DNA from: Enterococcus diestrammenae
GTDB taxonomy: Bacteria > Bacillota > Bacilli > Lactobacillales > Enterococcaceae
Length of the DNA stretch: 38,591 nucleotides
Direction: 5' to 3'
Assembly: GCF_009933255.1 (NCBI RefSeq)
Contig: NZ_MAEI01000024.1
Span: 1 to 38,591, forward strand
The notes beneath the pieces are model-generated. The model saw only the letters and a program-made list of their open reading frames with translations, had not been told where the DNA came from and ran no database searches. Shown one piece after another: positions 1 through 38,591 of this stretch. The position numbers and the translations under genes are program-made. Within the stretch, counting starts at the first letter, position 1. Each line of letters begins with the position of its first letter.

Positions 1-16
1 TGGTTTATTTTCATAT

Positions 17-56
17 AAAAATGACAGCCGGAAAATCAGTCCGACTGTCATTTTTT
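17..56 (-). terminator. Terminator downstream of mscL, possibly bidirectional
   Basis: The inverted repeat AAAATGACAG / CTGTCATTTT has an inner CGGA/TCCG extension and a 7-nt loop. There is a T-run on both sides, so it can end mscL on the minus strand and also any plus-strand gene entering from the left of the window. Confidence 0.75.
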
Positions 57-79
57 ATTAGGTGCAAGCTTATTCGGGG

Positions 80-559
80 TTAAGCTTCTGGTTTTTCTGG
101 ATCTTTTGCTTCAACCTTCACAGCTGGTTCCGCTGGTTTTTGGGCAGCGACTTGGGCTTCCAACAGGTCGCGGATATCAGACAAGAGGGCTTCAGTCGTC
201 ACGATTTCCGCTTCTTCCTCTTCTTCCACACCATTTTTACGAGCAGCCACAGCTTTGGCTTTATTGGCCGTTTTGACGATTAAGAATAAAACAAAAGCGG
301 TAATCAAAAATGTGATAATCGCACTAATTACATCGCCAAAAGCAAAGGTATTGCCACGGTATTTCACGTCGAGAATATTCATGGCATCATCCAAATTTTT
401 GGTTTTGAAGAATAAAGAGACGAGCAATCCAATCAATGGTGTAATTAAACCATCGACGACTTTAGTGACGATGGCGGTAAAAGCTGACCCAATCACGACA
501 CCAACCGCCAAGTCTAAGACGCTCCCTCGCATGATAAACTCTTTAAATTCTTTGATCAT
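80..559 (-). CDS. mscL: Large-conductance mechanosensitive channel MscL
   Basis: Membrane channel that opens under high membrane tension to release solutes during osmotic downshock; it works as a homo-oligomer in the cytoplasmic membrane. The N-terminus has the family signature (MIKEFKEFIMRGSVLDLAVG) followed by TM1 at about residues 15-45. TM2 lies at about 75-98 and a cytoplasmic helix follows. At 159 aa it is somewhat longer than most MscL proteins. The extra length is a C-terminal tail with a run of five glutamates (E112-E116), a helix and an Ala/Pro/Lys/Glu-rich end. The ATG at 559 has a strong AAGGAGGAAGG site just upstream (about 562-573). It is transcribed alone, divergently from the ymfF block, and ends at the hairpin at 17-56. 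Identification is secure. Confidence 0.97.
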   Translation of the reverse strand: MIKEFKEFIMRGSVLDLAVGVVIGSAFTAIVTKVVDGLITPLIGLLVSLFFKTKNLDDAMNILDVKYRGNTFAFGDVISAIITFLITAFVLFLIVKTANKAKAVAARKNGVEEEEEAEIVTTEALLSDIRDLLEAQVAAQKPAEPAVKVEAKDPEKPEA

Positions 560-741
560 TTTCCTTCCTCCTTGATTTTTTATGGTTTCGCCAACCGGCT
601 GCGAGATCGAGATGAACCAAATCCGATGCAGTCAACGAAAGCCGATTAGGCATTTCGTTTTCAGTATAACGAAGAAGCGGAAATATGAAAAATGATACGA
701 CTAGTTGTGGATGGCTTTCAATGGGTTGAGTCAGGGGGTTG

Positions 742-750
742 TGCTATAAT
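742..750 (+). promoter_or_regulatory. Extended -10 promoter of the ymfF operon
   Basis: TGCTATAAT is a perfect extended -10 element (TGn-TATAAT). No good -35 is visible 17 bp upstream, as often happens with extended -10 promoters. Transcription would start near 757, just before a hairpin and about 80 nt before ymfF. Confidence 0.6.
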
Positions 751-763
751 TTAGTGAAAATGT

Positions 764-799
764 GTTGAAAAAAACCACCAGTAAAATGGCTTTTTCAAC
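764..799 (+). other. Hairpin at the 5' end of the ymfF transcript
   Basis: GTTGAAAAA (764-772) is the exact complement of TTTTTCAAC (791-799), with an inner CCA/TGG. It begins a few bases after the predicted start of transcription. No U-run follows, so it is not a terminator; a stabilising 5' stem-loop is a reasonable guess. Confidence 0.4.
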
Positions 800-837
800 T
801 TGAATCCTCCTTTAAATAAATGAAAGGGGCAATACCT

Positions 838-2106
838 ATGACCCAGGAAATCCAACCGGGAGTTTTTTTACATGTACTCCCTACTGAAAAATTTAAAACC
901 GTCCGCTTTATGATCCGTTTTTCGGCGCGACATACTAAAGACAATGCGGGGGCCCGGACGTTACTGACCTCTCTTTTGGAAACCAATAGTCAAAATTACC
1001 CGACGCAAACCGCTCTTTCTAGCCGATTAGCGGAACTTTATGGGGCTAGTTTTGGTGTGGGGATGGCCAAAAAAGGCAATTTACACCAAGTCAATGCGAC
1101 GTTGACGCTAGTCAATGGTAAGTACGTAGGCGATGATGCCCTTTTGGCGCAAGGGGTAGCCTTTTTGCGGGAAGTCTTGTTTGCTCCTAATATCAGCAAT
1201 GGCCAATTTGATGAGGCAACTTTTCAAGTAGAAAAAGAAAATATGTTGTCTTATATCAAGAGTTTTGCTGAAGACAAACAAGCCTACGCTTCTTTACAGT
1301 TGCAACAGCTGTTTTTTAAAGAAGACGCTGACCAACAAGTACCAAGTTTTGGAACATTGGCGACGGTATCGGCCTTGACTGCTGCTGATTTGGTGACGAC
1401 TTATGAAAAGATGGTGCGAGAAGATCAAGTAGATATATTTGTTGTGGGCGATGTGACCGAAGACGAGATGCTGGCTTTGTTTGCTCCATTGCCGTTTCCA
1501 AAAGGGGAGCGGGTGCATCCAGAAATCTTCTTCAAGCAACCCGCCATCAATTATGTCGAGGAAAAGCAAGAACAAGAACCCCTTACCCAATCCAAACTTA
1601 ATTTGGGTTATCGCAGCGAGATCTACTATGGCCAACTCAATCGCTTTGCTTTGATGGTTTTCAACGGGTTATTTGGCGGCTTTCCCCATTCACGACTCTT
1701 TATGAACGTCCGAGAAAAGGAAAGCATGGCTTATTATGCTTCCTCTAGCTACGATAGTTTCCGTGGCTTTGTCAATGTTCAAACGGGGATCGATGCCACA
1801 AACCGCGAGAAAGTTCTGCATTTGATCAGTGAACAGTTAATTACTCTGCAAAAAGGCCAAATCACTGATGAGGAGTTGGAACAGACCAAGGCGATGTTGA
1901 AAAATTCTTATCTGTTGTCTTTGGATAGTCCGCAAGCATTGATTGAAGCAGACTATCTAGACAATTGGTTACCGGAATCTGTCATGGATGACGAGACCTT
2001 TTTGCGCTGTATCGATGAAGTGACAGTGGCCCAAGTGCAGAAGGTGGCCCAATCAATTCAGCTACAAGCCATCTATTTCTTGGAAGGAGAAGGAGCCAAT
2101 GCGTAA
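838..2106 (+). CDS. ymfF: M16-like protein YmfF (EF-P modification-associated, inactive peptidase homologue)
   Basis: Member of the insulinase-like M16 family. In Bacillus, ymfF, ymfH and ymfI are linked to installation of 5-aminopentanol on elongation factor P; that role is transferred here by synteny. The zinc-binding HxxEH motif is absent where expected (region ARTLLTSLLETNSQN), so this is probably the non-catalytic partner of the next gene. I chose ATG 838 (MTQEIQPG, 422 aa) because AAAGGGG lies 8 nt upstream. An in-frame ATG at 820 (428 aa) has no ribosome site. The stop overlaps the ymfH start by 8 nt, indicating translational coupling. First gene of the plus-strand block. Confidence 0.88.
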   Translation: MTQEIQPGVFLHVLPTEKFKTVRFMIRFSARHTKDNAGARTLLTSLLETNSQNYPTQTALSSRLAELYGASFGVGMAKKGNLHQVNATLTLVNGKYVGDDALLAQGVAFLREVLFAPNISNGQFDEATFQVEKENMLSYIKSFAEDKQAYASLQLQQLFFKEDADQQVPSFGTLATVSALTAADLVTTYEKMVREDQVDIFVVGDVTEDEMLALFAPLPFPKGERVHPEIFFKQPAINYVEEKQEQEPLTQSKLNLGYRSEIYYGQLNRFALMVFNGLFGGFPHSRLFMNVREKESMAYYASSSYDSFRGFVNVQTGIDATNREKVLHLISEQLITLQKGQITDEELEQTKAMLKNSYLLSLDSPQALIEADYLDNWLPESVMDDETFLRCIDEVTVAQVQKVAQSIQLQAIYFLEGEGANA

Positions 2107-3409
2107 AATCGACTATCGCCAAATTAACGAAACCTTGTATACGGAAGTGTTGCCGAATGGGTTGACTGTGTACCTATTACCAAAAGCGGGCTTCCACAAA
2201 ACCTATGGGCTATTTTCCACGGACTACGGCAGTATCGACAATCAGTTTGTGCCTCTTGGCAAAACGGAAGCCGTCCGTGTACCAGATGGCATTGCCCATT
2301 TCTTGGAACACAAAATGTTTGAAAAAGAAGCTGGCGACATCTTCCAAGTTTTTGGGAAACAAGGGGCAAGTGCCAATGCCTTCACCAGTTTTACTAAGAC
2401 GAGCTATTTGTTTTCAGCTACGGAAAATATCCGCTTAAATTTGGAAACCTTGTTGGATTTTGTACAAGAGCCTTATTTCACCCCAGAAAGTGTCGATAAG
2501 GAGAAGGGGATTATCGGTCAAGAAATCGGTATGTATCAAGATGATCCTTACTTTGTCCAATTTTCTGGCTTGTTGGAAAGTTTGTACCCAGAGCATCCCT
2601 TAGCGGTGGATATCTTGGGGACGGTAGCAACCATTGATCAAATTACTGCTGATGACTTGTACTTGTGTTACAACACGTTCTACCACCCTAGCAATATGAA
2701 ATTGTTGGTGGTGGGCAATATCGATCCAGAAGAAACTATGGCTTGGATCCGGGAAAACCAAGCCGGTAAAGATTTTCCAGCGGTGGAAGCAGGGAAAATC
2801 CAGCGAATCTTTCCTGAGGAGTCCTTGAGTCAAATCCGATCTGAAGCTAGCCGGACCTTGCCGCTAAGTCGCGGGAAAGGGGCGCTAGGAGTTCGGGGAA
2901 GACTGGCCGATTTACCCGTAGATTCGCGGGAGTTAGTGCGTTTTCGTTATGGGGCCAACTTGTTGTTGGCGCTGTTGTTAGGCAATACTAGTGGAAATTA
3001 TTTGCGCCTGTACAACGAAGGCTTGATTGACGATTCCTTTGGTTATGAATATACCTTGGATCGTGGGTTTCATTTTGTAGGACTTTATGGGGATAGTGAT
3101 CAACCAGAAGCAATGATTGAGGCGCTAAAAGAAATCTTGTTTAATTTTGCGAAAGATCCTGAGGTCAACGAAACCAATTTGGAATTGTTGAAGAAGAAAA
3201 TGCTAGGAAAATATTTCCAATCCTTGAACTCCTTAGAATACATCGCAAATCAGTTCACTCAGAGCCAATATGGCGATTTGACGATTTTTGATGTACCAGA
3301 AATTATTCCAACAATTACGTTACAAGATGTCTTGGCTGCTGGGGAAACTTTGTTACACGCTGAAGCTAGTGGCGTCTATTACCTTTATCCAGAAGAAGGT
3401 GCCAATTAG
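2099..3409 (+). CDS. ymfH: M16 family zinc metallopeptidase YmfH
   Basis: 436-aa insulinase-type peptidase. It keeps the inverted zinc motif HFLEH (H67, E70, H71) and a downstream glutamate-containing segment (GIIGQEIGMYQDD, about residues 137-149) that supplies the third zinc ligand in this family. It is therefore the presumably active member of the pair with YmfF. In Bacillus the pair is associated with EF-P modification; the actual substrate is not evident from the sequence. It overlaps ymfF by 8 nt and is followed after 2 nt by ymfI, so the three form one translationally linked unit. Confidence 0.9.
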   Translation: MRKIDYRQINETLYTEVLPNGLTVYLLPKAGFHKTYGLFSTDYGSIDNQFVPLGKTEAVRVPDGIAHFLEHKMFEKEAGDIFQVFGKQGASANAFTSFTKTSYLFSATENIRLNLETLLDFVQEPYFTPESVDKEKGIIGQEIGMYQDDPYFVQFSGLLESLYPEHPLAVDILGTVATIDQITADDLYLCYNTFYHPSNMKLLVVGNIDPEETMAWIRENQAGKDFPAVEAGKIQRIFPEESLSQIRSEASRTLPLSRGKGALGVRGRLADLPVDSRELVRFRYGANLLLALLLGNTSGNYLRLYNEGLIDDSFGYEYTLDRGFHFVGLYGDSDQPEAMIEALKEILFNFAKDPEVNETNLELLKKKMLGKYFQSLNSLEYIANQFTQSQYGDLTIFDVPEIIPTITLQDVLAAGETLLHAEASGVYYLYPEEGAN

Positions 3410-3411
3410 CC

Positions 3412-4137
3412 ATGAAAACAGCCCTTGTAATGGGAGCTTCCGGTGATATCGGAGGGGCTATTTGTCGCCGGTTGGCTCGTGATGGTTGGTCCTTGTATTG
3501 TCATTGTTACAGGAATGAAAGAAAAGTCTTAAAAATTGTTAGTGAACTACGGGAAACCTATCCTCACCAAGATTTTTTTGTGGTATGCTTAGACATGTTA
3601 GACTATCGGGAAATAGCGCCATTTCTAGAGGGTTTGTTCCAAGTAGACGGAGTGATTTTTGCGGCTGGGTTTACGAAATATGCCCTGTTATCGCAGCATA
3701 GCCGACAAGAGATGGCAAACCTTTGGCAGATACACATGGAGACGCCACTGTTGTTATTGGCGGGACTGGAAAGTAAATTACGACAGTCTGGTCATGGGCG
3801 GGTAGTGTTTATCGGTTCGGTGTATGGCTTATCCGGCAGCGCGATGGAAACTGTTTATAGCGGTGTTAAGGGCGCTCAGCAAAGCTTCGCCAAGGCCTAT
3901 GCCAAGGAAGTCGCCACTTTGGGAATCACGGTGAACTGTGTTGCACCTGGAGCGGTAGCGACTGCTATGAATGAGGATTTCACCGATAGCGAAATGACAA
4001 CCTTGACAGAGGAAATCCCGCTAGCACGACTAGCGACGACTAACGAGATTGCAGCAGCTGTGGCCTATTTATGCTCTGAGGAGGCCCAGTATACGACGGG
4101 GGTCACCATCCCAGTGACCGGCGGCTGGCTGTTATAA
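3412..4137 (+). CDS. ymfI: SDR-family reductase YmfI (EF-P 5-aminopentanone reductase)
   Basis: 241-aa short-chain dehydrogenase/reductase of the Rossmann fold. The cofactor motif GASGDIG is at residues 8-14. The catalytic triad is visible as S136, Y149 and K153 (YSGVK). The Bacillus orthologue performs the last step of EF-P lysine modification, reducing 5-aminopentanone to 5-aminopentanol. I infer the same job from the fold and from the position directly after ymfF and ymfH. The ATG at 3412 follows GAAGGTG. FabG-like ketoacyl reductase would be the alternative name from fold alone, but the context favours YmfI. Confidence 0.85.
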   Translation: MKTALVMGASGDIGGAICRRLARDGWSLYCHCYRNERKVLKIVSELRETYPHQDFFVVCLDMLDYREIAPFLEGLFQVDGVIFAAGFTKYALLSQHSRQEMANLWQIHMETPLLLLAGLESKLRQSGHGRVVFIGSVYGLSGSAMETVYSGVKGAQQSFAKAYAKEVATLGITVNCVAPGAVATAMNEDFTDSEMTTLTEEIPLARLATTNEIAAAVAYLCSEEAQYTTGVTIPVTGGWLL

Positions 4138-4159
4138 TAAGACTGGAGAAGATGACTAC

Positions 4160-5056
4160 GTGGCCAATGAAGCAACCACTATCGGGCAACGACTACGGCA
4201 AGCCCGTTTGAACAAAAACCTCTCTCTAGATGAACTGCAGCAGATCACCAAGATCCAGCGGCGTTATCTGGAGGCTATCGAAAACGGCGATTTTGACGCC
4301 TTACCAGGGACGTTTTATGTACGAGCTTTTATCCGCCAATACGCTCAAGCAGTGGGGCAAGACGGCGATCGCCTAGTACGGGTACTGGAAGGTAAGGAAG
4401 AATTGACTCCGCCACCGCCACCACGGCCACGGCCTGAAACGGTACGAGGCTCGCGCAAAGCATTGCATGTGGAAGAAAAACCAAAAAACAGCTGGGTTCG
4501 TTTATTACCGGTGATTTTTTTCAGCTTAATCGCATTAGCTATTATTATCGTTGTGGCTTGGCAAACTATCCAAGACCGCAATTCCGAGCCCCTATTAGTC
4601 GATCCGGGTTCGTCTTCCGTAGTGGTGGACAAACCCAAAGAGTCCAGCAGTTCTGAAACGAAGGCCAGCTCTTCTAAGACAGAAGAAAGTACAAAAGAAT
4701 CTTCTAGTGCCCCTGAAGAAAAAGAAATGGCTGTGACAATGGTTAATAATACCCAAGCGGTGGCAAATATCAAAATTAGTGATGCCAAAGCCCCTTTGCG
4801 CTTGGACTTCCAAGGACAAGCGACAGGGCCTTGTTGGGTGGGCGTGATGGTCAATGATGGTTACGTCTATCAATACACCTTGCAAGCCAATGAAGCTCAA
4901 AGCACCACCTTACCAGAAGGCACAACCAATGCTACGATTGTATTAGGTGCTAGCGCCAATATCGCCATCAAAGCCAATGACCATGATGTGCTCTTTACGG
5001 AAGCTGGCATGCAGGCCTTGCGCAAGACAATCAACTTGGAGATTAGTTATCAATAG
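4160..5056 (+). CDS. ymfM: RodZ-like HTH membrane protein YmfM
   Basis: 298 aa. The N-terminal cytoplasmic helix-turn-helix (about residues 5-75, HTH_25 type: GQRLRQARLNKNLSLDELQ) is followed by a proline-rich linker and one membrane segment (113-136). An outside Ser/Glu/Lys-rich linker (150-190) and a C-terminal beta-rich DUF4115-like domain (about 195-298) complete it. This is the RodZ layout: a cell-shape protein linking the cytoskeleton or elongation machinery to the wall. The start is GTG at 4160, preceded by GGAGAAG; the nearby ATG at 4152 is out of frame. It lies 22 nt after ymfI, as in Bacillus. Confidence 0.88.
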   Translation: MANEATTIGQRLRQARLNKNLSLDELQQITKIQRRYLEAIENGDFDALPGTFYVRAFIRQYAQAVGQDGDRLVRVLEGKEELTPPPPPRPRPETVRGSRKALHVEEKPKNSWVRLLPVIFFSLIALAIIIVVAWQTIQDRNSEPLLVDPGSSSVVVDKPKESSSSETKASSSKTEESTKESSSAPEEKEMAVTMVNNTQAVANIKISDAKAPLRLDFQGQATGPCWVGVMVNDGYVYQYTLQANEAQSTTLPEGTTNATIVLGASANIAIKANDHDVLFTEAGMQALRKTINLEISYQ

Positions 5057-5132
5057 ACGAGTTTTGTAAAAATAAATAGGTATTTTCGCAGCCAAGCGTC
5101 TAAGCAGCTTAAAAGCTGATGAAAAATAAAGA

Positions 5133-5157
5133 GTTTTCAGGTAGTTCATCTGAAAAC
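5133..5157 (+). other. Hairpin between ymfM and pgsA
   Basis: GTTTTCAG (5133-5140) and CTGAAAAC (5150-5157) form a perfect 8-bp stem with a 9-nt loop in the 159-nt gap before pgsA. No T-run follows. CAGCTT/AAGCTG just upstream (5105-5118) is a second, smaller inverted repeat. The function is unknown; it may tune pgsA expression. Confidence 0.3.
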
Positions 5158-5215
5158 AGAGAATCCAGACCAATGATTCTATACACTGAGAAAATAGATT
5201 GAGAGGTATCTTAAA

Positions 5216-5794
5216 TTGAATCTTCCTAATAAACTGACAGTGGTCAGAATTTGCATGATTCCCATCTTTATCCTGATTTTGGCATTGCCTTTGGATTGGG
5301 GTGTGGTGACTGCCGGGGATGTGACGCTGCCGGTTACCCATCTGGTAGCGGCGATCATCTTTGCAGTAGCTAGTATCACTGACTGGTTGGACGGCAAAAT
5401 TGCGCGTTCCCGCGGCTTAGTGACCAACTTTGGTAAATTTGCTGATCCATTGGCAGACAAGATGTTAGTCATGACGGCTTTTATCATGTTGGTAGAGCTT
5501 GGTAAAGCACCGGCCTGGGTGGTGGCAATCATCGTCTGCCGGGAGTTGGCAGTGACTGGGTTACGCTTATTGTTAGTAGAACACGGGGAAGTTATGGCAG
5601 CTGCATGGCCAGGGAAAGTCAAGACGGCGACCCAAATGGTAGCGATTATCCTATTGTTCATTAACAATATTCCGTTTGCGTTGATGGGCTTGCCATTGGA
5701 TCAAATCATGTTGTACGCTTGCTTGGTATTTACGATTTATTCCGGTGTAGATTACTTCGCGAAAAATACAGCTGTATTTAAAGGCTCAATGTAA
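5216..5794 (+). CDS. pgsA: CDP-diacylglycerol--glycerol-3-phosphate 3-phosphatidyltransferase
   Basis: Membrane enzyme making phosphatidylglycerophosphate, the committed step to phosphatidylglycerol, from CDP-diacylglycerol and glycerol 3-phosphate. 192 aa. The CDP-alcohol phosphotransferase signature is complete: D56, D59, G60, A63-R64, G73, D77 and D81. Several hydrophobic segments follow. The start is TTG at 5216 with GAGAGGT about 9 nt upstream. Its product is the substrate of MprF, encoded at 11837. It ends before a strong terminator at 5811. Confidence 0.95.
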   Translation: MNLPNKLTVVRICMIPIFILILALPLDWGVVTAGDVTLPVTHLVAAIIFAVASITDWLDGKIARSRGLVTNFGKFADPLADKMLVMTAFIMLVELGKAPAWVVAIIVCRELAVTGLRLLLVEHGEVMAAAWPGKVKTATQMVAIILLFINNIPFALMGLPLDQIMLYACLVFTIYSGVDYFAKNTAVFKGSM

Positions 5795-5810
5795 ACTTGA
5801 TAAGTTTGAG

Positions 5811-5849
5811 AAAGATCGTTGCGTGGTTGACATGTGACGGTCTTTTTTA
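5811..5849 (+). terminator. Terminator after pgsA
   Basis: AAAGATCGTTGCGTG pairs with CATGTGACGGTCTTT, including several G-U pairs, around a 5-nt loop, followed by TTTTTT. It closes the ymfF-pgsA transcription unit. Confidence 0.8.
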
Positions 5850-5942
5850 TAGGCGAAAGCCAGCTGAAACGAGCGGCTGCTAATTTGTTAATTATAAATA
5901 ACTCAGGCAAAGGGATTGTTAAATCTTAGGAAAGGTTCCCTG

Positions 5943-5951
5943 TGTTATACT
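5943..5951 (+). promoter_or_regulatory. Extended -10 promoter of cinA
   Basis: TGTTATACT matches the extended -10 form TGn-TATACT. No clear -35 is seen at 17 bp. It sits between the pgsA terminator and cinA and would give a leader of about 47 nt. Confidence 0.5.
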
Positions 5952-6005
5952 TTAGCTGCAGATTCAAAGATTGAAGCAGTACGTGGATAAGGAGCGAAAA
6001 AATAA

Positions 6006-7271
6006 ATGAAAGCTGAAATTATTGCCGTGGGAACGGAAATCTTACTGGGGCAAGTAATCAATAGCAATGCTACTTTTTTATCAGAAGAATTGGCGGATAT
6101 GGGTTTTGAAGTGTATCACCATAGCGTGGTAGGGGACAATCGCGAGCGCTTGCTAGAATTGTTGCAGGTAGCAGATAAACGCAGTGATTTGGTGGTGTTA
6201 TGTGGTGGGTTGGGACCGACTACTGATGATTTGACCAAAGATGTCGTGGCCGAATTTGTCGGACAAGACTTAGTAGAGGATAAGCCCGGCTTAGAGCAGT
6301 TACACGCCTTTTATAGAAAGGCCCAAAGAAGGATGACACCGAATAATCTACGGCAGGTATTAGTTTTTGCTGAGGGGCTAGCATTGCCGAATGAAACAGG
6401 GTTAGCAGTGGGAATTTTTTATCAGAAACCGGGGCAAACGGCGTATCTTCTTTTACCGGGGCCTCCAAGTGAGTTAAAGCCAATGTTTTTGCATCATGCT
6501 AAGGCACTATTGGCAGAAAAACTTCCTCATGAAGAAAAACTACTCTCCCGGGTCTTGCGCTTTTATGGTATCGGGGAGTCAAAATTGGTGACGGAATTGG
6601 CGGATTTGATTGATCAACAAACCAATCCTACCATCGCCCCTTACGCGAAACCCAATGAAGTAACAGTGCGACTGACGGTGAAGACCGCAAAAGAAGTGAC
6701 TGGCCAGGCGTTGTTAGATGCGACAGAAGCCCACATCATGGACCGGGTGGGGGAGTATTTTTACGGATATGGTGAGGAAAATACCCTGGAGAAGGTGGTG
6801 GTGGCTTTACTGAAAGACAAGCACAAAACAGTCACAGCAGCAGAGAGCCTGACTGCCGGGGAATTTCAAGGAACCATCGGCAATGTCCCTGGCGTATCGA
6901 CGGTTTTTCCAGGTGGCTTGGTGACTTACAGTGCCGAGACGAAAGCGAGCTTATTGGGAATCGATCCGGCCTATTTGGCGACCTATGGGACGGTCAGTCG
7001 AGAATGTGCTGAAGCGATGGCCGTCGCTAGTCGGGAAAAATTGGGAACTGACTATGGGTTGAGTTTCACGGGTGTGGCTGGTCCCGAAACATTAGAGGAA
7101 CAACCAGCTGGGACAGTTTGGATTGCTTTGGCATCGGCAAGCGGTGTTGAAAGCCGCTTGTACCACTTCACCCGTGATCGGGCATATGTGCGTCACAGTG
7201 CTGTGATGGCGGGATTAGACTTACTCCGACGGGAATTATTGGCAGAGGATAATTTTAGTGAGGAAAGCTAA
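6006..7271 (+). CDS. cinA: CinA-family protein (nicotinamide-nucleotide amidohydrolase family)
   Basis: 421 aa with both family domains. The N-terminal MoaB/MogA-like domain carries GGLGPTTDD at residues 67-75. The C-terminal PncC-like amidase domain (about 255-415) has the region [21 protein letters not shown]. CinA C-terminal domains deamidate nicotinamide mononucleotide in NAD salvage; the gene is often next to recA and was first tied to competence. The ATG at 6006 has AAGGAG 11 nt upstream. It has its own promoter and is separated from recA by a LexA box and a promoter. Confidence 0.95.
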
Positions 7272-7288
7272 AGGAAAATTAAACAATG

Positions 7289-7302
7289 CGAAAATATGTT
7301 CG
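7289..7302 (+). promoter_or_regulatory. LexA (DinR) SOS box upstream of recA
   Basis: CGAAAATATGTTCG matches the Gram-positive SOS consensus CGAACATATGTTCG at 13 of 14 positions. It lies 8 bp upstream of the recA -35 element, so recA should be repressed by LexA and induced by DNA damage. Confidence 0.85.
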
Positions 7303-7310
7303 CCTTTTTC

Positions 7311-7339
7311 TTGCCTTTTGATTTCTAAACAGGTATCAT
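7311..7339 (+). promoter_or_regulatory. recA promoter
   Basis: TTGCCT (7311-7316) and TATCAT (7334-7339) are separated by 17 bp. The LexA box just upstream supports this placement. The leader of about 90 nt contains an imperfect hairpin: TCAGAAGGCGA (7363-7373) against TCGTCCTTTCTGA (7379-7391). Confidence 0.6.
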
Positions 7340-7435
7340 AAAAAAGTACTGATGAATTAAACTCAGAAGGCGACTGGTTCGTCCTTTCTGATTTGAGATA
7401 GTTCACTTCTAGCATATTTTAAGGAGGATCATCAT

Positions 7436-8479
7436 TTGGCAGACGATCGTAAAGCAGCCTTAGATGCTGCGTTAAAAAAAATTGAAAAGAATTATGGTAA
7501 AGGCGCCGTAATGAAATTAGGGGAAAAGGTGGATCAACGAATTTCTACCATTCCTAGTGGTTCACTGGCATTGGACGTGGCCTTAGGTGTCGGTGGCTAC
7601 CCTCGTGGTCGGATCATAGAAGTTTATGGACCTGAAAGTTCTGGGAAAACCACGGTAGCCTTACACGCGATTGCTTCCGTTCAAAAAGAAGGGGGCACCG
7701 CTGCCTTTATCGATGCCGAGCATGCCTTGGACCCATTGTATGCCCAAAACCTTGGTGTCAACATCGATGAATTGTTGCTATCCCAACCAGATACAGGGGA
7801 ACAAGGCTTAGAAATTGCCGATGCCCTTGTCTCTAGTGGTGCAGTGGATATCGTCGTGATCGACTCCGTAGCGGCCTTAGTCCCTCGAGCCGAAATTGAT
7901 GGGGAGATGGGGGATGCCCACGTAGGTCTGCAAGCTCGCTTGATGTCTCAAGCTTTGCGGAAACTTTCTGGCTCCATCAATAAAACCAAGACGATTGCCG
8001 TCTTCATCAACCAAATCCGTGAAAAAGTCGGTATTATGTTTGGGAATCCTGAAACCACTCCTGGGGGGCGCGCATTGAAATTCTATGCGACGATTCGCTT
8101 GGAAGTTCGACGGGCGGAACAGTTAAAATCTGGTACGGATATTATCGGGAACCGTACCAAGATTAAAGTTGTCAAAAACAAAGTCGCACCACCATTTAAA
8201 GTGGCAGAAGTCGATATCATGTACGGTCGCGGGATTTCTCAAGAAGGCGAACTCTTGGATATGGCGGTGGAAAAAGATATCGTGGATAAGAGTGGTGCGT
8301 GGTATTCATACAATGGCGAACGTATCGGCCAAGGTCGGGACAATGCCAAGAATTATATTAAAGAACGTCCAGAGCTGAAAGAAGAACTCAACAAACTGGT
8401 ACGAGCAGCCTTTGATATCGGGGATGCCGTTCCCGTAGAAGAAGTTGCTGAAGAAGAATTACCTTTAGATGTGGAATAG
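7436..8479 (+). CDS. recA: Recombinase RecA
   Basis: 347-aa DNA-dependent ATPase that forms filaments on single-stranded DNA, performs strand exchange and triggers LexA self-cleavage. Walker [10 protein letters not shown] is at residues 65-73. The core is highly conserved throughout ([31 protein letters not shown]). The C-terminal tail is acidic, as usual. The start is TTG at 7436, with a near-perfect AAGGAGGATC site at 7421-7430. Transcribed alone: own promoter, SOS box and terminator. Confidence 0.98.
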
Positions 8480-8486
8480 CCAAAAC

Positions 8487-8527
8487 AAACTACCGGTTAG
8501 CTGATTTTCAGTGGCCGGTAGTTTTTT
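8487..8527 (+). terminator. recA terminator
   Basis: AAACTACCGG (8487-8496) pairs perfectly with CCGGTAGTTT (8515-8524), followed by a six-base T-run. Confidence 0.9.
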
Positions 8528-8827
8528 GTAAGCTTCTAGGCTCTTATAAGGGAGGGTCAGATAATATTTAAGAGGAATTCAGAAGAACGATGCGTGAGTT
8601 TTTATCGGTCTACTGATTATCCGAGGACTTTACTGAGAGCTATGAGAACTGATTTTTTTGTTTTTTTTTTGAAAGCAGTCAATGATAAATTCCGTTGGCA
8701 ATCTGTTGGCTAGTTTATGGGGCTTGCTTTTTACTGGGGAATAACGGGCGCTTTTCATTTTCAGCAAACTCTCTGAAATAACAGGATTTTACCGCTGTTT
8801 AGTCAAGGCTTTTCCACCTTTAAAAAG

Positions 8828-8856
8828 TTGACAGCCTAGTGTACAAACATTAGAAT
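8828..8856 (+). promoter_or_regulatory. Strong sigma-A promoter of rny
   Basis: TTGACA (8828-8833) is separated by exactly 17 bp from TAGAAT (8851-8856). Transcription from about 8863 would give an unusually long leader of about 260 nt before rny. The recA-rny gap (8528-9126) holds no convincing ORF. It has an uninterpreted tract T7-G-T10 near 8653-8670 and, in the leader, a small CATGC/GCATG repeat near 8877-8894. Confidence 0.75.
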
Positions 8857-9126
8857 AAAGTTGTGCACTTTGCACGCATGCGAATGTAGGCATGTTGATA
8901 ATTTCAGTTATTTAGGGTGTAGCTAAAAACGTTGGCACAAGTATTTTGATCTTTTTTACCGCGAGCAGTATCTTGAAAAGACACTTATGAGGTCGATAAA
9001 TGTGACTGTTTCGATGATTTTAATAAAAGAGTTCAAATCAGCAAGTCGCAGGCGTTTTCAGAAGCAACCTAGTTTATCAAAAAACTACAAGAATATTTGA
9101 ATACGGATAGTACGGAGGTGGATTTA

Positions 9127-10695
9127 ATGGGAATTTACATTCTCCTCGCTATCGCCGGTATAATTGTTGGTCTTTTAGTAGGCTTCACCGTTGCCAAACA
9201 AAAGCATGAAAAAGAACATGCACAAGAGTTGGCAGGTGCGCAAAACTCCGCGCAAGGCATCATCCAAGCTGCGCAGAAAGACGCGGAAACGCTGAAAAAA
9301 GAATCATTGTTGGAAGCTAAGGAAGAAAACCAGAAGTATCGTGCCCAAATCGAAAGTGAGTTGAAGGAAAGCAAGCTCGAAATCAAATCACAAGAGAATC
9401 GCTTACTGCAAAGAGAGCAGCTTCTGGATCGCAAAGACGATTCCATCGAAAAGCGCGAACACTCCTTGGAAAGCCGTGAGCGAACACTTAGTTCAAAACA
9501 GCAATTAATTGACGAGCGAGAAAAAGAAGTCGAAAAACTGATTGACGAACAACAACAAGAATTGCAACGAGTGGCTGGTCTTAGCCGCGATGAAGCAAAA
9601 GACATCATCATGAAAACCACCGAAGAAGAGCTCAACCACGAGTTGACTTTGATGGTGAAGGAATCCGAACAACGGGCGAAAGAAGAAGCCGACCGCAAAG
9701 CTAAAAACTTGCTGTCATTGGCGATTCAACGCTGCGCTGCTGATTCGGTTTCAGAAAACACTGTTTCAGTGGTTTCACTGCCAAATGATGAGATGAAAGG
9801 CCGCATCATCGGTCGTGAAGGCCGTAACATCCGCACGTTGGAAACTTTGACGGGGATTGATTTGATCATCGATGATACCCCAGAAGCTGTGGTCTTGTCA
9901 GGCTTTGATCCGATTCGTCGGGAAATCGCCCGCATGACACTAGAAAAACTGATTCAAGATGGTCGGATTCATCCGGCGCGTATTGAAGAAATGGTGGAAA
10001 AATCCCGTAAAGAGATGGACGAACGCATCCGTGAATATGGGGAACAGGCAGCCTTTGAAGTGGGCGCCCATACCTTGCATCCGGATTTGATCAAAATCTT
10101 GGGTCGTTTGCGTTTCCGGACAAGTTACGGTCAAAATGTTTTGAATCATTCCATCGAAGTTGCCAAGCTTACTGGCGTTTTGGCAGCTGAACTAGGTGAA
10201 GATATTCAATTGGCAAAACGGGCGGGCTTATTGCACGATATCGGGAAAGCTCTCGATCACGAAATCGAAGGCTCCCACGTGGAAATCGGTGCCGAACTTG
10301 CCGCGAAGTATAAAGAAAATCCAGTGGTTATCAATGCCATTGCTTCTCACCATGGTGACGTAGAAGCTACTTCGGTTATCAGCGTTTTAGTTGCTGCAGC
10401 TGATGCTTTATCTGCTGCGCGTCCTGGGGCTCGAAGCGAATCATTGGAAAACTATATCCGTCGCTTGGAGAACCTCGAAAATATCTCCAACAGTTTTGCT
10501 GGCGTGGAATCAAGCTTTGCCGTTCAAGCTGGGCGGGAAGTGCGGGTCATGGTTAAACCAGAAGAAATTTCTGATTTGGATGCCGCTCGCTTGGTTCGGG
10601 ATATCCGCAAAAAGATCGAAGACGATCTGGACTATCCTGGTCATATCAAAGTCACTGTCATCCGGGAAACCCGAGCAGTGGATTATGCGAAATAA
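9127..10695 (+). CDS. rny: Ribonuclease Y
   Basis: Membrane-anchored endoribonuclease that starts decay of many mRNAs in Gram-positive bacteria and interacts with other degradosome proteins. 522 aa from ATG 9127, the usual family length. A membrane helix (about 2-22) is followed by a long charged coiled coil (about 30-190), a KH RNA-binding domain with GRIIGREG (about 225) and an HD hydrolase domain with HDIGKA (H370, D371). ATG 9127 is chosen because GGAGGTG lies 6 nt upstream; an in-frame TTG at 9097 has no such site. It ends before a terminator. Confidence 0.97.
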
Positions 10696-10712
10696 ACAAA
10701 TGAATGAAGTTG

Positions 10713-10745
10713 GACCCTCGAGAGTGATTTCGGGGGTCTTATTTT
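10713..10745 (+). terminator. rny terminator
   Basis: GACCCTCG (10713-10720) pairs with CGGGGGTC (10731-10738) with one G-U pair, followed by a T-rich tract. Confidence 0.75.
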
Positions 10746-10802
10746 CGCTTTTTAACGAGAAGGAGGTGATGCTCTGAGATAAGTCCTTTGCAAACGTCAA
10801 TA

Positions 10803-10811
10803 TGGTACACT
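10803..10811 (+). promoter_or_regulatory. Possible extended -10 promoter of the kinase-like gene
   Basis: TGGTACACT fits the extended -10 form TGn-TACACT. No -35 element at standard spacing is convincing. It lies 33 nt before the ATG at 10844. Confidence 0.35.
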
Positions 10812-10843
10812 AAATCAAATGTTAAAAAGGAGGTCTGGTTAGT

Positions 10844-11632
10844 ATGCGAGAGTTAAACCGAGAACGACTACAACAGTTACGGCGCATGGGTGGTTGGGAT
10901 GAGACAGTGAGGATTACTCAGTTTTCTGACGCTCAACTAGAAAAAATTTATGAAGTATTTCTGGTTGAAGACAGGGATTTACGTCTGATTTTAAAGCGAG
11001 GAACGGTTGGTGAAATTCGAGTCTATCAGGAATTGAAACGCCTTGAGCAGATCAATCCAGATAAACAATCTTTGACGGTACCTCATCTAGTGAAAACTCT
11101 GGTTGATGAAGCAGGCGCTCAGTGGCTAGTCTTGTCCTATTTTGAAGGGAAGGATTTGCGGAGTGCACCTTGCGAGATTTTTGCGTTAGTAGGTTCGGAG
11201 CTTGCGAAGCTAGTGAATGCAGGTTATTTGGGAAGTACAAGTTTGCCACCGGATAATAATACTCAAACCCATCAACGGCTATTAGAAAAATTAGTACCAA
11301 AATCAGCAGTGATGCAAGTATTGCAAATCTACCTATCAAATTATTATCAATTACCAAAAGCCTTTACTAACGACGATTTATTACCAATTAATGTTCTTTG
11401 GCATCCAGGTGTAGTTTCTTTTATCGACTGGGAATATGGGCGTACTGGAACCTATGTGGCAGATTTGGGACGATTGTTGGCTTTTACGGAGTTTGGCATG
11501 ACGCCGGCGAAGTATGCAATTTCGAAAAGTGATGGACAACAAATAGTGTCCAGTTTTTATGATGGATTGTCAGATACTATCCGTAGCCAGCGCTCTTACA
11601 GTGCTTTTAGTAGAGATTTAGCATTAGAATAG
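10844..11632 (+). CDS. Aminoglycoside/choline kinase-like phosphotransferase, C-terminus disrupted
   Basis: 262 aa as it stands. The fold is recognised from the C-terminal catalytic region NDDLLPINVLWHPG...FIDWEYG. This corresponds to the APH/choline-kinase loop HGDxxxxN plus the metal-binding IDWE segment, with the usual histidine replaced by asparagine (D, N and the second D kept). The phosphorylated substrate is unknown. The ATG at 10844 has AAGGAGGT 9 nt upstream. The ORF stops early at TAG 11630-11632. The next 135 bases encode, across two frame changes, a segment that reads as the natural C-terminal helices, so the gene looks truncated by indels. It lies just upstream of mprF and may be co-transcribed with it. 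It might still make a shortened protein. Confidence 0.65.
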   Translation: MRELNRERLQQLRRMGGWDETVRITQFSDAQLEKIYEVFLVEDRDLRLILKRGTVGEIRVYQELKRLEQINPDKQSLTVPHLVKTLVDEAGAQWLVLSYFEGKDLRSAPCEIFALVGSELAKLVNAGYLGSTSLPPDNNTQTHQRLLEKLVPKSAVMQVLQIYLSNYYQLPKAFTNDDLLPINVLWHPGVVSFIDWEYGRTGTYVADLGRLLAFTEFGMTPAKYAISKSDGQQIVSSFYDGLSDTIRSQRSYSAFSRDLALE

Positions 11633-11767
11633 TTTACCAACATCTGTTGGCATTGTGGCATCTGCCTCAGATTGACGAAGGAACACCTAGATACGGCAGA
11701 GAGCCAGATCATTTTTCAACAAGTGGAAGCTTACGCCAAGAAAATCCTAGCCAAACCACAGCTATAG
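11633..11767 (+). pseudogene. Displaced C-terminal part of the kinase-like gene
   Basis: From about 11626 frame 1 reads IVYQHLLALWHLPQIDEGT. From about 11684 the original frame reads HLDTAESQIIFQQVEAYAKK and ends at TAG 11765-11767. Joined, these give a plausible helical C-terminus for an APH-like protein. The pattern needs a one-base loss near 11626 and a one-base gain near 11680. No slippery heptamer is evident at the first point. Confidence 0.5.
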
Positions 11768-11836
11768 TTTGGCAAATCGCCTATTATCAAGTACCATTTA
11801 AGAAAAAGTACTTTTGCGAAATACTGGAGGAGACTC

Positions 11837-14416
11837 ATGAACTCTTTGATACATACCGCTTCCGTGTGGTTAAAAAAACATAGCTTGCTACTGAGATTGC
11901 TATTTTTTGGCTCGATTTTGATCTTTGTGGCCAATCAGGTGATGAATATCGCTCATGGCATGAGCTGGACCGAAGTCAGAGCCACTATGAACCAACAGGG
12001 GCGAAGTACGTTATTGATAATGGCGGTGCTGGGGCTTATGGCGGTATTGCCGATGCTAGGCTACGATTGGGTGACGGTGAAGGCTCTGGAAAATAAGGGC
12101 AAGCCGAAGATGCCGCTGGGAGACTTCTTTGTAGCGGCATGGACCACGAATACCATTAACAATCTCGCTGGCTTTGGGGGGATTGTGGGCGCGAGTTTGC
12201 GGGCCAATTTTTATGGCAAAGGAATCGATCGTAAACAAGTTTTAGCCATGGTTTCCAAGGTGGCGCTGTTTATGGTAAGTGGCCTAAGTCTATGGGCGCT
12301 GATTTTAGCGGTACAGATTTTTGGTTTCGGTTGGCATCCGGAGTTTCGCAGTTATTGGATTTGGTTGACTATCGGCAGTCTCTTGGCGCCGGGGTTATTG
12401 GTTTTATCGTATCTCAGACGCAAGAAACTGTTCGCTGACCTGTTTCCTAAAGGGGTCTTGCAGCTGATGGTCACTTCCTTTTGTCAATGGAGTGGGGCAC
12501 TGGGAATTTTTCTTGGGATTGGTTGGTTGATGGGGCTGCAGTTTGCTGTGACGGATGTTTATCCGATGTTTTTGATTGCGACCTTGATTGGGATGCTGAC
12601 GATGGTGCCCGGGGGAATGGGAACCTTTGATGTCATGATGATTTTAGGGATGAGCGGGTTAGGATTCTCACAAAATCAGACCGTGGTTTGGTTGTTATAT
12701 TACCGTCTCTTTTACTATCTGGTACCTTTTATCTCCGGCTTGGTAATCTTCCTAACCCAAAGCGGTGTCCGGCTCAATCGCTTCTTCGACAATTTACCAC
12801 GAATTTTGCTCCAAAAAATTGCCCATATGATTGTGATTCTGGCAGTCTATTTTGCCGGGATTATGATGGTGCTGTTGTCGACGGTGAAAAATCTTTCGGC
12901 GATTAATCAGATTTTCAAATTTCTATTGCCATTTTCCTTTGATTTTCTCGATCAGACCTTGAACTTATTGGTGGGCTTCTTGTTATTGGGCTTGGCTCGC
13001 GGGCTGTATGCCAAAGTTAAAAAAGCTTATTTGCCGACGATTGCTGTGTTGGTTTTTGGGATTCTCAATACGGTTTCCCGCGCACGTTCCACCCGGTTGT
13101 TGGTGGTCTATTGTTTAGTTTTAGTGGCGGTTTGGTTGGCTCGTAATGAGTTTTACCGGGAAAAATTCGTCTACTCTTGGGGGGCGATGATTTTCGATGG
13201 CTTGTTGTTCGGCACGTTATTGATTGTCTATGCCGTGGCGGGCTTCCATCGCGGCCAATGGTGGAACAATCAAGTCTTGGGGAATTTTGTCTTGTTCCCA
13301 TCTGAAGACGTGTGGCTGGCAGGATTGATTGGCTTAGGTCTGTCATTATTAGTACTGTTCGGGCTGCAACAGTATTTGTACCAGCCGGAAATAAAGGTGG
13401 GGGAAGCCTTTGAACCTCACCGCTTTGAAGCGTTGTTAACCCGTTTTGGTGGCAATAAAAATAGCCATCGCTTGCGTTTGCCGGGCTATCAGATGTATTA
13501 CTATCAAAAAGACGGTGAGGACAAGGTGGTCTTTGGTTTCCAAATAAAAGCAAATCGTTGCTTTGTTTTAGGCAATCCAATCGGGGATCCTACTTTGTTC
13601 AAAGAAGCGACCCGAGCCTTTTTGAAGGATGCGGATTTATTAGGTTATCAGCTGGCTTTTTATAAAATTAGCGAGTCGAGTGTGGTGATGCTTCATGATT
13701 TAGGTTTTGAATTTACCAAAATTGGCGAGACTGGTTCGGTGAATTTTGCCGATACGTTGCCGGACTTTACGCAGACAGAAAGCTATCGCAAGACCTCCAC
13801 GCAAGGCTATCGTTTCACTTATTACCGTCATTTGCCAGTGGAACTTGTGGGTGAATTGGAGAAGGTGAGTGACCAGTGGTTGGCTGGTCAACGAGAGAAA
13901 TTTTTTGCTAGCGGGCGTTTTGATGTGGACTATTTGCTGGCTAATTCAGTTGGGGTAGTCCGGGATCAACAAAATAAAATTGCTGGCTTCATCACCCAGC
14001 AAGCCATCAATCAGGAGTGGGTCTCTTATGATTTGTTACGGTTGGCTGAAGGGGTAGATCAAGATGTGGCCAATTATCTCGTCTTGAACATGATGATGCA
14101 GTGGCAAAAAGACGGGCTTCACTACGCTGATATGGGCATGGCACCACTGGCTCACGTAGGGGATGCGCCATCTTCTTTCTTCCAAGAACGGGTGATGAAT
14201 GTCATCTTCAACTACGGCAATGCCTTTTACGAATTTCAAGAAAACTATCAAGGCAAGAAACCTTTCGCCAGCTTTTGGGAAAGTTGTTACTTCGCTTATG
14301 AAAAAAGATCCAGCTTCTATCTTGCTGCGGGACAATTGTTGCAGCTGATGGGTAGAGGGCGGAGTAAAGGACCGACGCTAGTGGAAGAGGCGTTGGAGGA
14401 GAAAGAAGAGAATTAA
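11837..14416 (+). CDS. mprF: Bifunctional lysylphosphatidylglycerol synthase/flippase MprF
   Basis: Transfers lysine (in some homologues other amino acids) from aminoacyl-tRNA to phosphatidylglycerol and flips the product to the outer leaflet, lowering negative surface charge and sensitivity to cationic peptides. 859 aa, typical length. An N-terminal multi-helix flippase region (about residues 1-510) is followed by a cytoplasmic DUF2156 synthase domain (about 530-840) with regions such as GFQIKANRCFVLGNPIGDP and LHYADMGMAPLAHVG. ATG 11837 has GGAGGAG 5 nt upstream. Substrate lipid comes from the PgsA pathway encoded at 5216. A strong terminator follows. Amino acid specificity cannot be read from the sequence. 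Confidence 0.95.
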   Translation: MNSLIHTASVWLKKHSLLLRLLFFGSILIFVANQVMNIAHGMSWTEVRATMNQQGRSTLLIMAVLGLMAVLPMLGYDWVTVKALENKGKPKMPLGDFFVAAWTTNTINNLAGFGGIVGASLRANFYGKGIDRKQVLAMVSKVALFMVSGLSLWALILAVQIFGFGWHPEFRSYWIWLTIGSLLAPGLLVLSYLRRKKLFADLFPKGVLQLMVTSFCQWSGALGIFLGIGWLMGLQFAVTDVYPMFLIATLIGMLTMVPGGMGTFDVMMILGMSGLGFSQNQTVVWLLYYRLFYYLVPFISGLVIFLTQSGVRLNRFFDNLPRILLQKIAHMIVILAVYFAGIMMVLLSTVKNLSAINQIFKFLLPFSFDFLDQTLNLLVGFLLLGLARGLYAKVKKAYLPTIAVLVFGILNTVSRARSTRLLVVYCLVLVAVWLARNEFYREKFVYSWGAMIFDGLLFGTLLIVYAVAGFHRGQWWNNQVLGNFVLFPSEDVWLAGLIGLGLSLLVLFGLQQYLYQPEIKVGEAFEPHRFEALLTRFGGNKNSHRLRLPGYQMYYYQKDGEDKVVFGFQIKANRCFVLGNPIGDPTLFKEATRAFLKDADLLGYQLAFYKISESSVVMLHDLGFEFTKIGETGSVNFADTLPDFTQTESYRKTSTQGYRFTYYRHLPVELVGELEKVSDQWLAGQREKFFASGRFDVDYLLANSVGVVRDQQNKIAGFITQQAINQEWVSYDLLRLAEGVDQDVANYLVLNMMMQWQKDGLHYADMGMAPLAHVGDAPSSFFQERVMNVIFNYGNAFYEFQENYQGKKPFASFWESCYFAYEKRSSFYLAAGQLLQLMGRGRSKGPTLVEEALEEKEEN

Positions 14417-14426
14417 GAAAAAGTAT

Positions 14427-14482
14427 CGAATAGATGTCTTACCAACCTTATTCAAGGAAAGTGAGTATCTATTCGTTTTTTT
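14427..14482 (+). terminator. mprF terminator
   Basis: CGAATAGAT (14427-14435) pairs perfectly with ATCTATTCG (14467-14475), followed by seven Ts. The long loop can form a further short CTTAC/GTGAG stem. Confidence 0.85.
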
Positions 14483-14487
14483 ATTGT

Positions 14488-14516
14488 TAGACACATATGG
14501 GTTATTGAAGTATAAT
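14488..14516 (+). promoter_or_regulatory. Sigma-A promoter of the levR-like gene, overlapping a TTAGACACA repeat
   Basis: TAGACA (14488-14493) is separated by 17 bp from TATAAT (14511-14516). The -35 element lies inside TTAGACACA (14487-14495). A second exact TTAGACACA occurs at 14532-14540 in the leader. The pair looks like operator half-sites for autoregulation. Confidence 0.65.
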
Positions 14517-14560
14517 GCATTCGACAGTTTTTTAGACACATTCTTAAATCGGAGGTAAAG

Positions 14561-17182
14561 ATGAAAAAAAGTGCTAAAGATAAGGTGTTTGAAACTCTTA
14601 TAGGTATTACACATCAAGAGGAGGTTCCATCCGCTACTGCTGCTGATATTGCCTCTGTTCTAGGGATTTCTAGACAGAATGTTAGTCATTATTTAACCAG
14701 ATTAATGGAAGAGGGTTTTGTAGATAAAATTTCTGGAAAACCTGTTTATTGGAAACCGATTAAACAGATTATGATTGAAAATTCTAGTGAAGGAACTAAT
14801 TCTTTTCAAAATGTAGTTGGTTATGATGGAAGTCTGCGGGAAATTATTCAAAAGTGTATTTCTGCTGTAAGATATCCACCAAACGGGTTGAATATATTAA
14901 TAAATGGTAGTACTGGTGTTGGTAAAAGTTTCTTGGCAAATCAAATTTTTAAATATGCTAAAGAAGTTGGGGTTATTGGACCTAATGCACCTTTATCAGT
15001 GTTGAATTGTGCAGATTATGCGGATAATCCTGAATTGTTATCTGCGACATTATTTGGTTATAAAAAAGGAGCATTTACTGGAGCTGAAAAAGATACCAAA
15101 GGATTATTAGCGCATGCAGATGGAGGATATCTTTTTTTAGATGAAATCCATAGACTTTCTCGGGAAAATCAAGAAAAGCTTTTCTTATTCATGGATACAG
15201 GAAAATATAGGCCCATCGGTGAAAATTCAGATTGGTCCGAAGCCACTATTCGCTTTATTTTTGCGACTACAGAAAAAAGTGAAGACTATTTTCTAGATAC
15301 TTTTGAGCGTCGGATTCAAGTTATGTTAAAAATACCAGATTTTAGAGAGAGGCCGTTAATTGAACAAATTGAGTTTGCTCAATTATTTTTCCATAATGAA
15401 GCAGAAATTCTTGAAAAAGATATTTTAGTTACTAAAGAGGTACTAGAAATTTTGCTTACACATTCAATATTAGGTAATGTTGGCCGGCTAAAGAATATTA
15501 TTAAAATAAGTTGTGCGAATGCCTATAGCAAAAGACTAGGTTCAAAATTAGTAGTTACAATAGAAGACCTACCAATTGAATCACTAAATCAAATGGCAAG
15601 GGAAGTTACCTTTCCAATTAATGATTTACTTATTTCATATGCTCAAGCTTTTTCATTAAATAAGCGGCTTTTTTTTAATTTAGATGAGCGGTTAGAAAAA
15701 ATTATGACTCAATTTAACGATATTGATTCATCAGCAAGAACAATCATGTTAAAAAAAGAAATTCAAAGTTTAATTCCATTGTTGGATCAAAAAGTTCAAT
15801 TAACAGATTCACAACAACTTAAAATGCAACTGTATCAAAAGATTTGGAAAAAAAGTGTTCAAAAAAAATATGGTTTAATTAATAGTTATCCTGCCGCTGA
15901 AGTTAGTAGTAGGATATATGCAAATATACCGGAATATAGCATAAATCTTTCTAGGGTAGTTAGCAGTCTAACAAAAGAATTTCCTAGAACGGCCTATGTT
16001 TGCTCAGCATTTTTAGATCATTTACCAGCACTTACTCAAAAAGAGCGAGAACTGTTAGAACTGCTACTTATTGTAACTTTATCTGATCATGTGGATGAAA
16101 ATCTACAATTAAAAGGTTTGTTGTTAGCTCACGGTGATTCTACAGCGACGAGTATCCAATCAGTAGTGAACCAACTGTGCGGGGATTACGTTTTCGAAGC
16201 GTTTGACATGCCTATCGAAAGTAATGTGTTAGAAGTCGTACAGTTGACAAAGCAATTTGTAAACAATCAAGTCAATACTAATGGTCTAATTTTAATTGTA
16301 GATATGGGGTCACTGAATCAAATTTATACAAAAATCAAAAGTGATTTAAAAGGGGAATTGTTAATTCTTAATAATTTGACTACCTCAATTGCTTTGGATA
16401 TTGGCCTAAAAATGACCACTAATGTACCTTTTAATCGAATATCGGAAGATGCTGTCGGTAGGTATTCGGTAAATGTTCAATATTTTGAAGGATTTTCTCC
16501 TAAAAAAAATATCATCATCTCTTGTATGTCTGGTTTGGGAATTTCAAATAAGCTAAAAGATGTCTTTTCAGAATATCTATCAGGAGATACAATTGAAGTT
16601 TTTGTAAAAGAATATCGAGAATTAAGGGAGTTGATTAGCCAAAATGATGAAAAGTTTTTTGATAATACCAAGTTAGTCATTACAACTTCGGATCTCCCTA
16701 AATCATTTTTAATCCCTAATATAAATATATACGATATTTTAGAGGGTGAAGAAAGTGATCGTTTGGAACAGATTTTACAAGATGAGCTTACTCATCAAGA
16801 ATATTTAGAGTTGATTCAAGAATTAGTGAAGTTCTTTTCGATAGAAGGAGTTGTCAGTCGATTAAATTTTTTAAATCCTGCGATTGTCATTTCTGAGGTG
16901 GAAACAGCTATATCAAAGTATGAAAATTATTACCAATTTACTTTAAATGGTAGAATCAAATTAAATTTATATATGCATACAGCTTTGATGATGGAACGTT
17001 TGTTTTTATCACGAACCGAAAAATCAGAGGATCCAACCCATGAATTATCTCCAACTGAAGAAGAGTTCTATTATGTCTCCCGGAGTATCTTCCAACCACT
17101 TGAAATGAAGTATAATTTGAAGGTAAATGCATATGAACTTTCACTATTATATGAATTATTACGAACATTTTTAAAAAAATAA
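14561..17182 (+). CDS. LevR-type sigma-54 activator with PTS regulation domains
   Basis: 873-aa transcription activator. An N-terminal winged HTH (about 10-60) precedes a sigma-54 AAA+ domain: Walker A GSTGVGKS at 116-123, the sigma-54 contact loop GAFTGA at 170-175, and Walker B LFLDE at 191-195. PTS-type regulatory regions follow: an EIIA-Man-like segment with AHGDSTA, an EIIB-like segment with ISCMSGLGIS retaining the cysteine, and a C-terminal PRD with NLYMHTALMMERLF. I could not pick out a clear phospho-histidine in the first PRD. Such proteins sense PTS flux by phosphorylation and drive -24/-12 promoters; a perfect one lies 90 bp downstream of this gene. The DNA is notably AT-rich compared with mprF. 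The target is almost certainly the adjacent PTS operon. Confidence 0.92.
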   Translation: MKKSAKDKVFETLIGITHQEEVPSATAADIASVLGISRQNVSHYLTRLMEEGFVDKISGKPVYWKPIKQIMIENSSEGTNSFQNVVGYDGSLREIIQKCISAVRYPPNGLNILINGSTGVGKSFLANQIFKYAKEVGVIGPNAPLSVLNCADYADNPELLSATLFGYKKGAFTGAEKDTKGLLAHADGGYLFLDEIHRLSRENQEKLFLFMDTGKYRPIGENSDWSEATIRFIFATTEKSEDYFLDTFERRIQVMLKIPDFRERPLIEQIEFAQLFFHNEAEILEKDILVTKEVLEILLTHSILGNVGRLKNIIKISCANAYSKRLGSKLVVTIEDLPIESLNQMAREVTFPINDLLISYAQAFSLNKRLFFNLDERLEKIMTQFNDIDSSARTIMLKKEIQSLIPLLDQKVQLTDSQQLKMQLYQKIWKKSVQKKYGLINSYPAAEVSSRIYANIPEYSINLSRVVSSLTKEFPRTAYVCSAFLDHLPALTQKERELLELLLIVTLSDHVDENLQLKGLLLAHGDSTATSIQSVVNQLCGDYVFEAFDMPIESNVLEVVQLTKQFVNNQVNTNGLILIVDMGSLNQIYTKIKSDLKGELLILNNLTTSIALDIGLKMTTNVPFNRISEDAVGRYSVNVQYFEGFSPKKNIIISCMSGLGISNKLKDVFSEYLSGDTIEVFVKEYRELRELISQNDEKFFDNTKLVITTSDLPKSFLIPNINIYDILEGEESDRLEQILQDELTHQEYLELIQELVKFFSIEGVVSRLNFLNPAIVISEVETAISKYENYYQFTLNGRIKLNLYMHTALMMERLFLSRTEKSEDPTHELSPTEEEFYYVSRSIFQPLEMKYNLKVNAYELSLLYELLRTFLKK

Positions 17183-17189
17183 TATGTCT

Positions 17190-17233
17190 AAAAAGAGTGT
17201 CTAATTTTATTGTTTGTATTAGACACTCTTTTT
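17190..17233 (+). terminator. Terminator of the levR-like gene, possibly doubling as activator site
   Basis: AAAAAGAGTGTCTAAT (17190-17205) pairs perfectly over 16 bp with ATTAGACACTCTTTTT (17218-17233) around a 12-nt loop. The arms contain AGTGTCTAA and TTAGACACT, the same core found twice at the levR promoter. Its centre lies about 85-90 bp upstream of the expected sigma-54 start, the usual place for an enhancer-type activator site. Confidence 0.75.
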
Positions 17234-17271
17234 GTGTGCTTTCAAAAAGCTTTATAACAGTCTTTTCAAAG

Positions 17272-17288
17272 TTGGCACGATTATTGCT
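17272..17288 (+). promoter_or_regulatory. Sigma-54 (-24/-12) promoter of the mannose-family PTS operon
   Basis: TTGGCAC-GATTA-TTGCT matches the sigma-54 consensus TTGGCAC-N5-TTGCT exactly. It stands 37 nt before the first PTS gene and downstream of a sigma-54 activator gene. Transcription should need RpoN, which is not encoded in this window. Confidence 0.93.
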
Positions 17289-17324
17289 TTTAAATATTAT
17301 GTAAAGGAAGCGAGGTAGATTTTA

Positions 17325-17741
17325 ATGAATAAGATAATACTAGCATCTCACGGGGAGCTTGCAAAAGGAATGCAAAATACTATTGAGATGATTACAGGAG
17401 ATAAAGGAAGGATTCATGCATTGTGTATGACCCCGGATAAGGACCCTAGCTTTATTTTAGATGAAACACAAAAGATAATCGATAGAATGGGTCAAAATGA
17501 TCAACTTTTTATGTTCAGTGATTTTCCTGGTGGTAGTGTGAATACAGCATTGACTAAATTTATCACTAGCGAAAATATTCACCTTATTTCTGGTATGAAT
17601 GCTGCAATGTTGCTTGAGTTTGTAATGTCAAATGTAGAAGATGCTAGTCAGTCCATTGTTCAGAGTGTTGAAGTAGGAAAAAATGCAATGCAAGAAGTAA
17701 AGTTCAAAAAAATTATTGAAGAAGATATTTGGGAGGATTAA
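17325..17741 (+). CDS. Mannose-family PTS EIIA component
   Basis: 138-aa cytoplasmic phosphocarrier. The phosphorylated histidine is H9 in ILASHGELAKGM, and the body carries FSDFPGGSVNTAL, typical of the EIIA-Man fold. It receives phosphate from HPr and passes it to the EIIB encoded 2 nt downstream. EIIA and EIIB are separate polypeptides here, unlike ManX. The ATG at 17325 follows GAGGT. First gene of the sigma-54-dependent operon. Confidence 0.93.
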   Translation: MNKIILASHGELAKGMQNTIEMITGDKGRIHALCMTPDKDPSFILDETQKIIDRMGQNDQLFMFSDFPGGSVNTALTKFITSENIHLISGMNAAMLLEFVMSNVEDASQSIVQSVEVGKNAMQEVKFKKIIEEDIWED

Positions 17742-17743
17742 TA

Positions 17744-18238
17744 ATGATTAGTTTATTAAGAGTAGATGATCGACTTATTCATGGTCAAGTTGCAGTAGTC
17801 TGGTCGAAATTTTTAGGGGCAACAAGAATTGTTGTCGCTAATGATCAGGCTGCTAGGGACGAAACACAAAAAATGGCTTTATCAATGGCGGTTCCTTCAA
17901 ATATTAAGGCAGCATTTAAAACCGTAGATGATGCAGTTGATATGTTGCGGGATCCGAGAGCTGAAAAATTGAATATCTTTGTAGTGGTAGCCTCCCCTAA
18001 AGATGCATTGAAATTAGTAACAGGGTTGCCAGAACAAGTCAATGAAGTAAATTTAGGGAATTATGGAAGAATGAATAATTTGGAAGGTGCTAAGAAAGAA
18101 CAGTTATCTCGAAATATTTTTGTTACGGATGAAGATAGGAAAGACTTACGAATGATTGATGAAATGGTCGATGATTTATACATTCAAACAATTCCATCTG
18201 ATTCAAAAACAAAAGTTAACTTTGGGAAGGAGAATTAA
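17744..18238 (+). CDS. Mannose-family PTS EIIB component
   Basis: 164-aa EIIB. The phosphorylated histidine is H13 in the signature VDDRLIHGQVAVVW. I start at ATG 17744 because GGGAGG lies 7 nt upstream; an in-frame TTG at 17729 would extend it by 5 aa and overlap EIIA. It transfers phosphate to sugar during transport by EIIC/EIID. Substrate cannot be deduced from sequence; the GH43 gene downstream suggests a plant-type oligosaccharide. Confidence 0.93.
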   Translation: MISLLRVDDRLIHGQVAVVWSKFLGATRIVVANDQAARDETQKMALSMAVPSNIKAAFKTVDDAVDMLRDPRAEKLNIFVVVASPKDALKLVTGLPEQVNEVNLGNYGRMNNLEGAKKEQLSRNIFVTDEDRKDLRMIDEMVDDLYIQTIPSDSKTKVNFGKEN

Positions 18239-18240
18239 TT

Positions 18241-19032
18241 ATGGTATATGAATCGTTAGTTGTCGGAGGACTAATGGCATTTGGATTATTTTCTGATAAG
18301 GCATTAGGGGATCCAATGTTCAGACGTCCATTGGTAATGGGAGCTTTAGTAGGACTATTATTAGGTGATTTGAGACAAGGATTAATTATGGGAGCAGCAA
18401 TTGAAGTTGTTTTCTTAGGGACTTCTCAAATTGGTGGTTCACTCCCATCAGATACAATGACGGGGTCAATCTTCGGAACGGCCTTTGCAATTCTCACTAA
18501 TCAGGATGTTGAAATAGCATTGACATTGGCCATTCCAATCAGTATGTTAGCAGTTGCTATCAACCAAGCTTGTCTTTTTGTAGTCGGTCTTTTCTTGGAT
18601 CGCTTCAATTCCTTGGTTGATAAAGGTGAATATAAGAAGTTTGCTACCTTGCATTGGGTACTTTGTTTAGCTCAATGTGCTGTGTACTTTTTAGTAGGAT
18701 TTGTTGGTATTTTATTAGGAACTACAGCCATTCAACATCTACTAGACATTATCCCTCAAGTGATTATGGATGGTCTTACTCTAACTGGTCAAATTCTTCC
18801 TGCATTAGGGATTGCACTTTTATTGAACATGTTGTGGGATTCTAAAATTGCAGTCTTTGCTTTATTGGGATTTATTTTAAATGCATATCTTGGAATGCCT
18901 TTGATGGGTATCGCTTGTATTGGAATTGTAGTTGCAGTTGTAGTTGGACTCCGAGATAAAGAATTGGTTGAAATGAGTAATAGCAATACAACTAGCACGT
19001 CAACAACGAATGGAGATGATTTCTTTGACTAA
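18241..19032 (+). CDS. Mannose-family PTS EIIC membrane component
   Basis: 263-aa integral membrane subunit. It opens with the family pattern (GGLMAFGLFSDKALGDPMFRRPLVMGALVGLLLGDL) and has the region IEVVFLGTSQIGGSLPSD. The C-terminus is an unusual Ser/Thr/Asn-rich tail (about 245-260). With EIID it forms the sugar path across the membrane. AAGGAG precedes the ATG at 18241. Its end overlaps the EIID start by 23 nt, implying translational coupling. Confidence 0.92.
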   Translation: MVYESLVVGGLMAFGLFSDKALGDPMFRRPLVMGALVGLLLGDLRQGLIMGAAIEVVFLGTSQIGGSLPSDTMTGSIFGTAFAILTNQDVEIALTLAIPISMLAVAINQACLFVVGLFLDRFNSLVDKGEYKKFATLHWVLCLAQCAVYFLVGFVGILLGTTAIQHLLDIIPQVIMDGLTLTGQILPALGIALLLNMLWDSKIAVFALLGFILNAYLGMPLMGIACIGIVVAVVVGLRDKELVEMSNSNTTSTSTTNGDDFFD

Positions 19033-19840
19033 ACTGGAAAAAAAGGAATTGAATAAATTAAATCGTTCTAGCTTTTATCGTTCTTTGACACTGTCAGGAT
19101 CATGGAATTACATCAATGCCCAAGGAAATGCGATGGCATATACATTATTTCCAGCTTTGAAAAGAATTTACAAAGATAAACCTCAAGAATTAAAAGAAGC
19201 AATGAAGAGAAATATGGCATATTTTAATATATCTCCTCCATTTTCAACATTTTTGGCAGGTGTTACTACTAGTATGGAAGAAGAAAATGCGGCAGATTCT
19301 TCCTTTGATGCAGCTTCAATCAATGCCGTAAAAGCTAGTTTAATGGGGCCTTTAGCAGGTATTGGGGATTCTCTATTTTGGGGAACCTTCCGAATTATTA
19401 CTACAGGAATTGGGATTAGCTTAGCAGAACAAGGAAATGTATTAGGTCCAATCTTATTTTTAGTATTATTTAATCTAACCTATATGGTTCCGAGATTTTA
19501 TGGCTTTAAATTTGGCTATAATGTTGGTGCACAATTCATTCAGAAAGCTTATCAAAATGGCTTGATTAACATTATTACAAAAGCTGCTACAATTTTAGGT
19601 TTGATTATGGTGGGGGGAATGATCTCTTCAACAGTTTCTATTTCTACCAATTTAGCATTTACTGTTTCAGGAACAGAATATAAAATTCAAGAAATTCTTG
19701 ATCAAATCTTTAAAGGCATGCTTCCTATGATTGCTACACTTGCTTGTTTTGCTTTAGTTAGAAAGAAAGTTAGTGCGAACAAGATTATTATTGGAATTTT
19801 AGTTTTATCAATGCTTCTTGCTGCAGTCGGATTTATTTAG
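19010..19840 (+). CDS. Mannose-family PTS EIID membrane component
   Basis: 276-aa membrane subunit partnering EIIC. Family features are SGSWNYINAQGNAMAYTLFP near the N-terminus, the PPFSTFLAGVTTSMEE region, ASLMGPLAGIGDSLFWGTFR, and hydrophobic helices to the C-terminus. No independent ribosome site is visible before ATG 19010 (or 19016), consistent with coupling to EIIC. EIID subunits occur only in the mannose PTS family, so the assignment is firm although the sugar is unknown. Confidence 0.92.
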   Translation: MEMISLTKLEKKELNKLNRSSFYRSLTLSGSWNYINAQGNAMAYTLFPALKRIYKDKPQELKEAMKRNMAYFNISPPFSTFLAGVTTSMEEENAADSSFDAASINAVKASLMGPLAGIGDSLFWGTFRIITTGIGISLAEQGNVLGPILFLVLFNLTYMVPRFYGFKFGYNVGAQFIQKAYQNGLINIITKAATILGLIMVGGMISSTVSISTNLAFTVSGTEYKIQEILDQIFKGMLPMIATLACFALVRKKVSANKIIIGILVLSMLLAAVGFI

Positions 19841-19849
19841 GAGGATACT

Positions 19850-21358
19850 ATGGAATATCGTAACCCAATTCTTAAAGGCTTTTATCCAGATCCAAGTGTT
19901 TGTAAATTCCAAGGGAAATACTATTTAGTAACATCAACATTTGAGTATTTCCCCGGAATTCCGGTTTTTGAAAGTGATGATTTAGTAAACTGGGAACAAA
20001 AAGGACATTGTCTAGACACGAATAGTGATTTAGATTTGACTAATAGTGAAGTATCCAAAGGTTTGTTTGCACCAACGATTCGAAGTGATGGTAAACGACT
20101 GTATGTTATTGTAACCAATGTCACAATTATGCGGAACTTCTATGTTTATACGGATGATATTGAATCTGGTTGGTCTGATCCTATTTTTATTGATGGTTGG
20201 TCAGGTATAGATCCATCTTTATTCTTCGATGATAATGGAAAAGTATATATTCAAGGTAACTCGTATAAGTCTGATGAAACACTGGGGATTTATCAAGCGG
20301 AACTAGATATTACTACGGGGGTACTTCTTTCTGAAAAATCTTATATTTGTGCTGGTACAGGGGGTAAAGCTCCTGAAGCACCTCATATTTTTAAACGAGA
20401 TGGTTTTTATTATCTTTTAATGGCAGAAGGAGGAACTGAATATGGGCATATGGTAACTATCTTTAGAAGTTCTTCCATATCAGGCCCTTTTGAATCATGT
20501 CCAGAAAATCCAATACTAACTCATCGGAGTATTCAAAGTAAGATTCAATGTGTGGGACATGCCGATTTTATTGAGGATAAGAATGGTAACTGGTGGACCT
20601 TCTGTTTGGGCATCCGAGTAAAAGGGAGTCATAGTTATTATCACCATTTGGGTAGAGAAACTTTTTTAGCACCGGTTACTTGGAATTCAGAAGGATGGCC
20701 TATTGTAAATAATAATAATCCATTAGAATTTGAAATGGAGGGGCCATTAACGGTGCCACAAATCATTAAGGATAATAGTACGACTTATGATTTTGAAGCG
20801 TTAAAAAAAATTCCAGAAAGAGTTATTTTTCTTAGAAACCCTGATATCAATAACTACAAAATAGTTGAAAATGACGGTTTAATAATGCATGGATCCCAAG
20901 GGAAATTAACTGATACAAGCAAAATTTCTTTTATGGGTATTCGTCAATCTGAATTTAATATTTATTTTTCAGTACTTCTTGATTTTAGCAACCATAATCA
21001 GGGGCAATTTGGGATTGCAGCTTTCATGTCTAGAGAATTTCATTATTTGGTTGAAGTTGATTCCGAGAGAGAAACAGTTTCTTTTCGAAAAAAGATTGGC
21101 AGTATCGATTACGTTGTTTGTGAATATGATTTGCCAGAGGTTTCCGGAATTGAACTAAAAGTAACATCTGACGATAAATACTATTATTTTTCTTATATTG
21201 TAGAAGGAAAAGAGAATTTACTTGGTCAAGCAGAATGTGCCTTTTTAGCATCAGAACTGTCAGGTACCTTTACTGGAACAATTTTAGGAACATATAATCA
21301 CGGAGATGAAAGTCAAGTAGTGATTGTGAAAAAGATGAGCTACCTAGAAAATAAATAG
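19850..21358 (+). CDS. GH43 glycosidase, beta-xylosidase-like, cytoplasmic
   Basis: 502 aa. The N-terminal five-bladed propeller starts with NPILKGFYPDPS, typical of GH43 beta-xylosidases/arabinofuranosidases. The three catalytic acids are visible: D14 (base), D121 in GIDPS (pKa modulator) and E176 in APEAPH (acid). The C-terminal half (about 320-500) is a beta-sandwich of the kind attached to GH43 xylosidases. There is no signal peptide, so it acts on imported, possibly phosphorylated, oligosaccharides. GGAGGAT precedes the ATG and it follows EIID by 9 nt in the same operon. A mannose-family PTS feeding a GH43 enzyme is unusual. Exact linkage specificity is not predictable here. Confidence 0.88.
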   Translation: MEYRNPILKGFYPDPSVCKFQGKYYLVTSTFEYFPGIPVFESDDLVNWEQKGHCLDTNSDLDLTNSEVSKGLFAPTIRSDGKRLYVIVTNVTIMRNFYVYTDDIESGWSDPIFIDGWSGIDPSLFFDDNGKVYIQGNSYKSDETLGIYQAELDITTGVLLSEKSYICAGTGGKAPEAPHIFKRDGFYYLLMAEGGTEYGHMVTIFRSSSISGPFESCPENPILTHRSIQSKIQCVGHADFIEDKNGNWWTFCLGIRVKGSHSYYHHLGRETFLAPVTWNSEGWPIVNNNNPLEFEMEGPLTVPQIIKDNSTTYDFEALKKIPERVIFLRNPDINNYKIVENDGLIMHGSQGKLTDTSKISFMGIRQSEFNIYFSVLLDFSNHNQGQFGIAAFMSREFHYLVEVDSERETVSFRKKIGSIDYVVCEYDLPEVSGIELKVTSDDKYYYFSYIVEGKENLLGQAECAFLASELSGTFTGTILGTYNHGDESQVVIVKKMSYLENK

Positions 21359-21384
21359 ATTTCCTATTTTAAGGAAGTGTTTAA

Positions 21385-22065
21385 ATGTGTAAAGCTGTAT
21401 TATTTGATTTCAATGGTACATTGCTCTCAGATTCTCCACAAAATGAGGCTGCTTGGTTGGAATTTGCTAAAACTGTTACGGGAAAGATTCTTTCTCCCTC
21501 AGAATTTCAAGAAAATGTACATGGTAAAAATAACCGCCTAGTTTTGAAATACCTTTTTGATCGGAGCTTTACTAAAGAAGAAAGTATTGAATTAGGAGAG
21601 AAGAAAGAAGAAATCTATCGTCAAATGGTGAGACAGGACCCAACAACTCAGCACTTGATGTCAGGCGCTCCAGAATTTTTGGATTATTTAAAAGAAAAAA
21701 GAATTCCCGTTAATATTGCGACAGCAGCTGGGTATGGAAACGTTCGATTTTACTTTGATTTTTTTCATCTCAATCGTTGGTTTGATTTTGAAAAAATCAT
21801 TTATGACAATGGTGAAATGAAGAGTAAACCTTTCCCAGATTATTATATACAGTCGGCAGAAAGAATTAATGTGGATTTAAGAAATGTTGTAATTTTTGAA
21901 GATTCATATTCTGGATTACTAGCAGCTAAAAATGCTGGAGCCGCTAAAATTATTGCTATTGAAATCGGTGATAATCGGAATGATCTAATGTCCTTAAATA
22001 TTGCTGATATCGTTGTAAAAGATTACTTTTCTCCTGAAGTAAAGAAGTTATTTAAATCAAACTAA
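21385..22065 (+). CDS. HAD-superfamily phosphatase/phosphomutase-like protein
   Basis: 226 aa, beta-phosphoglucomutase-like subclass with a helical cap (about 15-90). Motif I reads LFDFNGTLLSD: the nucleophile D8 is kept but the second acid, normally D10, is asparagine. Motif II-like IATAA, a lysine-containing motif III (SKPFPDYY) and motif IV IFEDSYSGL are intact. As last gene of the PTS-GH43 operon it may act on a sugar phosphate released by the glycosidase; that is inference. AAGGAAG precedes ATG 21385. The asparagine could change the chemistry or mark a variant HAD family. Confidence 0.78.
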   Translation: MCKAVLFDFNGTLLSDSPQNEAAWLEFAKTVTGKILSPSEFQENVHGKNNRLVLKYLFDRSFTKEESIELGEKKEEIYRQMVRQDPTTQHLMSGAPEFLDYLKEKRIPVNIATAAGYGNVRFYFDFFHLNRWFDFEKIIYDNGEMKSKPFPDYYIQSAERINVDLRNVVIFEDSYSGLLAAKNAGAAKIIAIEIGDNRNDLMSLNIADIVVKDYFSPEVKKLFKSN

Positions 22066-22114
22066 AGCGATTCTCACCTCTACTAGAATTTAAATCATTT
22101 AATAAAAACATACT

Positions 22115-22164
22115 AAACACTAGAGGGTAAAATCAACCGTCGTTGATTTTACCCTCTAGTGTTT
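22115..22164. terminator. 23-bp perfect inverted repeat between convergent genes
   Basis: Positions 22115-22137 are the exact reverse complement of 22142-22164, with the 4-nt loop CGTC. It sits between the HAD gene (plus) and the GntR regulator (minus), so a bidirectional terminator is the simplest role. The outer ends are only moderately T-rich. Confidence 0.7.
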
Positions 22165-22190
22165 ACAATAATCAGTAGTAATTCCTTTAA

Positions 22191-22907
22191 TCACACCCGG
22201 CGGCGTCTCGCAAAATCTACAAAACGAAACTTGTCTAAGCGGTGAATAGATTCGCTGTATTGGAAACAACGAGTATCTTCAAGATAGACTAAACTGCGGA
22301 CCACCACCACGTGTTGATCTTCAGCCGTTAAGGTCATCAAGTCACGAATTTCCTTGTTGACGGGTTCGACGGTAATTTCTTTTTGAGCATAGGAAATTTC
22401 CAGACCTAGTTCATTTTCAAAATAAGCGAACAAAGAATCTTTGGCTTTTTGGAGGGGAAGTTCAGGGATGATCCCAGCATTGAGATAGTCCCGGTCTAAG
22501 ATGACAACTTCACCATCAATTTCCCGTTGCCGTACGAGTTTCCAAGCTTCCGAAGCCACTGGCCAATCAGTAATTTGTTGCAATTTAGTGGAGACAGCGA
22601 TTTTTTTCAACTCCGCGACTTTGGTTTCGTTGTGAATTTGTTGGGCGTTTTGCAGCTCTTTAAAACTGGTTAAGCCGCTGATGGGAAATTCAAAGCGATT
22701 CATGTCCAATACGATGGAACCTTTGCCTTGTTTTTTTTGAATATAGCCAGCGTTTTTCAACAAATTAAGCGCTTTCCGAATTGTTTCCCGTGAAACATTA
22801 TATATTTGAATCAGCTGATTTTCGCTAGGCAGCAAGGTTTGGGGCGGGTATTCTTTGTTGATAATTTTTTGTTCAAGGTCTAAGAAGATTTCACGAAATT
22901 TATTCAT
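22191..22907 (-). CDS. treR: GntR/HutC-family repressor of the trehalose locus
   Basis: 238 aa. An N-terminal winged HTH (about 5-70, with LPSENQLIQIYNVSRETIRKAL) is followed by a UTRA effector domain (about 85-230). This is the architecture of TreR-type repressors that sense trehalose 6-phosphate. ATG 22907 is chosen because GAGGAT sits 9 nt upstream; the longer reading frame to 23021 lacks support. It lies downstream of the phosphorylase and mutase genes but has its own promoter. An operator-like repeat lies in its leader, similar to sites at the other two trehalose promoters, so it probably represses itself and both transport and catabolic genes. Confidence 0.88.
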   Translation of the reverse strand: MNKFREIFLDLEQKIINKEYPPQTLLPSENQLIQIYNVSRETIRKALNLLKNAGYIQKKQGKGSIVLDMNRFEFPISGLTSFKELQNAQQIHNETKVAELKKIAVSTKLQQITDWPVASEAWKLVRQREIDGEVVILDRDYLNAGIIPELPLQKAKDSLFAYFENELGLEISYAQKEITVEPVNKEIRDLMTLTAEDQHVVVVRSLVYLEDTRCFQYSESIHRLDKFRFVDFARRRRV

Positions 22908-22990
22908 TTTAAACATCCTCACTTTTTGTTGGTGGGGTAGTGACAGCAAGAAAAGCTCATGCTGCAGCAATTTCTTTTTAGATGTCAACG

Positions 22991-23023
22991 ACTTGTCTGC
23001 TGCAACCAGTTGCCTAGACAAGT
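22991..23023 (-). promoter_or_regulatory. Operator-like inverted repeats in the treR leader
   Basis: ACTTGTCT (22991-22998) and AGACAAGT (23016-23023) are perfect inverted copies, with inner GCAAC/GTTGC. The segment AGTTGCCTAGACAAGT (23008-23023) is itself a near-palindrome resembling the sites at 26678 and 26928. It lies just downstream of the treR start of transcription. Confidence 0.55.
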
Positions 23024-23037
23024 GCTATTTCCCCATT

Positions 23038-23066
23038 ATTATAGTGATTTTTGACGAGAAAAACAA
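23038..23066 (-). promoter_or_regulatory. treR promoter
   Basis: Read on the minus strand: TTGTTT (23061-23066), 17-bp spacer, TATAAT (23038-23043). Confidence 0.65.
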
Positions 23067-23101
23067 TCGTCTTCTTAAAAAAGGTCCGCTACTAAAGAAG
23101 G

Positions 23102-23128
23102 AAAACCCGGACCAAACAGTGGCCCGGG
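23102..23128 (-). terminator. Terminator after pgmB
   Basis: On the minus strand CCCGGGCCA pairs with TGGTCCGGG (one G-T) around a 5-nt loop, followed by TTTT. It separates pgmB from treR. Confidence 0.8.
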
Positions 23129-23137
23129 AATAAGAGT

Positions 23138-23788
23138 TTACGCATTTAACAAGGCATCGAGGTCTAATTCGGTGAGTTTGTGGACAGTTTGGTCAGCACC
23201 ATGAAGGGGTTCTCCACTTAAAACGCCGACAGCATACATGCCACAAGCTTTGATGCCATCTAAGCCAGCTTGAGCATCTTCAAAACCAACGCATTCTTCT
23301 GGAGTAAAGCCCAGTAGTTCAGCTGCTTTGACAAAAATTTCCGGATCCGGTTTGCCTTTGTGCAAAGTCGCGGGATCCACGATTGCATCGAAGCGTTCAA
23401 AAACTTCCAATTTTTTCAAAATAAAAGGCGCATTTTTGGATGCAGAAGCGATAGCGCAGGGAATTTGACGGGCTTTGGCAGCCTCTAAGAAGTCTTTTAC
23501 TCCGGGTAACAGATCCGCTGGTGTCAAGTCTTGTAGAAGTTCTACGTAATGGGTATTCTTCTTGGCAGCCAAGGCTTCTTTTTCTTCCGGGGTAAAGTCA
23601 TTTTGACGCTTACCATGGACTAAAATTCGTTCCAAAGAGTCCATACGGCTGATGCCTTTCAGCTGCTCGTTGAATTTGAGATCGACATCAATCCCGATTT
23701 CTTTTCCTAAATCTCGCCAAGCTAAGAAATGAAATTTTGCAGTATCGGTGATGACACCGTCTAAGTCAAATACGAAACCTTTTTTCAT
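23138..23788 (-). CDS. pgmB: Beta-phosphoglucomutase
   Basis: Converts beta-D-glucose 1-phosphate to glucose 6-phosphate through a beta-glucose 1,6-bisphosphate intermediate. 216 aa. HAD motif I FDLDGVITD carries D8 and D10. The cap has LKGISRMDSLERIL, the specificity region of this enzyme, and later motifs are SASKNAP, KGKPDPEIF and GFEDAQAG. ATG 23788 has AAGGAG 9 nt upstream. It lies 43 nt downstream of the GH65 phosphorylase gene, whose product it consumes. Confidence 0.95.
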   Translation of the reverse strand: MKKGFVFDLDGVITDTAKFHFLAWRDLGKEIGIDVDLKFNEQLKGISRMDSLERILVHGKRQNDFTPEEKEALAAKKNTHYVELLQDLTPADLLPGVKDFLEAAKARQIPCAIASASKNAPFILKKLEVFERFDAIVDPATLHKGKPDPEIFVKAAELLGFTPEECVGFEDAQAGLDGIKACGMYAVGVLSGEPLHGADQTVHKLTELDLDALLNA

Positions 23789-23831
23789 CAATAATTACTC
23801 CTTTATAGACAGAAAAACAAATGGCTTTCTG

Positions 23832-26510
23832 TCAGTTTTTATTTTGTTCGTCATGATAGGGATAGACCAGTTGTTCACTAGCCGTTAGTGGAACTTCTTT
23901 GCCTTTGATGATAACACGGGTGTCAGTTGAGGTGGTTAAAATCACCTCTGTGGTCGTGACTTTCACGTAATAGTCCACATTTTTGACGGTAATGTGGTAG
24001 GCGATGGCGGACCAAGCAGCTGGTAAATTCGGATTGATATGAATTACCTCTTCTCGTACGTCTAGGCCAGCAAACGTCGTCAGTGGAATATAAAGGGTGG
24101 CGGCCATGACACCCGCGTGGATACCTTCTGCGGTCGTCCCTCCTTGAATATCGCGATAGTCAGAGTAAAGGGCTTCTTGGTACAGTTCCCACGCCAGTTC
24201 CTTCTCATCTACCATCGCCGCCAATTGGGCATGAACTACGCGAGACAAAGTCGATCCATGGGAAGTACGAGCAAGATAATAATGCAGGTTACGGCTGACA
24301 TAGTCTTCAGGTAACTGCTCCCGATAGCCTAAATCTTGTAAGATTTCTTCTACTTGGTTTTTTGAGAAGTTGTAATAAATCATCAAACTATCCGCTTGTT
24401 TGGCGACTTTATAGTCGTCAGCGGATAAGCCTTCCGCATTTAAGATGCGATCCAAGCGGTAGACATTGCCGTATTTTGCGCGATAATGGTCCCAATCCAA
24501 GTCCAGCAAGTCGAAGTAGCCGTCAAATTGGGCAATGATCCCGTCCGGGTTGATGTCTAAGGTTAATTGATGTCGGATTTTTTCCATTTTTGAGACCAGG
24601 TCGTCGGTGACCCCAGTTTTTGCTTGGATTTGTTGGAAAACCTCAGTGCCGAACGTTTCTTTTAAGTTCGCTAATTCTTCAAAGAGCCAGACCACCATCA
24701 TATTGGTATAGGCATTGTCTTTCAACCCACCTTCTTCAGCACCAGGATAAGCCTCATGAAATTCATCTGGCCCCATGACCCCAGCGATGGCGTAGCGGTT
24801 TGTTGTCGGATCAAAAGTAGCGATACTTTGCCAAAATTGGGCTATTTCTAAAATTAACTCCAATCCATAGTCTTTCATAAACTGATGATCTTCTGTGTTG
24901 TGCCAGTAGAACCAGACATTGTAGGCAATCGCCAGCGACACATGGCGTTGGCGGCGGCTGTGATCTTCTTTCCATTCTCCACTGATGGGATTGAGATGGA
25001 GTTCTTGGGATTGTTCGGTTCCATCTAGACCAGATTGCCATGGGAACATCGCCCCTTGATAGCCGGCTTTTTGGGCTTCGGTTTTGGCAGCTGGCAGTCG
25101 GTAGTACCGGTAGAGCAACAATTGCCGCGCTGTTTCTGGAAAACGTAAAATATAAAACGGCAAAATAAACAGTTCATCCCAGAAGATGTGGCCACGATAA
25201 GCTTCACCATGAAGACCACGGGCAGTTACGGAAGCATCCAGATTGACATTGCCGATAGGGGAGGCGGAAGACAAAAGGTGATACGTGTGGAGATTTAGAA
25301 GTTTTTGACTCATAAAATCCCCCGTAACATTGATGGCAGCATTGTCCCATAAAACTTGCCATGCCGCTGCAGATAGGTCCAATAAAGTTGCAAAATCAGG
25401 AAACTTTTCTGCTGGATTCTCTGGGCTTAAATGAAGAGCGGGTTGTTCCTCGTCAGGACGATATTGGGTCACATGGACGGTTTTTTCCAACTCATACCAT
25501 TGTTGGCAACGGGCTTCGATGGTTAAGGATTGAAAAACTTTTTCATCGGTCACTTCTGTTTGGAGCTCATGGGTTTTCAAGAGAGGACTCCGCAAAAAGG
25601 ATTCTTGTAAAACAGTAATGTGAGAGTCTTTTGTGCGGGCCGCTAAAAGAGCGTGGGGACCTGCCACGGCCGTCTTCAAAACATCTAGATGGCGGTTTTC
25701 AAGACTGCGGTAACGGGCGACGTTGTAGTTGTAGACCGTCCCATCAGCTTTCGTCACCACTTGGATCGTGCCATCAAAATCCGGAGTGAACCGATAACGC
25801 AGGCTATAGCATTCTCGTTGGGCCATACTGGCAAATTTAGCCGTTTCGATGGTTAAACTCCGTCCGTCTGCCAAAGAAAGCTGGCTACGGGAAGTCATTA
25901 AGCCATTTCGCATATCTAATGAACGATGGAGCGTGGTTACTTGCGTTTCTGACATCGCAACTTTTTCGCCATCGATGATTAAGTAGATTTTTTGTAGATT
26001 CGGTGCATTGACGAAATCTTCGTTGGCGATGGTGCGGTCTTGGACTTGAGAGTAGGCAGTGTTATAAAGACTCGCTAGATAGGTTGCTGGGTAGCTATCA
26101 TCAGAAATTTCCATCTCCGGTGTCGTCCCCCGTAAACCGAGATAGCCATTACCAACCGTCAGTAAACTTTCCACTGAGTACTCATCTTTGCCAGGGCGAT
26201 AGCCATAATAATCGAGATGCCAGCATAAATCGGCAGCTTTTTCAGGGAACTCATCTACCTTGACATTGGTCAGAAACGGCAGATTCAAATTCTCCGTCAG
26301 CCACTGGGACAGCTCAAAAGTCCCTTCTGGAAAAGTGATAATTTCTGGAAGCTCACAATAAAGGATACCTCCATCTGTTGGTTCCGATTGAATGATAGTA
26401 AAAAGGGATTTTGCGTTTGTCTGAGGAAGGTCGGTTAGTTGCTGTTGGTTACCCGAGGGCAGCTGAACTCGCCAGCCTTGGGAGGTAATGGTAATCATAG
26501 TCAGCTTCAT
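23832..26510 (-). CDS. trePP: GH65 disaccharide phosphorylase, probably trehalose 6-phosphate phosphorylase
   Basis: 892 aa. The core has GH65 inverting-phosphorylase features: NGYLGLRG near residue 121, the catalytic acid E583 in GVMGPDEFHE, and the phosphate-binding region SHGSTLS near the C-terminal third. With a trehalose PTS opposite and pgmB downstream, the likely reaction is trehalose 6-phosphate + phosphate to beta-glucose 1-phosphate + glucose 6-phosphate, as known in Lactococcus. Maltose or maltose-phosphate phosphorylase is the alternative. About 90 N-terminal residues precede the point where typical members start (CWHLDYYGYRP). ATG 26510 has no clear ribosome site; ATG 26498 is also possible. 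Confidence 0.85.
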   Translation of the reverse strand: MKLTMITITSQGWRVQLPSGNQQQLTDLPQTNAKSLFTIIQSEPTDGGILYCELPEIITFPEGTFELSQWLTENLNLPFLTNVKVDEFPEKAADLCWHLDYYGYRPGKDEYSVESLLTVGNGYLGLRGTTPEMEISDDSYPATYLASLYNTAYSQVQDRTIANEDFVNAPNLQKIYLIIDGEKVAMSETQVTTLHRSLDMRNGLMTSRSQLSLADGRSLTIETAKFASMAQRECYSLRYRFTPDFDGTIQVVTKADGTVYNYNVARYRSLENRHLDVLKTAVAGPHALLAARTKDSHITVLQESFLRSPLLKTHELQTEVTDEKVFQSLTIEARCQQWYELEKTVHVTQYRPDEEQPALHLSPENPAEKFPDFATLLDLSAAAWQVLWDNAAINVTGDFMSQKLLNLHTYHLLSSASPIGNVNLDASVTARGLHGEAYRGHIFWDELFILPFYILRFPETARQLLLYRYYRLPAAKTEAQKAGYQGAMFPWQSGLDGTEQSQELHLNPISGEWKEDHSRRQRHVSLAIAYNVWFYWHNTEDHQFMKDYGLELILEIAQFWQSIATFDPTTNRYAIAGVMGPDEFHEAYPGAEEGGLKDNAYTNMMVVWLFEELANLKETFGTEVFQQIQAKTGVTDDLVSKMEKIRHQLTLDINPDGIIAQFDGYFDLLDLDWDHYRAKYGNVYRLDRILNAEGLSADDYKVAKQADSLMIYYNFSKNQVEEILQDLGYREQLPEDYVSRNLHYYLARTSHGSTLSRVVHAQLAAMVDEKELAWELYQEALYSDYRDIQGGTTAEGIHAGVMAATLYIPLTTFAGLDVREEVIHINPNLPAAWSAIAYHITVKNVDYYVKVTTTEVILTTSTDTRVIIKGKEVPLTASEQLVYPYHDEQNKN

Positions 26511-26677
26511 GAGTTGTTTGCAGATAGGTGCGTGCCTCTCTGCTTCTCCTTTCTTTGTTTGCTGTGTTTCAAATCACTTGGAGTGTCGGGAGTTTCTCAG
26601 GGAGATTTCCTAGACAGTTTTTGATCTTTGTGTACATTGTGCTTGAAGCAGAGGTCCTTGCTTCAAATGAAATTACA

Positions 26678-26693
26678 ACTTGTCTATACATGC
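26678..26693 (-). promoter_or_regulatory. TreR-type operator at the trePP promoter
   Basis: ACTTGTCTATACATGC (plus strand) is an imperfect palindrome with the same ACTTGTCTA core as the treR site. It begins about at the predicted start of trePP transcription. Confidence 0.5.
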
Positions 26694-26699
26694 AACCTC

Positions 26700-26728
26700 A
26701 TTATAGCGGAGAATGACACCGATTTCAA
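26700..26728 (-). promoter_or_regulatory. trePP-pgmB promoter
   Basis: On the minus strand TTGAAA (26723-26728), 17-bp spacer, TATAAT (26700-26705). The leader is about 180 nt. Confidence 0.65.
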
Positions 26729-26877
26729 ATGTTATCTCCAATAAATTAAAAGATGCTTGACCATTTTCATATAAATATTTTCAAATTGGGGAGAATCAAT
26801 TAAAAACATTAATAGGAAGGTATTTTTAAAAAATATAAAAGTAGGAAATACTTTTAGACCGCTGCAAAAAAATAAAT

Positions 26878-26891
26878 ATAAAACGCTTGCA
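26878..26891 (+). promoter_or_regulatory. Catabolite-responsive element (cre) at the treP promoter
   Basis: ATAAAACGCTTGCA matches 12 of 14 positions of the CcpA site TGWAARCGYTWNCW and overlaps the -35 element of treP, so CcpA should repress treP when a preferred sugar is present. Confidence 0.65.
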
Positions 26892-26915
26892 TTATTTCTG
26901 GTGAGCCGTTATGAT
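26887..26915 (+). promoter_or_regulatory. treP promoter
   Basis: TTGCAT (26887-26892), 17-bp spacer, TATGAT (26910-26915). The cre overlaps the -35 and the operator lies just after the -10. The rest of the 553-bp divergent gap is AT-rich between 26740 and 26880, with nothing else I can name. Confidence 0.65.
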
Positions 26916-26927
26916 TGTCTTGTAACG

Positions 26928-26945
26928 AACTTATATATACAAGTT
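26928..26945 (+). promoter_or_regulatory. TreR-type operator at the treP promoter
   Basis: AACTTATATATACAAGTT is palindromic at 16 of 18 positions and resembles known GntR-type trehalose operators. It covers the expected start of transcription, so a bound repressor would block initiation. Confidence 0.65.
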
Positions 26946-27063
26946 TTTGAAGCGCGGGATTTGCTGAAGCTCGAAGAATAAACTTAGGGGCAGGATTAGG
27001 TTAGATCGGGGAACACTGCTAGGAACACTTCGGACACAGCGAGAAAAGAAAGGAGCCTGAGAA

Positions 27064-29070
27064 ATGGGCAAGTATCAACAAGATGCGGAAAAGCTGTTAC
27101 AGGAGATTGGTGGGAAGGAAAATATTGCGGCAGTCACTCATTGTGCTACACGGATGCGTTTTGTCTTAAACGACGAGAGTAAAGCCAATGAAAAAGCTAT
27201 TGAGAATATTCCCAGTGTAAAGGGAATGTTTACCAATGCTGGTCAATTTCAGGTCATTATCGGAAACGATGTCCCCTCATTTTATAACGATTTTACGGCA
27301 GTATCGGGAATTGAAGGGGTTTCCAAAGAACAGAGTAAGGCAGTTGCCAAACAAAATCAAAACTTAGTGCAAAAAGCCATTGGAACTTTGGCAGAAATCT
27401 TTACGCCTTTATTACCAGCAATCATCATCGGGGGGCTTATGCTTGGTTTCCGAAACTTTCTCGAAGGGGTACCATTGGGCTTTTTGGGGGATCAAACCAT
27501 CACACAAGCTTCCACTTTCTGGAATGGTGTCAATAGCTTCTTGTGGTTACCTTGTGAGGCGATCTTCCACTTCTTACCAGTCGGGATTACCTGGTCGATT
27601 ACTCGTAAGATGGGAACGACGCAAATTTTGGGGATTGTGTTAGGGATTACCTTAGTATCTCCTCAATTGCTCAATGCCTATGCCGTAAATGGGACGAGTG
27701 CTGCGGACATTGCGGCTAACTGGACATGGGATTTTGGCTTCTTTACTGTTGATAAGATCGGTTACCAAGCGCAAGTAATTCCGGCGATGTTGGCTGGTTT
27801 CTTACTCGTTTACTTGGAACGCTTCTTTAGGAAACATATTCCTGAAGCGGTGGCGATGATCTTTGTTCCATTGTTCTCTTTATTACCGACGATTATTGCG
27901 GCTCACGTGTTATTAGGCCCAGTTGGTTGGAAGATTGGTTCGGGGATTTCTTATGTGGTAAATGCTGGCTTGTCATCTTCCTTCAACTGGTTGTTTGGTC
28001 TCGTCTTTGGGGCTTTGTACTCACCACTCGTTATTACCGGGCTACATCACACCACGCTAGCGATTGACCAACAGTTGGTTTCAGATTTTGGAACGACAAA
28101 CTTATGGCCAATGATTATGTTATCAAATATTGCTCAAGGGACGGCGGTATTAGCGATTTATTTCCAACACAAAGGCAATAAAAAAGAGGAACAAGTTTCG
28201 GTTCCCGCAACAATCTCTGCCTATCTCGGGGTTACCGAACCAGCGATGTTTGGGATTAACTTGAAATACGTATACCCATTTGTGGCAGCCATGATTGGTT
28301 CTTCCATCGGTGGGATGCTAATCACGGTTACCAATAGTCGGGCACTGGGGATCGGTGTCGGGGGACTACCTGGTCTTTTGTCTTTCCCACTTAAGAGTTA
28401 TCCTTGGACGATTGTTTCGATGGTCGTAACCATGGTAATCACCTTCATCATGACTTATATTTTACGTCAAGTGAAGGCATTGAACAAAATTGAACCAGCG
28501 CTTGATGATGATGATCTGTCAGATTTGGCAACAGTGGGAGCTGGTGTTGGGGCAAGTGCACCAGCAGCCGTGACAGCCAGTGTCATGGATAAGGGCACCG
28601 GGACTGTGACAGAAGAAATGATCTATGCCCCCGTTGCCGGTGAAGTGATTGCTATCGATCAAGTCAACGACCCAGTCTTTTCTAAAAAAATGATGGGAGA
28701 TGGTTTTGCAATCCGCCCTACAGCCAATGAAATCTATGCCCCGGTCTATGGGAAAGTTGTCAGCGTCTTTGAGACAAAACATGCAATCGGTATTACGACT
28801 GCTACAGGCGCTGAAGTCTTAGTCCACATGGGCTTGGATACGGTAGAGCTTAAAGGTGCCCCCTTTGATGTGAAAGTCAAAGAAGGCGATCAAGTGACAC
28901 CAGAAACCTTACTTGCTGTAATGGATTTAACCGCGGTCAAGGCTAGCGGCAAAGAAACAGATGTTTTAGTAGTCTTTACCAATGGTGAAAAAATCGACAG
29001 CGTAACATTGGATATGACTGGCGCAGTGAAAGAAAAGAGCCGGATTGGTCATGCAGAAGTTTTGAGCTAG
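27064..29070 (+). CDS. treP: Trehalose-specific PTS transporter EIIBCA
   Basis: 668 aa, all three domains fused in the order B-C-A. EIIB has phospho-cysteine C27 in THCATRMRF. EIIC covers about residues 105-480 and contains GLHHTTLAIDQQ and GVGGLPGLLSFP, typical of trehalose permeases. EIIA (about 515-668) has H573 (KHAIGI) and phospho-histidine near H588 (VLVHMG). It imports trehalose as trehalose 6-phosphate. Many trehalose permeases lack their own EIIA; this one carries it. Transcribed divergently from trePP-pgmB and controlled by an operator and a cre. AAAGGAG precedes ATG 27064. Confidence 0.93.
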   Translation: MGKYQQDAEKLLQEIGGKENIAAVTHCATRMRFVLNDESKANEKAIENIPSVKGMFTNAGQFQVIIGNDVPSFYNDFTAVSGIEGVSKEQSKAVAKQNQNLVQKAIGTLAEIFTPLLPAIIIGGLMLGFRNFLEGVPLGFLGDQTITQASTFWNGVNSFLWLPCEAIFHFLPVGITWSITRKMGTTQILGIVLGITLVSPQLLNAYAVNGTSAADIAANWTWDFGFFTVDKIGYQAQVIPAMLAGFLLVYLERFFRKHIPEAVAMIFVPLFSLLPTIIAAHVLLGPVGWKIGSGISYVVNAGLSSSFNWLFGLVFGALYSPLVITGLHHTTLAIDQQLVSDFGTTNLWPMIMLSNIAQGTAVLAIYFQHKGNKKEEQVSVPATISAYLGVTEPAMFGINLKYVYPFVAAMIGSSIGGMLITVTNSRALGIGVGGLPGLLSFPLKSYPWTIVSMVVTMVITFIMTYILRQVKALNKIEPALDDDDLSDLATVGAGVGASAPAAVTASVMDKGTGTVTEEMIYAPVAGEVIAIDQVNDPVFSKKMMGDGFAIRPTANEIYAPVYGKVVSVFETKHAIGITTATGAEVLVHMGLDTVELKGAPFDVKVKEGDQVTPETLLAVMDLTAVKASGKETDVLVVFTNGEKIDSVTLDMTGAVKEKSRIGHAEVLS

Positions 29071-29097
29071 GGTAGAAAAGAACATCATTTTCGATAA

Positions 29098-29145
29098 AAA
29101 ATGACAAACAACCGCAAACCGTGAGAAATGGCTTGCGGTTGTTTG
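29098..29145. terminator. Hairpin between convergent treP and the UvrC-like gene
   Basis: CAAACAACCGCAA (29105-29117) pairs perfectly with TTGCGGTTGTTTG (29133-29145). On the minus strand the stem is followed by TCATTTTTT, so it best terminates the minus-strand gene; the plus-strand side has no T-run. Confidence 0.65.
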
Positions 29146-29178
29146 CGTAGTTGAAGTATCTACAAACGTGAACCGATA

Positions 29179-30150
29179 CTATACTTGGTGGTATTTCAAA
29201 TAGCTTATCAGAATATCTTGAGGATCTACATCTTTTTTGGTGAGTTGTGGTGGAGCCGAAAGCGGCGCTATATCGAAGGACACTGGTGTTGCTAGTGGGA
29301 TTACGCGACTTGTCAATAGCTGACCATGACTGATGTAATAAACCTTCTTTTGTTTTGGATCTCTCTCAAGCGGGGTCCACCAAAGTAGTCGTTTCTTAGC
29401 GATAAATTGCTGATGTTCTTGTATGTAACGATAGAAATATTGCGCTTGTTCTAAATGTTGCTGAAGTTGTGCAGCATTCTCAAAATTCAGTTGTTCGGCA
29501 CTGGCAGTCATCCGTGCTTCTAGCTCTCGAAAAACGGTTGTTTCATTGCCTAAGAAAAACTGGTTTACCTGATAGAGACGTTCCGACAAGGGGCGCTGGG
29601 TCATTTGAGGCAGTTGTCGTTGCACGGCGAGACTGGTCAACGGATTGACTCCTGGTAATAGATAAGTGTCCTGCAATGTTTCAATCAATGACGGTAATTT
29701 TTTATACTGGCGAAAGGGTCCAAGTATTAGGGAGGTCTGCAAGGTGGACTCTCTCGATATGTTTGCCATTAATCCACCCACTGCTGACGTATCTGTTGGC
29801 TCCAGGTCGGTGATCAACACCGGTCCAGTAGCAGTCAATTTAACATAACAATAGTTGAGGTGGCTGTTCATCATGCGATTATAAAGAGGATGGTGCTCTT
29901 GAATCAGCTGGCATTCCAATAATAAGGCATCCAGTTCGGTATCCACAATCTGCCAATCAAGATCCGCGATATTCCAGACCATTCGCAACACTTTTTTTGA
30001 ATGCTGCGCGTTATGATGGAAATACGAACGCACCCGATTTTTGAGATTTTTCGCTTTCCCAACATACAAAATATCCCCATGGGCATCTTTCATCAGGTAA
30101 ATTCCGGGCGCTTCCGGGAGTTGTTGGAGTTTTGCTTGAATTGTCTTCAT
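29179..30150 (-). CDS. UvrC-like GIY-YIG nuclease lacking the second nuclease domain
   Basis: 323 aa. The N-terminal GIY-YIG domain resembles that of excinuclease UvrC (LPEAPGIYLMKDAHGDILYVGKAKNLKNRVRSYF, from about residue 8). A short UVR-type motif follows (EQLNFENAAQLQQHLEQ, about 215-231). The C-terminal endonuclease V/RNase H-like and HhH domains of full UvrC are absent. It therefore resembles E. coli Cho and may make a single incision in repair. ATG 30150 is chosen by alignment to UvrC; no ribosome site is visible, and a GTG at 30243 would add 31 residues. It is a stand-alone gene with a 13-bp palindrome 42-71 nt upstream. Confidence 0.78.
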   Translation of the reverse strand: MKTIQAKLQQLPEAPGIYLMKDAHGDILYVGKAKNLKNRVRSYFHHNAQHSKKVLRMVWNIADLDWQIVDTELDALLLECQLIQEHHPLYNRMMNSHLNYCYVKLTATGPVLITDLEPTDTSAVGGLMANISRESTLQTSLILGPFRQYKKLPSLIETLQDTYLLPGVNPLTSLAVQRQLPQMTQRPLSERLYQVNQFFLGNETTVFRELEARMTASAEQLNFENAAQLQQHLEQAQYFYRYIQEHQQFIAKKRLLWWTPLERDPKQKKVYYISHGQLLTSRVIPLATPVSFDIAPLSAPPQLTKKDVDPQDILISYLKYHQV

Positions 30151-30191
30151 GAGGGGAAGGTAACAGAAAATGGGGCGGTTGGCAAGATAAG

Positions 30192-30221
30192 TTGATGTTT
30201 TTAAAGAATTAAAAACATCAA
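30192..30221 (-). other. Perfect palindromic repeat upstream of the UvrC-like gene
   Basis: TTGATGTTTTTAA (30192-30204) and TTAAAAACATCAA (30209-30221) form a 13-bp perfect inverted repeat with a 4-nt loop. No U-run follows on either strand. It is not a LexA box; it could be an operator for an unknown regulator or an RNA leader stem. Confidence 0.5.
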
Positions 30222-30309
30222 AGTTGCGTTTTGACAGTCCCACTTCCCTCGATAGACTCCGCAGTTTTTCTGGACGAGCTAGCAGTTGATGTCAAGATGT
30301 CACTAAGCA

Positions 30310-30350
30310 AGCAAAATCCCCATCACTTAAAAAGCGATGGGGATTTTGCT
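30310..30350 (-). terminator. hsp20 terminator
   Basis: AGCAAAATCCCCATC (30310-30324) pairs perfectly over 15 bp with GATGGGGATTTTGCT (30336-30350). It lies 40 nt past the hsp20 stop; the U-rich part is in the 3' arm. Confidence 0.7.
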
Positions 30351-30389
30351 GTTGGTGGTGAATAGTTTATGGACCGTATGTTAGGTAGC

Positions 30390-30797
30390 TTACTGAACAG
30401 TAATAATTTTGCCAGTAGTGAGGTTAGGGGTTCTCTTGGGCAATCTTAGCAGTAAGACGCCGTTTTCGTATTTAGCGGTAATCTCTTCAGCAACGATGTT
30501 TTTAATGGCGAAGCTGCGTTGGAAGCTGGCAGTGGCGCGTTCTCGGCGAAGATAGTGCCCGTCATCAGTGTCGTTCTCAGTAAAATTTTGAGTGGCGGAG
30601 ATGGTCAGTTGCTCTGCATCATAATGAACGAGAATATTTTCTTTTGTTACACCGGGAAGATCCGCCAAAATTTCATAACGGTCTGGATATTCTTTGATGT
30701 CTGTAGCAATTTGGCGATCTTGCCAAAAATGATTCATGGTGCGACCGCTGAGTTCTTCACTAGCACCTTGTAAATTTTTCGGTATCCTATCGGTCAT
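30390..30797 (-). CDS. Small heat shock protein (Hsp20/alpha-crystallin family)
   Basis: 135-aa holdase chaperone that binds unfolding proteins without ATP. The alpha-crystallin domain spans about residues 30-125 (ATDIKEYPDRYEILADLPGVTKENI...), ending with YENGVLLLRLPK. ATG 30797 has GAGGA 6 nt upstream; a GTG at 30800 is the next possible start. It is transcribed alone. I see no CIRCE element and no clear CtsR heptad repeat, so its heat control is unclear. Confidence 0.93.
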   Translation of the reverse strand: MTDRIPKNLQGASEELSGRTMNHFWQDRQIATDIKEYPDRYEILADLPGVTKENILVHYDAEQLTISATQNFTENDTDDGHYLRRERATASFQRSFAIKNIVAEEITAKYENGVLLLRLPKRTPNLTTGKIITVQ

Positions 30798-30827
30798 CAC
30801 TAGTCCTCGTTTCTGTCTTTTCTCTTT

Positions 30828-30856
30828 ATTGTAAGAGTCGGGGGAGGGTTAGGCAA
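30828..30856 (-). promoter_or_regulatory. hsp20 promoter
   Basis: On the minus strand TTGCCT (30851-30856), 17-bp spacer, TACAAT (30828-30833), giving a leader of about 25 nt. Confidence 0.65.
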
Positions 30857-30997
30857 CTGAAATGAAGTGATTTGCGGGTGAAGCTAGCAAGAATAGTTTT
30901 TTCTTAAACTTTGGCTGTTGCGGCTGAAATAGCAGGCCTCTTTTCTTATACAATTTTCGTTCCCAGCTGTGGAAAAGGTGCTAGAAATCATGGTTTA

Positions 30998-31006
30998 TGA
31001 TAGAAT
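30998..31006 (+). promoter_or_regulatory. Possible extended -10 promoter of ispE
   Basis: TGATAGAAT fits TGn-TAGAAT. It would give a leader of about 220 nt before ispE. No good -35 is seen. Confidence 0.4.
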
Positions 31007-31139
31007 CTAGGCAACTATTATGTGAAGAAGGAGTGTACGGACCAGCATTTCGGTCCAAACCGATGCCTTCGCAGCAGCTGTCTGACTGCATGCGGCCTTT
31101 CACCATCGTGATTTAGGCGACCACAGCGAAAAAGCGCAG

Positions 31140-31181
31140 AAACTTTGGCGAAAGCAGTCCAAAGTTTGCTTTGCATTTTTT
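31140..31181 (+). promoter_or_regulatory. Candidate transcription attenuator in the ispE leader
   Basis: Two mutually exclusive hairpins are possible. AAACTTTGG (31140-31148) pairs with CCAAAGTTT (31159-31167). Alternatively GCGAAAGCA within the first loop pairs with TGCTTTGC (31167-31174) with one bulge. The second hairpin abuts a T-run (31176-31181) as an intrinsic terminator would. It lies 50 nt before the ispE start, so it could stop or allow read-through. Further upstream GGACC/GGTCC (31040-31058) forms another stem. I do not recognise a known riboswitch. Confidence 0.45.
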
Positions 31182-31232
31182 CATTTGAAGGGCCCAATGT
31201 TGACAGCCTTTTATGAGAAAGCAGGTGAGAAG

Positions 31233-32084
31233 TTGGAAATCATCGAAAAAGCGCCAGCCAAAATCAACCTTGGCTTGGACGTACTGTATAAACGAGAAGA
31301 TGGCTATCATGAGTTGGAAATGGTCATGGCCAGTGTGGATCTGGCGGATCGCCTCACCATCACAGAACTTGCGGAAAACAAGATTGTCATCGAAACCAAC
31401 AAAGCCTTTTTACCGGTAGACAAGCGCAATAATGTCTATCAGGCGACGGCGATGTTAAAGGAACGCTATGGCATTCAGCAAGGTGTTAAAATCGACATTC
31501 ACAAGCAAATCCCCGTGGCAGCAGGATTAGGTGGGGGTAGTTCAGATACAGCAGCCGTTTTACGAGGCTTAAACCGTCTGTGGCAACTCGATTTGTCGCC
31601 AGAGGAGCTGATTGATATCGGCGTCAAAATTGGAACCGATGTCCCTTATTGTCTTTATGGTCACACGGCTTATATCAGTGGCAAAGGGGAACAAGTCCAG
31701 CTGATGGTTCCCATGCCTCAGTGCTGGGTCGTATTGGTAAAACCCAAAATCAGTGTTTCCACCCGCACAGTCTTTCCTGAAGTGGATGTGGATCATATCA
31801 GCCATCCGGATATTGCTGCTTTACGTAGAGCCATTGAAGCTGACGATTACGGCGCCATGATTCGCCAAATGGGCAATAGCCTAGAAGACATTACCATCCA
31901 GCGCCATCCTGTCATCCAACAAATCAAAGACCGGATGATGAAATACGGTGCGGACGTCGCCCTTATGAGTGGCAGTGGCCCTACCGTTTTTGCTCTGTGC
32001 CAACAACATTCCCGAGCACAACGGATTTACAATGGGCTGAAGGGCTTTTGTGAAGAAGTCTATTTGGTCAGGACGTTGAAGTGA
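31233..32084 (+). CDS. ispE: 4-diphosphocytidyl-2-C-methyl-D-erythritol kinase
   Basis: GHMP kinase of the non-mevalonate isoprenoid pathway: phosphorylates CDP-methylerythritol with ATP. The N-terminal substrate motif is EKAPAKINLGLDVL, the ATP loop is PVAAGLGGGSSDTAA, and the third GHMP motif is LMSGSGPTVFAL. The TTG at 31233 gives 283 aa, the usual length, and AGGTG lies a few nt upstream; the frame is open back to 31185 but without a better start. In organisms such as E. faecalis that use the mevalonate route, an isolated ispE has been noted; the rest of the pathway is not in this window. Confidence 0.92.
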   Translation: MEIIEKAPAKINLGLDVLYKREDGYHELEMVMASVDLADRLTITELAENKIVIETNKAFLPVDKRNNVYQATAMLKERYGIQQGVKIDIHKQIPVAAGLGGGSSDTAAVLRGLNRLWQLDLSPEELIDIGVKIGTDVPYCLYGHTAYISGKGEQVQLMVPMPQCWVVLVKPKISVSTRTVFPEVDVDHISHPDIAALRRAIEADDYGAMIRQMGNSLEDITIQRHPVIQQIKDRMMKYGADVALMSGSGPTVFALCQQHSRAQRIYNGLKGFCEEVYLVRTLK

Positions 32085-32089
32085 CGGTG

Positions 32090-32114
32090 ATAAATGAGTT
32101 GATCACTCGTTTAT
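32090..32114 (+). terminator. Weak terminator-like hairpin after ispE
   Basis: ATAAATGAGT (32090-32099) pairs with ACTCGTTTAT (32105-32114) with one G-T pair. The T-run is poor, so termination is uncertain. Confidence 0.45.
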
Positions 32115-32190
32115 TAGTAAATTTTGCTTCCTTTAATTAAACATTAGCACGCCTTCATATGAACAACAAATCCTATAAAATCAGCCTTTA

Positions 32191-32240
32191 TTACGATTTA
32201 CGATGAAAATCACGCTTCAAATCGGAAACTTTACGTTTTC
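32191..32240 (+). promoter_or_regulatory. Zur-like half-site and imperfect Zur box upstream of the adcA promoter
   Basis: TTACGATTTA at 32191-32200 is a good half-site. CAAATCGGAA...TTTACGTTTT (32218-32238) is an imperfect full site. Both resemble the Bacillus Zur box (AAATCGTAAT...TTACGATTT). Confidence 0.5.
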
Positions 32241-32242
32241 GG

Positions 32243-32271
32243 TTGACGGGTGATTTTTTCTTTGGTAAATT
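32243..32271 (+). promoter_or_regulatory. adcA promoter
   Basis: TTGACG (32243-32248), 17-bp spacer, TAAATT (32266-32271). Zur-like sites lie on both sides. Confidence 0.5.
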
Positions 32272-32282
32272 GATTCAGGAAA

Positions 32283-32304
32283 CAAATCGGAATTTTACGA
32301 TTTG
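32283..32304 (+). promoter_or_regulatory. Zur box at the adcA start of transcription
   Basis: The arms CAAATCGGAA and TTACGATTTG are near-perfect inverted copies (9 of 10) separated by 2 nt, closely matching the Zur consensus. It directly follows the predicted transcription start. No AdcR-type TTAACNNGTTAA is seen. Confidence 0.7.
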
Positions 32305-32378
32305 CATAGATTTTGCAACTGAAGAAATTATTTTGGATAGTCACTGATAGTGCAAGTAAAGGAAATGAGGCTTATGGA

Positions 32379-33338
32379 ATGAAGAAATTTTTTTTGACAG
32401 CTGGCATTGTAGCTAGCGGGTTATTGCTAGCTGCTTGCGGCAATGAGAATGGTGCAGGTGATACGTCACAAGACTCGGGCAAAATCCAGGCAGTAGCGAC
32501 TTTTTACCCAATGTATGAATTTACGAAAGAAGTATTAGGGGATACAGGGGAGGTTTCCTTGCTGGTGACGGCGGGAACGGAGCCTCACGACTATGAGCCT
32601 AGCGCCAAGGATATGGCGGAGATTAGTGATGCAGATGTCTTTGTTTACAATTCGGAAGCCTTCGAAACTTGGGTGGAAAATTTGACCGATAACTTGAATG
32701 AAGACAAAATCCTTGTGGTAGAAGCTGCCGATGAGATTGAGTTGTTGACGACGGCTGAAGAAGACCATGACCACGAGGCAGAAGCCGAAACAGGCGAGGA
32801 TGGTCATGATCATGCGGGAGTAGATCCCCACGTTTGGACCGATCCTTTGATGGCAGTGAAGGAAGTTCAGGAGATTGCGCAAGAGTTGGGTGAGAAATAT
32901 CCAGATCAAAAGGCGACTTTTGAAAAAAATGCGCAAAACTACATTGCCAAATTGGAAAAACTAGATGCGGATTATCAGGCAGCCTTCAAGAATGCCAAGA
33001 ATAAAACCTTCTTGGTACAACATGCGGCCTTTGGTTATTTAGCTCATCAATATGGCTTGACGCAAGAATCGATTGCCGGCTTGTCTCCGGATCAAGAACC
33101 GACGCCAGCTCGGTTGGCAGAGTTGAAACATTTCGTGGAAGAGCATGATGTTTCGGTGATTTATTTTGAAGAAAATGCCAATTCCAAAGTAGCGGAGACA
33201 CTTTCCACGGAAACTGGCGTCGAATTAGCGGTGCTTAATCCGCTAGAAAGTCTTACCAATGACCAAATAAAAGCCGGTGAAACCTATCTTTCAGTGATGG
33301 AAGACAATCTGGCGGCATTGCAAAAGAGTATCAAATAA
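32379..33338 (+). CDS. adcA: Zinc-binding lipoprotein of the zinc ABC importer
   Basis: 319 aa, cluster A-I (ZnuA/AdcA type) substrate-binding protein anchored outside the membrane. The signal peptide ends in the lipobox LLAAC with lipidated C20. A His/Asp/Glu-rich loop at about residues 130-150 (DHDHEAEAETGEDGHDHAG) is characteristic of zinc rather than manganese binders; HVWTDP follows. The C-terminal lipocalin-like ZinT domain of long AdcA proteins is absent. ATG 32379 has GAGG 8 nt upstream; the frame is open upstream to 32313. First gene of the zinc locus, with Zur-like operators in front. Confidence 0.92.
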   Translation: MKKFFLTAGIVASGLLLAACGNENGAGDTSQDSGKIQAVATFYPMYEFTKEVLGDTGEVSLLVTAGTEPHDYEPSAKDMAEISDADVFVYNSEAFETWVENLTDNLNEDKILVVEAADEIELLTTAEEDHDHEAEAETGEDGHDHAGVDPHVWTDPLMAVKEVQEIAQELGEKYPDQKATFEKNAQNYIAKLEKLDADYQAAFKNAKNKTFLVQHAAFGYLAHQYGLTQESIAGLSPDQEPTPARLAELKHFVEEHDVSVIYFEENANSKVAETLSTETGVELAVLNPLESLTNDQIKAGETYLSVMEDNLAALQKSIK

Positions 33339-33412
33339 GGCGATTTGACGAGGGACTACTCGCATCACGCAAAAGGGCAACTTTTGCCAAAAAGAGCGGG
33401 AAGATGCTACAC

Positions 33413-33449
33413 TCAAAGAACCAAGACAGATGAAGTCTTGGTTCTTTGA
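33413..33449 (+). terminator. 15-bp perfect hairpin between adcA and adcC
   Basis: TCAAAGAACCAAGAC (33413-33427) pairs perfectly with GTCTTGGTTCTTTGA (33435-33449); loop of 7 nt. The following sequence (AATGTTTTAG) is only weakly T-rich. It may reduce read-through so that more binding protein than transporter is made, or protect the adcA 3' end. Confidence 0.6.
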
Positions 33450-33524
33450 AATGTTTTAGTAGCTTCAATGAATTAGTAGTCTATGACAGTGCAAGAATCA
33501 TTTTTTATATAAGAAAGGCGGTGC

Positions 33525-34208
33525 GTGGTGCACTATATCGATGTGTCAAACCTGACTTTTTATTACGATGAAGAGCCGGTTTTAGAAAATATTTCTTATC
33601 AAGTGTACGCTGGTGAATTTGTGATTCTCACTGGTGAAAATGGCGCGGCTAAATCTACTTTGATCAAGGCGACGATGGGGTTGCTGAAGCCGACAAAGGG
33701 CACAGTGACCTTAGCAAAAACGAATGTAGAGGGAGAAAAAATCAGTATTGGTTATATTCCTCAGCAAGTGGCTTCCTTCAACGCTGGCTTTCCCAGCACG
33801 GTTTTGGAGTTGGTACAGTCAGGGCGCTATCCTCGAGGACGTTGGTTCAAAAGACTGAACAAAAAAGATCAGGAGCATGTGCGCCGAGCTTTGGAGGCAG
33901 TCGGTATGTGGGAAATGCGCCACAAACGTATCGGTGAGCTATCTGGTGGCCAAAAACAGCGGATTAGTTTAGCTCGCTTATTTGCTACCGATCCGGATTT
34001 ATTTATTTTAGATGAGCCAACTACTGGGATGGATGAAGAAAGCCGTAACAAGTTTTACAAGTTATTACGACACAATGCTCATGAACATGGTAAGGGGATT
34101 TTGATGATCACCCATGACCATGAAGATATCAAAAATTACGCTGATCGGCAGATTCGGTTGGTGCGGAAGGAGGATTCGCCATGGCGTTGTTTTCATATGA
34201 ATTCATGA
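33525..34208 (+). CDS. adcC: Zinc ABC transporter ATP-binding protein
   Basis: 227-aa ATPase of the zinc importer. Walker A reads GENGAAKST (37-45), with alanine in place of the usual second glycine before lysine. The signature LSGGQKQR, Walker B LFILDEP and switch histidine ITHDH are intact. The start is GTG at 33525 (or the next GTG, 33528) following an AAAGGCGG-type site. It overlaps adcB by 28 nt. Energises import of zinc captured by AdcA. Confidence 0.93.
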
Positions 34209-35011
34209 TCAAAGCCTTATGGGCAGTGGTTTTCATTGCGGGGATTGCACCGATGTTAGGCGTCTTTTTGGTGATCCGGCGACAGTCGTTGATGGCGGAT
34301 ACCTTATCTCATGTCTCCTTAGCCGGGGTAGCTTTGGGTTTTTTCCTCAATCTCGACCCTAGTTTGACGACTTTGGCTGTGGTAGTAGTGGCGGCGATTG
34401 TGATGGAGTATTTGCGTTCCATGTATCGCACCTATTCAGAAATTTCTATCGCAATTTTGATGGCTGGCGGCTTGGCACTGGCCTTGGTGCTGATGAATTT
34501 GACGCCGGGCAATTCTGCCACCAGCATCCAGTCTTATCTATTTGGCTCGATTGTTACGATCACCACGAGTCAGGTAGTGACCTTGGCCGTACTGTTCGTA
34601 GTGACTTTAGTGGCATTTTTATTGTTCAAACGACCGATGTATGTGCTGACCTTTGATGAAGAGGTCGCTCACGTAGATGGTCTGCCAGTACGCTGGATGT
34701 CTATGGCTTTCAATGTACTCACCGGAGTGGCGATAGCGGTAATGATTCCGATTGCTGGAGCGCTGTTGATATCTGCAATCATGGTTTTACCAGCGGCCAT
34801 TAGCATGCGCTTAGGGAAAAGTTTCAATGCGGTCCTCTTTATTAGCATACTAGTTGGTTTGGTGGGGATGACTAGTGGCTTAGTGAGTTCCTTTTATCTC
34901 AACTCACCTCCAGCTGCGACGATTACGTTAGTTTTTATCGCCTTATTCTTAGTGGTAAATTTGGTGAAACGACTACTAGTCGCTGTACAACGAGGACAAC
35001 GAAATCGTTAA
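34181..35011 (+). CDS. adcB: Zinc ABC transporter permease
   Basis: 276-aa membrane permease of the ABC-3 family with about eight hydrophobic segments. The segment [22 protein letters not shown] is the family hallmark of manganese/zinc permeases. It overlaps the end of adcC, with GGAGG before ATG 34181, so the two are translated together. It forms the membrane channel for zinc with AdcC. Ends before a strong terminator. Confidence 0.94.
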
Positions 35012-35027
35012 TAGATATGACAACGAA

Positions 35028-35071
35028 ACAACTTACGAGAATTCTGTGGCATTTTCGTGAGTTGTTTTTTT
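35028..35071 (+). terminator. Terminator of the zinc operon
   Basis: ACAACTTACGA (35028-35038) pairs with TCGTGAGTTGT (35055-35065), one G-T pair, then a run of seven Ts. Confidence 0.85.
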
Positions 35072-35224
35072 GTGTTGGTAAGCTATGGAAAGGCAAGGGA
35101 ATCTCTCGGTGAAAAAATAAAGTGAAATTTCGAATGGAGGATGTAATTTTTAAACACAATATGCGTATTTTCTTTTAGAAAACACCTTATGAATTTTAGC
35201 TAATCAAAAGAGGAGGGCATATTG

Positions 35225-35329
35225 ATGGCGTATCAAAGAATTAATTTCATCCTAAACAAAATAGACAATCCATCAGGCAGGAGGAAACCAAATGGCGAAA
35301 AAGAGATTTCTAATGAAGGCAACATCTAA
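35225..35329 (+). CDS. Small ORF (34 aa) overlapping the start of the permuted serine hydrolase
   Basis: ATG 35225 has an excellent AGGAGGG site 7 nt upstream (35211-35217) and the frame runs 34 codons (starting MAYQRINFILNKIDNPSG) to TAA 35327-35329. It is hydrophilic and basic with no recognisable domain. It overlaps the first 38 nt of the next gene in a different frame, whose own AGGAGG lies inside it. This arrangement suggests a leader peptide or translational coupling. It may also be a remnant of an older gene start. Confidence 0.4.
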   Translation: MAYQRINFILNKIDNPSGRRKPNGEKEISNEGNI

Positions 35330-36227
35330 CCATGATAAAACTTGTTCTCATGATAGTGATTTGCAGAGGGTGACTCAGCCTGTTTCACTCTCTGTAACGA
35401 CTGATGAAGCAATCGCGTCTTTTGTGCAGGCAATGAATCAAAAATGCACCCTTTTAGGCCTGACGAACACCCGTTTTACGAATGCTCATGGACTGGCAAC
35501 AAGCGGCCAGTCGACTACGGCAGCTGATTTATCAAAACTATTTCTGCAAGTTTGTGGCATTTCGGAAATTCTACGAGTCTGGGGAGCGAAATCTTACACG
35601 GTTGGCATTGGTGGGCCCCATCAGCGTTCTGTAAAAGTCGTAACGACAGTGAAAAATCCCCAGCTAGAAAAAGAGTTTGTCATTTTGGGAGGTAAATCTG
35701 GCACGCTTGTACCAGATATCTATAGTGCGGCTGTGTTACTTGAAGATCAGGACAATCAAATTTTTGCGGTGATAGTCTTGCAGTCAAATTCCACAACGCA
35801 ACGCTATCTTGATGCAGCACTTTTAGTTAAAGCCGCAAAAAAAAGACAACTTGATCCCAACTATCAGCTGCCAGTAGAGCTCCAAGCAATCGCAGGAGAA
35901 GTAGTTCAGATTACGAATCAGCCATTATTTTGGACGCATCAGGTACCTAAAAAAATGTTGAGTTTAAATGAAAAGCAAAAAATCCGTCCTGCCTCTTTGA
36001 CAAAGTTAATGACGGTTCTTTTGTTGACAGAACATGTGTCTAATTTACATGAACGATTCACGATTCAAGAGACGGATTTGGTAGGTGGAAGTGGACCGCG
36101 ACTATGGCCCGGCGATACTATGAGTTATTGGGATGCTCTTTATTTGATGATGTTACCAAGTGCAAATAACGTCGCTCAAGCCATTTCACGGGTGATAGGA
36201 GAGAAAATCCAGCTTTATGGTACCTGA
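35292..36227 (+). CDS. Serine hydrolase of the D-Ala-D-Ala carboxypeptidase (S11) fold, circularly permuted
   Basis: 311 aa. All landmarks of a penicillin-recognising S11 peptidase are present but in rotated order. The normally C-terminal part comes first: FVQAMNQKCTLLGL (44-57), TNAHGL (63-68), then the KTG-type motif GGKSGT (K135-S136-G137). A linker at about 175-215 follows. The normally N-terminal part comes last: PASLTK with nucleophile S235 and K238, then PSANN with S290-A-N292, ending 19 residues later. A normal protein runs SxxK, SxN, KTG. No signal peptide is visible, although relatives work outside the membrane. AGGAGG precedes ATG 35292, an in-frame stop at 35262 blocks any longer start, and a terminator follows. 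It may be a true permuted enzyme, or the junction fragment of a tandem duplication. Confidence 0.75.
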   Translation: MAKKRFLMKATSNHDKTCSHDSDLQRVTQPVSLSVTTDEAIASFVQAMNQKCTLLGLTNTRFTNAHGLATSGQSTTAADLSKLFLQVCGISEILRVWGAKSYTVGIGGPHQRSVKVVTTVKNPQLEKEFVILGGKSGTLVPDIYSAAVLLEDQDNQIFAVIVLQSNSTTQRYLDAALLVKAAKKRQLDPNYQLPVELQAIAGEVVQITNQPLFWTHQVPKKMLSLNEKQKIRPASLTKLMTVLLLTEHVSNLHERFTIQETDLVGGSGPRLWPGDTMSYWDALYLMMLPSANNVAQAISRVIGEKIQLYGT

Positions 36228-36252
36228 TTTGTCTGAATAGAATCCGCAGGGG

Positions 36253-36287
36253 AAACTGTCTATCTTTTTTGATAGATGGTTTTTTTA
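36253..36287 (+). terminator. Terminator after the permuted serine hydrolase gene
   Basis: AACTGTCTATC pairs with GATAGATGGTT (two G-T pairs) around TTTTTT, followed by a T-run. Confidence 0.75.
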
Positions 36288-36289
36288 GT

Positions 36290-37164
36290 GTTGATTTGAT
36301 AATGCGATATCTGGCGTAGAACACAGTCACATAGGAATTAGGGCAGCACGAAATTGCCATGATTAAGGAAGGGCTAACAAAGCGTTAACTTTTTGAAAGG
36401 GATTGAAGCCGCTGCTTGCCAAAATAGGAGAAGTAGTAATTGACGGGAAATATGTAGAGAAATTTGAAGTTAATTTATATTTTTAAAAATTGGTATAGTT
36501 AAAAATCGGGAGCTTCGTTTAAAAATACACTAATTAAAGAGAAATGATAGGAGACATTTTATTCCGATATAAAGTTATATAATAATTTGGTGCTCCAACG
36601 AATATTTTTTCGATAAACTGAGAATTCTTTCTTTTTTGATGAATAAGAAAAACAAGAGAATGGTAACATCATTCTATTGATTTTTAATTGAAATCGCCTT
36701 TGTTTAGCTATTTATTAAAATTTAATTTACTTAAAAATGCCATGCTTTTCTCTATTTATTATTTCAGATATTTCATGATTCAAGAGGAATGATAGAATGG
36801 AATTAGTAACGAAATAGGCAAAAAAAACTAATTATTTCTGATGAGTTTATTTTCAATTCGTTATTTTTGTCTGTTTTGTTATTTAAGAATGGCTAGTTTT
36901 TGATGTTTTTCTACTAATTGGTACAGTTTTTGTCTTGAGGTGGAGAAAGGGGTTGGTAACCGGTAGTGACAACTTTTCACTTAAGGGAGAACAGAGGGGA
37001 CTTGCGACAACACTACGGGAATCATTAACTAAGTAAAGGACATCGTAGTATTTAGCAAAATCTACAAGAGAGCAGCCGTTTTTCGTTTTTTAGCCCTTAT
37101 AGTGGAAACGTCCTGAATAGGAAAAGTTGCTATGTAGTGAAAGATGTTCAAAAGGAGGAAGGAA
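36290..37164. other. AT-rich region without a convincing gene
   Basis: About 870 bp with very low GC, especially 36470-36900. I find no ORF of useful length with a ribosome site, only peptides of fewer than 15 codons. TGGTATAGT at 36491-36499 fits an extended -10 and may start a transcript, but nothing identifiable follows. The last 200 bp are the presumed promoter and leader region of the surface protein gene; I could not single out a promoter there. Confidence 0.5.
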
Positions 37165-38591
37165 ATGAAAAGAAAAGATTATAAGAAGTTGTTGGCCGCC
37201 AAAAGAAGAAAACAACAAGTGGCCAAAATGGCGATCTTGGGGATGTTCGCTACCGGTGTCAGTGGCGTCGGATTAACCTCTCCGAAACTACTGAATGCAT
37301 TTGCAGCCGAGGTTGAAGTCGGAGCGCGAGCAGAAGTGACGGGTATGATCACTTATGTGGATGCATCCGGTCAGACAAAGACGATACCTGTGAAAAATAG
37401 TGGAGTAGTCACACTGTCCTCTACTTCTTCAAAACTAACGGTAAGTGTTGGTGGCGAAAAATATGTCTTAGAGGATATTACCTCACTTAATTTAGATAAT
37501 GTCTATCTTGCAAACGGGTCAGAAATTCGAGTGAATGCATTAACATCGATTACAGGTAAGAATATTACTGCAAATGGGACATTCGAGATTGATAGTTGTG
37601 CTAATTTATCAAATCTTGCTTTTAGCAATTCCACGTTTAAGGGCAAATTAACCATTGAAGATAATAAGTCTTTAAATGAAGGGACAGCAACGAATTGTAC
37701 ATTTAACGATGATGTTAAATACTATGCCAATGCTAGTTCTAGTTCTGGCGGAAGTCAGATGTTTTACAACAACTGTAAGTTCACGATTCCTGTGGATGAT
37801 AAGGAAATCTATCTTAATCATGGTTCAAGTGGGACACGTACAACCGCATGGTTTGCCGTAGATGGTGAGGTAATGGGAGTTGTACCTGGACAAGGGTATA
37901 ACGCTACACAAACCGGTAAAATTACGGTCGGTACGAAAGAATATATAGTGCCAGCAGGTGCAAAAGTTGAAATTGAAATGAGTAAAGGTGCTACTGAAAT
38001 TAAGTGGAAAAATGGAGAACCAATCAACATCAAAAAAAATGAAACAACGGACCTATCTTTTTACAATATTAATTTAGATGAAGTTGATATGAAGCATACA
38101 GATTCTTCAATCAAGTCTTTGATAATAGAGAGCTGTTACGTTGACAGAACGGCTTATATTGAAAATATGAGTAGGTTGGAGAGTATTACTATTAGTAATA
38201 CTGATTTTGATAACAATTTACACATCAAAGATTTACCTAATTTGGAAACAGTTAAGTTGGATCATAATGAAATATCGAATGATACAAAACTTCATGATTT
38301 GGACGCTTTAAAAACAGTTGAGTTTCTTAACACGAAATTTAACGATGATATTGAAGTTTTACGAGTGAAATCAGGTGCCGAGGTTCAGATTAAAAATTCT
38401 TATCTTCAGGATTATTTGAAATCAACAGCAAATATTGTTACGGGAACTGGGGATCCGGATGAAACGGACTCCGATGCGGATTCCGATGCGGATGCAGATT
38501 CCGATGCTGACGCCGACTCAGATGCTGATGCCGATGCTGACTCAGATGCTGATGCTGATGCGGATGCTGATGCTGATGCGGATGCCGACGC
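37165..38591 (+). CDS. Secreted surface protein, beta-solenoid-like repeats plus Asp-Ala/Asp-Ser stalk (partial, 3' end outside window)
   Basis: 475 codons are visible, open to the window edge with no stop. ATG 37165 has GGAGG 6 nt upstream. The N-terminus is a long signal peptide: basic region 1-21, hydrophobic 22-38, likely cleavage after AFA near residue 47. Two similar modules follow (about 50-240 and 245-430). Each starts with a beta-rich part containing GxITV/YV and continues with Asn/Leu-rich strands of about 20 residues (LTSITGKNITANGTFEID..., LPNLETVKLDHNEISN...), suggesting a beta-solenoid or leucine-rich-repeat adhesive domain. From residue 435 the sequence is pure D-A/D-S repeats, a wall-spanning stalk as in Sdr-type adhesins. 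A sortase LPxTG anchor is expected beyond the window but not seen. Confidence 0.82.
   Translation, partial: MKRKDYKKLLAAKRRKQQVAKMAILGMFATGVSGVGLTSPKLLNAFAAEVEVGARAEVTGMITYVDASGQTKTIPVKNSGVVTLSSTSSKLTVSVGGEKYVLEDITSLNLDNVYLANGSEIRVNALTSITGKNITANGTFEIDSCANLSNLAFSNSTFKGKLTIEDNKSLNEGTATNCTFNDDVKYYANASSSSGGSQMFYNNCKFTIPVDDKEIYLNHGSSGTRTTAWFAVDGEVMGVVPGQGYNATQTGKITVGTKEYIVPAGAKVEIEMSKGATEIKWKNGEPINIKKNETTDLSFYNINLDEVDMKHTDSSIKSLIIESCYVDRTAYIENMSRLESITISNTDFDNNLHIKDLPNLETVKLDHNEISNDTKLHDLDALKTVEFLNTKFNDDIEVLRVKSGAEVQIKNSYLQDYLKSTANIVTGTGDPDETDSDADSDADADSDADADSDADADADSDADADADADADADAD
38467..38591 (+). repeat. GAY-GCN/GAY-TCN hexanucleotide repeat encoding the (D-A/S)n stalk
   Basis: Continuous in-frame array of Asp codons alternating with Ala or Ser codons, running off the window end. 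The third positions vary, so the DNA repeat is imperfect although the protein repeat is nearly exact. Confidence 0.9.

Follow-up and report, generated by a model that had tools for sequence, protein, structure and literature searches.

Genes and features at the locus

The window, i.e., the whole stretch of 38,591 nucleotides that was analyzed, carries an intact open reading frame (ORF) whose product has the motifs of an S11-type serine hydrolase in an unusual order. The features of the gene and its surroundings are given below, in window coordinates unless contig C47 (locus L189) of the same genome is named.

35292..36227, + strand: gene of 311 aa for a predicted circularly permuted S11-type serine hydrolase, intact ORF (ORF list, Pfam, AlphaFold model)
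35280..35284, + strand: ribosome-binding site GGAGG, 7 bases 5' of the ATG (sequence)
35397..35831, + strand: N-half of the permuted domain, residues 36-180, corresponding to the second half of the ordinary S11 domain (half-domain HMM)
35694..35702, + strand: KSG motif, residues 135-137 (K135-S136-G137) (sequence)
35889..36209, + strand: C-half of the permuted domain, residues 200-306, corresponding to the first half of the ordinary S11 domain (half-domain HMM)
35994..36005, + strand: SLTK motif, residues 235-238, with the predicted nucleophile S235 and K238 (sequence)
36159..36167, + strand: SAN motif, residues 290-292 (S290-A-N292) (sequence)
36249..36286, + strand: weak terminator-like hairpin with a T run
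37144..38591, + strand: start of an S-D-A-repeat surface protein downstream of the permuted gene, open at the contig end
C47, 5389-5712, - strand: end of a surface protein with an LPQTG signal
C47, 1743-5231, - strand: MurF-like gene of 1162 aa with a MurF-like C-terminus (200.8 bits)

The motifs follow each other as KSG - SLTK - SAN in the 311-aa chain, whereas the order in ordinary S11 proteins is SxxK - SxN - KTG. An earlier note, made from the sequence, had placed them at the same residues, and re-reading of the sequence confirmed these positions. Its description of an intact ORF with its own ribosome site also stood, with GGAGG in front of the ATG. The terminator that it had assigned to the gene fared less well: the hairpin is present, but the call is weak because the region contains 2 such sites versus 1.3 expected by chance. 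Scanning the window for Rfam families and tRNAs gave no hits. A 34-aa ORF (MAYQRINFILNKIDN...; window 35225-35329, + strand) with its own GAGGAGG site overlaps the 5' end of the permuted gene in a different frame, and we take its start to resemble those of phage structural proteins.

Upstream of the permuted gene lie zinc-type ABC transporter genes, by their sequences presumably adcA, adcC, and adcB. Contig C47 (5.7 kb) begins in the same kind of repeat as the surface protein of the window and reads, in order, repeat, LPQTG end, the 1162-aa MurF-like gene, a 93-aa gene, and purR; we infer that it adjoins the surface-protein end of the window contig. The true murF of the genome is found on contig C1 with 381.6 bits, and the MurF-like gene of C47 is a second gene. 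For the 780-aa N-terminal part of its product, neither a Pfam match nor, by sequence at E ≤ 1, a solved structure was found. In the relatives G004 and G001, adcB, an SD-repeat surface protein, a MurF-like protein at the same place (1084 and 1102 aa, respectively), and purR follow each other unbroken with no permuted gene, and in seven other relatives adcB is followed by purR. Therefore, the cassette is located between adcB and purR. Since G004 and G001 have it without the permuted gene, the latter appears to have been added in the window's species. Among plasmids, no close match was found for the DNA from adcB to the surface protein.

Half order, fold, and the permuted family

Pfam assigned the window protein to PF00768 with 67.2 bits against a gathering score of 27.6, the score being the sum over two stretches that are out of order; the best one aligns residues 42-85 with profile positions 120-163. 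The early part (12-99) of the related serine-hydrolase profile PF13354 was matched by residues 222-303, and Pfam gave no match to PF07943 in the window protein. When compared with DacB of B. subtilis (3mfd), residues 224-304 corresponded to 25-105 and residues 42-103 to 108-170. Both complementary S11 segments are present in one ORF in swapped order and the half-domain HMMs agree, which bears out the earlier observation that KSG precedes SxxK and SxN. As the DacB-matched segments sit 2 residues apart there, the break falls between the SxN helix and the FVQAMN helix, where the earlier note had put it.

AlphaFold modeled one compact domain with a pTM of 0.85 for the window protein and 0.92 for a phage member, in line with the idea that the ORF covers one whole domain; residues 1-31 of the window protein had a pLDDT below 50. 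In the N-half, residues 35-185 aligned to residues 112-262 of the Streptomyces K15 DD-transpeptidase at 2.1 Å over 147 residues, and the C-half of the models gave alignments to the permuted structures 1ALQ and RG13. The structural case is built on VIA-align rows, which are a re-alignment of Foldseek's own candidates. Foldseek itself gave no match in the PDB at E ≤ 0.001 for either model, which is expected because only half of the chain aligns in order. In the viral structure library, the single match at E ≤ 0.001 was to a DacC-like phage protein, with an alignment spanning 158 of the 311 columns. Judged from the profiles and the models, it is highly probable that the window gene encodes an S11 DD-peptidase domain that was circularly permuted in nature, with its fold kept.

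The order of the halves was read for each collected protein with half-domain HMMs, which were built first from the first permuted alignment and again from the domain alignment. Among the matches listed, 58 of the 268 collected entries were permuted, the window's own included, 208 had the ordinary order, one had the order N-C-N, and one showed the N-half only. As the entries are the best 120 matches of larger sets (one set is complete, with all 47 passing), these and related counts are not frequencies in nature. The swapped order is nevertheless not a matter of chance, since it is common to 58 of the 268 entries. The SxxK, SxN, and KTG/KSG motifs are kept in nearly all permuted entries. P0009 has SSS in place of SxN, and the C-half of P0149 is cut short so that SxN is absent. 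For P0011, a partial entry of 192 aa, the script misread SxxK and missed K[ST]G, but the sequence does contain SLTK and KTG. In an alignment of 29 rows, S235, K238, S290, and K135 are invariant.

The earlier note had suggested a search of related genomes for the permuted order, and this order was found in phage, plasmid, and genome records. Among the phage records there were three matches, and in two of these, both from Staphylococcus phages, the match was long; Staphylococcus phage ZCSS1 is permuted and the third record (L005) has the ordinary order. Five of the six loci from the first IMG/VR scan were permuted (L006-L010), as was one (L129) of the 45 from a later scan with an ordinary-order query. 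The plasmid records gave eight matches, and the three staphylococcal ones that were fetched are all permuted. The genome scan yielded 51 loci, 12 of them permuted (L012-L023, from Enterococcus pallens, Floricoccus, Vagococcus, Bacillus, staphylococci, and gut MAGs), 36 ordinary, and 3 with the N-half only. The permuted gene was seen in 1 of 10 genomes of the window's genus (the window genome only), in 3 of 395 genomes of the order sample and 2 of 398 of the class sample (ordinary-order hits removed), and in 6 of 84 Staphylococcus genomes, including S. borealis and S. simulans. In the phylum sample, no further permuted copy was found at E ≤ 1e-40, the 1 of 398 being the window genome itself. 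Thus, the permuted S11 family is real and widespread at low frequency. Gut MAGs also contain open frames of 4,000-4,900 residues (L018, 1702-13773; L022, 2-14809), in which a permuted S11 domain lies among GDSL or SASA esterase domains.

The earlier note had also raised the worry of a leftover fragment, and the gene could be a decaying relic of a tail gene or a two-domain gene, left alone on the chromosome. The protein has no N-terminal tail domain, its first 31 residues are modeled with low confidence, the 34-aa ORF overlaps it from upstream, and the window genome alone has the gene in its genus. We regard this reading as very improbable, as short stand-alone permuted forms recur (P0003-P0007 with 292-295 aa, P0122, and P0126), the AlphaFold model is confident, and there is a cluster of 29 members at 98% identity, whose representative differs from the window protein at 6 of 311 positions, none of them an invariant position of the 29-row alignment. 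With the motifs kept and the family conserved, the worry was not upheld. An assembly or annotation artifact could likewise be suspected, because the contig ends 2.4 kb downstream of the gene within repeats. It is refuted because phage ZCSS1, plasmids, IMG/VR contigs, and GTDB genomes all show the swapped order, which disposes of the assembly error feared at the outset.

Phage-tail setting and origin of the permutation

In two of the viral loci (L008 and L010), the permuted gene is flanked by Dit and Tal and follows the tape measure gene; for L015, the tape measure was tested, while the rest of the tail order was read from the sequence order. In the phage form, the permuted domain is C-terminal, behind about 180-575 residues of other sequence. 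In a subfamily made up of P0245-P0250, P0252, and L129 (5389-7317), the halves are separated by 165-220 residues, located where the old chain ends were. In the proposed rearrangement, the old chain ends would be joined via residues ~180-200, and the new ends would lie in the loop between the SxN and FVQAMN helices. The tail-tip members would be expected to trim or grip wall stem peptides during phage entry, and the family points to phage tails carrying DD-peptidase domains. The window copy lies outside any tail module, with the transporter genes on one side and the surface protein on the other.

The tree was calculated from 54 permuted and 54 hand-chosen ordinary sequences with re-ordered halves over 253 columns, omitting identical permuted sequences, those with a short half, and a later-found set of permuted entries. 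In the first tree, all 54 permuted sequences fell into one group, with the ordinary phage sequence L011 inside it on a long branch; the UFBoot value of the group including L011 was 88, and the re-rooted drawing shows 94 there. FastTree placed the 54 together without L011 with a support of 0.81, or 0.92 when L011 was removed. The C-half alone again grouped all 54 (0.82), and the N-half alone grouped only 43 of them. L011 (6162-8669) is an 836-aa frame of ordinary order on a viral contig, inside the permuted clade in one tree only, and this placement is either a reversion or an artifact.

The nearest ordinary-order sequences include L125, whose neighbors belong to baseplate and tail-fiber families, and the viral contigs L126 and L127. 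Farther out, an S11 domain of ordinary order is part of the tail module in the Erythrobacter phages R6L and ZS04, and gp77 of R6L is listed as a D-alanyl-D-alanine carboxypeptidase in PMC5463345. As the permuted sequences form a group and have ordinary-order relatives in tail modules, one origin among phage-tail S11 domains is the best reading, and the permutation probably arose once, in S11 domains borne by phage tail proteins. The search of related genomes proposed in the earlier note succeeded in part: the permuted order was found, but a clean two-domain tandem parent was not found among the collected proteins. The sole hint of a tandem step is P0135, a protein of 298 aa on a 1145-base contig with a partial N-half, a C-half, and an N-half, which could be a tandem intermediate or reflect a second permutation point.

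Host setting, proposed role, and known systems

The missing signal peptide reported earlier was confirmed by hydropathy, which revealed no hydrophobic N-terminal segment in the window protein, and it is a property of the family. Among the matches listed, a hydrophobic N-terminus was seen in 2 of 58 permuted entries (tail proteins included) versus 150 of 185 ordinary ones, leaving 56 permuted entries without it. None of the 12 ordinary-order sister sequences has a hydrophobic N-terminus, which suggests that the signal peptide was lost before the permutation. Judged from sequence, the host form presumably works in the cytoplasm. Some members would thus have stayed at the C-terminus of tail-tip proteins, and others would have become host genes without export signals.

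The window protein is likely to be an active serine enzyme. S235 would act as the acyl-enzyme nucleophile and K238 as the base, with S290, N292, and K135 completing the pocket, and by analogy with the family the enzyme would cleave or transfer at D-Ala-D-Ala-like ends. Alternatively, the permuted fold could be a non-catalytic module that grips D-Ala-D-Ala or a nascent peptide without cleavage, serving in tail anchoring or substrate presentation. Tail fibers commonly bind, and in the permuted-gene clusters of E. pallens a Mur-ligase protein of 749 aa contains an S11-like stretch, which matches PF00768 weakly at residues 52-186 (E 0.01, below the cut-off). The near-universal motifs of the 58 entries and the four invariant residues of the 29-row alignment speak against such a module, and we consider it rather unlikely. 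A cytoplasmic or released beta-lactamase-like enzyme, to which the PF13354 match and a GO annotation of the plasmid copies (L173-L175), 'beta-lactam antibiotic catabolic process', could point, is in our view very unlikely.

Outside phages, the permuted genes often have ligase neighbors. E. pallens (G023) has four permuted copies, in clusters with Mur-ligase, PGA_cap, NTP-transferase, and D-Ala-D-Ala ligase genes; the clusters L107 and L108 also contain an APH-like protein, and one Mur-ligase protein there has a weakly S11-like N-terminus. In a rumen Bacteroidales MAG, the permuted gene directly follows a Mur ligase gene, and on plasmids of S. saprophyticus and S. haemolyticus a 'serine hydrolase' adjoins a 'Mur ligase family protein'. 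The S. haemolyticus plasmid also carries pls, along with an annotated glycosyltransferase gene that is unmatched by any NCBIfam family, and the glycosyltransferase beside the permuted copy of G028 is SdgB-like (375 bits versus a cut-off of 800). For all six neighbor ligases tested, murF was the best NCBIfam family, with 88-219 bits versus a cut-off of 288.6.

A MurF-like ORF was present at 9 of 14 host-type loci (the window locus being counted through contig C47), at none of 12 phage-type loci, and at 1 of 38 control loci. The controls comprise 36 loci of ordinary order and 2 truncated ones in which the N-half alone is visible, and the one positive among them (L058, 43 bits) belongs to the truncated pair. 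Two further staphylococcal loci, examined later, had no MurF-like ORF, which brings the host loci to 9 of 16. The Fisher value of 2e-5 for this against the controls is only a guide, because the loci are related, three positives come from one genome, and the HMM was built from positives. The counts leave out L018 and L022 with their giant ORFs, the partial locus L031, and shorter duplicates of counted loci. Among the staphylococcal genome copies (L019, L020, L021, L110, L111, L198, and L199), only that of S. borealis (L021) has a MurF-like neighbor, as do two of three staphylococcal plasmids. The genes at L111 (7487-8416, - strand) and L199 (7839-8660, - strand), which lie divergent from lone staphylococcal permuted genes, encode proteins with similar starts (ESY.xRTVN...). 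The combination of a MurF-like ligase, an SD-repeat surface protein, and a permuted hydrolase recurs on an enterococcal-family chromosome, in S. borealis, and on a staphylococcal plasmid. Neither these MurF-like and SD-repeat neighbors nor the phage-tail setting were visible to the earlier note.

In the window's species, the permuted gene would have joined an existing cassette of SD-repeat surface protein and MurF-like ligase. There, the MurF-like enzyme would attach a D-Ala-D-Ala-type peptide to the surface protein or its glycan, and the permuted enzyme would edit this peptide or transfer it by transpeptidation. We propose a D-Ala-D-Ala end for the substrate because ligases of such chemistry are neighbors, and the surface protein or its glycan as target because the surface protein is the third partner. 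The link to the cassette is loose, as staphylococcal copies stand alone and relatives manage without the permuted gene, so we propose this role in peptide editing or transfer tentatively. More speculative, and rather unlikely, is a private cytoplasmic D-Ala-D-Ala pathway in which the MurF-like ligase, the D-Ala-D-Ala ligase seen in E. pallens, and the permuted enzyme would place peptides onto SD-repeat proteins or glycans before export. If true, this would be an unrecorded protein modification, assembled from wall enzymes that had been duplicated and a permuted transpeptidase of phage-tail descent. Permutation, phage-tail origin, and an enzymatic role in a host cassette together form our best explanation, which we regard as reasonably likely as a whole.

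Among the papers listed in searches of an open-licence library, none was found to describe the penicillin-binding fold as permuted in nature, which agrees with the earlier note's statement that no described permuted member was known; the family is apparently undescribed. The permuted domains encountered there are NlpC/P60 and Lipocone domains, both of other folds. Among the same papers, including PMC12419801, PMC6403190, and PMC5463345, no MurF-like genes beside SD-repeat proteins were described, nor was a system joining MurF-like, SD-repeat, and permuted parts found.

Among known systems, the window protein resembles the S11 family (PF00768; DacA/PBP5, DacB, and K15) in its SxxK, SxN, and KTG/KSG motifs, in the superposition of its N-half, and in a score above the gathering cut-off. 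Ordinary members differ in having the halves in the other order and a signal peptide, and the window protein lacks both the signal peptide and PF07943. It also matches PHROG 5304 'peptidase' with 58 bits. Tail-borne S11 domains, such as gp77 of phage R6L, belong to the same superfamily and lie in tail modules, but L125, L171, and L172 have the ordinary order, unlike the window protein. With ordinary-order relatives at hand, how and why the permutation arose can be tested. Relatives of MurF and Ddl, which act in D-Ala-D-Ala ligation, and of SdgA and SdgB, which glycosylate SD repeats, adjoin host-type permuted genes, but the neighboring MurF-like proteins differ from MurF in staying below the murF cut-off and in being, in some cases, fused to other domains. 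The closest parallels to the permutation are the engineered PC1 beta-lactamase 1ALQ, whose chain is permuted, and the TEM-1 fusion RG13, whose TEM-1 part we take to be permuted. Both have a related fold but are laboratory-made and derive from class A beta-lactamases, whereas the window gene would be a natural case, in the DD-peptidase family hit by penicillin.
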